DNA of 61,307 bases from the NCBI GenBank assembly GCA_016936555.1, contig JAFGXR010000107.1:1-61307 (forward strand). Direction: 5' to 3'. The number at the start of each line of letters is the position of its first letter. Positions within the stretch are counted from its first letter, which is position 1. Origin of the DNA: Spirochaetales bacterium (GTDB taxonomy: Bacteria; Spirochaetota; Spirochaetia; DSM-2461). Below are positions 1-61,307 of this stretch, in pieces. The notes beneath the pieces were generated by a model. The model worked only from the letters and a program-made list of their open reading frames with translations, was not told the origin of the DNA and ran no database searches. The position numbers and the translations under genes are program-made.

Positions 1-450
1 ATGGCCGGAAGAAGCAGAAGCAACATAAAAATTCGTTTCATTCCTAGTCTCCTTGTTTTTTCGTTGCTTCATTGTCCCCCGGTCCTTGGGAATCGGGCTA
101 GAGGAGCTTTATGTCATGGATGGTTGTTTGATTATAGCAAGAATTTACTATAATAACAGAAAATTGCTACGGATATCAGTTTGGTTCAACTCCCCGGTCC
201 ATTCTTTCCTGTGCATCAGGATTATCTATGTGCCAGCCGGGCGTAATCCTCCTTTCATCTGAAGAGAATATCCCCTTCAGAATCTGCTCAGCGCTGCCGG
301 TTCCATGAAGCAGACCGGAAACTTTTTAAGGCAATATTCATCCTGAAGAGCATTTTTCTGATAGATTTATTATAATTCAACTTATCAAATATATATATTG
401 AAGTGAACCCATGACGGGGAATGAATCGTGTTAAGGGAAGAGGATTCAAA
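1..450. other. Upstream region without an assignable gene
   Basis: No convincing gene is visible in this stretch. A 50-codon frame begins at base 1 and stops near 165, but it resembles no family and has unusual composition. A TATAAT at 149-154 has a weak TTGATT at 128-133, and another TATAAT lies at 371-376 without a good -35. Either could feed the glucosidase gene that starts at 451. No riboswitch or tRNA fold was recognised. Confidence 0.4.
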
Positions 451-2157
451 ATGGAAAAAAGATGGTGGCATAAAGAAGCGGTCTATCAGATCTACCCCAG
501 AAGTTTCAAAGATTCGAACGGAGACGGCATCGGCGATCTGCAGGGGATTATCAGCGAACTCGATTATCTGGAAAAGCTGGGTGTTAAAGTCATCTGGCTG
601 AGTCCCATATACAAATCCCCCATGGACGATAACGGCTATGATATCAGCGATTACCGGGTTATCGCTCCGGAGTTCGGAACCATGGAGGATTTTGACGAAC
701 TGATTGAAAAGTCCTCGAAAAAAGGGATCCGCCTGGTTATGGATCTTGTTGTCAATCACACGAGCGACGAGCACCCCTGGTTCATCGAATCCCGCAGCTC
801 CCGGGATAACCCCAAAAGGGACTGGTATATCTGGAAGGATCCCGCTGCCGATGGCGGAGTGCCCAATAACTGGGGGTCTTATTTCACCAGAAGCGCCTGG
901 GAGCCCGATGAAAAAACGGGGCAGTACTACCTCCATCTGTTCAGTAAAAAACAGCCCGACCTGAACTGGGCCAACAGACAGGTCCGGGAAGCCGTCTATG
1001 ATATGATGCATTTCTGGCTTAAGAAGGGGATAGGCGGTTTCCGCATGGATGTTATCAATATGATCGGCAAACCGGCGGACTTTCCCCCGGCTGCCATAAC
1101 AGACAGAGGGGTCGCCGGATTCGAGCACTGGGCCAACAATTCCAGAGCCCATGAATACCTGAGGGAAATGCACCGGGACGTTCTGAGCCGTTACGATGTC
1201 CTCACAGTCGGGGAAACGCCCTTCGTCACTCCCTTTGACGGTCAGCTTTATTCCCATCCCGACAGAAAAGAACTGGGCATGATCTTTCAGTTCGAACATA
1301 TGGACGTGGACAGAGGGGCTCTTGAGGAGCTGAAGAAACCGCTGGATCTGGTCAAATTCAAACAGATCATGTCGAACTGGCAGACCGGCCTGGAGGGGAG
1401 GGGATGGAACTCCAACTACTGGTCCAATCACGATCAGGCGCGGGCGGTGTCCCGTTTCGGAAACGACAGGGAGTACCGGGTGGAAAGCGCCAGGATGCTG
1501 GGGACGACACTGCATATGATGAGCGGAACGCCCTATATCTATCAGGGCGAGGAGATCGGCGCGGTCAACACCTATTACGATAGGATTGAAGATTACAACG
1601 ATCTTATGGACCATCATTATTACGATCTTCTTATTAATGATCACAAAATGTCTCCCGCTGAGGCCATCAGGAGAATCCAGCCCTTTTCCCGCGATAACGC
1701 CCGGGTTCCCATGCGCTGGACCGGCGGAAAGAATAACGGCTTTACCAGCGGCGAGCCTTGGCTGAAAATGGACGGTCCGGGAGCCCGTATTTATGCCGAA
1801 GAAGCTATGGCCGATGAAAATTCCATTTTTTATCATTACAAAGAACTGATCCGGCTGAGGCGGGAGAGCGAATACAGCGATACGATTGTCTATGGAAAAA
1901 GCGTATTGCTCGATCCGGAAGATCCTTCGGTCTATGCTTTTATAAGGGAAGGGAACGGGCAGAGGCTGCTGGTTGTTTCCAACTTTACCACAGAGACGCT
2001 TTCCAGAAGTTATCCCTACGAGGTGAAAAAGGCTGTTCTCTCAAATTATGAAATGAGCTCGAAGGAAGCGGATGCCCGGGCTTTGACTCTGCGGCCCTAT
2101 GAGTCTGTTGTTTTTTCAGTACGAGCAACCCCTGTATCGATATCAGAGCCACTTTAA
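451..2157 (+). CDS. malL: Oligo-1,6-glucosidase / alpha-glucosidase (GH13)
   Basis: A cytoplasmic GH13 enzyme of 568 residues that should hydrolyse isomaltose-type or short malto-oligosaccharides from the non-reducing end. It opens with the family's WWHKEAVYQIYPRSF block and carries the catalytic triad at the expected spacing: nucleophile D200 (GFRMD), acid/base E255 (VGE) and D328 (NHD). These positions nearly coincide with those of Bacillus oligo-1,6-glucosidases. The start at 451 is chosen over the in-frame ATG at 421 because AAGGGAAGAGG lies just upstream of it. There is no signal peptide. The gene stands alone, convergent with ppnP. Trehalose-6-phosphate hydrolase is a close relative and cannot be fully excluded without an alignment, so the substrate is inferred. 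Confidence 0.9.
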   Translation: MEKRWWHKEAVYQIYPRSFKDSNGDGIGDLQGIISELDYLEKLGVKVIWLSPIYKSPMDDNGYDISDYRVIAPEFGTMEDFDELIEKSSKKGIRLVMDLVVNHTSDEHPWFIESRSSRDNPKRDWYIWKDPAADGGVPNNWGSYFTRSAWEPDEKTGQYYLHLFSKKQPDLNWANRQVREAVYDMMHFWLKKGIGGFRMDVINMIGKPADFPPAAITDRGVAGFEHWANNSRAHEYLREMHRDVLSRYDVLTVGETPFVTPFDGQLYSHPDRKELGMIFQFEHMDVDRGALEELKKPLDLVKFKQIMSNWQTGLEGRGWNSNYWSNHDQARAVSRFGNDREYRVESARMLGTTLHMMSGTPYIYQGEEIGAVNTYYDRIEDYNDLMDHHYYDLLINDHKMSPAEAIRRIQPFSRDNARVPMRWTGGKNNGFTSGEPWLKMDGPGARIYAEEAMADENSIFYHYKELIRLRRESEYSDTIVYGKSVLLDPEDPSVYAFIREGNGQRLLVVSNFTTETLSRSYPYEVKKAVLSNYEMSSKEADARALTLRPYESVVFSVRATPVSISEPL

Positions 2158-2204
2158 AGTTGTATGTCGAGAGGGATTTCAAAGTCGAATCGATGTAGTC
2201 TCGT

Positions 2205-2519
2205 CTATTTGATATAGCTGCAGCAGTAATCGGCTACTTTGTTTACTTTCAGTTTGAACTTCGACTGCGCCGGAACTTCAAAGGTTTCCCCGCCCTTGAC
2301 GGACTGCCAGTTCTCCTGACCGGGGAGCAGAATATCCATTTCGCCTGAGAGAATCTCCATGATCTCCTTATCGGCGGTTCCGAATTCGTAATCGCCCGGA
2401 AGCATTATCCCGAGAGTTTTTTTTGAGCCGTCGGCGAACAGTACTGTCCGGCTGGTCACTTTTCCGTCGAAATAGATATTCGCTTCTTTTATAATCGATA
2501 CATTTTCAAACTTTGACAT
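2205..2519 (-). CDS. ppnP: Pyrimidine/purine nucleoside phosphorylase PpnP
   Basis: A small single-domain cupin of 104 residues matching the PpnP/YaiE (DUF1255) family in length and throughout its sequence, for example [20 protein letters not shown] and the [13 protein letters not shown] turn. Family members split nucleosides with phosphate into a base and ribose-1-phosphate, with broad base specificity, in the cytoplasm. The start has GGAG at good spacing. A promoter (TTGAAA-18-TATGCT) sits 40-69 bp upstream. It is probably monocistronic; the neighbouring phosphatase gene is on the same strand upstream but separated by 108 bp containing this promoter. Confidence 0.92.
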
Positions 2520-2558
2520 TTCACACTCCTGGCTTCGGCTTCCCGATTCGTATTAATC

Positions 2559-2588
2559 AGCATATCCCGAATGATCCCGGCATTTCAA
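2559..2588 (-). promoter_or_regulatory. Sigma-70-type promoter of ppnP
   Basis: Reading the minus strand, -35 TTGAAA (2588-2583), an 18-bp spacer and -10 TATGCT (2564-2559). It is followed by a leader of about 30 nt with GGAG before the ppnP start. Confidence 0.5.
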
Positions 2589-2627
2589 CTGAGTGTGCAC
2601 CCAATGTCCCGCGGAATGAATTCCATC

Positions 2628-3191
2628 TTATTTGAAAAGCTCTCTGATTTCGGCAACTTCCAGATGGGGGATCGAGCGGTGTTCCCGCGGGGGAAGATCC
2701 ATGGCGGCTGCCTGAAGGATCTGAAGGCAGTCGCCGTGGGAAATCAGGAAGACGCTTTTATCAGAGTATTTCTCTTCCATTTCGGTTATAAAATCCTGAA
2801 CTCTGGCGGCGACTTCCCCGGGAGTTTCGATAGAATATTCTTTCAGGTCCTCCCCGCTTTTATCCATATCCCAGACCTTCCGGTAATAGTTGTTGCTCTT
2901 CCCTTCGAAAATTCCGAAAAAGCGCTCCCTCAAATTCGGCGTGAAGATGATCTCTCCGGCGTTCCAGGCTTCTGCAAGGATCCGCGACGTCTCTCTTGTC
3001 CTCCGGAAATCCGAGGAGCAGATGATGATATCTCTGTCCGGTCTATGGAGTTCAGCGGCTTTTTTCACCTGGGCGATTCCCTCCGGCGAAAGTCCGTAGC
3101 TTTCTGTTCCCGTTGCAGGATCGCTTATGATCAGCCCGCTGCTGTTTGCCAGGCTGTGGCCGTGGCGCATGATGTAGTATCTGTTTTTCAT
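2628..3191 (-). CDS. Histidine phosphatase family protein (phosphoglycerate-mutase-like)
   Basis: A 187-residue protein with the RHG signature right at the N-terminus (YYIMRHGHSLAN), the Arg motif SSDFRRTRET, and the late SHGD motif. These are the phosphohistidine and pocket residues of the branch-1 histidine phosphatases. Substrate cannot be read from the sequence; many relatives are small-metabolite phosphatases rather than glycolytic mutases. The start at 3191 follows AGGAGAGG and lies one base after the stop of the upstream dehydrogenase (TAA-C-ATG), so the two are translationally coupled. That coupling suggests a phosphatase acting in the same catabolic route as the dehydrogenase. Confidence 0.85.
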   Translation of the reverse strand: MKNRYYIMRHGHSLANSSGLIISDPATGTESYGLSPEGIAQVKKAAELHRPDRDIIICSSDFRRTRETSRILAEAWNAGEIIFTPNLRERFFGIFEGKSNNYYRKVWDMDKSGEDLKEYSIETPGEVAARVQDFITEMEEKYSDKSVFLISHGDCLQILQAAAMDLPPREHRSIPHLEVAEIRELFK

Positions 3192-3192
3192 G

Positions 3193-4287
3193 TTACCTCT
3201 CCTGAGAAAATCGGATCCCCCATTCGCGGCCGATCCCGCAGATACTGTCATAGGTCTTTTTCAAAAGGGGAATTCCCAGGCGGTCGTTCTCCCTTTCCCG
3301 CTCCATTTCCGGCAGTCCGGCATAATAGACCTGTTCCTCTCCTTCCGCCGGCGGGCTCTGCCGGATTTCCCCGAGCATCCGGTCCATATCACGGCGGAAG
3401 TCCCCGGGATCGCGGAAGCGGCTGATATCGATGGCCCCGAAGAAGTGGCTGACCCTCGCAGACGATTCGGCCGTATCATAAACCTGCTGGCCGAAGGAGG
3501 CGCCGCAGAGGACGCCGGTGAGTATGTCCACCATAACAGCCAGTCCGAAACCCTTATGGCCGCCGAGCTCCTTGCCCATTCCTCCGAGGGGCAGTATCCC
3601 CCCGCCGACTCTGTTCTGCATATCATCGAGCATGGATCGGGCGTCTCTGGCAGGTTTTCCGGTTTTCTCAACGGCCCATCCGGCGGGCAGCTCTTTTTCA
3701 AGACGCTCGTACACTTCCACTTTCCCCCGGGTGACGACGGTCGTCGACATATCCAGAACAAAGGCTTCCTCTTTGTCGGCGGGTGCGGCAAAGGCCAGCG
3801 GGTTGGTTCCGTACATAACCTGCCGTCCGAATGTCGGAACCCCGAGGGCCGCCGTATTGGTCATGGCTATGCCGATCATATTCTCACGAAGCGCCATTTT
3901 TGCGTAATAGCCGGCAATTCCGAAGTGGTTGGAGTCGCGGACGCACCCGAAGGCGGAACCGTTCGCTTTCGCCTTTTCGATGATCATTTCCATGGCTTTG
4001 ACGCTGACTGGTGCGCCCATGGCGCCATTGGCATTAATGACCAGAGAAGAAGGGGTTTCTGCGATGATATCGAAGGGGGCGCCGGATAGTATCTGACCGG
4101 ATTTCAATCCGTTGACATAGCGCCATAGCCTTCCCGTTCCGTGGGAAGGTATGCCCCAGGCATCGGCGGCGACCAGCACTTTCGACGCTGTGGCGGCATT
4201 TTCTTCCGATACTCCGAGCTGCTGAAATATCCTCTGGCAGTATAGTTCCAGAGACTGTCGATCGACGCGGATTTCATCATGTTCCAT
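3193..4287 (-). CDS. Ldh_2-family (malate/L-lactate-type) NAD(P)-dependent dehydrogenase
   Basis: A 364-residue member of the Ldh_2 family (PF02615), which interconverts 2-hydroxy acids and 2-oxo acids (malate, lactate, sulfolactate, ureidoglycolate or 2,3-diketogulonate). Visible landmarks are IPSHGTGRLWRY with the catalytic His of the SHG motif, DSNHFGIAGYY, YGTNPLAFAAP and GGHKGFGLAVMVD. It has no signal peptide. GGGAG precedes the start. It is divergent from the TRAP operon at 4511, an arrangement like that of yiaK with the yiaMNO transporter genes of Escherichia coli. This suggests it handles the acid that the TRAP system imports; which acid is unknown. It is coupled to the phosphatase gene downstream. 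Confidence 0.88.
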   Translation of the reverse strand: MEHDEIRVDRQSLELYCQRIFQQLGVSEENAATASKVLVAADAWGIPSHGTGRLWRYVNGLKSGQILSGAPFDIIAETPSSLVINANGAMGAPVSVKAMEMIIEKAKANGSAFGCVRDSNHFGIAGYYAKMALRENMIGIAMTNTAALGVPTFGRQVMYGTNPLAFAAPADKEEAFVLDMSTTVVTRGKVEVYERLEKELPAGWAVEKTGKPARDARSMLDDMQNRVGGGILPLGGMGKELGGHKGFGLAVMVDILTGVLCGASFGQQVYDTAESSARVSHFFGAIDISRFRDPGDFRRDMDRMLGEIRQSPPAEGEEQVYYAGLPEMERERENDRLGIPLLKKTYDSICGIGREWGIRFSQER

Positions 4288-4304
4288 AGCACGCTCCCAA
4301 TGCA

Positions 4305-4333
4305 GATTAAAAGCATAAAACCGTTTATGTCAA
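4305..4333 (-). promoter_or_regulatory. Possible promoter of the dehydrogenase-phosphatase pair
   Basis: On the minus strand a perfect TTGACA (4333-4328) lies 17 bp before TTAATC (4310-4305), a weak -10. It would give a leader of only about 10 nt. A TATAAT on the same strand near 4345-4350 lacks a matching -35. Confidence 0.35.
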
Positions 4334-4380
4334 AGGGGTCCATATTATAATACCGGGATCCCTATATAGATCGGGATGCT

Positions 4381-4405
4381 TCCGGCTCAGGAAAAATCCG
4401 GCTCA
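4381..4405. repeat. 9-bp direct repeat in the dehydrogenase/TRAP intergenic region
   Basis: TCCGGCTCA occurs twice, at 4381-4389 and 4397-4405, with a 16-bp period. It lies between the divergent dehydrogenase and dctP genes and could be a regulator site. The period is shorter than usual for LytTR sites, so no assignment is made. Confidence 0.35.
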
Positions 4406-4510
4406 CGGCTTATTATTCCTGTTCACCGGCGATTTTTCCCGTTCCCATGAATTCTCTTTGAGGCCGGTTTTTTTCATGTAGCATGAAGTCACTACAAAAG
4501 GAGGAACCCT

Positions 4511-5521
4511 ATGAAAAAAATCTGGGTCAGCGTCTTGGTTATCTCTATCGCATTAAGCGGTCTGTTCGCCGAAGGCAAACAGGACAACTCTGAAAAAACA
4601 TACAAAATTACAGCCGGTATCGGTCTCAATGACAAATCAGCTCAGTACGAAGGTCTGATGTATTTCAAGGAACTTGTTGAAAAAAACAGCAACGGCCGGA
4701 TTACTGTGGATGTCTATCATTCAAGCCAGCTCGGTGATGACAGGGAAATGATGGAAGCTCTTCAGAGAGGCGAGCAGGAAGTCACCTGTCCCTCCACGGC
4801 TCCCATTGTATCCTTTCAGCCGGAATTCGGCGTCTTCGATCTCCCCTTTCTTTTTCCCAATGAAAAAGCGGCTGATGCCGTTCTCGACGGCGAAATCGGA
4901 CAGGAGCTGCTCGACAGCCTTTCCATTGTGGGTCTGAAAGGTCTCGCTTTCTGGGAAAACGGATACAGAAACCTGACAAACAGCAAACGGGCGGTCTACA
5001 CTCCCGCCGATGTTAACGGTCTGAAAGTCAGAACCATGGAAAACCCCATGCACCTCGACGCCTGGACAACTCTCGGCGCCAACCCGACTCCCATGGCATT
5101 CGGCGAGCTCTTCTCCGCCATGCAGCAGGGCGTGGTCGACGGTCAGGAAAACCCCTGGGGAACCATTTATCTTCAGAACTTCTTTGAAGTACAGGGTTTC
5201 GCTACCGACACCGGTCATGTGTACTCTCCTTTTGTTCTGCTGATAGCTGAAAAATTCTTCAACGATCTGCCGGAAGATCTCCAGAAAGTGGTCCAGGATG
5301 CGGCCAACGCTTCCCGTGACAGAGAAAGGGAGCTGAACAGAAAGTACAACAGCGAGTACAAAGAGAAACTCAAAGAGGTTATGACTGTCGTGGAACTGAC
5401 TCCCGCTCAGAAAGCGGCATTCCAGTCCATGGTCATGCCCGTATACGATACCTATTCCAAAGCTATCGGCAAAGACCTTATCGACAGCGTTCTGGCTGAA
5501 ATCAAATCCGCCGGATACTGA
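4511..5521 (+). CDS. dctP: TRAP transporter substrate-binding protein DctP
   Basis: The periplasmic binding subunit of a TRAP transporter, 336 residues, with a cleavable signal peptide (about residues 1-20, ending near LSGLFAEG). It shows the family core NGLKVRTMENPMHLDAW with the ligand-carboxylate Arg of the KVR motif, NPTPMAFGELFSAMQQGVVDGQENP, and a long C-terminal helix. It has a near-perfect ribosome site (AAAGGAGG). The ligand is an organic acid by family rule. The neighbouring Ldh_2 dehydrogenase suggests a hydroxy- or keto-acid. A 155-bp foldable repeat separates it from dctQ, a usual place for a processing or stabilising hairpin that keeps the binding protein in excess. Confidence 0.93.
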   Translation: MKKIWVSVLVISIALSGLFAEGKQDNSEKTYKITAGIGLNDKSAQYEGLMYFKELVEKNSNGRITVDVYHSSQLGDDREMMEALQRGEQEVTCPSTAPIVSFQPEFGVFDLPFLFPNEKAADAVLDGEIGQELLDSLSIVGLKGLAFWENGYRNLTNSKRAVYTPADVNGLKVRTMENPMHLDAWTTLGANPTPMAFGELFSAMQQGVVDGQENPWGTIYLQNFFEVQGFATDTGHVYSPFVLLIAEKFFNDLPEDLQKVVQDAANASRDRERELNRKYNSEYKEKLKEVMTVVELTPAQKAAFQSMVMPVYDTYSKAIGKDLIDSVLAEIKSAGY

Positions 5522-5543
5522 TTCGGTCAGAGGTTTGCCTTTG

Positions 5544-5698
5544 ATACCCTCAAGGGTTGTTGTAATAGTTTTTACAGCCCTCGTTCGGCCTCTCCTGAGG
5601 CTGCATCGGCGAGCATGACTGAATTTAACTCCCTTCTCCCTCCGGGAGAAGGGGTGGGGATGAGGGTTTGGAATTTTACAACACCCCGAAGAGGGTAT
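5544..5698. repeat. Inverted-repeat-bounded foldable element between dctP and dctQ
   Basis: The left arm ATACCCTC..GTTGTAA (5544-5565) and right arm TTACAAC..GAGGGTAT (5676-5698) are near-complementary (about 20 of 23 positions). Inside are GCCTC-tcct-GAGGC and a strong hairpin CCTTCTCCC-tcc-GGGAGAAGG (about 5632-5653). The interior resembles the CCCTTCTCCCTCC-type palindromes common between bacterial genes. It may be a small non-autonomous repeat or an mRNA-processing element. No transposase is nearby. Confidence 0.6.
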
Positions 5699-5719
5699 AT
5701 CACCTTTATTGGAGTTCTG

Positions 5720-6226
5720 ATGAATATCAAAGATCAGTTAGTTAAAATAGAAAAGCTTTTCAATATTGTTCTCATATCTTTTACCATCGCCATGTTCGTC
5801 ATTGTCATTTTCAATGTCTTTATGCGGTTTGTCCTGAACAATTCCATCGGCTGGGCCGATGAGCTGTCCAGGTTTATTTTTATATGGATTTCCTTTCTCG
5901 GAGCCGTCCTCGCCTATAAGTCGGACGAACACGTGGGACTGAGCTTCGTCGTCGATAAAATAAAATCACAGGCTGTCAGGAAAACGCTCTTTTTCATTCA
6001 GCGTCTGGCGGTTCTCATTGTTCTGTTAATTATGACTTATTACGGGTACATCGTTACGGTCAGCGCCAGAAACGTTTCGCCGGCCCTTTCCATAACCCTG
6101 TCCACCGTTTATATGATAGTCCCTTTCAGCGCATTTCTGATGTGCCTGCTGGCCATAGGGAAAATAGCGGCCCTTTTTACCGGAAAGGACAATAATGCCG
6201 CTGAAGATTCGGAGGTAACGCTCTAA
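5720..6226 (+). CDS. dctQ: TRAP transporter small permease subunit DctQ
   Basis: A 168-residue inner-membrane protein with four predicted transmembrane segments (roughly residues 12-34, 48-66, 88-107 and 128-150), the usual DctQ size and topology. It includes the family stretch NSIGWADELSRFIFIWISFLG. The start at 5720 follows GGAG at 5 nt; the longer reading frame back to 5615 only runs through the intergenic repeat and is not credible. It pairs with DctM to form the membrane complex. Its stop overlaps the dctM start by one base (TAATG), so the two are translated together. Confidence 0.92.
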   Translation: MNIKDQLVKIEKLFNIVLISFTIAMFVIVIFNVFMRFVLNNSIGWADELSRFIFIWISFLGAVLAYKSDEHVGLSFVVDKIKSQAVRKTLFFIQRLAVLIVLLIMTYYGYIVTVSARNVSPALSITLSTVYMIVPFSAFLMCLLAIGKIAALFTGKDNNAAEDSEVTL

Positions 6227-7506
6227 TGCTTTGGATATTTTTACTCGTTCTGTTTATATCTGTTCTTATAGGGATTCCCGTGGTTTTTTCCCTGGGCGTG
6301 GCCAATGTGGTTCTTCTCTTTCTGATGGATCTGCCGCTCACCGTACTTCCCAGCAAGATGATTTCGGGGATGAACAGCTTTCCGCTTCTGGCCATTCCCT
6401 TTTTCATGTTCGTCGGCGAGGTCATGAACCAGGGCGGCATCGCCAAGAGACTGGTAAAGCTGGCCGATGCCATGATCGGCCATATTCCCGGCGGATTGGG
6501 CCATGTCAACATTATGGCCAGCATGTTTTTCGGCGGGATCAGCGGTTCGGCCATTGCTGACACGGCGGCCATCGGGGGGCTTATGGTCCCTCCCATGGTC
6601 CAGCAGAAATATCCCGCTCCCTATTCGGCGGCTGTAACGGCCAGTTCGGCTGTTATCGGGATTATCATCCCCCCCAGCATTCCCTTTATCTTTTTCGGAA
6701 TCGTGACGAGCACGTCTATTGCGAAGCTTTTCCTCGGAGGGATTATACCGGGGATTCTCGTGGGGCTGGCGCTGATGGTCACGACATACATTACCAGTAC
6801 GAAACACAGGTACGGTGTAGTCGGAGAGGGACAGAAATTTTCTTTGAAAAAAGTGGGCTCCTCCCTGAAAGAAGTCTGGCCTGCGCTGACTCTTCCCTTC
6901 ATTGTGGTAGGAGGTATTCTCGGCGGCGTTTTCACCGCAACCGAAGCGGGAGCCGTTTCCGCCGTCGTGGCGCTCTTTCTGGGGCTTTTCTACTATAAAG
7001 AGATCAAACTCAGGGATCTTCCCCGGATTCTTCTCTCTTCGGCCCGGACGACGGCGATCGTTCTCTTCCTCTGCGGCATGGCCATGGTCTCCGCCTGGCT
7101 GCTGACAAGAGCCCATGTGCCGACCGATCTGGCCAGACTTCTGACCAGCATAACCCAGTCGAAAATCCTCATCCTGCTCATGGCGAACCTGCTGCTCTTC
7201 CTGATCGGTTTCATTATGGACCTGATTCCGGCCATTCTCATTCTGGCTCCCATCCTGACGCCCGTTATGGTCCAGGTGGGGATCGATCCTGTCTTCTTCG
7301 GCGTCATCATGTCGATCAATCTGGGAATAGGTTTGATAACGCCTCCCGTGGGAACAGTTCTCTATGTGGCCTCGGGCGTGGCGAATGTGAAACTGGAAAA
7401 ACTGGTGACATCGCTGATTCCCTTTCTCATCACCCTGCTTATCGTACTCGTGGTGCTCATTCTTTTCCCGAATCTCGTCATGTTTATTCCCAATCTGTTC
7501 TATTAG
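6226..7506 (+). CDS. dctM: TRAP transporter large permease subunit DctM
   Basis: The 426-residue ion-coupled translocating subunit, with about 12 hydrophobic segments. It carries the characteristic blocks FPLLAIPFFMFVGEVMNQGG, GISGSAIADTAAIGG, SSAVIGIIIPPSIPF and LGIGLITPPVGT. It should drive uptake of the DctP-bound acid using a sodium or proton gradient. GGAGGT lies before the start, inside the dctQ end. The operon dctPQM is complete. A pair of mutually exclusive hairpins follows its stop, before the sensory cassette at 7673. Confidence 0.94.
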   Translation: MLWIFLLVLFISVLIGIPVVFSLGVANVVLLFLMDLPLTVLPSKMISGMNSFPLLAIPFFMFVGEVMNQGGIAKRLVKLADAMIGHIPGGLGHVNIMASMFFGGISGSAIADTAAIGGLMVPPMVQQKYPAPYSAAVTASSAVIGIIIPPSIPFIFFGIVTSTSIAKLFLGGIIPGILVGLALMVTTYITSTKHRYGVVGEGQKFSLKKVGSSLKEVWPALTLPFIVVGGILGGVFTATEAGAVSAVVALFLGLFYYKEIKLRDLPRILLSSARTTAIVLFLCGMAMVSAWLLTRAHVPTDLARLLTSITQSKILILLMANLLLFLIGFIMDLIPAILILAPILTPVMVQVGIDPVFFGVIMSINLGIGLITPPVGTVLYVASGVANVKLEKLVTSLIPFLITLLIVLVVLILFPNLVMFIPNLFY

Positions 7507-7521
7507 AGGACTGAAGATAGA

Positions 7522-7554
7522 CCGGAAAATCTGTTCAACCGGATTTTCCGGTTG
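7522..7554 (+). promoter_or_regulatory. Two mutually exclusive hairpins after dctM
   Basis: CCGGAAAATC (7522-7531) is perfectly complementary to GATTTTCCGG (7542-7551), while CAACCGG (7536-7542) is complementary to CCGGTTG (7548-7554). The two stems share bases and cannot coexist. No U-run follows, so a standard intrinsic terminator is unlikely; processing or attenuation is possible. Confidence 0.45.
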
Positions 7555-7672
7555 AAGGGCATTGGTGATCCTGATGGAGTTACTGATTGTTCCCGCCGGC
7601 GATCCTGGAATATTCAGCTTGCCAGAGCCGGCCGTCGGGGCGACAATAGATTATGGAGAACAGCAGTCGGTT

Positions 7673-9016
7673 ATGAAGAAAGCGGCTTTAATTATCATCC
7701 TTCCCGTTTTTTTACTGGGAGGAATTTTCCTGATTCGGGCTGCAGGACAGATTGAACCTGATAAAAACTCAATTGATCCGGCCTCTTCTGCCTTTAACTG
7801 GAAAAGCCGGAGCGGATCGAAGCTCAATGTCATGTTCAATCTCCATCCCTGGGTTGAAATCATCGAACCTCTTCTCCCTGAATTTGAAAGGCTGACCGGT
7901 ATCGATGTGCAGATCAGCATCTATCCGGAAGACCAGCTGAGAGCCAAGCGGAAAATCGAAATGGTTTCGGGCGTATCGGACGTCGATGTCTACATGATTA
8001 TGCCGGGACACTCCCTGACCTTATACGAAAGGTCGGGATGGGTCACTCCCCTCGATGATTTTATGGATAATCCGATTCTCACCAATCCGGATTTCCGCAG
8101 AGATGACTTTTTTCCCGCCGCTCTCGAAGCGGGGCGCCGCCATGACAGCCAGTACGTCATTCCCATTCTTATGGAGACTTCGCTGCTCGCCTATAACAGG
8201 GAGATTCTGGCGGAATACGGCATTGATAATCCGCCGGCCACACTGGATGAACTGGAAGCGGTTTCCCGCAAAATCCATAACGAATCGAAGGGCGAAATAT
8301 ACGGCATAACCATGAGGGGGAAAAAGGCTTCGGCCACATCCCAATGGATCGATTTCCTCAGAGGATTCGGGGGCGACTGGCTTGAGGGAGACCGGTCGGG
8401 AATGGGCACTCAGGAGGCGATACTGGCAACGGCTTACTACGGTAGGCTGCTGCGTCTCTACGGACCGAAGAGCGCTCCCAGCAACGGGTGGTACGAGAGC
8501 ATCTCCATTTTTATGGAAGGGCGCGCCGCCATGATTTACGACGCCAGCGTTTTCAAAATCCATTATGAGGACGGAGCCTCTTCCCGAATCGCAGGAAAAG
8601 TGGGGTATTCGCTTATCCCCGCGGGACCGGCGGGAACGACGCCCCACATCTCCACCTGGGGACTGTCCATCTACAGCGGTTCGGAAAACAGGGAAGCGGC
8701 CTGGCTGCTGATCCAGTGGCTGACAAACGAAGCCAATTCGCTGCAGGCCCTTCTGAACGGGATCCCGGCGGCGAGAAGCTCCGTCTGGGAGAATGAGGCT
8801 TTTATCAGCCACGACACTACGCCCCAGTGGACGCAAGCTTCGAAAGAGAGCTATGCTCTCGCTTCTCCCTATTGGAATCCTCCCGTTGCCGATGTGGACA
8901 GCTACCGCGAAGCGGTCGGCAGCGCGATCGTCGAATCCATTCTGGGCAACTATGTGGCTACGGCCTGCCATGTCGCGGAAGCCCTGACGAATTCTCTTCT
9001 GGAAAAAGAGCCATGA
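7673..9016 (+). CDS. ABC-type sugar-binding protein, probably a sensor accessory
   Basis: A family-1 (MalE-like) extracytoplasmic binding protein of about 447 residues, with an N-terminal hydrophobic segment (residues 5-23) that lacks a lipobox Cys. It is either an uncleaved anchor or a signal peptide ending near IRAAG. Fold markers are PLLPEFERLTGIDVQ, SLLAYNREILAEYG and IFMEGRAAMIYD. The start MKKAALIIIL at 7673 is chosen because it begins the signal segment, although GGAG is 14 nt away. No ABC permease or ATPase gene is near. Instead the gene overlaps a LytS-type kinase (ATGA), so the protein more likely presents a sugar to the kinase than to a transporter. Confidence 0.82.
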   Translation: MKKAALIIILPVFLLGGIFLIRAAGQIEPDKNSIDPASSAFNWKSRSGSKLNVMFNLHPWVEIIEPLLPEFERLTGIDVQISIYPEDQLRAKRKIEMVSGVSDVDVYMIMPGHSLTLYERSGWVTPLDDFMDNPILTNPDFRRDDFFPAALEAGRRHDSQYVIPILMETSLLAYNREILAEYGIDNPPATLDELEAVSRKIHNESKGEIYGITMRGKKASATSQWIDFLRGFGGDWLEGDRSGMGTQEAILATAYYGRLLRLYGPKSAPSNGWYESISIFMEGRAAMIYDASVFKIHYEDGASSRIAGKVGYSLIPAGPAGTTPHISTWGLSIYSGSENREAAWLLIQWLTNEANSLQALLNGIPAARSSVWENEAFISHDTTPQWTQASKESYALASPYWNPPVADVDSYREAVGSAIVESILGNYVATACHVAEALTNSLLEKEP

Positions 9017-11064
9017 CGATCAGAAAAAAGATTTTTCTGTCCTATGTGGTTCTGGTCAGCTTTCTCATAATCTATTCCCTCCTCCTGTTCACTCTGGGGG
9101 TCTTTCAGAGAAGGATGGAGGACGATGTTCTGGCTTTAAGCCGGTCCAAGCAGATCTGGAACGATATTCTCATTTCCATGAATGAACTGCAGTACAACTG
9201 GTCCGACGGGGAAACCTACAGGCAGTTCAAAGAGCAGTATCAGAGTCTCGACAGTTATTTCCGGGAGCTGGAGAACAGACCGCGGAAGAACATCATCGAC
9301 CTGAATAAAACTCTGAACAGACGAATGAAGGACCTCGTTAACACATGGATGGTTGCCCGGGAGGGGATTCTCGAGGTTTTTTCAGTTATCGAAAGCCCTG
9401 ACTTCCAGAGGGTGGTTCTCCAGCTGGAGAGAAAGCCCGGTCTTCAGAGGATCAATCATCTCTGGATGGAACTCTATTACAGTGCCTATGCCGCCGATAA
9501 CAGGGATGCCTACATTCTGCGGAATCTGATCGACAGCATAGAGTTCTTTCCCATTTACAGCGAAACCGTCAATAAGCTGTTTGATGTGATCATCTCCGAA
9601 GTCGATGTGCTGACCTCGGTTCTCCGCTATGTGGAAATCCTTGTTTCCCTGAGCCTTTTCCTCCTCTTTATCGGGATCGCGCTTCTTTATTCCTTCCGCT
9701 TTTCCAATTCCATATCCAGGCCGATTATGGATCTCAGTTACAGGTTGTCGTCCTTCGTGGGAAAGACCCTCAAACTGAAGCACTCTCCCGATCTGGATGA
9801 GCTGGCCCTGCTGGAGGAATCGGTGGGCAATCTCATCGCCCACTATACGGATCTGTCGGTGCAGGCGGGCCGGCTGGCCATGGGGGAAATCGATTCTCCC
9901 ATTCTCGATCTTCAGGAGCACGGCGTCGTGGGGCGGGCTTTGAAGGACATCAATCTCTATCTGATGGAGCTGGCGGAAACGAGCCAGTGGATAAAAAACG
10001 GGAACTACGGAGCCAGAATCCGGATCAAATCCGATAAGGATATCCTCGCTTCGAACTTCAATGTCATGTCAAAGGTTATCGAGGAGAAGATCTCGACACT
10101 TAAAAATATTTTCGAAGCCGTAGAGGAAAGCATCATCGTCATCAACAGGAAGGGCTTTATCATCGAGGGAAACAGCAAATTCCTCCAGCTCGTAGGGCTG
10201 GAAGGGGACACCGATCTGAGCGAAGAGAAGATGAACCTGAACCGTTTCTTCTATTCCGGCGATCTTCCCGATGAGCTGTTCGACAGCAGCAATGACAATA
10301 TTCTCTATACTGACCTGAAGGATATTTATAACGAACCCATTCCCGTTAAACTGCTGTCCCGGAAAATGCCCGAAGACCAGAGCGTGGGAGAACAGTTTAT
10401 GCTCTTTATAACAAACGAGACCCTGAAGATGAGGATGGAACGGGAGAGGGACACCTTACGCGCCCAGGCCGTCGAGTCGGAGCTTATGGCCCTGCGGGCC
10501 CAGATCAATCCCCATTTTCTCTTCAACACCCTGAACGGCATAGCCCATCTGATCGAAAGCGGCAGCGACAAAGCGGTCGTGATGATAGAAAAGCTGGCGG
10601 AACTCTTCCGCTATTCCCTGGTATCGACCCGCCGGATCACTGTGCTTCTTTCCGAAGAGCTCAATATCATCAAACAGTTTATGGATATCGAAAAAATGCG
10701 ATACGGCGATAACCTGGAAGTCGAGTATCATGTCGATAAAGAGCTTCTCCACAATACCATACCTCCCATGCTTCTGCAGCCCATCGTGGAGAATGCCGTG
10801 AAATACGGGTCCGATGACGGGGGGAAAATCCACATAACCTTCGAAATCGTCAAAGAAGGCTCTTTTCTCATCGTGACCATATCGGACCGGGGGACCCAGG
10901 CTGTGAATCCCCATATCCTGCTGGAACAGCAGGGCACGGGAATCCGCAACGTCAACAGGAGAATGATGACCCTCTACAACCAGGCGATCCAGTTCGTACA
11001 GAACGATCCCCGGGGCTTGAAAGTTATACTTAAAATACCGGAGACTGCCAGTGAATACAATTAG
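9013..11064 (+). CDS. LytS/YehU-type sensor histidine kinase
   Basis: A 683-residue membrane kinase. TM1 is about residues 7-30, a helical periplasmic sensor 31-205, TM2 206-228, then a HAMP/linker, a PAS-like region (about 385-470) and a His_kinase (PF06580) domain. Its phosphoacceptor is H501 in QINPHFLFNTLN, and the ATPase has N594 in QPIVENAVKYG and GTGIRNVNRRM. This architecture is that of the YesM/LytS group. It starts inside the stop of the binding-protein gene and overlaps the response-regulator gene by 14 bp, so the three are one translational unit. It probably senses the ligand-loaded binding protein. Targets may include the TRAP operon just upstream; that is inference. Confidence 0.9.
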   Translation: MTIRKKIFLSYVVLVSFLIIYSLLLFTLGVFQRRMEDDVLALSRSKQIWNDILISMNELQYNWSDGETYRQFKEQYQSLDSYFRELENRPRKNIIDLNKTLNRRMKDLVNTWMVAREGILEVFSVIESPDFQRVVLQLERKPGLQRINHLWMELYYSAYAADNRDAYILRNLIDSIEFFPIYSETVNKLFDVIISEVDVLTSVLRYVEILVSLSLFLLFIGIALLYSFRFSNSISRPIMDLSYRLSSFVGKTLKLKHSPDLDELALLEESVGNLIAHYTDLSVQAGRLAMGEIDSPILDLQEHGVVGRALKDINLYLMELAETSQWIKNGNYGARIRIKSDKDILASNFNVMSKVIEEKISTLKNIFEAVEESIIVINRKGFIIEGNSKFLQLVGLEGDTDLSEEKMNLNRFFYSGDLPDELFDSSNDNILYTDLKDIYNEPIPVKLLSRKMPEDQSVGEQFMLFITNETLKMRMERERDTLRAQAVESELMALRAQINPHFLFNTLNGIAHLIESGSDKAVVMIEKLAELFRYSLVSTRRITVLLSEELNIIKQFMDIEKMRYGDNLEVEYHVDKELLHNTIPPMLLQPIVENAVKYGSDDGGKIHITFEIVKEGSFLIVTISDRGTQAVNPHILLEQQGTGIRNVNRRMMTLYNQAIQFVQNDPRGLKVILKIPETASEYN

Positions 11065-11809
11065 CGCCCTTATTGTCGATGACGAAAAACCGGCCAGAGA
11101 CCGGGTCCGCTTTTTTCTCGAAGATATCAATGAGATCTCCATCGCCGGAGAAGCGGAAAACGGGGAAGAGGGGTTAAAGCTTATTGAGAAGTTGAAACCC
11201 GATCTGCTGATCCTCGATATTCAGATGCCCCAGCTGGACGGATTCGGAATGCTGGGCAAATGCTCCTATCATCCCGCGGTCATTTTTATCAGCGCCTATG
11301 ACGAATACGCCATCAATGCCTTTGAAGTCAACGCGGTCGATTATCTGTTGAAGCCCTATACGAAACAGCGTTTTGTCGATGCTATGAACCGCGTTCTGGC
11401 ATATGTGAAAGATACCGGTTACTGGGAGAGCAAGGTGTCCAGTCTCCTCGAGTCCCGGCAGGAGCAAAGTGATCTTCTGGAACATATCAGCGTCAGGAAG
11501 GGCAATACCTATCGCGTTTTTGATGTGAATGAAATCGATTACTTTAAAATGGACGGCGGACTTCTCTTTCTCCACAGCAGGGGAGAGCGGTATCTGATCG
11601 ATTCTACGCTCAATCAGCTGGAAAAGAGGCTTCCCCCGGCGCTCTATTACCGGATCCATAGAAATGCCATTGCCAATCTGAAGAACATCAGGGAAATCCT
11701 TCCCTGGGGACAGGGGCGCCTGGCTCTGGATTTCGGAACGTCGGGCAGAATCCAGGTCAGCAAGGAAAAGGTCAGTGCCTTCAGGAAGAAGGTGGGGCTG
11801 AAGATCTGA
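11051..11809 (+). CDS. LytTR-family response regulator
   Basis: 252 residues: a receiver domain (1-120) with acidic pair D10/D11, phosphoacceptor D56 (LLILDIQMPQLDG), switch region FISAYDEYA and K101 (LLKPY), then a LytTR DNA-binding domain (about 150-250; ISVRKGNTYRVFDVNEIDYF and YRIHRNAIANLKNI). It uses a GTG start at 11051 preceded by GGAGA, inside the kinase gene. The partner is the overlapping LytS-type kinase. LytTR proteins bind paired 9-bp direct repeats; no clear consensus pair was found upstream of dctP. Its 3' end overlaps the convergent truC by 29 bp. Confidence 0.93.
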   Translation: MNTISALIVDDEKPARDRVRFFLEDINEISIAGEAENGEEGLKLIEKLKPDLLILDIQMPQLDGFGMLGKCSYHPAVIFISAYDEYAINAFEVNAVDYLLKPYTKQRFVDAMNRVLAYVKDTGYWESKVSSLLESRQEQSDLLEHISVRKGNTYRVFDVNEIDYFKMDGGLLFLHSRGERYLIDSTLNQLEKRLPPALYYRIHRNAIANLKNIREILPWGQGRLALDFGTSGRIQVSKEKVSAFRKKVGLKI

Positions 11810-12488
11810 ACCGTTCGGTAATCGCTTTCATCCCGTCCGGCTCGGGAGCCTGAAAGGAAACTCTTTCGCCTGTTGCCGGATGATTGAATGAGAGGCTTCC
11901 GCAATGGAGGAGCAGTCTTTCATTGCCCCAGTATTCCGCCAGAATGCGATTGTGCCTCAGATCGCCGTGACTCGTATCTCCTATGACGGGATGGCCGGTT
12001 CCCGCCATATGGCGGCGGATCTGATGGTAGCGCCCCGTTTCCGGCTTGACCCTGATCAGGGAGTACCGCGAAGTGGCGTACCGGTTGTTGGCGACCGGGA
12101 TTTCAATCGTTCCCAATCTGAGAAAACGGGTCAGGGCGTTCTGGAGTTCTCCCTCCCCATCCTTGGTGAGGGGTCTGTCTATTGTCCCTTCCGGTCCGGT
12201 GAAGCCTCTTACAACGGCTGTGTATTCCTTCTCTATTTCATTCTTTAGAAATGATTCACCGAGAATTCTGGCTGTCTGACTCCCGAAGGTGCAGATAATC
12301 AGTCCCGATGTCGCCCGGTCGAGGCGGTGGACCGGCGAGGGGGGATCGGAGAACATTGTCCTGAGCCTGTCCACGACGGAATCCCTGTCACAAGCCATCT
12401 TCGTCTGATGAGTCAGTAAGCCCGCCGGTTTGTTTATTATGGCAATGTAATCGTCTCTGTAGATTATTTCCAGATCCTTTTCTTCCAT
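11781..12488 (-). CDS. truC: tRNA pseudouridine(65) synthase TruC-like
   Basis: A 235-residue RluA-family pseudouridine synthase without an S4 domain. The catalytic Asp is D57 in VHRLDRATSG. The later blocks (IEIPVANNRYATSRYSLI, ETGRYHQIRRHMAG, GHPVIGDTSHGDLRHN) follow TruC more closely than RluA-D, so U65 of tRNA is the probable target. It lacks a ribosome site; TAAGAT ends 6 nt before the ATG, suggesting a leaderless message. It is divergent from the DUF2339-like gene across only 45 bp. Confidence 0.85.
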   Translation of the reverse strand: MEEKDLEIIYRDDYIAIINKPAGLLTHQTKMACDRDSVVDRLRTMFSDPPSPVHRLDRATSGLIICTFGSQTARILGESFLKNEIEKEYTAVVRGFTGPEGTIDRPLTKDGEGELQNALTRFLRLGTIEIPVANNRYATSRYSLIRVKPETGRYHQIRRHMAGTGHPVIGDTSHGDLRHNRILAEYWGNERLLLHCGSLSFNHPATGERVSFQAPEPDGMKAITERFRSSAPPSS

Positions 12489-12533
12489 CAGCAGATCTTA
12501 GCGCAGAACTGATAAGTGTGCTACTATCTTTGT

Positions 12534-15395
12534 ATGGAAATAATCAGCCTCATAGCCGTCGCAGTTCTCATTTTTACCCTTATCGGACAGAACCGGAAAA
12601 TCTCTGAAATCCGGAGCGAACAGGATTATCTGAAACAGCGCTTACGAGATCTTGCCGACTCTCTTGAAAGTCAGAATCAGAAAAATGATTTTTTCTCGGC
12701 TATGGGAAAGGATGATACCGAAGTCCATTCCGAACCCGATGAATATCCCTCGGACCGGGATACTTCAAACAGGGAGGAAGAGGATGTCCCGGAATCACCT
12801 GCACAGGCTCCTGTTGCCGAACCTTCCGGGGTAAAGCGGCTGGCCGATCAGCTCCTGAAAAACTGGATCGGAATCCTGGGCACGGTCATTCTCGTTCTGG
12901 GCTTCGGCTTTCTGGGAACCTATGTGGCATTTACTCTTACCGAATTCGGGCGGTTCCTCCTGTTCATCGGAGCTGTCGCTCTCATAGCCGGGGGCTCCTG
13001 GCTGCTGGAGAAGCGGTTCAGGCTTATGAACCTGGCGCTCTGGCTCCGCTCCGCTTCGGGGGCCATTTTGCTTTTCGCCTGTATCGGGTCCTCGGGAATT
13101 CCCGGCTTCAAATGGATCGACAATCCGATTGCCGGACTGATCCTGCTCATCCTGGGCGTTGCCGCCAACATCGCCATGGGACATTTATCGGGCCGGCAGA
13201 TAATCGCTTCGGTCCATGTCTTTCTGAGTCTTCTGGCCATTTCCATGGCTCCGCCGGCGCTCCTTCCCTTTCTCGTCGCGCTGGCTGTGGTGCTTTACGG
13301 CTTATATCTGACCTACCGGAAAAAATGGGATGTCCATTTTCTCCTTATAATCAGTCTCTTTTTTCTCTATCATCTTATCTGGCATTTCCGGTTCGGAGGG
13401 GCAGGGCAGTCCGGGCTTTCGCTGAATGACGAAGCGGTGGCCCTGTTTTCTGTCACCCTGGTTTTCCTCTTCAGCCTTCTGGGCCATTACCGGCATGTTT
13501 ACAGCCAGAAAAAATTCGAGACTGTTCCCTTTCTGACCCATTTCCTCAACTGGGTCTTCTTCGGCAACGGCCTGTATCTCTACCGGAATCTGATCCCACT
13601 GAAATTCCTTCTTCTGGGAGCCGGCGCCGTCATGGCTTACCTGATTGCGAGGAGAGCCAAAACTCTGAAGATCCGATGGCTCTTCGTTACCGATGCCCTG
13701 GCTTCGAACCTGCTCATGATCCTCTCGCTTGCGGCTCTCTATCCCTACGGAGTGAGCTGGTTTTATATCAGCCTGATCATTTTCGCCGAAACGGTTCTGT
13801 TTCTGATTATAGCCGTTCTGGAGAAAGAGAGCCTGCTGACCCGGATCTCCTATTTCCTGGCTCTGGCGGCCGGGACGGCAACGGTTCTCTTCGCTTACGC
13901 TCTCGCCTTCGAGAGTTCCCCGCAGCCCGTCGCCGCAGGGGCTTTGAGCGCCGCGCTTCTCGGGGCGACAGCTTTATACGCGCTTTTCAGCCGGAAAAAC
14001 ACTCACTTTTCCAAGGTAGATAAAAGGATGTCCGGATCCGTCGCGGTTTTTATGCCCGTCCAGGTTCCCGCCGTCTATGCTCTTGCGGGCGATTGGACCT
14101 ACTCCTTTTTATCGGTTCTGCTTCTGATTCCTCTTCTGTGGGTCAAGGACAGAAACCGGAATCCCTCTCTGGCGATCGCCGTCAAAATCATCGCTCCCGT
14201 TCTGGTCCTTTTTACGCTTATCTCTTCAGAAAACTTTTACAGCTCAATCCCTGCGCAGATGCTTTATTTTATTCCCATGGCCGCCGTCCTCACAGTCCTG
14301 GCCTATTATTCCCGGATCATCATCCCCTGGAATCCCGGCGGAATGAAATCGGCTGCTCTGCCGGCGGACCGGGATGAATCCCCGCGGAGCAGCGCCTTCG
14401 CTTTGTTTCTGCTGAACATCTTTCTCATAGCCCAGAGCCTCCTCTTCTTTCAGGACAAGTCAGATTATGTGTTCGGAATGGTTCTTTTCGTTCTATCGAT
14501 TTTCAATCTCGAAACGGGAAAAGCCTTTCCGGTTATCGGGACGCCCCAGAAACGCATCGCCTTTTTTGAGTTTATTCTTTTTCTGATTGTTCATTTCACG
14601 GTAAACCGCGAACTGAAAGGATACCTTCTGCTCGATTTGCAGGCTGTGGCATTGGCCGTCTACTGGGTTCTCCGGAGCGCCGGGGATCTCTCCCGGGAGA
14701 ATGTGTTCTTCCGGTTTGTTTTCCGGCATATTCTGGAACTGCTCTATATCGTAGCCATAGCTCTAACCGCTCTGGAAATTGAGACCCGGTGGCACCCGGT
14801 CATCTGGATCGGACTGGCCGTTCTGTCGCTTTTCTTCTCCTGGTCCCGCCGGACCGATCTCAGCCGTATCAGACTCTATTCGGTTTTTCTCTCCTGGGCC
14901 GCGGCGTTTCAGCTCTGCTTCTTCCTCGGGTTCGAGCGCAGCGGCTGGCTGACCGGGGCGATCGTCATCGCCCTGAATACGGTTTACCTGATCCTCTTCC
15001 GATACAAAGCCCGGCTCGATGAGTTCGCCGGAGAGGGCAGCTACAGGCTTCTCTCTTCTCTGGCCCGGACCATTCATAAAAAACCGGATCTCTGGCTCTT
15101 TTATCCCTTTTTCGCGGCGGTAGCTCTCTACATCTTCTTCCGGTTCAACAGGAACATCATCACCCTCATGTTTGTCTTCGAAAGCCTTCTCATCTTCCTG
15201 CTGAGCCTGAAACTCCGGGAAAACACCTTCCGATTTATCGCCATGGCGGGCATCGCCGGATCGCTGATCAGGCTCGTGTTCTTCGATCTGACCAATTCGG
15301 GAACGGTCCTGCGGGCTCTGGTTTTTATCGGCATGGGCGTGGTTATGGTGATTATGAATGTCCTTTACAGTCATGTGCGGGCAAAAGGGGCGTGA
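12534..15395 (+). CDS. Large DUF2339-like polytopic membrane protein
   Basis: About 953 residues. A short N-terminal hydrophobic segment is followed by a heptad-like stretch (residues 20-50), an acidic linker, and then some two dozen hydrophobic segments from about residue 110 to the end. The region NWIGILGTVILVLGFGFLGTYV resembles DUF2339 (PF10101) proteins, whose function is not known. The start at 12534 (MEIISLIAVAV) has no ribosome site, but an extended -10 (TGC-TACTAT, 12522-12527) ends 6 nt before it, as for a leaderless gene. Its 3' end overlaps the convergent gene by 44 bp. Family assignment rests on the N-terminal third. Confidence 0.7.
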   Translation: MEIISLIAVAVLIFTLIGQNRKISEIRSEQDYLKQRLRDLADSLESQNQKNDFFSAMGKDDTEVHSEPDEYPSDRDTSNREEEDVPESPAQAPVAEPSGVKRLADQLLKNWIGILGTVILVLGFGFLGTYVAFTLTEFGRFLLFIGAVALIAGGSWLLEKRFRLMNLALWLRSASGAILLFACIGSSGIPGFKWIDNPIAGLILLILGVAANIAMGHLSGRQIIASVHVFLSLLAISMAPPALLPFLVALAVVLYGLYLTYRKKWDVHFLLIISLFFLYHLIWHFRFGGAGQSGLSLNDEAVALFSVTLVFLFSLLGHYRHVYSQKKFETVPFLTHFLNWVFFGNGLYLYRNLIPLKFLLLGAGAVMAYLIARRAKTLKIRWLFVTDALASNLLMILSLAALYPYGVSWFYISLIIFAETVLFLIIAVLEKESLLTRISYFLALAAGTATVLFAYALAFESSPQPVAAGALSAALLGATALYALFSRKNTHFSKVDKRMSGSVAVFMPVQVPAVYALAGDWTYSFLSVLLLIPLLWVKDRNRNPSLAIAVKIIAPVLVLFTLISSENFYSSIPAQMLYFIPMAAVLTVLAYYSRIIIPWNPGGMKSAALPADRDESPRSSAFALFLLNIFLIAQSLLFFQDKSDYVFGMVLFVLSIFNLETGKAFPVIGTPQKRIAFFEFILFLIVHFTVNRELKGYLLLDLQAVALAVYWVLRSAGDLSRENVFFRFVFRHILELLYIVAIALTALEIETRWHPVIWIGLAVLSLFFSWSRRTDLSRIRLYSVFLSWAAAFQLCFFLGFERSGWLTGAIVIALNTVYLILFRYKARLDEFAGEGSYRLLSSLARTIHKKPDLWLFYPFFAAVALYIFFRFNRNIITLMFVFESLLIFLLSLKLRENTFRFIAMAGIAGSLIRLVFFDLTNSGTVLRALVFIGMGVVMVIMNVLYSHVRAKGA

Positions 15396-15909
15396 TGGCC
15401 GCCACTCTATAGAGGACAATTTTCTCTATCAGTCCGGCGGGCAGATCTTTATCGAGAGGAAACCTGATCGCTCCTTTTGAGGTCTGATAGCTTTCCAGCT
15501 CCGAAGCGAACTCTTCGATTCCGGCGGGCGTGGGGTAGAAACCTATGTGGTTTTTATGGCCGGCAAAATGAACGAGGTTCTCTCCCTGATGATACGTCGG
15601 CATCCCGTAGGTCATTTTTTCCGTGGCCAGGGGTGCCGATTTTCTGATTATCTCTCTCAGCTGTTTCAGTTTGGCCAGGGACTCTCCCGTGAACGTCTCC
15701 ATATAGGCATCGACTTCCGGGGAGGGCTCCACTTTGAAATAGGTCCCCGTTTCCAGCAGCTTCGCCTCAATCTTCTTCAGAACCGAAGGGCCCAGGCCGT
15801 GGAGGGAGGCAATTTCATCAATCGTATATTTCGTAAAATCGCTGAAATCTTCAATCTTCAGAGTCTGGAGCGCTCTGACCGCCGGCGCCGGCATTTTCAA
15901 ATCTATCAT
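15352..15909 (-). CDS. Helix-hairpin-helix + DUF1801 (YdhG-like) protein
   Basis: 185 residues. The N-terminal 60 residues (PAPAVRALQTLKIEDFSDFT and LHGLGPSVLKKIEAKL) form a helix-hairpin-helix like the RNA polymerase alpha C-terminal domain fold, so DNA contact is possible. The rest (MTYGMPTYHQGENLVHFAGH and IGFYPTPAGIEEF) is the DUF1801/YdhG domain, which resembles bacterial frataxin-like Fra/YdhG folds. Function is unknown. The start at 15909 has TATAAT ending exactly 6 nt upstream and no ribosome site. Longer in-frame starts exist upstream, but the family alignment begins here. Confidence 0.75.
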   Translation of the reverse strand: MIDLKMPAPAVRALQTLKIEDFSDFTKYTIDEIASLHGLGPSVLKKIEAKLLETGTYFKVEPSPEVDAYMETFTGESLAKLKQLREIIRKSAPLATEKMTYGMPTYHQGENLVHFAGHKNHIGFYPTPAGIEEFASELESYQTSKGAIRFPLDKDLPAGLIEKIVLYRVAAITPLLPAHDCKGHS

Positions 15910-16005
15910 AATAAAATTATACGCCCTGTTTGAGGACATTGAACAGCTTTCTCTATTCCCCGGGTTATTCGAAAAACCAGGGGAGAAACCGGGTCGTCTG
16001 CGGTG

Positions 16006-16034
16006 TTGCCAAATCTTCCCGATAGAAGTAGAAT
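16006..16034 (+). promoter_or_regulatory. Leaderless-type promoter of the ABC exporter operon
   Basis: TTGCCA (16006-16011), 17-bp spacer, TAGAAT (16029-16034), then 9 nt to the ATG at 16044. The expected transcription start is within about three bases of the start codon, and no ribosome site is present. Confidence 0.55.
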
Positions 16035-16043
16035 TCCTCACCT

Positions 16044-16979
16044 ATGAATAACAACGACGAAATCATGATCAGGGCGGAAGCTCTGACAAAGAAATATGGT
16101 GAATTCACCGCCGTAGACGGCATTAATTTCTCTGTGAAAAAAGGGGAGTCCTTCGGACTTCTGGGACCTAACGGAGCCGGGAAGTCCACGACCATGAGAA
16201 TGATCGCCGCCGTTTCGAAGCGGAGCGGGGGGGAATTGACCATTCTGGGCAAGGATCCCGATCGGGACGGACCCGATATCAGAGCCCATCTGGGCGTGGT
16301 TCCCCAGACTGACAATCTGGATACGGAAATCAAGGTGAAGGACAATCTTTATGTCTACGGCCGCTATTTCGGACTTCCCGGTAAATTCCTCAGGGAAAAA
16401 AGCCGAGATCTCCTGGAATTCGCCCAGCTGACGGAAAAAGCCGATGCTAAAGTCGACACCCTTTCCGGCGGTATGAAACGGAGGCTCACGATCGCCCGGG
16501 CTCTGATCAATGAGCCCGATATTCTCCTGCTCGACGAGCCGACGACAGGGCTCGATCCCCAGGCGCGGCATATCCTCTGGGACCGTCTCTTCCGCCTGAA
16601 GGAGGAAGGGGTGACACAGGTCATAACCACCCATTATATGGATGAGGCGGAGCAGCTCTGCGACAGGCTCATCGTTATCGACCAGGGAAAGATCATGGCC
16701 GAGGGATCTCCGGCGGAACTGATTCAGCGCTATTCGAGCCGCGAAGTGGCGGAATTGCGCTTCGGTTCTGACAGGAACGCGACGGCCGCCGATAAACTGG
16801 CCGATCTGGGAGACCGGATGGAAATTCTCCCCGACAGGATTCTCATCTACGCCGATAACGGAGAAGCTGTTCTCGAAGCCGTCGCGTCCAGGGGATTCAA
16901 GCCCCTTACCAGCCTGGTCAGGCGTTCCAGCCTCGAGGATGTTTTTCTGCGGCTGACCGGAAGGAGCCTTGTCGAATGA
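16044..16979 (+). CDS. ABC exporter ATP-binding protein (NodI/DrrA type)
   Basis: A 311-residue ATPase with Walker A GPNGAGKST (41-49), Q-loop in VVPQTDNLD, signature LSGGMKRR, Walker B LLLLDEPTTGLDP and the switch His in TTHYMDEAE, followed by a C-terminal extension typical of DrrA/NodI exporters. It powers the two ABC-2 permeases encoded directly downstream with 4-bp overlaps. Substrate is unknown; relatives export lipo-oligosaccharides, antibiotics or polysaccharide intermediates. Confidence 0.92.
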   Translation: MNNNDEIMIRAEALTKKYGEFTAVDGINFSVKKGESFGLLGPNGAGKSTTMRMIAAVSKRSGGELTILGKDPDRDGPDIRAHLGVVPQTDNLDTEIKVKDNLYVYGRYFGLPGKFLREKSRDLLEFAQLTEKADAKVDTLSGGMKRRLTIARALINEPDILLLDEPTTGLDPQARHILWDRLFRLKEEGVTQVITTHYMDEAEQLCDRLIVIDQGKIMAEGSPAELIQRYSSREVAELRFGSDRNATAADKLADLGDRMEILPDRILIYADNGEAVLEAVASRGFKPLTSLVRRSSLEDVFLRLTGRSLVE

Positions 16980-17833
16980 GTTCATCATCTCTGGAAAAAA
17001 AGGCCCTTAGCGGGGCGGCTGTTCATTTCGGTGAGCGCCGGAGCTCAAAGGCCGGGATGTTCGGCGCCTGGTACGCGGCGGAACACCGGCTTCTCACCAT
17101 GAGGGCTTTTGTCAGCACGATTGTGGCGACGAGCATATTCAATCCCCTGATGTACCTTTTCGCGCTGGGAGTCGGAATCGGCAGTTATGTGGACCGCGGG
17201 GCCGGCGGAGCGCTGTTCGGCGTGTCCTATCTCACATTCGTAGGACCGGCCCTTCTGGCCTCGGCATCTATCAACGCCGTGTTTGAGGAAACCAGTTATC
17301 CCGTTATGGGCGGGTTCAAGTGGACCCGTGAATTCTACGCCATGCACGCGGCGCCCCTCCGTCCCGATCAGATCGCTTCGGGCGTCCTGATCGCCGCGAT
17401 AATCCGTTCGGTTTTCACTGTTCTGGTTTTCTGGATTATGCTCCGCCTGTTCGGGACTCTTCCCTCCCCGAGGGCTATTCTCGTGCTCCCGGCGGCTGTA
17501 CTCTGCGGATTGGGAATCGGTTCGGTCATGGCCGCGCTGGCTGCCAGCCTCAAAGATGATGACGGGTGGTTCGCTATGATCAACAGAATGGTCATAGCGC
17601 CGATGTTTCTCTTTTCGGGGACATTCTATCCCCTTGAGCAGATGCCGGTCTGGATCAGGTGGATCGGCTGGATGTCTCCTCTCTGGCATGCTGCGGATTT
17701 TGGCCGGTGGGCGGGATTTGATCACACTGTAGAACCGTGGCTCGTAATCGTTCATGCCGCTTATCTCATAGCTCTGGCCGGCTTCGGATGGTTTCTCGCG
17801 GCCCGGCAGTTCGCAAGGAGGCTGGAGGAATGA
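16976..17833 (+). CDS. ABC-2 type permease, first subunit (NodJ/DrrB type)
   Basis: 285 residues with six hydrophobic segments between about residues 40 and 280, and the ABC-2 family end pattern MFLFSGTFYPLEQMPVWIRW. AAGGAG precedes the ATG, which overlaps the ATPase stop (ATGA). It probably forms a heterodimer with the next gene product. The N-terminal 35 residues are hydrophilic and cytoplasmic. The pairing of two different NodJ-like permeases with one NodI-like ATPase is complete within 2.6 kb. Confidence 0.9.
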   Translation: MSSSSLEKKALSGAAVHFGERRSSKAGMFGAWYAAEHRLLTMRAFVSTIVATSIFNPLMYLFALGVGIGSYVDRGAGGALFGVSYLTFVGPALLASASINAVFEETSYPVMGGFKWTREFYAMHAAPLRPDQIASGVLIAAIIRSVFTVLVFWIMLRLFGTLPSPRAILVLPAAVLCGLGIGSVMAALAASLKDDDGWFAMINRMVIAPMFLFSGTFYPLEQMPVWIRWIGWMSPLWHAADFGRWAGFDHTVEPWLVIVHAAYLIALAGFGWFLAARQFARRLEE

Positions 17834-18654
17834 GCGAAGCGAAAAGAAATATTCCGCCCCGTTACAGGGGGCCCTTTTCCCATATCTTCTCGGGCCGGGC
17901 CCATACGGTTGTGCTCCGCTCCCTCTATGCCCTGAAGACCTCAGCCTGGTATATAGTCCTTTCGGGTTTTTTCGAGCCGCTCTTTTATCTTCTGGCCTTC
18001 GGTCTGGGGGTGGGGAAGCTGATCGACGGCGTGACGGGTCCGGCCGGTCAGCCCATCGCCTATGCGGCTTTTATCGCTCCGGCGCTCCTCGCCACTTCGG
18101 CGATGAACGGGGCCTTTTACGATTCGACCTGGAACGTCTATTTCAAGATGCGCTTCGCCCGGCTATACGAAGGGATGCTGGCGACGAGCCTCGGGCCGAT
18201 GGATGTGGCTCTCGGTGAGATTGTCTACGCACTGCTGCGCGGGCTGGTTTATTCGACGGGATTCCTCATCGTCATGTATGCCATGGGGCTGGTTCTCTCT
18301 CCCTGGGGATTCCTGGCCGTTCCCGCCGCCCTGGTCATCGCCTTCGGATTTTCCGCCTGCGGGATGGCCGTAACGAGTTATCTGAAAAACTTTCAGGAGA
18401 TGGACTGGCTGAATTTTGTTATGCTGCCCATGTTTCTCTTTTCGGCGACGCTCTATCCCATAACGGTTTATCCTCCGGCCATTCAGTTGCTGGTCAAGGC
18501 TCTGCCTCTCTGGCACGGCGTGGAACTGATCCGCCATTTGACCATCGGCCCTCCCGGCATGGCTGTGCTGGGGCATCTGGCCTATTATGCCGTGATGATC
18601 GCTGTCGGGCTGACCTTTACGACCCGCAGGCTGACAAAGCTGTTTATGAGTTGA
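17830..18654 (+). CDS. ABC-2 type permease, second subunit (NodJ/DrrB type)
   Basis: 274 residues, a paralogue of the preceding permease, with matching MLPMFLFSATLYPITVYPP and a final LTFTTRRLTKLF segment. The start at 17830 follows GGAGG and overlaps the previous stop by four bases. The longer frame upstream lies inside the first permease gene and is not used. It completes the exporter operon. Its 3' end overlaps the convergent solute-binding gene by 11 bp. Confidence 0.9.
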   Translation: MSEAKRNIPPRYRGPFSHIFSGRAHTVVLRSLYALKTSAWYIVLSGFFEPLFYLLAFGLGVGKLIDGVTGPAGQPIAYAAFIAPALLATSAMNGAFYDSTWNVYFKMRFARLYEGMLATSLGPMDVALGEIVYALLRGLVYSTGFLIVMYAMGLVLSPWGFLAVPAALVIAFGFSACGMAVTSYLKNFQEMDWLNFVMLPMFLFSATLYPITVYPPAIQLLVKALPLWHGVELIRHLTIGPPGMAVLGHLAYYAVMIAVGLTFTTRRLTKLFMS

Positions 18655-19408
18655 TGTCGGGGATTTCCGTTTTTTCCACGTTCCAGGACTCGTATATCCC
18701 GTCGATCAATTCTTTTTCTTCGCGGAGAAAAATGTTGAATTTTTCAAGAATATCACGGTGCTCTATTGACGAGAGATTGTGGTTTGCAACATCGAAAGGA
18801 AGATCCCGATCGAAGGCGATCCGGTCTTCCAGTCCTTTTTGCCGGGCCGTATAGAAAGCGGGAATAACCGAGAGATAGCCGGCTTCAAAACGTCCGCTCA
18901 CGAGCATGGCGATCATGGAATCGTAGGTATTGATTTCAATCAGTCTTATACTGCCGTATTTGATGTACACTTCGAGTGACGGCGCCGTATAACCGCGGAT
19001 AGTGCCAATGTCTCTGTACTTGATAATAGAACGGCCGGTGTTCTCTTTTCGGACAATCAGCCCGTCGAGAACGACCATCAGGGGCATGCTGTAATAAATC
19101 GCTTGTTCCGGAGCGTTCCAGTCGGGATTGTCGGGGTACCGGAAATCGAGCTGTCCCGAAAGGTAATTTTCGGTCAGTCTCAGAATGGGATAGGGCTTGA
19201 ATTCAAAATCTATACCCGACTTTTCGGCGAAAGCATTCAGTATGTCCGGCGCGATTCCAATGAAATTTCCCAGACTATCAAAACCGTAGAAAGGCATATA
19301 GGAAACTTCTTCCACGCCTATGGAATAGGTTTCTGCGTTAAGAAACGATGAAACGGTCAGAAGGAATAGAGAAAGAAAGCGATTTTTCGATTTTGCGAGC
19401 TTTGCCAC
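18644..19408 (-). CDS. Periplasmic family-3 solute-binding-like protein
   Basis: 254 residues with a signal peptide (about 1-25, ending VSSFLNAE), then the PBPb fold: YSIGVEEVSYMPFYGFDS, GIAPDILNAFAEKSGIDF and DSMIAMLVSGRFEAGYLSV. Family members bind amino acids or other small ligands. No amino-acid permease is near. The upstream neighbour on the same strand is a diguanylate cyclase with its own periplasmic sensor, so a signalling role is conceivable. A GTG start is used: TTGATT-17-TAAAAT ends 6 nt before it, and there is no ribosome site. Confidence 0.78.
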   Translation of the reverse strand: MAKLAKSKNRFLSLFLLTVSSFLNAETYSIGVEEVSYMPFYGFDSLGNFIGIAPDILNAFAEKSGIDFEFKPYPILRLTENYLSGQLDFRYPDNPDWNAPEQAIYYSMPLMVVLDGLIVRKENTGRSIIKYRDIGTIRGYTAPSLEVYIKYGSIRLIEINTYDSMIAMLVSGRFEAGYLSVIPAFYTARQKGLEDRIAFDRDLPFDVANHNLSSIEHRDILEKFNIFLREEKELIDGIYESWNVEKTEIPDINS

Positions 19409-19414
19409 AATTAT

Positions 19415-19443
19415 ATTTTAGCTATCAGGTTCAGAATAATCAA
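19415..19443 (-). promoter_or_regulatory. Leaderless-type promoter of the solute-binding gene
   Basis: Minus strand TTGATT (19443-19438), 17-bp spacer, TAAAAT (19420-19415), then six bases to the GTG at 19408. The hexamers are nearly the same as those of the tRNA-Ser promoter at 32474. Confidence 0.6.
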
Positions 19444-19566
19444 ACATTAAGTACTTTCTTTTGCGGATCTCTTCATCATTGACATTGGAGTCAAATAGGC
19501 CGCTGGATTACGCCGTATATGTCAAACCCATCAGCTATGAAAGCCTCAATAAGTCATTTCATGCAC

Positions 19567-19584
19567 TGGCACGGAATCTGCTTT
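19567..19584 (+). promoter_or_regulatory. Sigma-54-like promoter
   Basis: TGGCACGGAATCTGCTTT carries TGGCAC, 5 bp, then CTGCT, one base off the -12 consensus. It shares TGGCACGGAA with the sigma-54 site at 36715-36730. It points at a short reading frame at 19606. Confidence 0.45.
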
Positions 19585-19605
19585 ACTGAAATCAGGAGCG
19601 TACAA

Positions 19606-19648
19606 ATGGCGATAAAAGATGCGGAAAATTATATCGGGGAAATTGCTG
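19606..19648 (+). other. Orphan gene start (possible truncated remnant)
   Basis: AGGAG (19594-19598), 7 nt, then ATG opens MAIKDAENYIGEIA, about 14 plausible codons, before the frame runs antisense into the diguanylate cyclase gene, where composition no longer looks coding. With the sigma-54-like site just upstream, this looks like the 5' end of a gene lost to rearrangement. No family can be named. Confidence 0.3.
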
Positions 19649-21370
19649 TCAATCGGATATTTCAACCCGGTCCCGGCCCTTCTCCTTGGCACGGTAGAGA
19701 GCGTCGTCAGCTCTCTGGAGAACATCATCAACGGGCTCTCTTCCATCGGATGTTGTCGCTCCGATGCTCACTGTTACAGACGGAGTTCCCTCAAGTTTCC
19801 ATGAGCGGATGGATGCCAGAAGCCTTTCGATAATCTGAAATATTTCTGCATTGCTTTTTAACGACAAAAGAAGGAGGAATTCATCACCTCCCCATCTGGC
19901 GGCATAATCATAGGGGCGGATGGATTCGACAAAGATTGAAGAAACAGCTTTCAGAACTGTATCGCCCATGGCATGGCCGTAAGTGTCATTAATCTCTTTG
20001 AAAAAATCGATATCAATCCAGACCAGTCCGTACCGGGCATCTGTTCGGGAACTGCGTTCTTTCTGATCATAAAGCCGTTCACTCATGCCCCTTCTGTTCA
20101 GAAGTCCGGTTAATGGGTCGGCCAGCATGAGGCTCTTAAGCTCCGAGGTTCTCTCTTCCACCTGCCGCTCCAGCTCGGCCGTATTGTTTTTTATCGCATC
20201 GGCCATTTCCCCGAAACTTCTTACCAGGCCGTTTATCTCTCCTTTCGCCCGGGGTAGTATGAGCGGCTCATGGGAATCCGATCCCAATCGGCGCGTCGCC
20301 TGTTCCAGCGCCGCAATCGGTTTGAAAAACTCATTTCCGAGAAAGAGAGTCAGAATGCCGAGTACGCTGAACAGGACCAGAATGAAAATGATCAGGGCGG
20401 GAACAAACCGGGATACCGGCATAATCTCCTGTATATCAAGCAGAGATATTTCATACCATCCGATTGTCGGAAGGTAGGCGATTCCCGCCAGTATCTGCTT
20501 TCCGTCTATCCCGGCATTTAATGTTTTTACTGTGTGGAAATCATCGGCATCGAGAAGGTCCTCCATTATGGAATAGGCTTTTGCACTTTCTTCCGGATTG
20601 GTAAACAGCAGGTCGATCGTATGTTTTTCATGTTCCGGTTTGACAAAGCTCGCATAATCGATCATTTCCGGGTCGCGGTAGAGCTGTATGGCTCCATACC
20701 TGTCTACAAAAAGTGTCGAAACACCAGCCTGGTGGACATTAACTACTTCCGAAAGAAAAGCATCCAGAGGAATGCCGGTTCCGACGACTCCCAGAACATT
20801 CTCCCCGCTGCCGCTCCGATGGTCCCGCATGAGTACATCGATCCACAAGCTGGTTATGCCCAGTTCCACATCGGGGTTTACGTTCAGATGAAAATCGAGT
20901 CCCTCTTCCATAAGTCTGTAGAACCAGACATCCTCATCGCTCTGCGGATCCAGAAAGTAGCGCAGTTCCCGGCCGGCGTACTCATTCTTTTCGTTGTTGT
21001 GAAAATAAGCTCCGTTTCCCCGCAGCCCGACGAAATAGTTCCGGGATTGGAATACTTCCCGGTAATCCTCCATTTCCTCCAGAGCTGTATCGACGAGCTC
21101 GGGATTTTCGGGATTCAGGGCCAGATTCTGAATAGCCTTATTTCCGGCCATATCGAATGCGATATTTATTTCCCTTTCCAGCGGCTGGAGGATCCTCGCG
21201 GAATCGTTTAAAACCTGAATTTCAACGACCCGCCGGCCCCAGCTGTTCACTATGGATGAAACGATTTCAGCCACAAGGAGATATGTCAGGACAGAAGCCG
21301 CTATAAGAAGCGAAAAGGTGATTATTGAGAAACGCAGTTTCAGGCTCATCCCGGAATCAGAATCGGACAT
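19649..21370 (-). CDS. Cache-domain diguanylate cyclase
   Basis: 573 residues. TM1 is about 13-35, followed by a large periplasmic Cache-like sensor (40-330; YFVGLRGNGAYFHNN and EDVWFYRLMEEG), TM2 about 333-355, HAMP (355-410) and GGDEF (410-573). The active-site GGDEF motif is intact (ARWGGDEF). An inhibitory I-site RPYD lies five residues before it, so product inhibition is expected. It should make cyclic-di-GMP in response to a periplasmic ligand. It is the only intact cyclase in the window. TTGTAG-17-TAAAAT ends 6 nt before the ATG, predicting a leaderless mRNA; an ATG seven codons later is the alternative start. Confidence 0.93.
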   Translation of the reverse strand: MSDSDSGMSLKLRFSIITFSLLIAASVLTYLLVAEIVSSIVNSWGRRVVEIQVLNDSARILQPLEREINIAFDMAGNKAIQNLALNPENPELVDTALEEMEDYREVFQSRNYFVGLRGNGAYFHNNEKNEYAGRELRYFLDPQSDEDVWFYRLMEEGLDFHLNVNPDVELGITSLWIDVLMRDHRSGSGENVLGVVGTGIPLDAFLSEVVNVHQAGVSTLFVDRYGAIQLYRDPEMIDYASFVKPEHEKHTIDLLFTNPEESAKAYSIMEDLLDADDFHTVKTLNAGIDGKQILAGIAYLPTIGWYEISLLDIQEIMPVSRFVPALIIFILVLFSVLGILTLFLGNEFFKPIAALEQATRRLGSDSHEPLILPRAKGEINGLVRSFGEMADAIKNNTAELERQVEERTSELKSLMLADPLTGLLNRRGMSERLYDQKERSSRTDARYGLVWIDIDFFKEINDTYGHAMGDTVLKAVSSIFVESIRPYDYAARWGGDEFLLLLSLKSNAEIFQIIERLLASIRSWKLEGTPSVTVSIGATTSDGREPVDDVLQRADDALYRAKEKGRDRVEISD

Positions 21371-21376
21371 AATTCA

Positions 21377-21405
21377 ATTTTAGTACAGGGTGAACGGGAC
21401 TACAA
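21377..21405 (-). promoter_or_regulatory. Leaderless-type promoter of the diguanylate cyclase
   Basis: Minus strand TTGTAG (21405-21400), 17 bp, TAAAAT (21382-21377), 6 nt, ATG at 21370. The -35 lies on the stop codon region of the upstream gene. Confidence 0.5.
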
Positions 21406-21747
21406 CTCCTCATCCTCAAGGATATTCCCGTCGCCCACCGTATCGAGAACCACAGAATGGACATCGTAATCGAACCACTTCCGGAAATTATCCAGGGTAA
21501 ACCCCTCGGGCCGGATCTCATCGTCGGGATAGTGTCCGCTCAGCTCGTATTCCAGCAGGTCGAGATAGTTCTCCTCGATCCACTCTTCGATGGACTCCGC
21601 CTCATCATCGCTGACCAGATAGACGGTTCTGTCCTCGTTGATCATCTCCAGAGTCATCTTTCCCCCGTCGTCATAAGGGTCGTTTTTATTGATCCAGTCC
21701 AGTGCGGGTTGTTTGTATGTCAGTACCAGAGCGCCTCTGTTTATCAT
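21400..21747 (-). CDS. Conserved acidic protein of unknown function downstream of hrpB
   Basis: 115 residues, very acidic, with no signal peptide or membrane segment. It begins MINRGALVLTYKQPALDWIN and has a mixed alpha/beta pattern (TVYLVSDDEAESIEEWIEENY). I do not recognise a named domain. The ATG overlaps the hrpB stop (TAATG) and AGGAG lies just before it, so it is translationally coupled to the helicase and may act with it. Confidence 0.7.
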   Translation of the reverse strand: MINRGALVLTYKQPALDWINKNDPYDDGGKMTLEMINEDRTVYLVSDDEAESIEEWIEENYLDLLEYELSGHYPDDEIRPEGFTLDNFRKWFDYDVHSVVLDTVGDGNILEDEEL

Positions 21748-24212
21748 TATTTTCTCCTCTTCGCCCGGTTCGTGGGCTCGGCCTCATAGGGATTGTCGGG
21801 CCAGTCGTGTTTCGGGTACCGGCCTTTCAGATCCTTTTTCACTTCATTGTAGGTGTTATCCCAGAAGCTTTTCAAGTCTCTGGTTATCTGAATGGGACGG
21901 GAGGCCGGGGAGAGAAGATGGATTGTCAGCTGATGTTTTCCCCCGCAGAGTAGGGGCGTTCTGTCCAACCCGAAAAGCTCCTGAATCCTGACACTCAGAA
22001 AGGGTTCTTTTTCCGAATAATCTATGGGGATTTTCGATCCGCTGGGCACGATGAGGTGTGTCGGTGCCAGTTCATCCAATTGCCTGAGCCGTGTCCAGTC
22101 AACCAACCCCTTCAGGGCATCGAGGAGTGGTATTTCGGTTAACCGGCTTTTTATATTCATACCGCCCAGAAAAGGCGTCAGCCAATTCAAATTCTCTGTA
22201 AGGGCTTCATCGCTGAGATCGGGATATTCCTCGAATCCCTCGCGGCGGAGGAAGAGAATGCGGTTGCGGAACAGCGTCGCTTCTTTATTCCAGTTCAGGT
22301 CATTCAAACCGCCTTGAGCCAGATAGCGGCACAGCGCTTCGCGGAAGCGTTCCGGTTCTATGCTGTTCAGTTTCTGTTCTTTCAGTACCAGGTGCCCGAG
22401 TTTTCTCATTTTCAGAGCGGCAAAACGGTTTTTCTCTTTATCGAAGCTCAGCGTTTCCTCTTCTCTGATCGCCTCTCCGAGTTTTTCCATGATTTCCTCT
22501 TCCCTCAGAGCGGCGGCAAGAGAAATCCGCGGAACAGGTCCTGTTCCTCCCAGCGAGGGAATAACAAGATAATCGCAGTGGGAGAGGGAATCTCCTTCTT
22601 CAATCGAAGCCTGGCTGCCGTTGGAAAGTGAATAGGTTCCATCAGCCCTTCTTTTTCCGACCCTGTCGGGGTAGGCTGAGAGGAGAAGGGCACCGGGAGA
22701 AATTTCCTTTTCGGCATCTTGCTCTTTTTTCCCTTTCCCTATGGATCGACTGTATTCCCTGATCCGGTTTGCCGCATTCCTGTCGATTGATCCTCCGGGA
22801 GGGGTCTTACCTGTCAGAGCCTCCAGTCTGTATAATATATCGGTCTGATGATAATCCCTGGGGAATCGCAGGCAGTCCCTCTCGGAAAGAAGCGCCGCCA
22901 GATCTCTGGCTTTTCTGGATGCTCCGGTCTTCCCTCCATCCAGAACCATGGCTCCCAGGCGGGGATGGAGGGGCAGATCGCTGATTTGTTTTCCTTTTTC
23001 GGTTATACCTGTCCTGTCGATAGCACCCAGTTCCTCCAGAAGCATCCGGCTGCCACGGAAGATCGAGTCATTCGGTCTGGTCAGCCATGTCAGTTTACTG
23101 TAATCGTCATAGCCCCAGCGGGCGAGAACCAGTGCCGGGCCGCTCAGGTCTTCAACGGCGATTCCCGGTTCTCCGAAGGGATCGAGCCGTTTGTGTTCAT
23201 TCCAGAGGCGGTAACAGATACCGCTTTCAAGCCGTCCCGCCCGGCCTGTTCTCTGATCGGCCGATGCCCGGGAGACAGGCAGAGTTTCCAGGCTGTCCAT
23301 TCCCGTCCGGGGATTGAACCGGGGAGTGCGTATCAGCCCCGAATCGATGACCACCCGGATTCCTTTTATCGTCAGACTCGATTCGGCAATGGAGGTCGCG
23401 AGAACGATTTTACGTTTTCCCTCTTCGGCCGGTTCGATGGCCTGTTCCTGTTCCTCCCGCGAAAGGTTTCCATAAAGAGGAAAGACTTCAACAGAACCGG
23501 GAAGAGAATCTGAGAGCATCGACTGGACTTGCCGGATTTCCCCGACGCCCGGAAGAAAGACAAGAATGCTGCCCCTTTCCTCTCTGACCGCTTCCCTGAT
23601 AATCCGGACCGTATGGCCGATCAGATCCCGGTCCCGGTCCTCCCTGTAGCGGATCTCGACGGGGTAGCTTTTACCCTCGCTGGATATTACCGGTGCGCTG
23701 CCCAGATATTCGGCAACGGGAGCCGCATCGAGGGTGGCCGACATGACCATAATCTTCAGGTCTTCCCGGAGAATCTCCCGGCTCTCCTTTAAAAGCGTAA
23801 GAGCCAGATCGGCATCGAGAGAGCGTTCGTGAAATTCGTCGAAAATGACCAGAGCCGTATCGCCCAGTTCCGGGTCGCGAACCAGTCTGTTGAGAAACAC
23901 CCCTTCGGTAACCACTTCGATGATTGTGCGGTCCGATACTTTTCTGTCCAGATGAACCGAGTAGCCGACCCGTTCTCCCGTCTTTTCTCCCAGCTGCCGG
24001 GCCATCCACCAGGCGGCATTCCGGGCCGCCAGCCGTCTGGGCTCCAGCATGACGATCTTTTTCCCCTTCAGCCAGGGCCGATCGATCAGCTCAAGGGGGA
24101 CGGCTGTGGTCTTTCCCGCTCCGGGAGGGGCCTCGATAACCAGGGAAGATTCCCTTTCGAGAGTATCCAGAATTTGAGGCATTACATCGTATACGGGAAG
24201 GTCGCGGTTCAT
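21747..24212 (-). CDS. hrpB: ATP-dependent RNA helicase HrpB
   Basis: 821 residues, a DEAH-type helicase with Walker A GAGKTT near the N-terminus, box DEFH (VIFDEFHERSLD), SAT, and QRTGRAGR of motif VI, followed by the HA2-like region and the HrpB-specific C-terminal domain (TRLRQLDELAPTHLIVPSG and KHQLTIHLLSPASRPIQITRDL). HrpB family proteins are cytoplasmic; their cellular role is poorly defined. Start at 24212: TTCCCA-17-TACAAT (24248-24220) ends 7 nt upstream of this ATG, whereas the ATG three codons earlier would overlap the -10. Confidence 0.93.
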   Translation of the reverse strand: MNRDLPVYDVMPQILDTLERESSLVIEAPPGAGKTTAVPLELIDRPWLKGKKIVMLEPRRLAARNAAWWMARQLGEKTGERVGYSVHLDRKVSDRTIIEVVTEGVFLNRLVRDPELGDTALVIFDEFHERSLDADLALTLLKESREILREDLKIMVMSATLDAAPVAEYLGSAPVISSEGKSYPVEIRYREDRDRDLIGHTVRIIREAVREERGSILVFLPGVGEIRQVQSMLSDSLPGSVEVFPLYGNLSREEQEQAIEPAEEGKRKIVLATSIAESSLTIKGIRVVIDSGLIRTPRFNPRTGMDSLETLPVSRASADQRTGRAGRLESGICYRLWNEHKRLDPFGEPGIAVEDLSGPALVLARWGYDDYSKLTWLTRPNDSIFRGSRMLLEELGAIDRTGITEKGKQISDLPLHPRLGAMVLDGGKTGASRKARDLAALLSERDCLRFPRDYHQTDILYRLEALTGKTPPGGSIDRNAANRIREYSRSIGKGKKEQDAEKEISPGALLLSAYPDRVGKRRADGTYSLSNGSQASIEEGDSLSHCDYLVIPSLGGTGPVPRISLAAALREEEIMEKLGEAIREEETLSFDKEKNRFAALKMRKLGHLVLKEQKLNSIEPERFREALCRYLAQGGLNDLNWNKEATLFRNRILFLRREGFEEYPDLSDEALTENLNWLTPFLGGMNIKSRLTEIPLLDALKGLVDWTRLRQLDELAPTHLIVPSGSKIPIDYSEKEPFLSVRIQELFGLDRTPLLCGGKHQLTIHLLSPASRPIQITRDLKSFWDNTYNEVKKDLKGRYPKHDWPDNPYEAEPTNRAKRRK

Positions 24213-24219
24213 GATCAGC

Positions 24220-24248
24220 ATTGTACAGGAGTGAGCCTTCTGTGGGAA
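24220..24248 (-). promoter_or_regulatory. Leaderless-type promoter of hrpB
   Basis: Minus strand TTCCCA (24248-24243), 17 bp, TACAAT (24225-24220), 7 nt to ATG at 24212. No ribosome site. Confidence 0.45.
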
Positions 24249-24262
24249 CTGAAGGAGTTCTT

Positions 24263-24346
24263 TCAGCGGTTTAAAATGCTGTGCAACTCTTCCGCCGTTT
24301 CCAGTGCGCTGTCGAATTTACCCGGTGAGATATGGTAGTGAAACAT
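24263..24346 (-). CDS. Possible 27-residue small protein
   Basis: A short frame between the glycosyltransferase and hrpB genes encodes MFHYHISPGKFDSALETAEE plus seven residues. Its composition is like real protein and it ends in an amphipathic helix. It has no ribosome site and no family. It may be a remnant or a true small protein. Confidence 0.25.
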   Translation of the reverse strand: MFHYHISPGKFDSALETAEELHSILNR

Positions 24347-24379
24347 ATAAATGGATGGCTGAGACAGGAAAGGCTCTGT

Positions 24380-25564
24380 TCAGGATATTTTCTTCAGTTT
24401 TGAAAATTTGTATTCTTCAATCAGTTGGCTGTACTTATCATAGACAATTCCGGCGACGCTTTCCCAGGAGCGGTACAGGTCCCTGTGGGCTCCCGCCCCT
24501 GTCCTGCGGAGACGTTCTTTATCAGCCATGATTTCAGAAATCCTCTCGGCATAGGCTTCTGATGTGTCCCGGCTTAAAAAACCGTTTTCATTATCGATTA
24601 TTCCGTTGGCCGTCGTGGCCCCCTCGATGAAAACCGTAGGAACAAATAATCCCGCGGCCTCTCTCGTTGCCAGGGAGGCATTGTCGTAAAGTGAGGGGAA
24701 CAGAAACAAATCGGCTGCACTGTAAACCGCTTTCAGTTCTTTGCGGTCATAGACCGGACCGATGAACTGAATATGACTCTCCAGGCCCAGTTTTCTTACC
24801 AGATTCTGCATTTCCGGCAGGTCGCTTCCATTTCCGACAAAGCGCATCTGGAACTCCGTCCCCCGGTCGTGGAGTATTTTCAGGGCTTCGATAATCCGGC
24901 GGATATTTTTCACCCATCGGTGCTGTCCCACATAGAGAAAAACCGGAGAGGAATCATCGGTTCCCAGCAGTTGTCTTCCCGATCCGATAAGCTCCTCCAT
25001 GTTTTCCTTTTCCTGAAGGGCAATATCGCTGCCGTTCGGAACGTAGTCTATCGGACCTTTATAGCCGTAGGAGCGAAGAGTCTCAATGATTGCCTCATTG
25101 GGAACCCAGACGGCATCGGCATTGTTGTAGAACTGGACAATGAGCCTGATCAGCTGATCCAGAGGGGTGTCGAGGGGGAGCCACCGGGCAAAATCATCGC
25201 GGTATTTGGAATGAAAGGTCGCGACAATGGGGATATTCCGTTTTCTCGCCAGAGACAAGGCATATCCGCCGCTTACAAAGGGGCAATGGGCGTGGACTAT
25301 ATCGAAAGGGATGGTCTCGATACGGCTATTGAAAGTTCTGTCGATTCTCGGAAGACCAAGCCTGTAGGGACCGTTTTTCTGGATCGGCAGAGAGGCGAAC
25401 CGAAGTATATAATCCTGAGAATCCGAATAGCCCGGTACTTTCGGCCCGATGGCGAAAGACGGGCTGTATTTTTTGTTGAGCCAGTAGGCGTAGTTCTGTG
25501 CTGTAATGGCGACCCCATCCATAATAGGCGCCAGTGAATCGTTGAATTGACCGCTAATAATCAT
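24380..25564 (-). CDS. GT4-family glycosyltransferase
   Basis: 394 residues with the GT-B fold of group-1 transferases: N-terminal MDGVAITAQNYAYWLNKK, the DIVHAHCPF/ATFHSKY acceptor half, FLYVGQHRWVKNIRRIIEAL opening the donor half, and FLFPSLYDNASLATREAAG, the EX7E-like region (here with A replacing part of the usual PFGLV/E pattern). The DIVHAHCPFVSG and FHSKYRDDF blocks resemble transferases that glycosylate diacylglycerol or phosphatidylinositol, so a membrane glycolipid product is possible but unproved. There is no membrane segment. TTGACG-17-TACATT at 25631-25603 drives it. Confidence 0.87.
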   Translation of the reverse strand: MIISGQFNDSLAPIMDGVAITAQNYAYWLNKKYSPSFAIGPKVPGYSDSQDYILRFASLPIQKNGPYRLGLPRIDRTFNSRIETIPFDIVHAHCPFVSGGYALSLARKRNIPIVATFHSKYRDDFARWLPLDTPLDQLIRLIVQFYNNADAVWVPNEAIIETLRSYGYKGPIDYVPNGSDIALQEKENMEELIGSGRQLLGTDDSSPVFLYVGQHRWVKNIRRIIEALKILHDRGTEFQMRFVGNGSDLPEMQNLVRKLGLESHIQFIGPVYDRKELKAVYSAADLFLFPSLYDNASLATREAAGLFVPTVFIEGATTANGIIDNENGFLSRDTSEAYAERISEIMADKERLRRTGAGAHRDLYRSWESVAGIVYDKYSQLIEEYKFSKLKKIS

Positions 25565-25602
25565 ATCTCTACCATTCTGAATCCTGAAAAATCTTCAATT
25601 CC

Positions 25603-25631
25603 AATGTACTTATTCGAATAATAATCGTCAA
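25603..25631 (-). promoter_or_regulatory. Promoter of the GT4 glycosyltransferase
   Basis: Minus strand TTGACG (25631-25626), 17 bp, TACATT (25608-25603). A leader of about 30 nt carries GGTAGAG before the ATG. Confidence 0.5.
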
Positions 25632-25701
25632 AGAATTATCAGGGAAAATTAGAGATTTATAAGAACTCAAACTATTCTTTAAGACATAAGGGAGGTTCTA
25701 A

Positions 25702-26331
25702 ATGGTCGATTATACAGCCGGGGGCGGGGAGGAAAAGAAAAAGGGGGGATGCCTGACCGTTCTTCTTGTCATAGTGATTCTTATTGCCGGTACGGTTGCC
25801 GCAGTCCGGTTTCTGCTGCCTTCGTTCATAGCCGGAGCGTCGTCGGGAAGTCCCGTTTACAGGATTCTTCCCGAAGAGGTCCGCAGCCAGCTGAATCTTC
25901 TCAATTCCCGTATCGATGGGAATCTCGGGGAAATGGAGAAATACATATCAGATAAGAACACACTTATTTCCCTTGTCGAATCTTTTGATTTTCAGACTCT
26001 GAAAGCTCTTGTGGAAGACCCGGATTTCCCTGAAATCGGGAACACTCAGGATCTGATCGATCTGTCCGGGAGATATATCGATTTGTCCGAAGTTGATGTG
26101 GGCGCTCTTAAAAGGGAATACGACAGCTCTATCCCTCCGGAGGATTTGAACCGGATCAGAGAGCAGATCGCAAATAATCCGGTTCTGGCCGGAATGACTT
26201 TCAATCTGTTCAAAGAGACGATTCTGAAATCTCTTTACAAAGGCGACCCCGTCGTACCTGAAGAAGAGATTTCAGAACCGGAGCAAAGCGGTCAATCGGG
26301 CGGCAGCGCTACGACAAAGAAGAAAAAGTGA
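25702..26331 (+). CDS. Single-pass membrane protein of unknown function
   Basis: 209 residues. A charged N-terminus (GGGEEKKKGG) is followed by one membrane segment (about 17-40), a helical extracytoplasmic domain (50-185) rich in short Leu/Ile heptads, and a Lys-rich C-terminal tail. No domain is recognised. GGGAGG lies before the ATG. It is divergent from the glycosyltransferase gene and convergent with, and overlapping by 23 bp, the acetyltransferase gene. Confidence 0.7.
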   Translation: MVDYTAGGGEEKKKGGCLTVLLVIVILIAGTVAAVRFLLPSFIAGASSGSPVYRILPEEVRSQLNLLNSRIDGNLGEMEKYISDKNTLISLVESFDFQTLKALVEDPDFPEIGNTQDLIDLSGRYIDLSEVDVGALKREYDSSIPPEDLNRIREQIANNPVLAGMTFNLFKETILKSLYKGDPVVPEEEISEPEQSGQSGGSATTKKKK

Positions 26332-27205
26332 AGCACGACACGGACATATCGATTTCGAATCCCGCCCCTCTGTAGAGCTTCAGTGCCTGATCGTTCTCTC
26401 CGTTGACAACGAGCATACAGTCTTTCAGACCGTTTTCCTGACCTATGGCAATACCGGCTTTCAGAAGTTCCCGGCCCAGTCCTATGCCCTGATATTCGGG
26501 AATCAGCGCTATGGGCGCAATAAAGCTGAAGTCTCCCGATTCATCTTCCTCTTTGATCACCCTTAGTATTCCGACGCCTTTTTCCCCGTGGCGCAGTATG
26601 GCCATTCCTCCGGGCAGAAGATCTGAATCGTGAAAGTGTTTCAGCACATCTTCTCGGCTCAAAGGGGTCTGCGAACCCTTCAGATGGCGGAATGCCCTGT
26701 TTCTGATCTCTCCGTACAGATCCGCATCAGTGTCCCCTTTCATCGCCTCCAGAGTATAACCGGAGGGAAATGAGGAGAGGGCAGACTCTTTGTTTTTCCG
26801 GACCATGACATAGGATGTTCTGTAATAGGAGAAGCCGAGGCCGCTTACGATCGCCTGTACCTCCTTCAATCTGTCGGGAAGAAACATTTCGACCTTATCA
26901 ACGGGGCAGCTGATCGGCTGAGCAGAATCCCATAGGGCCCGATAGTGATCCATATCTGTTGATTCGCAGTGAAATATGCGGACCCGCGCTCTATTGCCTC
27001 TGACAAAATAGTCATCGCAGATCAGTGACAGAACACCGCATAGCGCATCGCCCTCCCGGAGTAGCCAGGTCGGATTTTCCGGCCCCGGGGCAAAATCCGC
27101 CAGATCCTTTTCATTGAGAAAGGATTCATCGTGATCGAATTTGTGTTTTGCGCAGTACTCGAGAAACTCGTCTCTTGAACTGCTGTTCAGTTTCGTTACA
27201 TTCAT
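26309..27205 (-). CDS. GNAT-family N-acetyltransferase
   Basis: 298 residues with a duplicated GNAT-like layout. The C-terminal half has the acetyl-CoA motif A region IPEYQGIGLGRELLKAGI (Q/R-x-x-G-x-G/A loop as QGIGLG) and ALKLYRGAGFEIDM. The N-terminal half (about 1-140) looks like a degenerate GNAT lobe (LLREGDALCGVLSLI). The acceptor is unknown. It has no ribosome site of note. Confidence 0.83.
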   Translation of the reverse strand: MNVTKLNSSSRDEFLEYCAKHKFDHDESFLNEKDLADFAPGPENPTWLLREGDALCGVLSLICDDYFVRGNRARVRIFHCESTDMDHYRALWDSAQPISCPVDKVEMFLPDRLKEVQAIVSGLGFSYYRTSYVMVRKNKESALSSFPSGYTLEAMKGDTDADLYGEIRNRAFRHLKGSQTPLSREDVLKHFHDSDLLPGGMAILRHGEKGVGILRVIKEEDESGDFSFIAPIALIPEYQGIGLGRELLKAGIAIGQENGLKDCMLVVNGENDQALKLYRGAGFEIDMSVSCFTFSSLS

Positions 27206-27257
27206 ACTTCATCATGCTATGCCGGGGAAAATTCTTCCAGAGAAATATCAATTGTAA

Positions 27258-29516
27258 TCAAATATTCAGAGACTCGAGGTCCAGAGGAATAAGCAGCTCG
27301 AAAGTTGTCCCTTCGGGGGAGCTTGTCAGTTCGATACAGCCCCGGTGTTCCTCGACAATCCGCTTCACTGAAGTCAGCCCCAGCCCGATTGCGTCTCCGG
27401 TCTCTTTTGTCGTGAAGAAGGGATCAAAAATTTTCTCCCTGATATCATCGGGTATGCCCTGTCCCGTGTCTGTAACTTTGATGGAGCAGTAGCGTCCCGG
27501 GTAAACGCTGTAAAGGGAGCGGTAACAGTAATCCCGGTTGAGTGATCTCTCATTCATGATGAAAGCAACTGTTCCTCCTGGCTCCACAGCCTGGCCGGCA
27601 TTGATTCCCAGATTGAGTAGGGCATTCTGCAATGATGAGCTTTCGCAGTTGATGAAACAGGGGGCGCTTTCGTTTTCAAAATGAAAGTCGATGTTCTTTT
27701 TGATTGTGATCCGGAGTATTTCAACCACTTCTTCGACCAGCGTCTGCATATCGACCCGTCTTATGGAACTTCTGTTGCTCTGGCTGAAATTGATAAGCCT
27801 GCTGACCAGTTCCGCTCCGTCTCCGCAGGATTCGTAAATCATCCGGGCATATTTCCGCGACTTTTCATCGAGAGACCGCTCGGGATTGAGAAGGAGCTGA
27901 GATGAGGACATGATGCCTGACAGAATATTATTGAAGTCGTGGGCGATTCCTCCCGCAAGCTGACCGATCGATTCGAGCTTCTGGGCCTGGAGGAGATGTT
28001 CCAGAATGGAACGCCTTTCTTCCATAAGCCCGACCATCTCTGAAATATCCTTTTTAATGGATACGAAACCGCTGATCTGATTTTTCTCGTCATAGAACGG
28101 GGAAATGGAAATGTCCTGGACAAGCGGGGCGCCGTCCTTTTTGTTATTGGTAAACTGGCCTCTCCAGGGAGTCCCCTTCTCTACATCCTTCCACAGTTCC
28201 TCTGTTTTTCTGAGATTTTCCGCTGTTGTAGACCTGAATATCTCTTCCGGTCTTCTGCCCAGTATGTCTGTGAGGGTACAGCCGTGCATGGACAGGAACG
28301 CCGGATTGGCATATATGAGCCTTCGTTTCCTGTCGTATAGCTCGATTGTATCTATGATCTGTTCCGCGGCCTGACGGAGATGTCTGAGAAATACTTCCGC
28401 TTTTCTCCTTTTTATATAGTTGAGGAGAAGAACGAGAAGGGTAATGAGCAGCAGAATGAAGACCGAAGAATAGATGATGATTTTCACAATATGATCTTTG
28501 GCAAACGTTCCGGGAGAATTTATCACCTCGCTCCCTTCGGGCAGATTGTCCATGGAAATCCCGAACCGTTCCAGCTCGTTGTAGTCAAAAAAATACCGGT
28601 TCGGACTGGTCTCGATAACCTTCATGGAATCTATGCTCCCGCCTCTGAAAATTTCGAGAGCCATGCCGGCTGCTGTCTCAGCCTGATCATAGTGACTGAT
28701 CAGTCTGCCTCCGAGAATTCCGTCTCCCAGTCCGTGATACCATAAATGATATATGGGCACTTCCGATGAAGCGTAAATGAGCTTCAGACTCTGATTGAAG
28801 CTTTTGCTCTCACTCTCCCTGTCGAAATAGGCGGAGAGAAGCAGAATCGCGCTCCGTCTGTTCAATTGCACCAGCCCGTCGGCCAATTCGTCCCACGAGA
28901 GCTTTCTCAGATCGAGGTTGAGGAAATTATATCCGGGAAAATGTTCTTTTTCGGACCAGAACGTTTTAAGGTCTCCCTTGCCGCTGGGAGTGCCGTCGAC
29001 TATGGCTGTTATATTCCGCAATTCGGGATTCTGATTGATCATAAGCCCGATAGTATCTCTCATCGATACTTTTTCTATGACGCCTGTAACTCCCGGCAGG
29101 TCATTCATGGATAGGGCCGTCTCAATATCATTGACTCCGAAAAAAATGATCGGCATGCCTTTGAACAGCCCCTCTTGTTCCTGAAGTGCAAAAGTCAGGG
29201 CGTTATCATCGCCGGTTATCACCAGATCATAGGTGTTGCTATTGGCTAATTTAAAGGAGAGGTACTGCCGGAACATCTGCCGGTTTTCCTCCCCGGGAAA
29301 GCGCTTGGTATCCATGAACTCGACATCGAATTCGATATCCTGCGGTTTGAACGTATCCCGGATTCCCTCGACCTGGTGGATGAAAGTGGAGAAGGATGGA
29401 TGATAGGAACTTATAAAAAGCACGGAGCGGTTCTGTTCCTCTCCCGCAAGGGAAAAAGTAAATACCGTCATTATGAGCAGAACCGATAATGTTTTTGCAG
29501 GGATATTGCCTTTCAT
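27258..29516 (-). CDS. Sensor histidine kinase with an ABC-substrate-binding-like periplasmic domain
   Basis: 752 residues: signal/TM about 9-25, a periplasmic ABC_sub_bind-like domain 30-335 (SVLFISSYHPSFSTFIHQVE, DLVITGDDNALTFA and PIIFFGVNDIE), TM 345-367, PAS 380-495, then a kinase with H526 (GGIAHDFNNILSG), an N-box LLNLGINAGQA, and G-boxes DTGQGIPDDIRE and GLGLTSV. The sensory domain is the kind usually found in tripeptide or tryptophan/nitrate-like binding proteins. There is no receiver gene next to it, so the partner is elsewhere. TTGGAT-18-CATAAT ends 8 nt before the ATG, with no ribosome site. Confidence 0.9.
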   Translation of the reverse strand: MKGNIPAKTLSVLLIMTVFTFSLAGEEQNRSVLFISSYHPSFSTFIHQVEGIRDTFKPQDIEFDVEFMDTKRFPGEENRQMFRQYLSFKLANSNTYDLVITGDDNALTFALQEQEGLFKGMPIIFFGVNDIETALSMNDLPGVTGVIEKVSMRDTIGLMINQNPELRNITAIVDGTPSGKGDLKTFWSEKEHFPGYNFLNLDLRKLSWDELADGLVQLNRRSAILLLSAYFDRESESKSFNQSLKLIYASSEVPIYHLWYHGLGDGILGGRLISHYDQAETAAGMALEIFRGGSIDSMKVIETSPNRYFFDYNELERFGISMDNLPEGSEVINSPGTFAKDHIVKIIIYSSVFILLLITLLVLLLNYIKRRKAEVFLRHLRQAAEQIIDTIELYDRKRRLIYANPAFLSMHGCTLTDILGRRPEEIFRSTTAENLRKTEELWKDVEKGTPWRGQFTNNKKDGAPLVQDISISPFYDEKNQISGFVSIKKDISEMVGLMEERRSILEHLLQAQKLESIGQLAGGIAHDFNNILSGIMSSSQLLLNPERSLDEKSRKYARMIYESCGDGAELVSRLINFSQSNRSSIRRVDMQTLVEEVVEILRITIKKNIDFHFENESAPCFINCESSSLQNALLNLGINAGQAVEPGGTVAFIMNERSLNRDYCYRSLYSVYPGRYCSIKVTDTGQGIPDDIREKIFDPFFTTKETGDAIGLGLTSVKRIVEEHRGCIELTSSPEGTTFELLIPLDLESLNI

Positions 29517-29524
29517 TTTTTTAA

Positions 29525-29554
29525 ATTATGGAACAAAGGATTGATAAAATCCAA
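29525..29554 (-). promoter_or_regulatory. Leaderless-type promoter of the periplasmic-binding sensor kinase
   Basis: Minus strand TTGGAT (29554-29549), 18 bp, CATAAT (29530-29525), 8 nt, ATG at 29516. Confidence 0.45.
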
Positions 29555-29613
29555 TATTGGGACAGAAGGTTTTCCTATTCAGCCCCTTTTTTTTCTGCTA
29601 ACATAATTTCATG

Positions 29614-29976
29614 ATGTTTTTATGGACCACAATACATGTAAGCGATATGGAAAAGTCGCTGGATTTTTACACAAAAGCGGTCAAACTCAGGATTGACAGA
29701 AAATACAGTCCGGTCCCGCATATGGAACTGGCTTTTCTGGGAGACGGCGAAACAAAAGTCGAATTGATCCGGGACAGGAATGCCGGGGCTGTCAGTCTTG
29801 AATGTCCTGTCTCTCTGGGTTTCAGGACCGAATCGCTCGATAAGAAGATGGAAGAACTCGAATCCATGGGAATACCTGTAGCGGAAGGACCTTTTCAGCC
29901 GAATCCCGGTATCAGGTTTTTTTATGTCAGAGATCCCGATGGTTTGAAAATTCAGTTTGTCGAAGTAAAAGAGTGA
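29614..29976 (+). CDS. VOC-family (glyoxalase-like) protein
   Basis: 120 residues, one vicinal-oxygen-chelate domain of two beta-alpha-beta-beta-beta modules: TTIHVSDMEKSLDFYTKAV, metal-site candidates His near residue 8, Glu in KVELIRDR, and the closing IRFFYVRDPDGLKIQFVEVKE with the terminal Glu ligand. It could be a lactoylglutathione lyase-like enzyme or a resistance protein; the sequence does not decide. The second ATG (29614) is preferred because CATAAT ends 6 nt before it. The 3' end overlaps the GntR gene by 25 bp. Confidence 0.82.
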   Translation: MFLWTTIHVSDMEKSLDFYTKAVKLRIDRKYSPVPHMELAFLGDGETKVELIRDRNAGAVSLECPVSLGFRTESLDKKMEELESMGIPVAEGPFQPNPGIRFFYVRDPDGLKIQFVEVKE

Positions 29977-30698
29977 TTTTCTGAAAAAATCAGTCTGTAG
30001 CCGATGGCATTTCCCGGGCTCCCGACTTCCGGTGAATACAGGAATTCCAGAGAGCCCGGTTTAAAAATCCTCACTTCCCTCCAGGCCGTTTTTCCCTCGG
30101 GAAGGAAAGCTTTTGTTTCAATGGCGAACAGGGCGGAGGAACTTCCGGCCTCCAGTAATGAAGCCTCTCTCCCGTCGGCTTGCCGGCTCCGGACAATTGT
30201 CTCCGCCTTGACGGCGGGGATTCCGCAATAGTTTAAAAAAATCTCATTTACATCGCCTGCGGGGGGGGGATCGGGAAGGTCTGAACACAATCGGGCAGAC
30301 AGTTCCTGGATGATCAGGATATAGGCTTTACCATCAGCGGTCGCCAGTTTTTCGATACGGAAGACATCTTCGTCCCAGTCCGGTTCACCGGAAACCCGAT
30401 TCGCCGAAAGTAACACTTCTCCGGAAACAAGACCGCAACTCTCCGCGCTCTTCCTGAAATCCACCAGATAGGAGAATTTCCGGTTTCTGATAAATGTCCC
30501 TATTCCTTTTTTAAATTCGAGAACCCCCTCCGATACGAGACTGGACAGCGCCTTGTTCGCTGTCGCCCGGCTTACTCCGAACCTCTCGCAGATAGCTCTT
30601 TCCGTGAGGAATTTTTCCCCGCTTTTATATTCTCCACCGGATATGAGGTTTTTGAGGTAACTATTCAGCTGCTGGTAGATCGGCGACTTATTGATCAT
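29952..30698 (-). CDS. GntR/HutC-family transcriptional regulator
   Basis: 248 residues. The N-terminal winged helix (IYQQLNSYLKNLISGGEYKS, FGVSRATANKALSSLVSEGV and KKGIGTFI) is followed by a UTRA effector domain (80-245; EKLATADGKAYILIIQELSA and EVRIFKPGSLEFLY). It should repress genes in response to a small metabolite, often a phosphosugar. No obvious target operon adjoins it apart from the convergent VOC gene and the divergent Sel1 gene. TACAAT ends 7 nt before the ATG and there is no ribosome site. Confidence 0.9.
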   Translation of the reverse strand: MINKSPIYQQLNSYLKNLISGGEYKSGEKFLTERAICERFGVSRATANKALSSLVSEGVLEFKKGIGTFIRNRKFSYLVDFRKSAESCGLVSGEVLLSANRVSGEPDWDEDVFRIEKLATADGKAYILIIQELSARLCSDLPDPPPAGDVNEIFLNYCGIPAVKAETIVRSRQADGREASLLEAGSSSALFAIETKAFLPEGKTAWREVRIFKPGSLEFLYSPEVGSPGNAIGYRLIFSENHSFTSTN

Positions 30699-30745
30699 AT
30701 GGAAGATTGTATCATATTATCCTATGCTTTAGAAATGGAGTGGAA

Positions 30746-31213
30746 ATGAAACGGATTTTTCCCCTTATATTACTGCTCGCCTTTGCTCCCTCTCTGTCCG
30801 GAGAAACATTGAGGAGTGTCCAGGCCTATGCGGACCACGGCGACCGCGATGCCCAGTTCAAGCTGGGGCTCTGGTATTATTCGGGCTATAAAGTGGAGCG
30901 GGATTTCGAAAAAGCGGCGGCTTATTTCGCTCTGTCAGCCGATCAGAAACATCTCGATGCCTATTTTCTCCTCGGCTATATGAAATATTACGGAGAGGGG
31001 ATTGAACAGGACGTACAGAAAGGACTGGAACTGTTCGAACAGGCCGCCCTTCTGGGGCATGTGGAAGCCCAGTTCGATCTCGGCTTTATCTATTACAAGG
31101 GGCTTCTGACGGAAATGAACCGCGAAAAAGGTCTGGAGTTTATTTCCATGGCGGCGGAAAACGGCTACAGAAAAGCGCAGGATTTTCTTCACTCCATCCA
31201 TACAGATCCGTAA
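30746..31213 (+). CDS. Secreted Sel1-repeat protein
   Basis: 155 residues with a signal peptide (1-19) followed by Sel1-like repeats of about 36 residues (DAQFKLGLWYYSGYKVERDF, DAYFLLGYMKYYGEGIEQDV and EAQFDLGFIYYKGLL). Sel1 repeats mediate protein-protein contacts in the periplasm. The start at 30746 follows GGAG. The OmpA-like gene is 42 bp downstream and probably co-transcribed, so the two may work together at the envelope. Confidence 0.85.
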   Translation: MKRIFPLILLLAFAPSLSGETLRSVQAYADHGDRDAQFKLGLWYYSGYKVERDFEKAAAYFALSADQKHLDAYFLLGYMKYYGEGIEQDVQKGLELFEQAALLGHVEAQFDLGFIYYKGLLTEMNREKGLEFISMAAENGYRKAQDFLHSIHTDP

Positions 31214-31255
31214 AACCGGCTCATAACCCCGCTGTTGTCCGTCGATGATCTGAAT

Positions 31256-32449
31256 ATGATGTTTCAGAAAAAAACTGAAGCGGCTTTGTTCGCTCTCCTG
31301 ATGATTCTGGCTGCTCCTTCTCTTCAGGCCGGGGAGACTATTCTACGGTTTATTCAGACTGAGGGACAGGTCCTCCATGCCGATGCCAGGGTGGAGGAAC
31401 AGGTTTATATCAACGGCTATTTGAATCACAGTGCCCGGATCGATGAATTTTCACTTTCCAAAGTCATCGGAGTCGGTGAAAGCGGGACAGCTGTTCTCGA
31501 TGCCGAGTTCCGGACTGTCGAGAGAATTGAAGGATACCCCGGATACTACGAGTGGGTCAGTTCCGAATCGGTCCGGCTTGAAAGAGAGGCTTCGGGTATC
31601 ATGAGCGTCCCCCGAGATGCGGCCCGGCCGGTTCTCCGTCATGTCCCGTCTTTTCCCTCCGGTCCGGTTTCGCCCGGTGATACCTGGAGCTCCCCCGCCG
31701 AAGAAGTTCATGTCCTGCGCATAAACGGAGTCGTTTACGGTCCCTACAGAAGTACAGCTCAGGTTCTCTATACATACAGGGAGACCCGTCTGATCGAGGG
31801 GAGGGAGGCCGCTCTTATCGATCTGGAATACAGCCTTTATCTGCCGGTTCGACAGGCGGGAGAACCGGTCCGTCTCATTTCCGGCCAGTCACAGCAGCAT
31901 CTTGTCTGGGATATCGGACATGGCCGGCCTCTGAGCAAAAGGGAAAATTTCGAATTTCTCATGATGATGAGCAACGGAACGTCCCAGGAATTTGTGGGCA
32001 GCGGCTATACGGAATACAGGGAAACCGAAAGCCTGGACCGGGAAAGGACTGCCGAAGCGCTGAGAGATGAACTGGGCGAAGGTTCCGGAGTACAGGTGGT
32101 GCCGACGGGAGAAGGCATTCTTTTATCTCTGGCCGAACTGGACAGCATTCTCTTTGATCCGGAATCGTCCGAACTGAGAGAGGAGGAGTCATCCCGGCTG
32201 AACCGCCTGGCCGAAATCCTGGAGAAATACACCGACAGGGATATCCTCATAACCGGGCATACCGCCGACTACGGGACGGCTGAGGGGCGCAGCCGGCTCT
32301 CATTCGAAAGGGCTTCCGCCGTAGCCGACCGCCTCTTCCCCCGGGGGAGGAGAGGAGCGGGTAAACTCTTTCTCAGGGGAGCCGGCAGTTCGGAACCGGC
32401 GGGAACCGACAGGGAAAACAGAAGGGTGGAAATTCTCATCCTCGATTGA
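31256..32449 (+). CDS. OmpA-family envelope protein
   Basis: About 397 residues. A signal peptide (about 1-25, ending SLQAGE) precedes a beta-rich N-terminal domain (30-265) without known relatives in view, then an OmpA C-terminal peptidoglycan-binding domain (280-397; LDSILFDPESSELREEESSR, ILITGHTADYGTAEG, LSFERASAVADRL and NRRVEILIL). It should tie the outer membrane to the cell wall. The start is taken as ATG 31256; an upstream in-frame TTG at 31235 is possible. It is probably in an operon with the Sel1 gene. Confidence 0.83.
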   Translation: MMFQKKTEAALFALLMILAAPSLQAGETILRFIQTEGQVLHADARVEEQVYINGYLNHSARIDEFSLSKVIGVGESGTAVLDAEFRTVERIEGYPGYYEWVSSESVRLEREASGIMSVPRDAARPVLRHVPSFPSGPVSPGDTWSSPAEEVHVLRINGVVYGPYRSTAQVLYTYRETRLIEGREAALIDLEYSLYLPVRQAGEPVRLISGQSQQHLVWDIGHGRPLSKRENFEFLMMMSNGTSQEFVGSGYTEYRETESLDRERTAEALRDELGEGSGVQVVPTGEGILLSLAELDSILFDPESSELREEESSRLNRLAEILEKYTDRDILITGHTADYGTAEGRSRLSFERASAVADRLFPRGRRGAGKLFLRGAGSSEPAGTDRENRRVEILILD

Positions 32450-32473
32450 TTTCAGAACTTCTTCAAAAGATGA

Positions 32474-32502
32474 TTGATCTTCACGCCAAGAGATTGTAAA
32501 AT
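32474..32502 (+). promoter_or_regulatory. tRNA-Ser promoter
   Basis: TTGATC (32474-32479), 17-bp spacer, TAAAAT (32497-32502), 14 bases before the mature tRNA. It is a useful local reference for the organism's sigma-70 hexamers. Confidence 0.65.
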
Positions 32503-32516
32503 GCATCCTGTAATCA

Positions 32517-32603
32517 GGAGAGGTGCCGGAGTGGTCGAACGGGCCTGACTCGAAATCAGGTGTACTGTACGCAGTACCGAGGGTTCGAATCCCTCCTTCT
32601 CCG
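32517..32603 (+). tRNA. tRNA-Ser (anticodon CGA)
   Basis: 87 nt with a class-II fold: acceptor GGAGAGG (32517-32523) pairs with CTTCTCC (32596-32602), discriminator G32603. The anticodon stem CCTGA/TCAGG frames the loop CTCGAAA with anticodon CGA at 32551-32553. A long variable arm (GTACTG..CAGTAC) and the T-loop GGTTCGAATCC are present. CCA is not encoded. A run of six T follows about 20 bases later but without a clear hairpin. Confidence 0.95.
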
Positions 32604-32623
32604 ATTTCTTTATCCGGTCTTTT

Positions 32624-34633
32624 TTATATTTCAAAGATAAAACTGGAACCCTCATTCAATCTGCTTTCCGCCCGTATCTGTCCCTTGTGCTTATCGATAA
32701 ACTCTTTGCAGATCAGCAGCCCCAGACCGGATCCCCTTTCCCGATTGGTTCCCCTGGTGCTCATATTGGTGGCAATATTGAAGAGCGAATCAATTTTTTC
32801 CTGACTCATGCCGACTCCGCTGTCTATTATGCTGACTTTTGCCTGGGGAACACCTTTTTCGACTCTCACGGTTATGGTGCCGTTTTCCCCGGTAAACTTG
32901 ATGGCGTTGGATATGAGATTTCTCACGACCGCATCGATCATATTGCCGTCGATGAGAGGCGAGAGCTCATCAATGATTTCCGGAACAATCGTAATGCCTT
33001 TTTCTCCCGCATTGTGCTCGAAGAGCTCGATGTTGTTTTCCACAATTTCTTTCAGAGGGTAGTTCATCGGGGAGAATGATATCAATCCTCTTTGCGCTCT
33101 CGACCAGGTGAGCAGGTTGTCGAGCAGGCGGTTGATGTTTCCCGCTCCTTCGTGGATATATCCCAGAAAATCCGTTTTTTCCTTTTCCGAAAGACCGAAC
33201 CTGTCGGACTGCAGCATCTGGGAGAAATTGAGGATCGTGCTCAGGGGGTTTTTCAGATCGTGGGCTACTATGGAAAAGAATTTGTCCTTTGTGGCGTTGA
33301 GGTCGGTCAGCTGTTTCTTCGATTCTATAAGATCTTCAAGGGCGTGTTTCAACTCGGTTATATCCACGACGAAAGTAACCTTCTTCGGGCGTCCGTCCGG
33401 TCCTTCGATATGGGCCGCGTCAGCGAGGATCATGTGTTTTTCACCATCCTTGTCCTCGACTTCCCATTCGCCTCTTATTTCCCTTCCCTCTCTTATGAAA
33501 TCGTCGTGCGCCTTGCTGAGATATTCCCTGTTCTCTTCGGGAACTATCATTGTAAAATGCTTTCCTATCAATTCCTCCCGTGAGTATTTATAGAGTTTGA
33601 TGTAAGCGTCGTTCACCATTTCGAAATAGCCGGACTCATCTGTTATGCACATGGCCGCGACATTCTGGTTAAAGATGGTCCGGAATCTTTTCTCGCTCTC
33701 TTTCAGATGCTGTTCCTGCTCTTTCTTTTCCGAAATATCTCTGATAACGATGGTTGAAAACTGATATTCATCTCCGACAATGACAGGTGAAACGGCAATA
33801 TCCAGATATTTGTCGAGATACTCCTCATAACTCTCCTGCTGGCAGACTTCCCGATTGTTTATGGCGCGGCAGCTGGGGCAGTCGTCAAAACGCCTGCGGC
33901 CGTGAATGGCATCGTAATAGAATGTCCCGATGAGCTCTCCGGTTTTCTTTCCGGTCAGTTTTTCGGCGCTTGAATTGGTATCGCGGATAACATAATCTCT
34001 GTCCACAAGAAAAATGGCATCATTGACCGATGCGAAGCTCTGCTTCCAGATTTCTTTTTCAAAATCGATCTGCCTTTCCAGCTCTTTTTCCTGAGTGACA
34101 TCTATAACCGTTATGTTGGTCTGCCAGTCCTCGGAATCGGTCCTGCGGAAGCGGCGGCTCTCCATACGGCATTCTCTCAGTTCAGTTCTGTCCCGGTTGC
34201 CGGCAACCTGAAAAAAGAGAAAAATCATCAGATCCCTATCCGGATTATTCTGTAAATCCTGAAAATGAAAATAAAAGGCATCCTGGGACTGCGGAGCAAT
34301 AAAGGCTGTCAGAGATTTTCCGAGAACCGCAGACCTGGCGGTGTTCAGGAAGTTGAGAAACGTGGCGTTCGCCTCCATTATGGTTCTGTCATCGTCAAGG
34401 GTGATATAGCCGGCGGGAGACTGATCGTAGAGAGCCTGGGCTCTTTTGGCGGCGAGCTCCTTTTCTCCGGTGATTCGTATCAGCTCTTCGTTCTGGTGTT
34501 CCAGTTCAATCTGATAAATCTGCAGCTCCTCCACCAGATTTTCCAGATTGTCCGTATAGAGTTCCGGTTCCGTCTGCTTCTTCTGACGTAAAATTTCTTC
34601 TGCTTTTTTTCTCAGTCTGTCATAATCCTGCAT
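32624..34633 (-). CDS. Cytoplasmic multi-PAS sensor histidine kinase
   Basis: About 669 residues with no membrane segment. The order is an N-terminal coiled coil (20-70), PAS (about 65-185), PAS (195-300), PAS (315-430), HisKA with H458 (FFSIVAHDLKNPLS), and HATPase (NLISNAIKFTG, DSGVGMSQEKI and GSGLGLLICKEF). The second PAS contains a Cys cluster (CPSC, then C nine residues on), a feature common in redox- or ligand-sensing PAS domains. No receiver gene adjoins. The start at 34633 is set by TTGAGA-17-TATAAT (34672-34644) ending 10 nt upstream; no ribosome site. Confidence 0.9.
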   Translation of the reverse strand: MQDYDRLRKKAEEILRQKKQTEPELYTDNLENLVEELQIYQIELEHQNEELIRITGEKELAAKRAQALYDQSPAGYITLDDDRTIMEANATFLNFLNTARSAVLGKSLTAFIAPQSQDAFYFHFQDLQNNPDRDLMIFLFFQVAGNRDRTELRECRMESRRFRRTDSEDWQTNITVIDVTQEKELERQIDFEKEIWKQSFASVNDAIFLVDRDYVIRDTNSSAEKLTGKKTGELIGTFYYDAIHGRRRFDDCPSCRAINNREVCQQESYEEYLDKYLDIAVSPVIVGDEYQFSTIVIRDISEKKEQEQHLKESEKRFRTIFNQNVAAMCITDESGYFEMVNDAYIKLYKYSREELIGKHFTMIVPEENREYLSKAHDDFIREGREIRGEWEVEDKDGEKHMILADAAHIEGPDGRPKKVTFVVDITELKHALEDLIESKKQLTDLNATKDKFFSIVAHDLKNPLSTILNFSQMLQSDRFGLSEKEKTDFLGYIHEGAGNINRLLDNLLTWSRAQRGLISFSPMNYPLKEIVENNIELFEHNAGEKGITIVPEIIDELSPLIDGNMIDAVVRNLISNAIKFTGENGTITVRVEKGVPQAKVSIIDSGVGMSQEKIDSLFNIATNMSTRGTNRERGSGLGLLICKEFIDKHKGQIRAESRLNEGSSFIFEI

Positions 34634-34643
34634 TTCTACAGAA

Positions 34644-34672
34644 ATTATAAAGGCAAATTCTGTTCTTCTCAA
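34644..34672 (-). promoter_or_regulatory. Strong promoter of the multi-PAS kinase
   Basis: Minus strand TTGAGA (34672-34667), 17-bp spacer, consensus TATAAT (34649-34644), 10 nt, ATG at 34633. The leader is predicted to be 0-4 nt. Confidence 0.6.
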
Positions 34673-34721
34673 TCCTTCTTTTATACAGCAGGTTTGAAGG
34701 CGCTGAATTTCATGCAGATCA

Positions 34722-35696
34722 TCAGGGGGATTCCCAGTTTATATACCACCCCGTAGCGGGAACGGCCGTATCATCCATTGAGCTGTGGAATTCCGATTCA
34801 TGGTCTCCTGAAACCGAACTTACGGCAAAATCATAGGTCCCGTAAGCCAGCATGGTATTGTCTATGGTAAAATCGAGATCCATTCCCGAATCGGAGATAC
34901 CAAGCAGAACCCAGTTGAAGCTGCCGTGTTCCCTGTAATAAACGCGGTAATGATCGGCAGACAGGTCTTCGCTGTCCCAGCTTATGGTAAAGTCCGGTCC
35001 CGTCAGATCGAATTGCTGTTCCTTCTTGTTTATGAGGTTGAAATCCAGGTCTACTGCCGTAAGGGTTTCATTGGCGATTAGAACGGTTTCTACTGTTCCC
35101 GCTACAACAGTTTCCCCGTCGAGAAGAGAGGCCGTGAGTTTATAGAATCCCGCGCCCAGCCCCGTCGTCAGTCCGGCCGCCACGCCGGCTTCAATTGTGA
35201 AACTGATGGAAACAGGATCTCCCGTCAATGTCGTCAAATTCAGATTCAGGACAGGATCGGCAATCAGGTCCTCATTCCAGCGCAGCGAAAGGTCGAGTGT
35301 TCCCGTTCCCGATACATCGTAGAGAACGATCGTCAGATAAGAGATGTCTCCCGGTTCCACATACAGAGAGCCCGTACCTTCGGCAATAACTTGATCGGAG
35401 CTGTCACAGGCCCTGACATGGAGCGTCCATTCTCCGGTCAGCAATTCCGGCAGATGGACCGAAGTCGCGGTTGAAACGATATTGAACACAGCGCCTGATG
35501 TGTGCGTGCCCTCAATTATGTAACTGGCCGGTCCGCCATCCCCGTCGGGCAGGGCGGAACGCATGGTAAGGGGATCCAGTTTTATGTTAACCTCACCTTT
35601 CGTCTCCCTTTCGCTGAGCAGCATGGGCGAGCAGGAGAGAGGCAGGAGAAGCATCAGCCATAGAAGCGGATATGTCTGTTTTGATAAAATCTTCAT
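34722..35696 (-). CDS. Lipoprotein, paralogue of its upstream neighbour
   Basis: 324 residues with a lipoprotein signal (LLPLSCSP, Cys about residue 22). Two repeated immunoglobulin-like beta domains follow: SYIIEGTHTSGAVFNIVS, LLTGEWTLHVRACDSSDQVI and GTGTLDLSLRW. A fibronectin-like C-terminal segment comes last (YRVYYREHGSFNWVLLG). It aligns by eye with the next gene product over the N-terminal 220 residues, so the pair arose by duplication. AGGAA precedes the ATG, 25 bp after the stop of the upstream copy. Surface display is likely; function unknown. It is co-transcribed from the sigma-54 promoter at 36715. Confidence 0.78.
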   Translation of the reverse strand: MKILSKQTYPLLWLMLLLPLSCSPMLLSERETKGEVNIKLDPLTMRSALPDGDGGPASYIIEGTHTSGAVFNIVSTATSVHLPELLTGEWTLHVRACDSSDQVIAEGTGSLYVEPGDISYLTIVLYDVSGTGTLDLSLRWNEDLIADPVLNLNLTTLTGDPVSISFTIEAGVAAGLTTGLGAGFYKLTASLLDGETVVAGTVETVLIANETLTAVDLDFNLINKKEQQFDLTGPDFTISWDSEDLSADHYRVYYREHGSFNWVLLGISDSGMDLDFTIDNTMLAYGTYDFAVSSVSGDHESEFHSSMDDTAVPATGWYINWESP

Positions 35697-35720
35697 TTTC
35701 TCATTCCTGTTTACTTTCGC

Positions 35721-36671
35721 TTAGGGCTGGTTCACCCGAAAGATATGATTCAGGGAGCCGCTGCGGGTCAGGTCGCCGTTGAGGGCGATTACGTCGAGTC
35801 TGTATATTCCCGTATCCAGATCCCATCCGAAGGAGACCGATTCACCGCTTCCCAGAGGGAATCCGTTGAGATACCAGTCGTATGAGATGAGTTCCGTCTC
35901 CCCGGGGGATGAGGCTGTCACTGTCATGGAAGATCCGTAGGTGATGCTTTCATAGGCGCCGTAGAGGGTTATTCCGATCGGTTCGTTCAGATCCACATCG
36001 ATTCCGATTTCACCCGACCCGTTCAGGCTGTTTACATCGCTGAAGTCGAAAAAGCCTCTTGTCGTCTCTCCCGCCACGATCCGCACCGTTTCCGCCGACC
36101 CCGTTACGACTGTGTCTGTGTCGAGCAACTGGAGCAGCAGCGTGTAGTACCCGGCTTCCAGTTCGACGGCCGCCGCGGCGCTTCCCTCTCCGTTACCGTT
36201 GAAATCCAGCGGAAAAGCCGTGCCTCCGGGAGGCAGCAGACTGGCGAAGATATAGGCCGTGGACAGATCTTCCGGTTCCCAGATGAGAGACAGTTCCAGA
36301 TTCCCGGTTCCGTCGAGCGGTGTGACAGTGATATCTGCAGAAGTCGTTTCTCCTGCATAAATGGTGATAGCGCCGCTGCCCGATCCGATGACCTGTCCCG
36401 ATTCGTTAAGCGCTTCCGCCTCGATCAACCAGTTCCCCGGTGTCAGGTCTTCGATGACATTCATGCTTTTCAGTGTCTCGAGACTGAAGGTGTGTTCCCC
36501 CGGCCCCAGGCCGCTTATTCTGTAAGAGTGGGGATCCATGGAAATTTCCGGCAGAATGCTGCGGGAAACACTGTCTCCTATGGACAATTCCATGGAGCCC
36601 ACAGTGATTTCGGGCAGGTCGCAAGATGCCGCCAGAGCCGTAACAATAAGTATGATCAATATTCTTTTCAT
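35721..36671 (-). CDS. Lipoprotein under sigma-54 control
   Basis: 316 residues with a lipobox LAASCDLP (Cys about 17). It has the same domain pattern as the downstream paralogue (LTPGNWLIEAEALNESGQVI, GTGNLELSLIWEPEDL and LEAGYYTLLLQLLDTDTVV) but ends in a PKD-like beta domain (ISYDWYLNGFPLGSGESVSF). AGGAGG precedes the ATG. A sigma-54 promoter with near-consensus spacing lies 44 bp upstream of the start, and the activator gene is next on the same strand. Confidence 0.8.
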   Translation of the reverse strand: MKRILIILIVTALAASCDLPEITVGSMELSIGDSVSRSILPEISMDPHSYRISGLGPGEHTFSLETLKSMNVIEDLTPGNWLIEAEALNESGQVIGSGSGAITIYAGETTSADITVTPLDGTGNLELSLIWEPEDLSTAYIFASLLPPGGTAFPLDFNGNGEGSAAAAVELEAGYYTLLLQLLDTDTVVTGSAETVRIVAGETTRGFFDFSDVNSLNGSGEIGIDVDLNEPIGITLYGAYESITYGSSMTVTASSPGETELISYDWYLNGFPLGSGESVSFGWDLDTGIYRLDVIALNGDLTRSGSLNHIFRVNQP

Positions 36672-36714
36672 TTTTATCCTCCTGAAATCCCCCGATGGGG
36701 AATGTTCTCTCTAT

Positions 36715-36730
36715 GGCAAGTTCCGTGCCA
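36715..36730 (-). promoter_or_regulatory. Sigma-54 promoter of the tandem lipoproteins
   Basis: Minus strand TGGCACGGAACTTGCC: the -24 TGGCAC and -12 TTGC elements have the required 5-bp gap. It sits inside an imperfect palindrome (GTTCTCTC 36704-36711 with GAGAGAAC 36735-36742, and ATGGCA/TGCCAT within). Confidence 0.8.
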
Positions 36731-36786
36731 TTATGAGAGAACCTCAGGATGGGAATAGAGCGGGATATGAGCAGAAGCGGAAATGC

Positions 36787-36828
36787 GATTACATATTTGT
36801 ATGTTATGGTTATTACGAAATTGTAATC
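36787..36828. promoter_or_regulatory. Candidate upstream activator site for the sigma-54 activator
   Basis: GATTACA (36787-36793) and TGTAATC (36822-36828) form an inverted repeat. It lies 57-113 bp upstream of the sigma-54 promoter and just past the end of the activator gene, a usual distance for an enhancer site. Confidence 0.4.
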
Positions 36829-36837
36829 AGGCAATGT

Positions 36838-38214
36838 TCACCGGTTTTTCTGCCAGCTCGAATGGGCGATGGTGTATTTTGAAATTTTGTAATTCAGCGA
36901 TCGACTGGATATCCGGAGACGCTCGGCCGCTTTTTTCTGAATCCAGCCGCACTGCTCAAGAGCCTGAAGGATGATCTGTTTTTCCATTTCCTCAAGAGAA
37001 AGGGTTCCCACTGCCGCCGAGAGAGGGGGAACCGGCGCGGAACTCTGATTCCGGTCTGACGGCAGATAGATATCGTCGCAGTTGATCTCGCTCTCAGCCA
37101 TGAGAACGGCCCTTTCCATGACGTTCTCGAGCTCCCGGATATTTCCGGGCCATTTGTATCCCAGCAGCTTGTCTTCGGCGGCGCGGCTCATTCTGAAAAT
37201 TTTGCGGTTTATCTTCTTCGAGTAGCGGAGCATGAAAAAACGGGCCAGCGTGAGGATATCGGACTGGCGCTCCCGCAAGGGCGGGAGATCTATCCGGATG
37301 ACATTGAGCCGGTACAGGAGATCGTCACGGAAATTCCCTCTTGTGATTTCCTCTTCCAGATTTTTATTCGTGGCTGATATGATCCGGACGTTCACCTGTA
37401 TCGTCCGGCTGCTGCCCAGCCTTTCGAAGGTCTGCTCCTGGAGAACCCGCAGAACTTTCGCCTGGGTTTTCAGGCTCATGTCTGCCACTTCATCGAGGAA
37501 TATCGTCCCTCCGTCAGCCTGTTCGAACCGGCCGATTCTCGCCTTGTCGGCCCCGGTGAACGCGCCCTTCTCATGGCCGAAAAGTTCGCTTTCCAGAAGC
37601 TCGTCGGGAAGGGCCGCGCAATTGACGCGGACGAAGGCCTTGTCGGCTCTCAGGCTGTTGTAGTGAACCAGGCCGGCGATCATTTCCTTTCCCGTTCCGG
37701 TTTCACCCCTTAGCATGATGGTCGTGTCGCTTCTGGACACCTTTTCCACGATATTCAGGACCTCCCTGAACCGGGGGCTGTCGCCGATAACTTCTCCGGC
37801 TTTGTAAATAAGGTGCTGCTGGCCTCTCAGGTTCTGTGCTTCCAGGTGAAGGCGTCTGATTTCCAGGGCTTTCTCCACTTTGACATAGAGCTCCCCCTGG
37901 TTGAAGGGTTTTCTCACAAAATCCGCCGCGCCTTCTTTAATGGCCTGCACCACAGCGGAAACCTCTTCCACCGGTGAAGACACGATGATCATCGTATGGC
38001 AGGCCAGCGCTTCTGTTTCGCGGATCAGACCGATGATATTCCCCCCTTCGAGATCGCATTCGCTGATGATCACATCGAGAGAGCGGGTCCGGAGGATTTC
38101 CAGAGCCGCGGGAAAATCGGGAACTCCAATAATGTTATGCCCGCTTCCCGTGAAGAAATGCAGTGTTCTTTTGCGGACTTTTTCGTCCCTGTCGATTATA
38201 AGTAAACTAGCCAC
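36838..38214 (-). CDS. Sigma-54-dependent activator with an Asp-to-Glu receiver (NtrC family)
   Basis: 458 residues: receiver (1-125), AAA+ domain (about 140-370) with Walker A GETGTGKE (170-177), sigma-54 contact loop GAFTGA (217-222), Walker B IFLDE (238-242), and a Fis-type helix-turn-helix (about 410-450; KKAAERLRISSRSLNYKISK). The receiver keeps D8, D10 and K102, but the residue at the phosphoacceptor position is E52 (DVIISECDLEGG), a phosphomimetic-like change. An alternative register would use D54, but it fits the loop poorly. It probably drives the lipoprotein pair downstream. A GTG start is used. Confidence 0.9.
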   Translation of the reverse strand: MASLLIIDRDEKVRKRTLHFFTGSGHNIIGVPDFPAALEILRTRSLDVIISECDLEGGNIIGLIRETEALACHTMIIVSSPVEEVSAVVQAIKEGAADFVRKPFNQGELYVKVEKALEIRRLHLEAQNLRGQQHLIYKAGEVIGDSPRFREVLNIVEKVSRSDTTIMLRGETGTGKEMIAGLVHYNSLRADKAFVRVNCAALPDELLESELFGHEKGAFTGADKARIGRFEQADGGTIFLDEVADMSLKTQAKVLRVLQEQTFERLGSSRTIQVNVRIISATNKNLEEEITRGNFRDDLLYRLNVIRIDLPPLRERQSDILTLARFFMLRYSKKINRKIFRMSRAAEDKLLGYKWPGNIRELENVMERAVLMAESEINCDDIYLPSDRNQSSAPVPPLSAAVGTLSLEEMEKQIILQALEQCGWIQKKAAERLRISSRSLNYKISKYTIAHSSWQKNR

Positions 38215-38234
38215 GTTAACTTAAATAATATACC

Positions 38235-39761
38235 TCAATTTTCCAGTGAAACACTTTCTGCGAGAAAAGGTGCGTGGTTTGAGGTAAAAACCGGCAGGTT
38301 CCGGTTCAGTATGGTGCGGATTTCCCGAATCGACCGGAAATCCTTTGTCAGGAAATTCCGGATATTCACTCTGTTCCAGCCTCCGGGATGGGCAAACTCC
38401 CGGTAGAGGGAGAGATCGCCGTCGTAGAAGAATCCCGATTCGAGACCTTCCGCTTCCTCGCTGTTGACGGGCATATTGAAGATGGAGACGTTGAGGAAAT
38501 CAATATATGAGCTGTAGGCCGCTACAAAGTCTTTTGTCCGCTCCGCACTGTCGCGCCTCTCGGCAGGAGTTCCGAACATGATATAGACAAAGGTCGATAT
38601 TCCCGCCTCTTTCAGGTTCTCCAGAATGATGCTGACCATATCGAGCCGGATTCCCTTCTTCAGGCTGTTGAGTACCTGCTGGTCTCCCGATTCCAGGCCG
38701 AGACAGAGCATCCGGCATCCCGATCCGGCCAGATTCCGGCAGAAGGCTTTATCCGTCATGGCCGGCAGGAAGCGGCTGAATCCGTACCATCGCGGGCCGG
38801 GAGGTCTTCTGACGATTTCATCCATCAGCAGAGGACTGATTTCGCTGTCGCAGAGGTGGATCAGTGCCGGGCTGTGCTGCTCTGAAAGGCTTATCAGATC
38901 GTCAACCGCCGCTGCCGCGCCGGTTTCGCAATAGGGATTGTCCTCCCACTTTTCCGAGCAGAACGTGCATCGCTTCCAGGAGCAGCCCCTTGAGCCCGAA
39001 TAGGGGAGAATCCTGCCCGGAGTGAGATAGGAGTTTTCGTCGTACAAATCCCCGTACCAGGGGCGGCCGGAGCCTTTATAAGTCCGGCCGGCAAAGCGGA
39101 CCACCGCCTCTTCGCCTTTGCCCCCGTAAACATCATCTGCCATTGAGAAGAGGAAGCTCGTATCGGAGGGGCCCTTGAGCCATGAGTTTATAAGCCCCCC
39201 GCCGATCTGAATCCTTATATGGGGGAAAGCCTTTCTGATCCAGCCGCAGATGGCCAGTCCCGTCAGGGCCTGACTGAGATAGATCAGGGACAGCCCGACG
39301 ATATGGTTTTCTTTGTCTCTGAAAAGTGAATCCAGTCTTTCTCTGAACCAGGGGAAGTAGAGGTTCTCTTCCGGATTGCTCCAGCTTTTTATAAGATCAT
39401 CGGAGCTCAGCGGATTGAGCGAAGGATCATCGTAGTCCGCGGGAGATAAGCGGATCCCTCTCTCCGCGACGGGCCTGCTCGAAGAGGCGAGCAGCTTTAT
39501 CTCGTGGACCTGTCTCTTGTAATTGTCCAGCGATGAAATGGCGGAGGGGAACGTGAGGATTTTTTCTCTCTTCCTGAAGACTCTGGCGGCCTGTCTGTCT
39601 TCTTCGCTGAAGCGGGGCTGCCCGGTCAGCCATATATAGCCTTCCAGAGCGCCGTCCAGTATGGTGACAGGCTCTCCCGCGGCTTTCAGGGCGCCGGCCA
39701 GATGGGCCAGAGCGACAGGCGGTTCGCAGTTTCTCGCCTGGGGCGGATGAATCAGAAGCAT
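38235..39761 (-). CDS. B12-binding-like radical SAM protein
   Basis: 508 residues. The N-terminal part is a cobalamin-binding-like Rossmann domain (about 1-215: MLLIHPPQARNCEPPVALAH and VGLSLIYLSQALTGLAICGW), followed by a radical SAM barrel. The cluster motif is GCSWKRCTFC, i.e. C-x4-C-x2-C, one residue longer than the classic spacing, as found in some RiPP- and lipid-related subgroups. Later SAM-barrel landmarks are CLGLESGDQQVLNSLKKG and TFVYIMFGTPAERRDS. Substrate unknown. An extended -10 promoter (TGC-TATACT) ends 6 nt before the ATG. Confidence 0.85.
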   Translation of the reverse strand: MLLIHPPQARNCEPPVALAHLAGALKAAGEPVTILDGALEGYIWLTGQPRFSEEDRQAARVFRKREKILTFPSAISSLDNYKRQVHEIKLLASSSRPVAERGIRLSPADYDDPSLNPLSSDDLIKSWSNPEENLYFPWFRERLDSLFRDKENHIVGLSLIYLSQALTGLAICGWIRKAFPHIRIQIGGGLINSWLKGPSDTSFLFSMADDVYGGKGEEAVVRFAGRTYKGSGRPWYGDLYDENSYLTPGRILPYSGSRGCSWKRCTFCSEKWEDNPYCETGAAAAVDDLISLSEQHSPALIHLCDSEISPLLMDEIVRRPPGPRWYGFSRFLPAMTDKAFCRNLAGSGCRMLCLGLESGDQQVLNSLKKGIRLDMVSIILENLKEAGISTFVYIMFGTPAERRDSAERTKDFVAAYSSYIDFLNVSIFNMPVNSEEAEGLESGFFYDGDLSLYREFAHPGGWNRVNIRNFLTKDFRSIREIRTILNRNLPVFTSNHAPFLAESVSLEN

Positions 39762-39767
39762 GGATGG

Positions 39768-39796
39768 AGTATAGCACGGCTCGGGGTTAAGGGGAA
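39768..39796 (-). promoter_or_regulatory. Leaderless-type promoter of the radical SAM gene
   Basis: Minus strand TTCCCC (39796-39791), 17 bp, extended -10 TGC-TATACT (TATACT 39773-39768), 6 nt, ATG at 39761. Confidence 0.45.
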
Positions 39797-39828
39797 TTAC
39801 AGCCGGGACGGCTTATCATCAATTCTCT

Positions 39829-39857
39829 TTGACAGAGTCCTTCCGGAAAAATATACG
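39829..39857 (+). promoter_or_regulatory. Promoter upstream of the ROK-like fragment
   Basis: TTGACA (39829-39834), 17 bp, TATACG (39852-39857). A consensus TATAAT lies just after, at 39860-39865. Confidence 0.4.
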
Positions 39858-39898
39858 GCTATAATCACGATCACAGGTCTCTCGCCCTGATTTATCCC

Positions 39899-40219
39899 TT
39901 GCTGGAAAAGAAAAAGGCCTCGCTCCATATCTCCGTGGTGAATACGGCGGGATTACCCTTGATGGAGGATGTGCGTTTTCCTCCGGATCTCGACAGCGAT
40001 ATACTGATTGCTTTGTGCGGAGAACTGGTTGAACGATTCGATAATCTCTCGGTTTTCAGTTTCGGAATGCCCGCGGTCGTCCGCAAAGGGATCATAGGAC
40101 TCTGCGAACTGGATAAATTGAGCCGCTTTGAGCCGGAAATGGACGGGAGCTATAAAAAGGGACTGTTTCACCGGGGAATGAAGCTTTTAACCTGCGGTTT
40201 CGAGATGATTGACTTATAA
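39899..40219 (+). pseudogene. ROK-like N-terminal-domain fragment
   Basis: 106 codons from a TTG. The frame is open upstream to 39833 but offers no better start. The stretch LHISVVNTAGLPLMEDVRFP, then NLSVFSFGMPAVVRKGIIGL, has the look of the first ATPase lobe of ROK kinases/regulators (strands followed by a G-x-P-x-x-V turn), but the rest of the domain, the zinc motif and the helix-turn-helix are absent. Either a degraded ROK regulator or an unrelated small protein is possible. The overlap with the next gene's region and the weak start support decay. Confidence 0.4.
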
Positions 40220-40232
40220 TGGAAGACAAAGA

Positions 40233-40790
40233 ATGAAAGAACTGAAAATCAAACAAATGTACAGGTCGGAAAACTCAAAGATCTGCATCGATATAAAAGT
40301 GGAATACTACAGGGAGGTTTTTCACTCCTGGGATTTCTCTCCGTTGCTGAACAGGGATCTGGACGATGACTTATTCGAATATCTCGAGGAATGCACCCGG
40401 GAGATTCCCCGGAAGTATCCCCTCAAGATAGTCATGCACATGCCTGAAAAGGCCCGGGATGAAAAAAAAGAGGAACTGAACACAACCAGCTTCCGCAATT
40501 TTTTTCAGTATAAAATGCGAAAGAGAAGGATTTCCCGCAGGAAGACCTACAACAGCGCGCTCCGCTATGCCCTCTACGGCCTTGTTTTTATCGGGATCGG
40601 CTATTTTGCCGAGAACCTGGTTAAACATTACGCTCTTCTGAAAATCCTCCGGGAAGGGGTCTTCATCGGAGGATGGGTTCTGTTCTGGGAACTGTTCTCC
40701 ACAATCTTTTTTACAAAGAACGACCTGAATGAATCCATCCAGATTCTCCAGCGCCTCTCCGCGGCGGAGATCGAGTATCGGTATAACTGA
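40233..40790 (+). CDS. Membrane protein of unknown function
   Basis: 185 residues. The N-terminal 95 residues are soluble and charged (VEYYREVFHSWDFSPLLNRD and IPRKYPLKIVMHMPEK), followed by two membrane segments (about 108-127 and 138-155) and a short C-terminal tail. It looks conserved in character but I cannot name the family. GGAAG precedes the ATG. It is convergent with the GH31 gene, separated by 8 bp. Confidence 0.65.
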   Translation: MKELKIKQMYRSENSKICIDIKVEYYREVFHSWDFSPLLNRDLDDDLFEYLEECTREIPRKYPLKIVMHMPEKARDEKKEELNTTSFRNFFQYKMRKRRISRRKTYNSALRYALYGLVFIGIGYFAENLVKHYALLKILREGVFIGGWVLFWELFSTIFFTKNDLNESIQILQRLSAAEIEYRYN

Positions 40791-40798
40791 AGGCGGTT

Positions 40799-42997
40799 TT
40801 AGAAATCGAACCGGTTTATCTTTCCCCTTTCCAGATAGACCGCCTTTTCCTTCAGAATCCTGTTCTCCGGAATCAGAAGCCGGATTTCCCGGCTTCTCAC
40901 GGCTCCCGAAATGGCGAGGCTGCCTTCCTCCAGAGTGATTTCCAGTTTTTCATATTCACCTGAGGCATAGTTTTCTGACCATCCGTCATCGCTGAACAGA
41001 ACCGTAGTGCTATATCCCTTTGAGGGGGGATAGAGGAAAAGAGCATTCCCCTCCATGGCTATAACGCCGCCTTCCCGGGCGAAGACCGGCATCTCATCGA
41101 GGGCGAAGGCTTCCTCATACCATCCGCCGGTTTTTTCCCTCAGATCGAAGAGATTGATCCATTTCCCTTCGGGCAGATAATATCTTCTTTTTGCCTGCCC
41201 TGACGCCGCATCGGTTACCGGTGCGACGAGCAGACTGTCCCCGAAGAAATATTGATCCTTTATGTTCCAGGTTTCACCGTCTCCGGGATATTCCAGAAAG
41301 AGCGGGCGCATCATGGGAACGCCCTCTGCCGCCGTCTCCCAGGCTGTGGAATAAATATAGGGCAGGAGGCGGTAGCGCCAGTCGATGAGGCCTGAAATGA
41401 TTTTCTCCGGTTTATCGCCCAGGCTCCAGGGTTCCCTCGGGGAAGTCCCGTGGGCTCTGAAGACCGGTGAGAAGAGACCGAACTGGTACCACCGCACCAG
41501 AAGTTCCGGTGAAGGCTGTCCCGTAAAGCCTCCCACGTCGCTTCCCCAGAAGGAAAAGCCCGACAGGGCGGCGTTCAGTCCCAGGGGGATCTGATCGGCC
41601 AGGCCCTGAAAAGTCGCCGGAACATCGCCCGACCAGTTGGACACGCCATAACCGGCGCTTCCCGTGTAGCCGCTCCGGCTCAGGATGAAGAGCCTCTCAT
41701 CGGGATAGCTCTCTTTCATGGACCTGTAGATCATTTCTGACCAGGCCCTGTTGTAGTAATTGTGAAATTCATGTTCCTGCAGGCCCTTCATCCGGACCGT
41801 GCGGGGAACATTTTCCGGTTCACCCAGATCGGTCCAGAAGCCGTCGATCCCCTGTTCCCTCATTCGAACATACTGGGACCCCCAGACTTCCACCGATTTA
41901 TCACCGAAGGGATTCATAATCGAGCCGTCTTCGGAAGCGAAGCACCACCAGTCCTTCCAGCGCACGGGAGCCCCTTCGCTGTTGGAGCCGAGGAGGCCGG
42001 CGTCGGCCATAATATTGTAATTGGGCGAGTCCGATGTCACATAAGGCTCGCTGATGGTTATTGTTTTAATCCCTCTCTCCTCCAGATAGGAATCGAGGGC
42101 GGCGGGGTCCGGCCAACTCTCACGGTCCCAGTCGAGGTCGCCCATATGCTCGAACCAGTAGAGATCGAGAACCACCGCGCTGAGGTGGATCTGTCTCTTT
42201 TCGAATTCATCGACCAGATCGATGACTTCCTGCTGATTCCGGTAGCCGTATTTCGACTGGATAAAACCGTATGCCCAGCGGGGAAGAAGATTTCCCGAAT
42301 CGCTGAACCGGTAGAATTCTGAAACGGCATCGAGAGGAGAGCCGGTGCAGCGGTAGATAAACTGCAGTTTCTTCGAACCTGAAGCTGCCTGAAACTCACC
42401 TGAGGAGGGGGCTCCGAACTGGAAGGCATCGTAGGCATGGCTGTTGTAGTAGAAGCTGTCCCCGTCGCTCGAATAGATCTGGGGAATGAACATATAGGTC
42501 TGGTCGCCGTACTGAGGGTAGTGATAGAGGGAGTATCTGTCATTTCCCTTGATGATATTTTTGGAGGATTGCCCCATTCCGTAGAGGTTTTCTCCCTCTC
42601 CGGTCTTTTTCTCCTCTATTATACGCTTGCCGCTGATGCTGAATCGGGACGAAAAGAGGAATCTGTCCGCCCTGTAGAAGGAAAGCAGATCGCCGGAACT
42701 GTAAATGCGGTATGAGCCCGAAGAATAAAAAGTTCGCCCTTCATCATCGCGCAGCTCCGCGAAGGGCAGGGCATTCCCTTCCGGTTGAAGGAAGAATTTC
42801 GCTTCGCCGGAAATTTCTTCCGACGCCGAGGCGGAAACGGTCAGATTATCCTGATCGCTGACATTAATCCCGATGAGGATTTCTCCGCTTCTAAATTGCA
42901 GGCTGTTCTCTACAATAGAAAATGCCCGGCTCCCGCCGGATTGGCACGATAGGAAGAGAATGAGGATCAGGGCTGGAAATATAAAAAACTTTTTCAT
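40799..42997 (-). CDS. GH31 alpha-glucosidase-type lipoprotein
   Basis: 732 residues. A lipoprotein signal with Cys18 (LFLSCQ) places it on the envelope. It has an N-terminal beta-sandwich (25-230), a GH31 barrel with nucleophile D390 (GFWTDLGEP) and acid/base D458 (NWSGDVPATF), then C-terminal beta domains. GH31 enzymes cleave alpha-glucosides, alpha-xylosides or sulfoquinovosides, or transfer glucosyl units; the substrate is not decided here. GGAGG precedes the ATG. A promoter with its -35 covered by a LacI-type operator lies 25-62 bp upstream, so sugar-induced derepression is likely. It could feed the cytoplasmic GH13 enzyme at 451. Confidence 0.92.
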   Translation of the reverse strand: MKKFFIFPALILILFLSCQSGGSRAFSIVENSLQFRSGEILIGINVSDQDNLTVSASASEEISGEAKFFLQPEGNALPFAELRDDEGRTFYSSGSYRIYSSGDLLSFYRADRFLFSSRFSISGKRIIEEKKTGEGENLYGMGQSSKNIIKGNDRYSLYHYPQYGDQTYMFIPQIYSSDGDSFYYNSHAYDAFQFGAPSSGEFQAASGSKKLQFIYRCTGSPLDAVSEFYRFSDSGNLLPRWAYGFIQSKYGYRNQQEVIDLVDEFEKRQIHLSAVVLDLYWFEHMGDLDWDRESWPDPAALDSYLEERGIKTITISEPYVTSDSPNYNIMADAGLLGSNSEGAPVRWKDWWCFASEDGSIMNPFGDKSVEVWGSQYVRMREQGIDGFWTDLGEPENVPRTVRMKGLQEHEFHNYYNRAWSEMIYRSMKESYPDERLFILSRSGYTGSAGYGVSNWSGDVPATFQGLADQIPLGLNAALSGFSFWGSDVGGFTGQPSPELLVRWYQFGLFSPVFRAHGTSPREPWSLGDKPEKIISGLIDWRYRLLPYIYSTAWETAAEGVPMMRPLFLEYPGDGETWNIKDQYFFGDSLLVAPVTDAASGQAKRRYYLPEGKWINLFDLREKTGGWYEEAFALDEMPVFAREGGVIAMEGNALFLYPPSKGYSTTVLFSDDGWSENYASGEYEKLEITLEEGSLAISGAVRSREIRLLIPENRILKEKAVYLERGKINRFDF

Positions 42998-43021
42998 GAT
43001 GAAAAACCTCCGGTCGGAATA

Positions 43022-43059
43022 ATAGTAACAGGGGTTTTATAATCATGCAAGCGTTTGCA
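43022..43059 (-). promoter_or_regulatory. GH31 promoter overlapped by a LacI-type operator
   Basis: Minus strand -35 TTGCAT (43050-43045), 17 bp, -10 TACTAT (43027-43022). The 14-bp palindrome TGCAAACGCTTGCA (43059-43046), with a central CG as in LacI/GalR sites, covers the -35. No LacI-family gene is in the window. Confidence 0.65.
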
Positions 43060-43553
43060 CTATGACTTCTTCCAGGAATGGATCATTGAGAGCAGATCAA
43101 TCGTATGATCAATAAGAGAAAGGTCTCCTTCTTCGCCATGACCGGGCACAACAATCCGGGCTTCCGGAAATGTCTCTTTCAGGTTTTGAAGCGAATCGGG
43201 CCAATGGTCCAGATCGGCATCATCCATATTGCCCGGCATTCTGTTTGACAGTGCTTTGACGGAACAGCCGCCGAAGAGTATCTTCTGCCCCGGCAGCCAG
43301 ACAGCCATGCTGTCTGTTCGTCGTTCCAGGGGGTGTCGATCAGTATCAGCTGTTCGTCGGAAACAAGAGCCAGTCCGTTGGCCGAAACCGGACCCCAGAG
43401 GGGGATATCAATTGAGGAAACATGGATCCACACCCGGGGGGCCAGCTCTTTCAGGTAGAGATCCTGTCTCCCCTTAATTTCTACAATCTGGCTGTAAAGA
43501 GGGGAAAAGAGGAAGAGGCAGCCGGCTATTGCCGGGAACATTTTTGAATGCAT
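43060..43553 (-). pseudogene. Subclass-B1-like metallo-beta-lactamase, internally deleted
   Basis: The first frame (43553 to about 43310) has a signal peptide and a B1 N-terminus (VEIKGRQDLYLKELAPRVWI, VSANGLALVSDEQLILIDTP). The second frame (43308-43060) resumes at AVWLPGQKILFGGCSVKAL and runs to the C-terminal PGHGEEGD, which carry the C221 and H263-type ligands. About 85-90 residues holding the H-x-H-x-D motif and the H196-type ligand are missing, and the halves are out of frame. The junction lies on CAGACAG-ccatg-CTGTCTG (43298-43316). The product cannot bind two zinc ions. Confidence 0.8.
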
Positions 43554-43604
43554 CAGTTTATTATAGAACTAATTTATTTTTAATCCAGAAATATGTGACA
43601 TTTC

Positions 43605-43633
43605 TTGCCTGGTCCTGCCCGGTTGATTAAAAT
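43605..43633 (+). promoter_or_regulatory. Leaderless-type promoter of the beta-helix lipoprotein operon
   Basis: TTGCCT (43605-43610), 17-bp spacer, TAAAAT (43628-43633), six bases, ATG at 43640. No ribosome site. Confidence 0.6.
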
Positions 43634-43639
43634 GAAATT

Positions 43640-45157
43640 ATGTATGCAGCAAAAAGAACGATTGTCTTTTTCTCTCTTCTTGTATTCCTTCTATCCTGTA
43701 AATCCCAGATTCTGCCCGATGACAGTTCCGATTCCGAACCCATCGAATACGCCGGTCCTCCCCGGTTTGCCCAATCAGGCGGAGATACCTATTATATCGA
43801 TCCGTCGACAGGTGACGATTCTAATGGGGGAACAGGTCCCGATTCAGCTTTTGCGAGCTTTGCTCCGGTCAACAGCAATACCTTGCCGCCCGGTACGACG
43901 ATCCTGCTGAAACGGGGGGAAGTCTTTACAGGTCCTCTGTATCCCGGCAGCGGGGAAGAGGGGAATTACATTCGATATGGTGCCTATGGAACCGGAGAGA
44001 AGCCTCTTCTCATCGGGGCCGATGAATTGACAACAGGCGGATCATGGACATATCTGGGAAACAGCCTCTGGTCCTGGTCCGTTCCCTTCTCTGTGGATAT
44101 CGGGCAGATCTACTTCGATGAAGGAATCCTGCCGGGCGATAAGAAATGGGCATCAGGGGATCTCGGCGTAGACGGCGATTTTTATATCGACAGGAATTCG
44201 GGTATTCTCTATCTCTACTCATCCTCCGATCCCCTGTCGGCCTATTCTTCCATTCTGGCGGCCCGGACGGAGCACATTATCAATTTCAGCGGCAGCTCTT
44301 ATGTCCTTTTTGAAAACCTGTCGCTCCGGTACGGCGGAGCCCACGGTTTCGGCGGGGGGAATACGGACCATCTCATCATTCAGGATTGCGATTTCTCCTA
44401 TATCGGAGGCGGGTGGCTTTCCGGCACCGATCATATCCGCTACGGCAACGGAATCGAGTTCTGGGGCAATGCGTCCAATCATCTGGTGCAGCGCAACACT
44501 TTCACGGAGATATACGATACGGCTCTAACAAACCAGAATCACACGACAAGGGCCGACCAGCACAATATTTATTACATGAACAATATTATAAGCCGCTGCG
44601 GACTGGCCTCTTTCGAGGTCTGGAACAGGCCTTCCTCTTCTCGGACGGCTCATATCTATTTCGTCCATAACACCTCGTACAATCCCGGATTCGGATGGGG
44701 CGCCGAGAGGGAGGACAGAAATTACTTTCATATCGCCCTTTTTTATCACGAAGCGGAAACAGATGATATCATTATAAAAGGAAACATTTTCTATTCATCT
44801 GCCACTCCGGCCGGAGCATTGTATAACGTCCTCCTCTATGGTGAAAACCAGGTCGGCTGGTTTTCCGGAATGCAGCTGAATTCCAATCTCTGGTTTGTTC
44901 CCGACGCGCCAGCCTTCGGATTCAAAAATGGAGACGCCTATTCTCTGTATGACAATCTGGAAGCTTTAAAAGCCGCAACGGGAAAAGGGGCGGACGGCCT
45001 CTGGGGCGAACCTGATTTTACCGATGCCTCCACCGGGGATTTTTCTCTGACCGACAGTTCTCCCGCAAGGAATCTGGTCCCCGAAACGGATTTCCGGACC
45101 AGCGATTATTCGGGGAATAACCTCTCCTATCCCTCTTCAGCGGGAGCCCTGGAATGA
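43640..45157 (+). CDS. Right-handed beta-helix lipoprotein
   Basis: 505 residues. The lipoprotein signal ends LLSCKS (Cys about 20). Residues 50-90 hold the DUF1565-like opening (YYIDPSTGDDSNGGTGPDSA), typical before parallel beta-helices. Repeats such as HLIIQDCDFSYIGGGW and HLVQRNTFTEIYDTAL build the helix up to about residue 400. Such proteins bind or cleave polysaccharides (pectate or alginate lyases, for instance). Catalytic residues are not identifiable, so the activity is open. The stop overlaps the start of a Crp/Fnr regulator (ATGA). Confidence 0.82.
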   Translation: MYAAKRTIVFFSLLVFLLSCKSQILPDDSSDSEPIEYAGPPRFAQSGGDTYYIDPSTGDDSNGGTGPDSAFASFAPVNSNTLPPGTTILLKRGEVFTGPLYPGSGEEGNYIRYGAYGTGEKPLLIGADELTTGGSWTYLGNSLWSWSVPFSVDIGQIYFDEGILPGDKKWASGDLGVDGDFYIDRNSGILYLYSSSDPLSAYSSILAARTEHIINFSGSSYVLFENLSLRYGGAHGFGGGNTDHLIIQDCDFSYIGGGWLSGTDHIRYGNGIEFWGNASNHLVQRNTFTEIYDTALTNQNHTTRADQHNIYYMNNIISRCGLASFEVWNRPSSSRTAHIYFVHNTSYNPGFGWGAEREDRNYFHIALFYHEAETDDIIIKGNIFYSSATPAGALYNVLLYGENQVGWFSGMQLNSNLWFVPDAPAFGFKNGDAYSLYDNLEALKAATGKGADGLWGEPDFTDASTGDFSLTDSSPARNLVPETDFRTSDYSGNNLSYPSSAGALE

Positions 45158-45747
45158 GCGGCGGCCTCGAAGCATTTATCAGGGATATGATGCCTGATAT
45201 TACCCCCGATCAGCTGCGGGAGCTCGCGGAAGCGCTGCCGGTGATTGAACATCGCCGCGGCACAATCCTGGTCAGACAGGGAGACGCGGCTGAGGACTGC
45301 TATTTTGTCCTGAAAGGGTGCCTCCGGCTTTTTCATACCGATGAGGAGGGGAATGAACATACGGCGGAACTCTACACGGAGCTGCAGTCTCTGACCATCT
45401 TCGAAAGCTATAAAGAGGGCAAACCATCTCCCTATTCTGTGGAATGTGTGGAGGACTGCCTGCTCCTGGAAGGTGACATGCAGAATGAAGAGGAGATGAA
45501 CCGGAAGTTCCCTTTTCTGCAGGATATTGTCCGCTCCGCCCTGGAATCGAACCTCGCGTCGGGGCAGATGGATATGGCCCTCTTCCGGTCATCCAGTCCT
45601 GAACGGCGCTACCTCCAGCTTCTGGAGAAGCGCCCCGGACTGGCCGGCCGCGTGCCCCAGCACCAGCTGGCCAGCTATCTGGGGATAACTCCCGAGTCCT
45701 TAAGCCGCCTCAAGAAGAGGCTTTACGGCGGGAAAAAGCAACCGTAA
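45154..45747 (+). CDS. Crp/Fnr-family transcriptional regulator
   Basis: 197 residues: a cyclic-nucleotide-binding-like beta-roll (10-120; RRGTILVRQGDAAEDCYFVL) and a helix-turn-helix (about 165-192; QHQLASYLGITPESLSRLKK). The phosphate-binding RAA-type loop for cAMP is not evident, and there is no Fnr Cys cluster. It matches the Crp-like group often found next to DUF4386 genes; here the convergent neighbour is exactly that. It is translationally coupled to the beta-helix lipoprotein. Confidence 0.88.
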   Translation: MSGGLEAFIRDMMPDITPDQLRELAEALPVIEHRRGTILVRQGDAAEDCYFVLKGCLRLFHTDEEGNEHTAELYTELQSLTIFESYKEGKPSPYSVECVEDCLLLEGDMQNEEEMNRKFPFLQDIVRSALESNLASGQMDMALFRSSSPERRYLQLLEKRPGLAGRVPQHQLASYLGITPESLSRLKKRLYGGKKQP

Positions 45748-46393
45748 GAAGCCATATGGCCAGCAGCATCTCCGCAGAGGCCATGGGAAGGGAAAGCACT
45801 TTCTCCAGTAGAGCCGCTACCGTTTCAAAGCGGGGTCCGCTGTTATCGAGCAGGTGAATCAGGCTGTAGGCCGGTCCGGCGATGATCAGAAGTCCGGAGA
45901 GGATGAGGGGAACAAAGCCGCTTCTGAAAGCCGCGACGGCCAGCAGGGACAGGTGAAATCCGAAAACGATCAGGCCGACAGACCATATCCGGGCGAAGAG
46001 GCTTATGTTTTCATAGGCGACCTCCGGATCTGAAGCTCTGAAAAGAAAGATTATGGCTGTTGCCAGAAGAGCGCTGTAAATCAGCCGGAAAACTGCTGTA
46101 CTCAGGCTCAGTCTGTATCCTGAAGTTTTAAAAAAACGGAACAGCTTGAAAGAGACGATTATATCGGTGAGAAGAATCACCAGCCAGAGTGCGATTTCCA
46201 TCGATAGCAGGCCGGGATTCAACAGGACAGCCCTGTTTGTCGCCTCAGGGCTCTCCGGAATATAGAGCTGACCGTGAATGGCACCGTAGGCGATCCCGGC
46301 GGCAACAGCCATGATAATCAGGCTGAAACCTGACCAGAGTGCGGCGTTTTTCTGTTCTTTTACGAAAATATGTTTCTCTTTAATTGATTTCAT
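45710..46393 (-). CDS. DUF4386 membrane protein
   Basis: 227 residues with six predicted membrane segments (about 18-38, 58-80, 96-116, 128-150, 155-175 and 205-222) and the DUF4386 pattern (NAALWSGFSLIIMAVAAGIA and LSLSTAVFRLIYSALLATAI). Function unknown; the family commonly sits beside Crp/Fnr regulators, as here. The start at 46393 follows GGGAG; an ATG twelve codons earlier lacks one. The 3' end overlaps the regulator gene by 38 bp. Confidence 0.8.
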   Translation of the reverse strand: MKSIKEKHIFVKEQKNAALWSGFSLIIMAVAAGIAYGAIHGQLYIPESPEATNRAVLLNPGLLSMEIALWLVILLTDIIVSFKLFRFFKTSGYRLSLSTAVFRLIYSALLATAIIFLFRASDPEVAYENISLFARIWSVGLIVFGFHLSLLAVAAFRSGFVPLILSGLLIIAGPAYSLIHLLDNSGPRFETVAALLEKVLSLPMASAEMLLAIWLLTVAFSRRKASS

Positions 46394-46451
46394 ATTATTA
46401 ACTCCCGTATTTCTCATTGTTAAGTCCAATATAGTGTAAAGGAAATTCCCC

Positions 46452-46478
46452 TGTCATTGACGAAAGTTAAGAATGACA
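46452..46478. promoter_or_regulatory. Inverted repeat between DUF4386 and S1-domain genes
   Basis: TGTCATT (46452-46458) and AATGACA (46472-46478) are perfect complements 13 bp apart, in the divergent promoter region. It may be an operator; the spacing is wide for a standard Crp/Fnr site. Confidence 0.3.
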
Positions 46479-46567
46479 TTTTCCAGTCAATTGAAGTAAT
46501 CCTCAGGAAAAGGTATGCTTATGGTCGCACATCTTTTTTGGTAAAATAATCGGGAGGTTTTAAATAT

Positions 46568-47713
46568 ATGGAAAATATGGAAAATGAAGATTTCGCGACG
46601 ATGTTCGAGAACAGCTATTCAGACATGGAAACGCTTGAACCGGGTCAGCAGATCGAGACGACAGTTATCTCCATTGCGGGAGAGACAGTCTTTCTCCAGC
46701 TGAGCGGAAAGAGCGAAGGGGTTCTCGACGCGGGCGAAGTAACCGACAAAGAGGGAAACCTCACGGTCAAAGAAGGCGATGCCATAAAGGCGTACTTCCT
46801 CTCTTCCCGGAATGGGGAGATGCGTTTCACCACAAAAATCAGCGGCGAAGAGGCTAATGACGAAGTCCTGGAAAATGCCTATCGGAATTCCATTCCTGTG
46901 GAAGGCCTGGTTCAGAAAGAGATCAAAGGCGGTTTCGAAGTTAAGATCGGGAATTCCAGAGCGTTCTGTCCCTATTCCCAGATGGGTCTGAAAAGGGTGG
47001 AAAACGCCGCGGAATATGTAGGTCAGCACCTCACTTTTAAAATTACCGAGTTCGGAGAAAAAGGACGGAACATCCTCGTCTCCAACAGAGTCATTCTCGA
47101 AGAGGAAAGACAGCAGCAGATCGGGGAACTGAAAAAAGAGCTGAAAGTGGGAACTGTTGTCAAAGCGACGGTCCTGTCTCTTCAGGGCTTCGGAGCTTTT
47201 GTCGATGTCCGGGGATTCCAGGCTCTTCTGCCCATTTCTGAAATAAGCCGGACGAGAATCAATGATATTTCCGCGGTTCTCTCCGAAGGACAGGAGATCG
47301 AAGCGGCCATAATCAGCGTCGACTGGGAAAAGGAGCGCATGTCCGTTTCCATGAAAGAGCTGATAGCAGACCCCTGGGATACGGCCTCAGAGAAATACAG
47401 GCCGGGAACCCGCCATGAAGGAAAAGTCGTGCGGATCACCGATTTCGGCGCATTCGTGACCCTGGAGCCGGGACTGGACGGACTGGTTCACATTTCCGAC
47501 CTCAAAGGGGAATCGAGAGATAACCATCCCCGGGATATCGTAAAAAACGGACAGACTCTGGCCGTTGAAATCAATTCCGTTGACCGGGAGAAGAAGAGAA
47601 TCTCTCTCAAGCAGGTTTCTTCTCTGAAAGAGGATGAATCGGTAAAGAAATATATGGAGAGCGAATCCGATACCTACAACCCTTTTGCGGATTTCTTTAA
47701 AGATAAGAAATAA
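46568..47713 (+). CDS. Four-S1-domain RNA-binding protein (ribosomal S1-like)
   Basis: 381 residues with four S1 domains (about 22-95, 107-175, 190-260 and 275-350). The third and fourth are the most canonical (VKATVLSLQGFGAFVDVRGF and HEGKVVRITDFGAFVTLEPG). The size and number of domains fit the short S1 or S1-like proteins that bind mRNA; whether this is the ribosomal S1 needs the rest of the genome. GGGAGG lies 10 nt before the ATG, and TTATGG-17-TAAAAT (46519-46547) may be its promoter. Confidence 0.87.
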   Translation: MENMENEDFATMFENSYSDMETLEPGQQIETTVISIAGETVFLQLSGKSEGVLDAGEVTDKEGNLTVKEGDAIKAYFLSSRNGEMRFTTKISGEEANDEVLENAYRNSIPVEGLVQKEIKGGFEVKIGNSRAFCPYSQMGLKRVENAAEYVGQHLTFKITEFGEKGRNILVSNRVILEEERQQQIGELKKELKVGTVVKATVLSLQGFGAFVDVRGFQALLPISEISRTRINDISAVLSEGQEIEAAIISVDWEKERMSVSMKELIADPWDTASEKYRPGTRHEGKVVRITDFGAFVTLEPGLDGLVHISDLKGESRDNHPRDIVKNGQTLAVEINSVDREKKRISLKQVSSLKEDESVKKYMESESDTYNPFADFFKDKK

Positions 47714-48115
47714 TCGATTATTCGCCTTCGCTGAGGTTTTTCTATCCTCGTCCCGCCCTTTTCTCCCTCCAACAGTTCGGAGGGTGAAAGGGGTTAATAT
47801 CAAGCCCTGCCGGAAAAGTTCCAGTTTTCTGGAAACGGGAGCATTGCAGAGGATAGTCGCTGTGAATATATTGATTCCGTCAAGCCTTAAGGCTAAAACG
47901 TCTTCGCCTGTTTTTTTCACGGCATCGTTAAAATTTTTAAGATCTGCATTTTCAAGAATTATTGTAAGAGGATGATTCACTTCTGAACTCCGTTAAATAT
48001 ATTACATCGTTACGATGTTTAAAAGTATACTCCCGGGTATTATCAATTTCAACTTATTTTCAACTGGAAAAATTTCTGCAGGTGGATTCTGCCTCTGGCT
48101 GTTATAATCAGGTTT
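47714..48115. other. 402-bp intergenic region with hairpins and a possible small gene
   Basis: It starts with a weak CCTT-cgct-GAGG stem and five T (47725-47741), possibly the terminator of the S1-domain gene. Next is a longer hairpin (CCCTTTTCTCCCTCC 47756-47770 with GGAGGGTGAAAGGGG 47779-47793), similar in wording to the dctP-dctQ repeat. On the minus strand a GTG at 47980 with GGAG at good spacing opens about 65 protein-like codons (MNHPLTIILENADLKNFNDA) before reading into low-quality sequence and then antisense to the S1-domain gene. That may be a gene remnant. Confidence 0.4.
48004..48018. promoter_or_regulatory. Perfect palindrome ACATCGT-T-ACGATGT
   Basis: Seven-base perfect arms around a single central base, between the minus-strand GTG frame at 47980 and the acetyltransferase gene at 48116. 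The symmetry and position suggest a repressor operator. Confidence 0.45.
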
Positions 48116-49048
48116 ATGGAAATTACGAGAATTGCCGGTAAAGATGTTCCTCATTCCATACTGTACCTGGCCGATGAGGATGATGATCAGATAGGAAAAT
48201 ACAGGGATTCGGCGCTCTTCTGGGCTGCCCGGGAAGATGGTAAAATCGTCGGTTCGATCGGTCTGGCCGAATTGAGTCCGGTTCAGGCTGAAATAGTCTC
48301 GGTTGCTGTGCTGGAGGAATATCAGAACCGCCATTTCGGTTCGCAGCTTGTGGAAACCGCTTTGGCGTATTGTAAAGAAGAGGGTTTTGAAGTCGTTCTT
48401 ATAAAGACGGGGAACTGCGGCCTTTCCCAGATCGGTCTCTATCAGAAGTGCGGTTTCCGGATCGATTCGGTTAACAGGGATTATTTTTCCGGAAAATACG
48501 AAGCGTCCATCTATGAAAATGGAATCCGCTGCTGCGATCAGGTCGTTTTATCTTACCGCATCTACGGTGATGAGGAAAGAAAATCCCTTATAGACCATTA
48601 CTGGAGCAGATTTACTGCTTCATATCCCCGCTATAAAGGCAGCCCCTATGAAGTCTGGAATTTCTGTTATGGAGAGTATCTTCCCGATCTGCTGATCGGA
48701 CTGGTCAAAACAGGTCGGAAGAAGGGAACTTCTTCGGCTCTCGAATTATACGGACCGGGAGAAAAAGTTCCGGCGGAGGGAGATCTTTCCATAATTACCT
48801 ATGGAAACGGCCTGCCGGGATGCATCATCAGAACAGTCGAAACAAGAGTGAAGAAATTCTGTGATATAGGCGCCGAAGAAGCCCGGCTCGAAGGTGAGGG
48901 CGATCTCTCTCTCAATTTCTGGCGGGAAGTTCACAAAAACTTCTTTTCTCTGGAATACAAAGAGGAGGGTAAAATCTTTTCGGAAGATATCCCCGTCCTC
49001 TTTGAGCGCTTTGAAGTTATCTATGATGAAGACCGCAAAGGATTCTGA
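48116..49048 (+). CDS. GNAT acetyltransferase-ASCH domain fusion
   Basis: 310 residues. Residues 1-150 are a GNAT domain (VSVAVLEEYQNRHFGSQLVE for the CoA loop; GLYQKCGFRIDSV). Residues 155-310 are an ASCH domain (YPRYKGSPYEVWNFCYGEYL, KKGTSSALELYGPGEKVPAE and LSLNFWREVHKNFF), a fold linked to RNA or nucleoside recognition. The two parts suggest an acetyltransferase directed to an RNA- or nucleoside-linked target. An extended -10 (TGT-TATAAT, 48103-48108) ends 7 nt before the ATG, with no ribosome site. Confidence 0.83.
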   Translation: MEITRIAGKDVPHSILYLADEDDDQIGKYRDSALFWAAREDGKIVGSIGLAELSPVQAEIVSVAVLEEYQNRHFGSQLVETALAYCKEEGFEVVLIKTGNCGLSQIGLYQKCGFRIDSVNRDYFSGKYEASIYENGIRCCDQVVLSYRIYGDEERKSLIDHYWSRFTASYPRYKGSPYEVWNFCYGEYLPDLLIGLVKTGRKKGTSSALELYGPGEKVPAEGDLSIITYGNGLPGCIIRTVETRVKKFCDIGAEEARLEGEGDLSLNFWREVHKNFFSLEYKEEGKIFSEDIPVLFERFEVIYDEDRKGF

Positions 49049-49123
49049 TTAGAGTCTCTCGGGCCTTCGCTCCTTTTCATTCTTCTTCTCATTGCGAGAA
49101 TGAAATAAGACCGGTCTGGATTC

Positions 49124-49152
49124 TTGACAATCACAACCAGCTCCTCAATAGT
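49124..49152 (+). promoter_or_regulatory. Promoter of the AEC carrier gene
   Basis: Consensus TTGACA (49124-49129), 17 bp, AATAGT (49147-49152), six bases to the ATG at 49159, no ribosome site. Confidence 0.45.
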
Positions 49153-49158
49153 GTATAT

Positions 49159-50100
49159 ATGTTCAATACACTATCCCGGTTCGTACCCCTTTTCCTCATT
49201 ATGTTCATCGGCTACATCCTGCGCCGGCGTGAGATCCTGACAGACTCAGTTATCGCCGGTTTAAAGAAGATCGTCGTAACCGTCGCTCTGCCTTCGGTGC
49301 TCTTTCTCTCCTTTCTGACAATGTCAATCGAGGCAAAGGCTCTCTGGCTCTTTGCCGGAACCTTTATTCTCTGCATCCTGCTCTATCTCTACGGGTTTTT
49401 TCTGAACCGGACGAAGCTCTGCGCTTATCCGCTGTCTCCTTTCTTTTTTACGGGCTTCGAGTTCGGCATGGTGGGGATCGCCCTTTTTTCCGGGATATTC
49501 GGTTCGGAAAACCTCCATTACATACTTCTAATTGGATTGGGCCATGAGTTCTTCATCTGGTTTTTCTATGCGCCTCTTCTCGAATCAAAGGAGAAGGGGA
49601 CTGTTGATGCCGGGCTCATCATCCTGAATTTTTTCAAATCGCCCATTATCATTGCCATTCTGTCGGCTTTATTCTTCAATCTGACCGGATTGTACGATCT
49701 TGTAGCGGACAAAGCTCCAGCCCTTCTCATTGCACAGACCCTTGAAATGCTGGCCGCTATCGTGACACCTCTGATCCTTCTGGTTCTGGGGTCGAATCTC
49801 CAATTCAGCACCATCCCCTTCAAAAAGGGATTTCACCTTATAGCCTTCCGCTATGGGGGTGTTCTGATCGGAGCGGCGGGGCTCGCATTCTTTACAAACC
49901 GCTTCGTCATGCCCGTCGATTCGATGATGCTCTACGCCTTTATCACTTTCTTCCTGCTGCCTCCGCCTTTTATCATTCCCGTCTTTCTCGGGGAAAAGCA
50001 TGTTGAGGAGAGCCGGTTCTACAACAGCATCCTGATTCTGGCTACGGTGGTGACTCTGGTTGTATTTCCGATAGTATTATCTTTCATGGGGATGATTTAG
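49159..50100 (+). CDS. AEC-family transporter
   Basis: 313 residues, ten predicted membrane segments, and the auxin-efflux-carrier pattern: GYILRRREILTDSVIAGLKK, VTVALPSVLFLSFL and LQFSTIPFKKGFHLIAFRYG. Bacterial relatives move malate, malonate or other organic acids. No substrate clue adjoins. The 110-bp gap upstream holds the hairpin TTTCATTCT/AGAATGAAA (49075-49105) and then the promoter. Confidence 0.88.
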   Translation: MFNTLSRFVPLFLIMFIGYILRRREILTDSVIAGLKKIVVTVALPSVLFLSFLTMSIEAKALWLFAGTFILCILLYLYGFFLNRTKLCAYPLSPFFFTGFEFGMVGIALFSGIFGSENLHYILLIGLGHEFFIWFFYAPLLESKEKGTVDAGLIILNFFKSPIIIAILSALFFNLTGLYDLVADKAPALLIAQTLEMLAAIVTPLILLVLGSNLQFSTIPFKKGFHLIAFRYGGVLIGAAGLAFFTNRFVMPVDSMMLYAFITFFLLPPPFIIPVFLGEKHVEESRFYNSILILATVVTLVVFPIVLSFMGMI

Positions 50101-50130
50101 CCATTTGAAAAGCCTTTCGGGAGTCGTTTT

Positions 50131-50212
50131 ACTTATAGAAATATCTTAATTTAGATAAAACAACCTATTAGAATATTCTATTTCACCCAAAATAACCTAT
50201 TGAAATATCCAA
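50131..50212 (+). repeat. Three direct repeats with an exact 32-bp period
   Basis: Copies start at 50131 (ACTTATAGAAATATCTTA), 50163 (ACCTATTAGAATATTCTA) and 50195 (ACCTATTGAAATATCCAA). The 32-bp period is about three helical turns. They lie 36-117 bp upstream of the AAA_14 gene. Three units without spacers or cas genes are not a CRISPR. Confidence 0.6.
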
Positions 50213-50247
50213 AGGCTGTGAGATAATTAATATTGTAAGGATATATT

Positions 50248-51606
50248 ATGTATAGAAAGCAGCTGGATTATCTGCATGATTGGAAAAAGAGGAAAAACAG
50301 GAAACCGCTGGTCATACGCGGTGCCCGACAGGTCGGAAAGACCTACCTCGTCAGAGAATTCGGGAAAGAATCATTCAAACACTATATAGAACTCAATTTT
50401 GATGAGAAACCTACCCTTGCCGATTTATTCGACTCCGATGATCTGGATGTGATTCTCCGGTATCTCTCCATTGAGTCCCAATGTGAGATCATCCCCGGAG
50501 AAACGTTAATTTTCCTCGATGAGATTCAAAGAGCTCCCGATATATTTGCTAAATTACGGTATTTCTTTGAAAAAAAGCCGGAACTTCATATTATTGCTGC
50601 CGGATCGTTACTGGATTTCCTGCTTGCCGATCATCAATTCTCCATGCCTGTTGGAAGAATTGAATATATGTTTATGGGGCCTCTGGATTTTGCGGAATTC
50701 CTTCTCGGAACAGGAGAAGATCATCTCTATCATTTTGTTAAAGAGTTCCAATTGAATGATCCCGTACCCCAATCAATTCACAACAAACTGACCGATCTGG
50801 TGCGTCTGTATACGGGAGTTGGCGGAATGCCTTCTGCTCTAAGGGAGTATCTCGACACGGGTAAACTGGCTGATGCGGAGAGAGAGATGAGTTCCATACT
50901 CTCAACATACAGGGATGATTTCTCCAAATACGGTACTAAAACTGATCCTGCACTTCTTCAGATGGTCCTGGATAAAGCCCCGGCGCTTATCGGGAAAAAA
51001 GTGAAATATTCGGAAATATCCCGGGATGTGAAGTCTGCTGTCCTGAAGCAATCGATCGATTTTTTGGCGAAGGCGAGAGTTCTTTCACCTGTTTTTCACA
51101 GTTCCGGGAATGCTGTTCCCTTGAGAGCCGGGATAAAAGAGAGGGATTTTAAACTGCTTTTTCTCGATACAGGTTTGATGATGCGGTCTTTGGGATTGAA
51201 TCTGATAGATATCAAAAATGATAAACTCCTTCTGGCGAACAGAGGCGCTGTAGCTGAGCAGTATATCGGACAGCAACTGATTTCGAATCTGCAAGCCTCA
51301 TACGAAGAACCGGAAATATTCTACTGGAACCGGGAAAAACCGGGAGCCTCTTCGGAGCTGGACTTTCTTGTGCAGAGGGGGGGGCTGATTGTCCCGGTAG
51401 AAGTCAAATCGGGAAAGACCGGAAGTTTAAAATCTCTCCAGGTCTTCGCAGCCATGAAAAAAAGCTCTTTGGCAGTCCGATTCAATCTCGATGTTCCTTC
51501 AGTATTGAATAGCGAAACGTCAATTCCGACGATGGAGGCTCACAAGTTTACACTTGTGAGCCTCCCTCTTTACCTCGCAACAGAACTTCCGAGGCTTATC
51601 CCCTGA
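50248..51606 (+). CDS. AAA_14/DUF4143 ATPase
   Basis: 452 residues: AAA_14 domain (1-200) with Walker A GARQVGKT (25-32) and Walker B LIFLDEIQRAP, then DUF4143 (about 215-400) with a PD-(D/E)xK-like SSELDFLVQRGGLIVPVEVK. These proteins occur in strain-variable copies; their role is not settled. The gene is more AT-rich than its neighbours, which fits recent transfer. AAGGA precedes the ATG. Confidence 0.87.
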   Translation: MYRKQLDYLHDWKKRKNRKPLVIRGARQVGKTYLVREFGKESFKHYIELNFDEKPTLADLFDSDDLDVILRYLSIESQCEIIPGETLIFLDEIQRAPDIFAKLRYFFEKKPELHIIAAGSLLDFLLADHQFSMPVGRIEYMFMGPLDFAEFLLGTGEDHLYHFVKEFQLNDPVPQSIHNKLTDLVRLYTGVGGMPSALREYLDTGKLADAEREMSSILSTYRDDFSKYGTKTDPALLQMVLDKAPALIGKKVKYSEISRDVKSAVLKQSIDFLAKARVLSPVFHSSGNAVPLRAGIKERDFKLLFLDTGLMMRSLGLNLIDIKNDKLLLANRGAVAEQYIGQQLISNLQASYEEPEIFYWNREKPGASSELDFLVQRGGLIVPVEVKSGKTGSLKSLQVFAAMKKSSLAVRFNLDVPSVLNSETSIPTMEAHKFTLVSLPLYLATELPRLIP

Positions 51607-52237
51607 AATAATCCTTCGCCCATTTCACTTTGATGAAATAGTGGGAGTTTCCTCCCCGATCAGGATGATAGGCCTTGCTCAGCTCCCGGTAGAGCCGGGT
51701 CACTGTTTCGGCTGAGGGCATTCCGTAATTCTGATCCGGTTCCCACTGCAGGGCCAGGGCCGCTCCCAGGTATTCGACTTTCTTCAAAGGGAGATGCTCG
51801 TACTCACCGGCCAGCTTATCCAGGTAGCCGTCGAAAAAGTCCATCCAGTCTCCATGACTGAATTGCCCGTATTCATCAGTTCTCTTTTTGGTGGAAGGGA
51901 GAAAGGATTTCCGGTAGACAGGGCAGCTGTCCCGTCCGGTCATCCGCTTTTCCAGCCGGGAACATAGTGTGAAAATCACTTTGATATAGGCGGGAAGGCG
52001 GGACAGGCCGGTGCGGATATACTCCTCTCTTTCAAATCTCCCTTTTTCTCTTGCCGCCAGGTAATCCCTTTTGATCAGGAAAAAGAGGGGAAAGAAGGGG
52101 TTTTTCGGGAGCCTGTAGGTTCTGTAAAAATTGTCCAGATTACCGGGCTCGATGACAGCATTGTGGAGCAGGGAATAGCACCGCCTGTTAAAGCGCAGTT
52201 TCAGAAGTCCCGGTTCGCTGCTCAGGTAGCTGACCAT
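51596..52237 (-). CDS. J-domain-containing protein
   Basis: 213 residues from the first ATG. The C-terminal 35 residues resemble a truncated J-domain with the HPD motif (LYRELSKAYHPDRGGNSHYF), which stimulates Hsp70 ATPase. The remainder is helical and unassigned. The frame stays open and protein-like for at least 35 codons upstream (SISYLLDKQPKALGKDRRWP) but without an ATG, GTG or TTG start, so the true N-terminus may be lost together with the kinase remnant next to it. The 3' end overlaps the AAA_14 gene by 11 bp. Confidence 0.65.
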   Translation of the reverse strand: MVSYLSSEPGLLKLRFNRRCYSLLHNAVIEPGNLDNFYRTYRLPKNPFFPLFFLIKRDYLAAREKGRFEREEYIRTGLSRLPAYIKVIFTLCSRLEKRMTGRDSCPVYRKSFLPSTKKRTDEYGQFSHGDWMDFFDGYLDKLAGEYEHLPLKKVEYLGAALALQWEPDQNYGMPSAETVTRLYRELSKAYHPDRGGNSHYFIKVKWAKDYFRG

Positions 52238-52332
52238 CAGGGGCCAGCGCCTGTCTTTTCCAAGAGCTTTCGGCTGTTTGTCCAGGAGATAGCTGATACT
52301 GTAGATTGACCGTCCGACGGGACGGCGGCGCT

Positions 52333-52587
52333 TTACTTTCCGCGCCGGACGGGCAGGGTAATTGTGAACTCGCAGCCTTGGTCCTCCAGATTCCGGTAGG
52401 AAATGTCACCGTTGTATTTGTTTATTATACCGTAACTCATGGTCAGACCCAATCCCATATTCTTCGTTCCCTTTTTATTGGAAGAAAAGGGCAGAAGGAT
52501 GTCCTTCAGCCTGAAAGAAGGGGCCATTTCTCTGCTGAGAATACTTTCGTTAAGGGTCTTGGGAGCTGGTGCCGAATTTATAAACAT
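52333..52587 (-). pseudogene. Histidine-kinase C-terminal remnant
   Basis: About 84 codons end in a clear HATPase tail: LPFSSNKKGTKNMGLGLTMS (G2 box GLGL) and GDISYRNLEDQGCEFTITLP. The phosphoacceptor region, N-box and first G-box are missing, and the upstream side is occupied by the divergent gene at 52586. It is a leftover of a deleted sensor kinase. Confidence 0.75.
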
Positions 52588-53185
52588 GATACAGAATGCC
52601 CTCTATTCGATTAAAAGTTTCTTCTACCAGTTCTCAAGATCCGAAATGGTACTGGTTATAACGGCGGCGGCCGCTGTTCTCATCGGGCTTGTCGCGCTCT
52701 TTACAGCCCTGGGGCTTTTCAGAAAATACAGAAAAGCATCTGATATCAGGCGCATGCTGATCATTCTTCAATCACTGGATCTGCTCTATTACAGTCTTGA
52801 TAAGCACATCCATTCCTGGAAAAATGCCAAAAGCGACGGACAGAGCACCGAAGCCCAGAAATTCTGGCGGTATACCGATCTCACGGAGCTCGTCACCCGT
52901 CTTCAGGAATTGAAGGTCCTGTCAAAGATCCATATGAAAAAGACTGTCCATCTTGAGATCGAGGCCCTTCTCGAATTTCTGGGAGATCTGATCCTCATTT
53001 CCTACAGAGGTGAGGACCGATCGGGTAAGCGCTACAGAGTGACGGATATTCTCTCGACGGATAATTTTGATTTAAAGCTCAATGAGATTATAATGAATGT
53101 AGCGAGAGGAGTGAGTTTCAGGAATAAAAAAGACGCCGCGAAGGAAGCTGTTCAGGCTATCATTCTCAACAGCTATCTCAAATAA
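52586..53185 (+). CDS. Single-pass membrane protein at the head of the polysaccharide locus
   Basis: About 199 residues from MIQNALYSIK at 52586. One membrane segment (about 20-43) is followed by a cytoplasmic helical domain (LLYYSLDKHIHSWKNA, DLTELVTRLQELKVLSKIHM and EIEALLEFLGDLILISYRG). No domain is recognised. An in-frame ATG at 52439 would add residues that are antisense to the kinase remnant and is not preferred. It has no ribosome site. The GH16 gene starts 21 bp after its stop, so they are probably co-transcribed. Confidence 0.6.
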   Translation: MIQNALYSIKSFFYQFSRSEMVLVITAAAAVLIGLVALFTALGLFRKYRKASDIRRMLIILQSLDLLYYSLDKHIHSWKNAKSDGQSTEAQKFWRYTDLTELVTRLQELKVLSKIHMKKTVHLEIEALLEFLGDLILISYRGEDRSGKRYRVTDILSTDNFDLKLNEIIMNVARGVSFRNKKDAAKEAVQAIILNSYLK

Positions 53186-53206
53186 GCTCCTCTCTCCGGA
53201 GGAGCC

Positions 53207-53911
53207 TTGTCCCGTTCGTTTATATCGTTTTTTATGTTTTCGACACTCTTTTTCTCTTTTCTCTTCAGCGAGACAGTAGATCAGCTCGACTGGTCCGGAT
53301 ACTCCTGGATCATCAGGAACAACAGAGGGAAAGCCGGTCCGGGACCGAATTATTTCAGTTATCAATCCATTGCCGAAAATGGAGACGGTTCCCTTTCCAT
53401 GGATATATACCCGAGCCGTAACCGGTGGTACTGCGGCGAAATTTATACCGATGATTTATTCACCTATGGTAAATTCAATTTATCTCTGGAACTGTCAAGC
53501 CCTCTGGACAGCCAGGCTGTTTTCGGTTTTTTCCTTTACAATAATGAAGAACCTCCCCATTTTAATGAAATCGACTATGAGATGTCCCGCTGGGCTGTTC
53601 CCGACGGACCGGAAAGTCATTTTACCGTTCAGCCTTATACGAAAGAGGGAAACAGCAGATCCTTTTCATTGGGAAACGTCGAAGGACGGTGGCGAATCGT
53701 TCTCGATTGGAGGCCGGACCGGATTGAGGGTGCAATCGGACCGGCAGGAGAAGGACCGGTTAAAGAGTTCACCTACGGGGGATCTGATATCCCCACCGAT
53801 ACGGAGAGCCGGGTTCATATCAATTTCTGGCTTTTCCGCGGAGACCCCCCAAAGGAAGATGGAATCCTGTCGGTCAGGATCAGCGATTTTACCTACGAAC
53901 CCTACCAGTAA
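53207..53911 (+). CDS. Secreted GH16-like glycoside hydrolase
   Basis: 234 residues with a signal peptide (about 1-21). The fold is the GH16 beta-jelly roll, and the catalytic E-x-D-x-E motif is intact at E121, D123 and E125 (FNEIDYEMS). GH16 enzymes cut beta-1,3/1,4-glucans, agar or related polymers. Here the enzyme may trim the polymer made by the neighbouring synthase, as a periplasmic glycosidase often accompanies exopolysaccharide machines. A TTG start is used with GGAGGAG four to five bases upstream; ATG 53234 is an alternative. The 3' end overlaps the deacetylase gene by 10 bp. Confidence 0.85.
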   Translation: MSRSFISFFMFSTLFFSFLFSETVDQLDWSGYSWIIRNNRGKAGPGPNYFSYQSIAENGDGSLSMDIYPSRNRWYCGEIYTDDLFTYGKFNLSLELSSPLDSQAVFGFFLYNNEEPPHFNEIDYEMSRWAVPDGPESHFTVQPYTKEGNSRSFSLGNVEGRWRIVLDWRPDRIEGAIGPAGEGPVKEFTYGGSDIPTDTESRVHINFWLFRGDPPKEDGILSVRISDFTYEPYQ

Positions 53912-56304
53912 GTGGCTTTGATTCTCAAAAAGAACCCGTTGACACCCCCCTCATTCCAGTCCTTGTTGTTGTAGAGTCCCGAAAGAGCGTTAAAGCCCGA
54001 CATGGTGTATCCGGCCATATAATCGACACCTTTGAAGTGGAAAATCAGACCGCTTTCAAACCCCGCATTCTCCTGCCAGAGCAAATCGGCCACATTGTAG
54101 AAACTGAAGACGGTGTAAATTTCCAGATTCCGCCAGCTCAGTCCCAGATCCAGTCCCATCTGGTGAAGTGTCGTGCTGTCCCCGGTCATATACCGGAACT
54201 GATAGGCTGCCCCCGGCGAAAGAAAGAACGGTCCTGCCGGCGCTGTCCAGGACACCCCGGCGGAGAGGCGAAGCGAATTGCTGTGGTCCCAGAGCGGATA
54301 GGTTTTGAACGTGCCGCCATCGAGAAATTTGACTCCTGCGCTGAAGTGGAGAGCTGACTTTGTCAGTTCCAGATCGTACTGGAAGGCTGCGGCGATTTTA
54401 AATGCGTCGCCGTTGAGGGCCGCCGCTGTCTCGGCTGTCAGAGCATCGCCCTTGAACCAGAGCGAGCCGAAGAGATTGGGTACACCCGGCGCGTCATTAT
54501 CTGCCGTCTGCTCGTGATAGGTCAGAATCCGGTCATCAACGGCGATATCGTATTTCCCGATGATATCGGGGCTGAAGGCAACCTGAAGGCCCCATAATCC
54601 ATTGAAATCCGCTTTACCCTGTAGCCAGAGGGTCCGCGGTGCCATTTCCTGTCCCAGAGAGGGCTCTATTCCGGCGGAACGGGTCACCTGAAGCCATTTG
54701 TTTAAAGGATCCGGCACATAGTATCCCGCATCTAAGGATAGAAAATCTCCGATCATCTGTTCCATATAGATGTGTTTGAGGGAAAAGACGGAACCGTCGA
54801 TGGTTCCCGCAGTTATGTCGGCGAAATTGACCTCGTGGAACCCGAGTGCTCCGTAAACCTGCGAGCCTTCCCAGAGCGGCGACTGTATGTAGAAATAAAG
54901 GTCTTCCAGCTGGCTGTAGAACTGGAAATCTCCCGCTGCTCCTTCATCATCGGCCGAAGAGGTCTCGGCGCTGTCTTTCACCCTTGTTCCCAGAACCATT
55001 TTCCAGTCCAGCCCGAAGTCTATGTGTATCCCATCGGTTTTCACCGGCATGCCCGCCATATCTGACGGTGCAGCGGGTTTCAATTCCTTCAGGTCCCCCA
55101 GGATGACCGGTTCCGGTATGGTTACATCCATATCTTTCCAGCCCGAAGACAGCTCGGACATGGTTTTCACAGCGATTCCCGACTTGAGAATAAGGTTGCA
55201 GATCTCCCGGAATTCTTCTATAGAGAGCTCCGTTTCGAACTGGGAGTATTCTTCGATTTTATGGAATATGAAGATAACCAACTCTCCGTTCCTATAGGCG
55301 TTCTGCAGCCGTTTCGTAAGAGTTTCTCTATCGAACCCCGGGTAGATATTAACGGTTCTGAGCCTGTAGGGATCTCCCGGCGGTTCGGTTTCGGAATATT
55401 CTACAATGGTCCGGCCGCTGGAAAAAAACAGAGGAACCGTTTCCAGGAGGGCGGGACTGACTTTTCCATTGGGATAGCTGAAGTCCGGTTTTTCTATACC
55501 GTGCTCTTTGAAAAAGGCGGCATGGTCACGGAATATGGCATTCAGTTCCTCAGCGGTTTTGTCCTCGAGCCGCTCCCGGTAATGGGAACCGAGGCTCCAG
55601 CCGAAATCCTTTTCCAGGGAGTTCATCTGTTCCGCCGTCATATAAAAGGGGGTGCCGATCTTCTCCGGTATGACATACGCCGTAGCGGTCAGCCCAAGTT
55701 CTTTCAGAACCGGGGCTGCTCGGGTATATTGGCTTTCCCACCCGTCATCGAAGGTTATGACGGCGGCTCCGTCCCTGTCCTGGGGGCTTGCGAACAGGGG
55801 GCTCATTTCGAGTCGAACCGGACCTGATCCCCTGTCGTTTATCCAGATCTGGAAATATTTCATATCGGTCAGGTCCGGGCTGCCCCAGATTTTTCCCGCC
55901 GAGAGGGGAAGCGACAGATCGATCCAATGCCCCTCCATCAGCTGGGTTCTGTCGTCGCTTATCCTGTAGACAATCCTGTTTTCGAACAGACTGTCCGATG
56001 CGGCGAATATCCAGAACTCATTGAGGTTGTCCAGTCCGCTGACTTTCAGTTCGAGATCGATTCTCCTGCCCTCCAGGGAGAACGGGCCGGTTTCCCGGGT
56101 CGCCAGCTGAACATTGGTTCCTTTCCCTTCCGTTTCGAGAAAGAGAGAGCCGCCCCATTCCCGACCTGACTCGGCCACGCCGAATCGCCCCTCCGTCGAA
56201 TTGAGATAAAGGGATGACAGATCGCCGGAGGACAGGATTATCTGAGCAGAAGCGCTGCTGATAGAGATCAGGAAGATAAAAATCAGGGAATTAAGCCTTT
56301 TCAT
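53902..56304 (-). CDS. Polysaccharide deacetylase fused to an outer-membrane beta-barrel
   Basis: 800 residues with a signal peptide (about 1-20). Residues 25-175 form a beta-sandwich that may bind carbohydrate. A NodB domain (178-395) keeps D186/D187 (TFDDG), H241 (GSH), the FSYPNG motif and H348 (FIFHK). The second metal His, expected four residues after H241, is R245, so metal binding may be altered. Residues about 430-800 are alternating beta strands ending in an aromatic C-terminal residue (FFLRIKATYW), the mark of a BAM-inserted barrel. It probably deacetylates and exports polymer at the outer membrane, combining PgaA- and PgaB-like roles; that is inference. Confidence 0.85.
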   Translation of the reverse strand: MKRLNSLIFIFLISISSASAQIILSSGDLSSLYLNSTEGRFGVAESGREWGGSLFLETEGKGTNVQLATRETGPFSLEGRRIDLELKVSGLDNLNEFWIFAASDSLFENRIVYRISDDRTQLMEGHWIDLSLPLSAGKIWGSPDLTDMKYFQIWINDRGSGPVRLEMSPLFASPQDRDGAAVITFDDGWESQYTRAAPVLKELGLTATAYVIPEKIGTPFYMTAEQMNSLEKDFGWSLGSHYRERLEDKTAEELNAIFRDHAAFFKEHGIEKPDFSYPNGKVSPALLETVPLFFSSGRTIVEYSETEPPGDPYRLRTVNIYPGFDRETLTKRLQNAYRNGELVIFIFHKIEEYSQFETELSIEEFREICNLILKSGIAVKTMSELSSGWKDMDVTIPEPVILGDLKELKPAAPSDMAGMPVKTDGIHIDFGLDWKMVLGTRVKDSAETSSADDEGAAGDFQFYSQLEDLYFYIQSPLWEGSQVYGALGFHEVNFADITAGTIDGSVFSLKHIYMEQMIGDFLSLDAGYYVPDPLNKWLQVTRSAGIEPSLGQEMAPRTLWLQGKADFNGLWGLQVAFSPDIIGKYDIAVDDRILTYHEQTADNDAPGVPNLFGSLWFKGDALTAETAAALNGDAFKIAAAFQYDLELTKSALHFSAGVKFLDGGTFKTYPLWDHSNSLRLSAGVSWTAPAGPFFLSPGAAYQFRYMTGDSTTLHQMGLDLGLSWRNLEIYTVFSFYNVADLLWQENAGFESGLIFHFKGVDYMAGYTMSGFNALSGLYNNKDWNEGGVNGFFLRIKATYW

Positions 56305-56381
56305 GACAAATTAATAATAATACATGGACTGAAAATCTACAAAAATTTGCATATTGCTTTAAAACTAATATGATTTTATAT

Positions 56382-56714
56382 ATGAAAACGATTATGAAAG
56401 AGGGGATCTGTATTATTACACCGGAAACCGGACAACTGGATATTACCAATGCCACGACATTCGGGAGCGAAATATCGAAACTGATCAATGGCGAAAATGA
56501 TTATATCCTGAGTCTCGAGTCCGTAAATTTTATGGATTCATCGGGTCTCGGCAAAATTATTGAATTAATCCGGCTGGTCAAGGAGAAAGAACGGAAAATC
56601 GTATTGTGCAATATCCGGGATGCCGTGAAAGTTCTCTTCACCATGGTGAATCTGTCGCAGATCGTCTCTCTTCATGCTTCCGTTACCGATGCGGAAAACT
56701 TCCTGATCGGATAG
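56382..56714 (+). CDS. STAS-domain (anti-sigma-factor antagonist-like) protein
   Basis: 110 residues, one STAS domain. The switch motif DSSGLG (residues 52-57) carries the phosphorylatable Ser of SpoIIAA-type proteins. The partner kinase or phosphatase is not in the window. Starts at 56370, 56382 and 56394 are all in frame; 56382 best fits the usual N-terminus, whereas TTGCTT-17-TATATA (56354-56382) would favour 56394. It reads into the signalling gene 17 bp downstream, so it probably works in the same regulatory chain. Confidence 0.85.
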   Translation: MKTIMKEGICIITPETGQLDITNATTFGSEISKLINGENDYILSLESVNFMDSSGLGKIIELIRLVKEKERKIVLCNIRDAVKVLFTMVNLSQIVSLHASVTDAENFLIG

Positions 56715-56731
56715 GATAAAGGGGTTGTCTT

Positions 56732-58426
56732 TTGGCGCTGAAGTCGGAAGGTTCGAGGGAAATCTCTCCGTCTTTCTACTGGCTGGGTTCCGGTAGATCT
56801 GACGATTTCCTTCAGATCAATTCATATACTGTCGTCAGAAACGGATTATCTCTCCTTTTGGATCCCGGTCCGGTCCTCCTTTTCGAAGAAATACGAGATG
56901 CTTTCCGCGCAGTTACAACCGATCCTGTTCCCTCCATCATTTTTCTGTCCCATCAGGACCCCGATGTCTGCTCTTCACTGTCCCGCTGGGAAGAAGAGGG
57001 GTTTTGCGGAACTGTTATAGCCCATTGGAAAACAGCCTGGATTCTGCAGGATATTTCAACCCGGTGCACAGTTTTCGGCGCCGGCAGGGATAAAGCCCTC
57101 TCTCCTGAGATCAGTCTTATGGGGCTGGAAATCCTTAATCTTCCCTTTGTCCATTCTCCCGGTGCCATCGCTCTCTGGGATGGTGAAACGAAGACTCTTT
57201 TCTCCGGTGATCTTTTAAGCAGTTTCAGTCAGTCGGAGGAACTGTATTTCGAAACTTCGGATATGGAGGGTCTTCTCGGCTTTCACAGGGCTTATATGCC
57301 TTCGCTTTACTGGCTGAAAAACGGACTGAATGAAATCGCAGAGAAAAAGCCCGGACTCATATGCCCCCATTACGGGACGCTGATCTCCGGAAAGTCCGAA
57401 GAGGTTCTGGCAGCTCTTTCCATGCTGGATCTCGATGATCCCCGACGAATCGCCAGCGAGGATAAGGAGGATATCCTCGGTGAAATCCGGAAACTGAAGA
57501 TGAGCAACTTCGAGCTGAAGAAAAGCATGGTTCTCTCTCTCGATGATAAAATCCTCGATGCGGTAACAGGTCTCTATAACCAGACTTATCTCGATTCGTT
57601 TTTCCCCCTTTTTTACAACGGGAACAAAGAGGGATATTATCTCACTATCCGGCTTGATGATATGAAAGATTTCAACTCTCTGTACGGTTTCAGGGAAGGG
57701 GACGCGGCCATCTCCGTTCTGGCTCAGCTCCTCATAAGCATCAAGGAAGATGGATTCCTTCTGTTCAGAGGGGCCGGACCGATCATTACCATGCTGGTTC
57801 CCGGTAAGACAAAAGATGAAGTCATGGATATCATGGAACATATTCAGAAGGAAGTGAGCCAGTCCGAGGCATTTCTCAAAGAGATGACCTGCAGTATCGC
57901 GGCGGTGTTTCTCGGAGATCTGGCGGAAAGCAGCGACCCGCCGGAAACCGCGTTGAAAAAGGCTCTTCTGATCAGATTGAAATACCTCGATAAGCTCGGA
58001 CCGGACTCCATATGCCTGTCGCCGGAAAAGGACCAGTTGCCTTCGGGCAACCCGCTGATCATGATTTTCGATCCCGACAGGATCAATGGCAGATTTCTCA
58101 AAGATTTTCTGGAGCGGAGAGATTATGATGTCATTGTGAAAACCGACGGCACCAGAGCCTTGCACAGCATCGATATGAACAGGCCGTCGCTTATTATCTC
58201 GGAAATCCACATTTCACCGCTCGATGCTTTCCGGTTCAGGTCCAGGCTTCTTGAATCCGCCGATCTGAAAGATATTCCTTTTATACTCATGTCCCACATT
58301 AAATCGGATCCCTTTGTTACCCGGGCTTTCCAGCTGAAAATCTATCACTTTCTGAAAAAGCCCGTCTCCCTGGCCGAACTGGAGGGGCTTGTCGGATATC
58401 TGATAAAGGATCAGGATGAATATTAG
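56732..58426 (+). CDS. ODP-like diiron domain fused to a dead GGDEF and pseudo-receiver
   Basis: 564 residues in three parts. Residues 10-235 are a metallo-beta-lactamase fold of the oxygen-binding diiron type with all six ligands of flavodiiron-like centres: H74, D76, D78 (SHQDPDV), H141, D160 and H213. Residues 270-435 are a GGDEF domain whose active site reads RGAGP (346-350), so it cannot make cyclic-di-GMP. Residues 440-560 are a receiver-like domain with D447/D449 and K543 but E491 in place of the phosphoacceptor Asp. It is predicted to be an oxygen or redox sensor that signals by protein contact. A TTG start is preceded by AAAGGGG; the 3' end overlaps the synthase gene by 11 bp. Confidence 0.87.
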   Translation: MALKSEGSREISPSFYWLGSGRSDDFLQINSYTVVRNGLSLLLDPGPVLLFEEIRDAFRAVTTDPVPSIIFLSHQDPDVCSSLSRWEEEGFCGTVIAHWKTAWILQDISTRCTVFGAGRDKALSPEISLMGLEILNLPFVHSPGAIALWDGETKTLFSGDLLSSFSQSEELYFETSDMEGLLGFHRAYMPSLYWLKNGLNEIAEKKPGLICPHYGTLISGKSEEVLAALSMLDLDDPRRIASEDKEDILGEIRKLKMSNFELKKSMVLSLDDKILDAVTGLYNQTYLDSFFPLFYNGNKEGYYLTIRLDDMKDFNSLYGFREGDAAISVLAQLLISIKEDGFLLFRGAGPIITMLVPGKTKDEVMDIMEHIQKEVSQSEAFLKEMTCSIAAVFLGDLAESSDPPETALKKALLIRLKYLDKLGPDSICLSPEKDQLPSGNPLIMIFDPDRINGRFLKDFLERRDYDVIVKTDGTRALHSIDMNRPSLIISEIHISPLDAFRFRSRLLESADLKDIPFILMSHIKSDPFVTRAFQLKIYHFLKKPVSLAELEGLVGYLIKDQDEY

Positions 58427-61295
58427 CTGGCAGTTTCTCCTTCTCTTCTTTTCCATTCTCCTGGGGCTGAATCTCATAATACTTCTCTGGACTCTCTATG
58501 TGAAACGGCGCTCCCGACGGCTCTATCTCAACGGGGAGAAATACCGCTCCTGTATTTCCGATCTGATAAACGGCGATGACTTTTCATTCGGCAGGCTGAA
58601 AATCTCCGAGAGGGTGCACTTCCTCACGGCCCTTCAGAGATGGACGAAGAGCTTTGAATTGCCCGACCAGATATACGGTTTGCTGAGTCCCCTTATCAAA
58701 GACTGGAATCTCTCTGGAATTGTAAGAAAAAAATTGAAGAGCCGACGCATCCATGTCCGCTCGGAAGGGCTTCTCCTGGTGGAGCTTCTTCCCCAGGATG
58801 AACAGCTCTTTCTTCTGGAGAAGGCTCTCGAGCGGGAAACATCCCAGCTTCTTGAGCTGAAAATGGTGGAGATTCTCTGTTCGCTCAATCTCCAGCACTC
58901 CATTTCCCTTATCATCGATGTGCTGAAAAGGACTCCCGCTCATTTCAGGAACAAGATCATATGTTTTCTTTCGGCTTACAGCCTTCAATTGGGGGCCTGG
59001 GCTGCCCGGCACAAGGACAGTCCCGACCCCCTTATCAGACGTCTTCTCATTATCGCGGCGGAAGAGGGGCAAGATGAATGGTTTCTGCCTTTTCTGACCG
59101 GGCAAATCCGGGCCGATGATTTCGAATTGAGATCGGCGGCGGCGGCCATTCTGCTCCGGAAATTCAGCAGATCCTTCGACCTGGAACACCTCTTTACGTC
59201 CCCCTATGAAGATATGAGAAAAAAAGGGGTGGAATTTCTGATCGAACAGGATCCCGATGCCGGTCCCGAAGCTTATCTGTTTCTGCTGGAACGGGAGGAT
59301 CTTCGTTCCTTTGCAGTCGATGCGCTGTCCCGCAAAGTCAGCAGGTCCCCGAGGCTGCTCAAAGAATCCTTTGAACTCTTTAAACAAAGCCGAGCCTCCG
59401 AAGACAAGCTTATCTGGGCGGAAGTTCTCAGCAGCCGGGTCTCCTACTTCGCTTTCAGAGCCGAACAGGAGGATTTCGAAGACGTGGCGGATCTTCTCTC
59501 CCGTATCATCGAGCTGGGACACTATTCCCAGATCATCAACTTTCTCAACCAGAACAGAAATCAGATGTTGGAAGAGACTCTGAAGAGGATTCTCCTTCCC
59601 CTCATCGACAGCCATGCCCTCTTCAGGAAACAGTGCCGGCTGTACCTCAATGAGAAGATGCAGAAGCGCTGGAAGATCCCCGATTTCGAGAAAGAGGTGA
59701 GCGAACCGAAATTCCTGCTGAAAAGGGGCGATAAAGTTCTTATGGGCATTATGATGCTACTTGTTATCTTTCTGCCTATCGGGATTTTTCTGGTCACCAG
59801 AACCGCTCCGCTCCGCTTTTACACCTCCGGTGAACTCTTCGTGTCCTTTGTTTTTTTCTTCCATTATGTTTTTGCCTTCTACAACATAGCGGTTAACAGC
59901 ATCTATTTTATACTGATGCTTCTCTCCTGGTATGTCATTAACAGGCAGCAGACCTGCTGGGAACTGGCGGACAGGAAATTTCTCTTTACACCGGGACTGC
60001 TCCCCTCCATTTCCATCCTGGCGCCGGCCTTCAATGAAGAGACGACAATCATACAGAACGTCTATTCTCTGATGGCCCTCGATTATGCCGACTTCGAGGT
60101 CATTGTAATCGATGACGGTTCTTCCGATAAAACTTCCCAGGTTCTGATCAATCAGTTCAATATGGAAATTTCCGAATGGCCATCGGTCGGTGCCATTGCC
60201 TGCGCTCCCGTACAGGGGGTCTACAGAAGCCGCGAATATCCCGGTCTTCTTCTGATCAGAAAACTGAACGGAGGGAAGGCCGATGCCCTGAACGCCGGTA
60301 TCAATTATGCTTCGGGAGAGTATATCTGCAGCATCGATGCGGACAGTCTTCTGGAACCGGATGCCCTTCAGAAAATTATGATCCGCACGCTGATTCACAG
60401 GAACGAAACCGTAGCCGTGGGGGGGAATGTCCTGCCGTCCAACGGGTCCATCGTCAGCGAAGGCATGATCCGGGAAATACACCTGCCTGAAAATACCTAC
60501 GCCCGTTACCAGACCGTGGAATATCTCCGATCCTTTATTTCAAACAGGCTGGGATGGTCGAAAATCAACAGTCTTCTGGTCATCTCAGGCGCTTTCGGCG
60601 TTTTCAAGCGGGACAGGATCGTGGCCATGGGCGGCTATCTGACCGGAAAGGGTAAACTCCGGAAGGATACGGTCGGTGAGGATATGGAGGCGGTTGTTCA
60701 TCTCTACGAATACATGAAGGACAGTAAGCGCAGATTCCATGTTGATTATGCCTATAACGCCAACTGCTGGACCGAGGTTCCCGAGACTCTCGAAAGCCTG
60801 GTCCGCCAGCGTGACCGGTGGCACCGCGGGCTCGTCGAAGTCATCCTTTACCATAAGAACATGCTCTTCAACCGGAAATACGGCGCGGTCGGGCTCATCG
60901 CTTTTCCCTATTTCGTTCTTTTCGAGCTTCTGGGTCCGTTCCTCGAATCCATGGGATATCTGCTGCTGATCATTCCGTTTTTTCTGGGGCTGCTGAACAG
61001 CAGGATCATTCTCTTTATGTTTTCCATTGCGGTCGTGTTGGGCATTCTCATTTCGACATTGTCCCTGTTTCTGGCAGAAAAAGGTGTCCTTTATTTCAAA
61101 GGCAGGGATTTCCGATATGTCGTACTGACGGCTTTCCTGGAGAATTTCGGGTGGCGCCAGTTTATCAGCTTTCTCAGGCCCGTCAGTTATTTCATGTATA
61201 CCTTCCGCCGGAAGGACAAGGGGTGGCAGAAATTCCAGAGAAAAGGTTTCCTTCAGGCTCATGAGAAGGAGGTTCACCATGGATCGCCGTCATAA
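58416..61295 (+). CDS. HEAT-like/GT2 processive polysaccharide synthase
   Basis: 959 residues. TM1 is about 5-27. Residues 45-430 are alpha-helical repeats resembling HEAT repeats. TMs lie near 441-460 and 473-507. The GT2 domain (528-805) has D566/D567 (DDGSSD), D641-x-D643, the base E755-D756 (GEDME) and Q798-R-D-R-W802, the full set of processive synthases such as PgaC or BcsA. C-terminal TMs lie near 823-885. It should make and translocate a beta-linked polymer across the inner membrane. No PilZ domain is present; the repeats may receive the signal from the preceding protein. It is translationally coupled to that gene. Confidence 0.9.
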   Translation: MNISWQFLLLFFSILLGLNLIILLWTLYVKRRSRRLYLNGEKYRSCISDLINGDDFSFGRLKISERVHFLTALQRWTKSFELPDQIYGLLSPLIKDWNLSGIVRKKLKSRRIHVRSEGLLLVELLPQDEQLFLLEKALERETSQLLELKMVEILCSLNLQHSISLIIDVLKRTPAHFRNKIICFLSAYSLQLGAWAARHKDSPDPLIRRLLIIAAEEGQDEWFLPFLTGQIRADDFELRSAAAAILLRKFSRSFDLEHLFTSPYEDMRKKGVEFLIEQDPDAGPEAYLFLLEREDLRSFAVDALSRKVSRSPRLLKESFELFKQSRASEDKLIWAEVLSSRVSYFAFRAEQEDFEDVADLLSRIIELGHYSQIINFLNQNRNQMLEETLKRILLPLIDSHALFRKQCRLYLNEKMQKRWKIPDFEKEVSEPKFLLKRGDKVLMGIMMLLVIFLPIGIFLVTRTAPLRFYTSGELFVSFVFFFHYVFAFYNIAVNSIYFILMLLSWYVINRQQTCWELADRKFLFTPGLLPSISILAPAFNEETTIIQNVYSLMALDYADFEVIVIDDGSSDKTSQVLINQFNMEISEWPSVGAIACAPVQGVYRSREYPGLLLIRKLNGGKADALNAGINYASGEYICSIDADSLLEPDALQKIMIRTLIHRNETVAVGGNVLPSNGSIVSEGMIREIHLPENTYARYQTVEYLRSFISNRLGWSKINSLLVISGAFGVFKRDRIVAMGGYLTGKGKLRKDTVGEDMEAVVHLYEYMKDSKRRFHVDYAYNANCWTEVPETLESLVRQRDRWHRGLVEVILYHKNMLFNRKYGAVGLIAFPYFVLFELLGPFLESMGYLLLIIPFFLGLLNSRIILFMFSIAVVLGILISTLSLFLAEKGVLYFKGRDFRYVVLTAFLENFGWRQFISFLRPVSYFMYTFRRKDKGWQKFQRKGFLQAHEKEVHHGSPS

Positions 61296-61307
61296 CAGCC
61301 TGATCGG
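61279..61307 (+). CDS. Start of a further gene in the polysaccharide operon (partial)
   Basis: An ATG at 61279, preceded by a strong AAGGAGG, opens MDRRHNSLI and runs off the window. It overlaps the synthase stop by 17 bp. Being the next gene of the operon, it could encode the periplasmic or tetratricopeptide partner that the system otherwise lacks. Confidence 0.6.

Follow-up and report, generated by a model that had tools for sequence, protein, structure and literature searches.

Of the synthase-dependent exopolysaccharides described so far, most are under gating by c-di-GMP. The genes at the end of a 61,307-nucleotide contig from a Spirochaetales bacterium (the window, which is the entire contig) raise the question of whether they form an exopolysaccharide synthesis unit and, if so, what controls the synthase. 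All of the genes named in the initial annotation, namely those for a GH16 enzyme, a CE4-type deacetylase, a STAS protein, an ODP-GGDEF-receiver protein, and a HEAT-repeat processive GT2, were found, spanning 53207–61295. The unit had been proposed to start at 52586, but the first gene (52439–53185, with 52439 or 52586 as its start) was excluded because no relative of it occurs near the conserved loci.

The GT2 gene (58416–61295, plus strand, 959 aa) overlaps the preceding regulator gene by 11 bp, and its last 17 bp are shared with a further gene, the ATG of which (61279) lies behind AAGGAGG; the annotated overlap and downstream gene are thus both real. The GT2 protein consists of an N-terminal transmembrane helix, HEAT-like repeats (about residues 60–430), a PgaC-like catalytic region, and a C-terminal transmembrane region. 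The motifs D567, D641xD643, GED755-756, and QRDRW (798–802) are present, and the processive set (D, DxD, (T/G)ED, and QxxRW) is invariant in 12 full-length relatives. The repeats gave profile matches to alphaRep/HEAT structures (1.4e-18), in agreement with the HEAT-like N-terminus that had been annotated. Judged by its complete processive motifs, the membrane GT2 qualifies as a predicted synthase of the synthase-dependent exopolysaccharide type. A Pfam scan found no PilZ domain on it, whereas the GT2 of the Bcs cellulose synthase carries one at its C-terminus.

Only the first 29 bases of the third gene (61279–61307, plus strand) lie before the contig end, and the rest of a homologous gene is located at the end of another contig of the same genome (C123, 17765–20533, minus strand). 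The family sequence profile gave no match against the PDB at E 1. The AlphaFold model of the family (pLDDT 84) gave GH157 as the best fold match (Z 32.5, 2.4 Å over 311 residues), with GH2 enzymes at about 26, and GH72 Gas2/Gel4 were among the Foldseek hits. Two glutamates, E472 behind strand beta4 and E629 behind strand beta7, show no variation among 24 sequences. The model suggests that the third gene encodes a membrane-anchored clan GH-A glycosidase or transglycosylase (GH157/GH72-like), the fold of which best matches GH157 endo-beta-1,3-glucanases; this similarity is structural only, as the protein was placed by fold comparison. A GH157-like gene was found in 43 of the 68 loci with downstream room. 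This identity of the third gene was not part of the initial annotation.

The regulator gene (56732–58426, plus strand) encodes a protein with Pfam matches to ODP (3.3e-34), GGDEF (1.4e-11), and Response_reg (4.2e-11). In the initial annotation, the ODP domain senses O2/Fe(II) and switches synthesis directly in place of c-di-GMP, with the STAS protein as a co-regulator. The domain itself is present, scoring 118.9 bits against a cutoff of 27.2 and matching ODP structures of the Treponema denticola type at 5.1e-19, and ODP is an oxygen sensor for chemotaxis in T. denticola (PMC7666581). All six diiron ligands are found in 43 of 76 proteins, that of L019 included and most of them from anaerobes, which favors such a switch. 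However, the window protein holds five of the six ligands (HDDHD, followed by Tyr214 in CPHYG for CPxHG), the site is degenerate in the other 33, and some of the GT2 partner proteins have no ODP domain at all. Because of the degenerate sites and the ODP-less partners, ODP sensing cannot be the general mechanism. Direct switching by ODP is thus possible but rather doubtful, and it is further weakened by the confinement of STAS to one clade.

The STAS protein (56370–56714, plus strand, 114 aa; Pfam STAS 4.5e-18) keeps the phosphorylatable serine in DSSGLG (DS[ST]GLG in the relatives). In the relatives, a SpoIIE-type gene of 519–729 aa with the order PAS-SpoIIE(PP2C)-HATPase is located 3' of the STAS gene. 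The corresponding site in the window (56714–56732) contains no such phosphatase/kinase gene, with 17 bp between the STAS and ODP genes. The STAS and SpoIIE-type genes occur in the loci of the window's clade, a single spirochaete clade, and not in the others. The proposal that STAS takes over from c-di-GMP therefore fails for the family. Gene content suggests that the window's clade gained a STAS and SpoIIE partner switch, and that SpoIIE has since been lost from the window's locus. Two related ideas were rejected. A STAS-SpoIIE pair on contig C92 of the same genome is not the displaced SpoIIE gene but a resident pair, because it is also present in three congeners that lack the GT2. The other idea was that the gain of STAS/SpoIIE drove the loss of ODP; the association (Fisher p 3.6e-7) comes down to a single independent pair on the tree and so reflects the history of one clade rather than a statistical test.

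As for the polymer, the GH157-like third gene and a GH16 enzyme closest to lichenases make a beta-1,3-containing glucan, possibly of mixed linkage, more likely than PNAG. The GH16-like gene (53207–53911, plus strand, 234 aa) is a recurrent accessory gene; in Acetobacterium, separate GH16 genes lie upstream of the core. The window protein alone falls below the Pfam gathering threshold (15.5 bits against 22), though the ExDxE catalytic residues E121, D123, and E125 are intact and invariant in 16 relatives, and its annotation as a secreted GH16 enzyme was upheld. The family profile was nearest to lichenases (1,3-1,4-beta-glucanases, 5.6e-11).

A Pga/Ica-type system would instead have the GT2 synthesize poly-GlcNAc, the CE4-barrel protein deacetylate and export it, and GH16 release it. 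PgaC_IcaA is indeed the best NCBIfam match of the GT2, which is 24% identical to E. coli PgaC over 449 aa (E 5e-29), and CE4 genes of three different kinds are found beside the GT2 in spirochaetes. The score of 118.8 bits, however, is far under the equivalog cutoff of 422.3, neither GH153 nor a TPR porin was found, and CE4 genes are absent from most loci. The window's CE4-type protein (53902–56304, minus strand, 800 aa) comprises a signal peptide, a beta-sandwich, a deacetylase-like domain (residues 177–290; Pfam CE4 1.3e-9), and a beta-rich C-terminal region of about 380 aa, and its similarity to PgaB extends over 42 residues only. In its deacetylase-like domain TFDDG is intact, but the second metal-ligand histidine of Hx3H is replaced (HYRER), leaving the D, H, H triad incomplete; HSLTH is intact in the short spirochaete CE4s. 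Taken together with the conserved glycosidases, which point to a beta-1,3-glucan, these features make a PNAG-like system unlikely.

The same CE4-type protein had been annotated as a deacetylase with a C-terminal beta-barrel. The CE4 domain is there, and the C-terminus is plausibly a candidate outer-membrane barrel: the excess of amphipathic strands was 0.11, compared to 0.049 (s.d. 0.023) in shuffled sequences, the terminal ...LRIKATYW is kept in one relative, and a Sec signal is present. On the other side, the AlphaFold model from a 7-row alignment was unusable, with pLDDT below 50 in the C-terminus, and the profile of this region did not match the separately encoded barrel candidates of the relatives. 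L019 and L033 have orthologues of the window type beside this locus, yet both deacetylase and barrel are accessory and not core. Speaking against a glucan, the recruitment of CE4 genes in spirochaetes and the closeness of the GT2 to PgaC/IcaA would be more in keeping with an N-acetylated polymer.

The annotation of a dead GGDEF and a missing PilZ domain was confirmed, and the loss of the GGDEF motif proved to hold for the whole family. The window protein reads GAGPI at the position of the GGDEF motif, GG[DE]EF is found in none of 87 family proteins, and the c-di-GMP I-site RxxD is found in one of 88. The receiver phosphosite is Glu491 in the window, and among the 87 proteins it is Glu in 78, Asp in six, Ala in two, and Gly in one. 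With the GGDEF motif and the I-site gone throughout the family and Glu occupying the phosphosite in 78 of the 87 proteins, control of the synthase is probably c-di-GMP-independent. The pseudo-GGDEF domain might nevertheless serve as a c-di-GMP receptor through a non-canonical site, with Listeria PssE as the precedent: PssE is a degenerate GGDEF protein that is encoded with a PgaC-like GT2, binds c-di-GMP, and is needed for exopolysaccharide production (PMC4125290). BgsA binds c-di-GMP without a PilZ domain (PMC5567048). As with BgsA or PgaC/PgaD, c-di-GMP could bind somewhere besides the I-site. We consider this improbable, because PssE binds via its RxxD I-site, which is missing, like the active-site motif, from the family (87 of 88 members for the I-site).

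A contig scan with the single window GT2 as the query found nothing, and relatives were retrieved by an alignment-based scan. The search across genomes that had been suggested for the gene set revealed synteny in every testable relative, well beyond the spirochaetes: the (ODP-)pseudo-GGDEF-pseudo-receiver gene lies directly 5' of the HEAT-GT2 gene in 72 of 72 loci with upstream room, from Spirochaetota, Firmicutes, Chloroflexi, Tenericutes, and Fibrobacterota. Culturable anaerobes, among them Acetobacterium dehalogenans and Sphaerochaeta halotolerans, carry the core of three genes. Among 98 relatives plus the genome of the window, the GGDEF-receiver half and the GT2 occupy exactly the same 15 genomes, a tally that counts one genome (G019) whose genes sit on separate contigs. 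That unrelated genes merely came to lie together by chance near the end of a contig, which the patchy presence of the locus (it is missing from the three other genomes of the genus) might suggest, is refuted for the core by this adjacency and shared distribution and is of negligible probability overall, while for GH16 and CE4 it is a possible explanation in some loci. A search of open-licence papers found neither a published description of the locus nor an experiment on any family member. The locus is real and conserved and, as an exopolysaccharide-synthase locus, apparently undescribed.

We conclude, with a probability of roughly 0.6, that the window holds a copy of a synthase-dependent exopolysaccharide system that is widespread and has a core of three genes, a signalling-dead partner, swappable inputs, and a beta-1,3-containing glucan as the product. 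The complete processive motifs suggest that the membrane GT2 polymerises and extrudes the polysaccharide, and the fold and invariant glutamates suggest that the membrane-anchored clan GH-A enzyme trims or remodels the emerging chain; the glucan would then be released or edited by the GH16 and GH157-like enzymes. In the most likely arrangement, the cytosolic partner, whose adjacency to the GT2 is obligate, would dock on the HEAT repeats that the GT2 exposes to the cytosol and would gate the enzyme. The partner would act as a signalling-dead scaffold, because the GGDEF motif and the I-site are lost and the receiver has a fixed Glu at the phosphosite. Inputs would come from interchangeable modules: most Firmicutes and several spirochaetes would rely on the diiron ODP domain, and the window's clade on the partner switch of STAS and SpoIIE. 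The window's STAS protein may be orphaned or served in trans, because the local SpoIIE is gone.

The known systems resemble this locus in part. Listeria monocytogenes Pss (pssA-E, with PssC as the GT2) likewise places a PgaC-like GT2 beside a dead GGDEF protein in one operon, but PssE keeps the I-site, which is gone here, and in this family the dead GGDEF is joined to a pseudo-receiver and, in most cases, to ODP, while HEAT repeats form part of the GT2. The PNAG system of E. coli, pgaABCD, shares the broad kind of GT2, a CE4 domain, and, in diderm versions, possibly an outer-membrane element; it differs in the regulator and glycosidases, and here a PgaB-type GH is lacking and CE4/barrel are variable. 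The syp locus of Vibrio fischeri (SypA/SypE) also encodes STAS and a PP2C/RsbW-like regulator with a polysaccharide locus, whereas the PAS-SpoIIE-HATPase order here is restricted to the one spirochaete clade, of which the window has no phosphatase/kinase in its locus. The T. denticola oxygen sensor has the same MBL-fold ODP domain but is a stand-alone chemotaxis protein, whereas here the domain is fused to the pseudo-GGDEF and pseudo-receiver and often has lost ligands. The beta-glucan synthases BgsA (S. meliloti) and RiGT2 (Romboutsia ilealis) are alike in the PilZ-less processive GT2 (BgsA) and a predicted beta-1,3-containing product; neither is reported with HEAT repeats or a pseudo-receiver partner. 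The clostridial ccsZABHI cellulose synthase is also a Gram-positive synthase operon with a GT2 and a glycosidase, but its CcsA has PilZ, its CcsZ is a GH5, and it includes acetylation genes (PMC7710045), none of which are found here.

The spirochaete genes are part of an unnamed machine common to many anaerobic bacteria, which probably makes a cell-surface sugar polymer. More tentatively, at slightly under even odds, we propose a cross-phylum class of exopolysaccharide synthases whose regulation does without c-di-GMP, in which the pseudo-GGDEF and phosphomimetic pseudo-receiver form a permanent allosteric subunit on the GT2 HEAT repeats and sensing is delegated to swappable ODP or STAS/SpoIIE modules, with the window standing between both. 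At least five phyla carry the unit, mainly in anaerobic members, and the regulator that is always part of it has lost the two known c-di-GMP sites along with the usual phosphosite. With Acetobacterium, Fusibacter, and Sphaerochaeta as examples of cultured hosts in which this can be tested, the unit predicts that a processive glycosyltransferase is gated in a different way and that anaerobes likely make a beta-glucan.

The reading frames that the initial annotation had assigned to a candidate new exopolysaccharide locus were all as described: a GH16-like gene (53207–53911, +), a CE4 gene (53902–56304, −), a STAS gene (56370–56714, +), a gene for an ODP-GGDEF-receiver protein (56732–58426, +), and a GT2 gene (58416–61295, +), with 11 bp common to the last two. 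The predicted gene downstream of GT2 was also borne out, with a start at 61279 preceded by AAGGAGG. The window is contig C26 in full. A homologous gene body lies at the end of another contig of the same genome, C123 (50% identity to the copy in L033, a close relative of the locus); because the ends of C26 and C123 share no exact overlap of at least 12 bases, joining the two is an inference. The ORF at 52439 was rejected as part of the locus, as no relative of it was found near the conserved loci. Antisense to its start, 52333–52587 (−) encodes an 84-aa remnant in which Pfam recognises the C-terminal half of a HATPase_c domain from a histidine kinase (1.2e-7); it resembles a piece of a kinase gene at the locus edge. 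Sigma-70-like promoter matches in 52200–61307 numbered 18, versus 7.0 (sd 2.7) in shuffled sequences, an excess that may be a mere effect of AT-rich stretches. Elsewhere in the window, a 959-aa ORF (12516–15395, +) gave no Pfam match at 0.001.

Among 98 related genomes and that of the window, full-length relatives of the HEAT-repeat GT2 (32–45% identity) showed a scattered distribution, and every one had an ODP-type gene directly upstream; in genome G019, the GT2 and partner genes lie on separate contigs. The GGDEF-receiver half of the partner was present in exactly the same 15 genomes as the HEAT-GT2, and partner-profile matches outside them spanned the ODP domain only. The weakly matching GT2 of G059 lacks HEAT repeats. 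When 85,000 species genomes were scanned with a profile, more than 580 candidate loci emerged, and among the best 80, which were chosen for similarity to the window GT2 so that the count applies to its family only, the partner adjoined GT2 in all 72 loci with room upstream. The synteny proposed as a check was thus found in spirochaetes and other phyla; the hosts include Acetobacterium, Fusibacter, Heliophilum, Anaerobium, Trichococcus, Flexilinea, Acholeplasma, Fibrobacter, and many Spirochaetota. In a quick GT2 tree, spirochaete sequences are dispersed among Firmicutes and Chloroflexi fall inside Clostridia, suggesting that the core was transferred between phyla; the Rectinema group (L112, L056, L058, L065, and L097) and the Chloroflexi loci L085 and L107 lie inside Firmicutes branches.

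The GG[DE]EF motif is absent from all 87 partner sequences. The I-site is kept in PssE of Listeria Pss (PMC4125290), the nearest known system, whereas RxxD occurs in only 1 of 88 partners. At the receiver phosphosite, 78 of 87 sequences have Glu (6 have Asp, 2 Ala, and 1 Gly), and the receiver lysine is retained in most. The initial annotation had proposed that an oxygen/iron sensor and STAS replace cyclic-di-GMP. The domain for such a sensor is present, since ODP matches solved oxygen-binding diiron proteins, but the complete six-ligand set occurs in only 43 of the 76 proteins covering the site, Tyr214 replaces the sixth ligand in the window (the others are H74, D76, D78, H141, and D160), and four partners (L092, L102, L111, and L053) have no ODP domain. 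Because the ligands are often incomplete and the domain is missing in some partners, the constant element is the pseudo-GGDEF and pseudo-receiver pair, and ODP is one input among others. The Rectinema group has its own degenerate ligand set in common (QESYAY or EDSYAY). The L053 partner from Heliophilum fasciatum (L053:7476-9686) carries a DivIVA-like C-terminus in frame after GGDEF and receiver, possibly through a domain swap, unless two genes have been taken for a single one.

The STAS part of the proposal stood in that the gene is present with an intact phosphosite (DSSGLG), but STAS/SpoIIE is a feature of the window's clade (19 GT2s, SH-aLRT 99), in which the ODP gene has a PAS/SpoIIE/HATPase gene before it, in most cases accompanied by STAS. 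Of the 17 scorable members with STAS/SpoIIE, 16 have a degenerate ODP site, against 13 of the 53 without; this looks like a change of input, with one clade behind it. In the window, only 17 bp separate STAS and ODP and SpoIIE is missing; the closest relatives (L019, L033, and L042) carry SpoIIE there, which is most simply read as a loss on the window's branch. On contig C92 (L124:6816-9295), the same genome has a separate STAS-SpoIIE pair whose SpoIIE shows PAS, HATPase_c_2, and five hydrophobic segments; this pair, conserved in congeners without the locus GT2, might serve the orphan STAS in trans. Control of polysaccharide genes by a STAS protein has been described before, for SypA/SypE (PMC4517449).

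Many loci, L019 and L033 among them, have a gene of about 1000 aa after GT2: among the best 80 of more than 580, it was found in 43 of the 68 that extend far enough downstream, and immediately 3' of GT2 in 30. Pfam gave at best a weak GH72 match. The AlphaFold model of the L033 protein (24 rows, pLDDT 84) comprises a TM helix (20–41), an alpha/beta region, a (beta/alpha)8 barrel, and a beta-sandwich. Labilibaculum GH157, solved with laminari-oligosaccharides, was clearly its first fold match (Z 32.5, 2.4 Å, 311 residues, 19% identity), with GH2 enzymes behind at a plateau near Z 26; Foldseek matches include the GH72 glucanosyltransferases Gas2 and Gel4. E472 and E629, after strands beta4 and beta7, occupy the clan GH-A positions, and all 24 proteins compared keep both. 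A characterised GH157 cuts linear beta-1,3-glucan (PMC10229575).

Taken together with this GH157-like fold, the window GH16 family profile, whose nearest solved relatives are 1,3-1,4-beta-glucanases, and the unambiguous GH16 genes that precede the core in Acetobacterium loci lead us to favour a beta-1,3-containing glucan as the product. The PgaC-like character of the GT2 and the recurrence of CE4 genes in spirochaete loci argue the other way, for a product of another kind. Diderm members add GH16, small barrel candidates, and three kinds of CE4: the window type with a fused beta-rich tail (a putative barrel), a short stand-alone form with HSLTH intact, and a 614-aa form. The window type keeps TFDDG, and its activity appears doubtful from sequence because HYRER stands where Hx3H is expected.

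A literature search of open-licence papers found no description of the locus. We file it among the synthase-dependent exopolysaccharide systems, yet not as Pga, Bcs, or Pss. The analysis establishes gene content, adjacency, common distribution, motif losses, and folds. As to mechanism, GT2 would polymerise the polysaccharide and extrude the chain, the pseudo-receiver protein may bind the HEAT repeats and gate synthesis, with signals probably entering through ODP or STAS/SpoIIE, and the GH-A enzyme would edit the chain.
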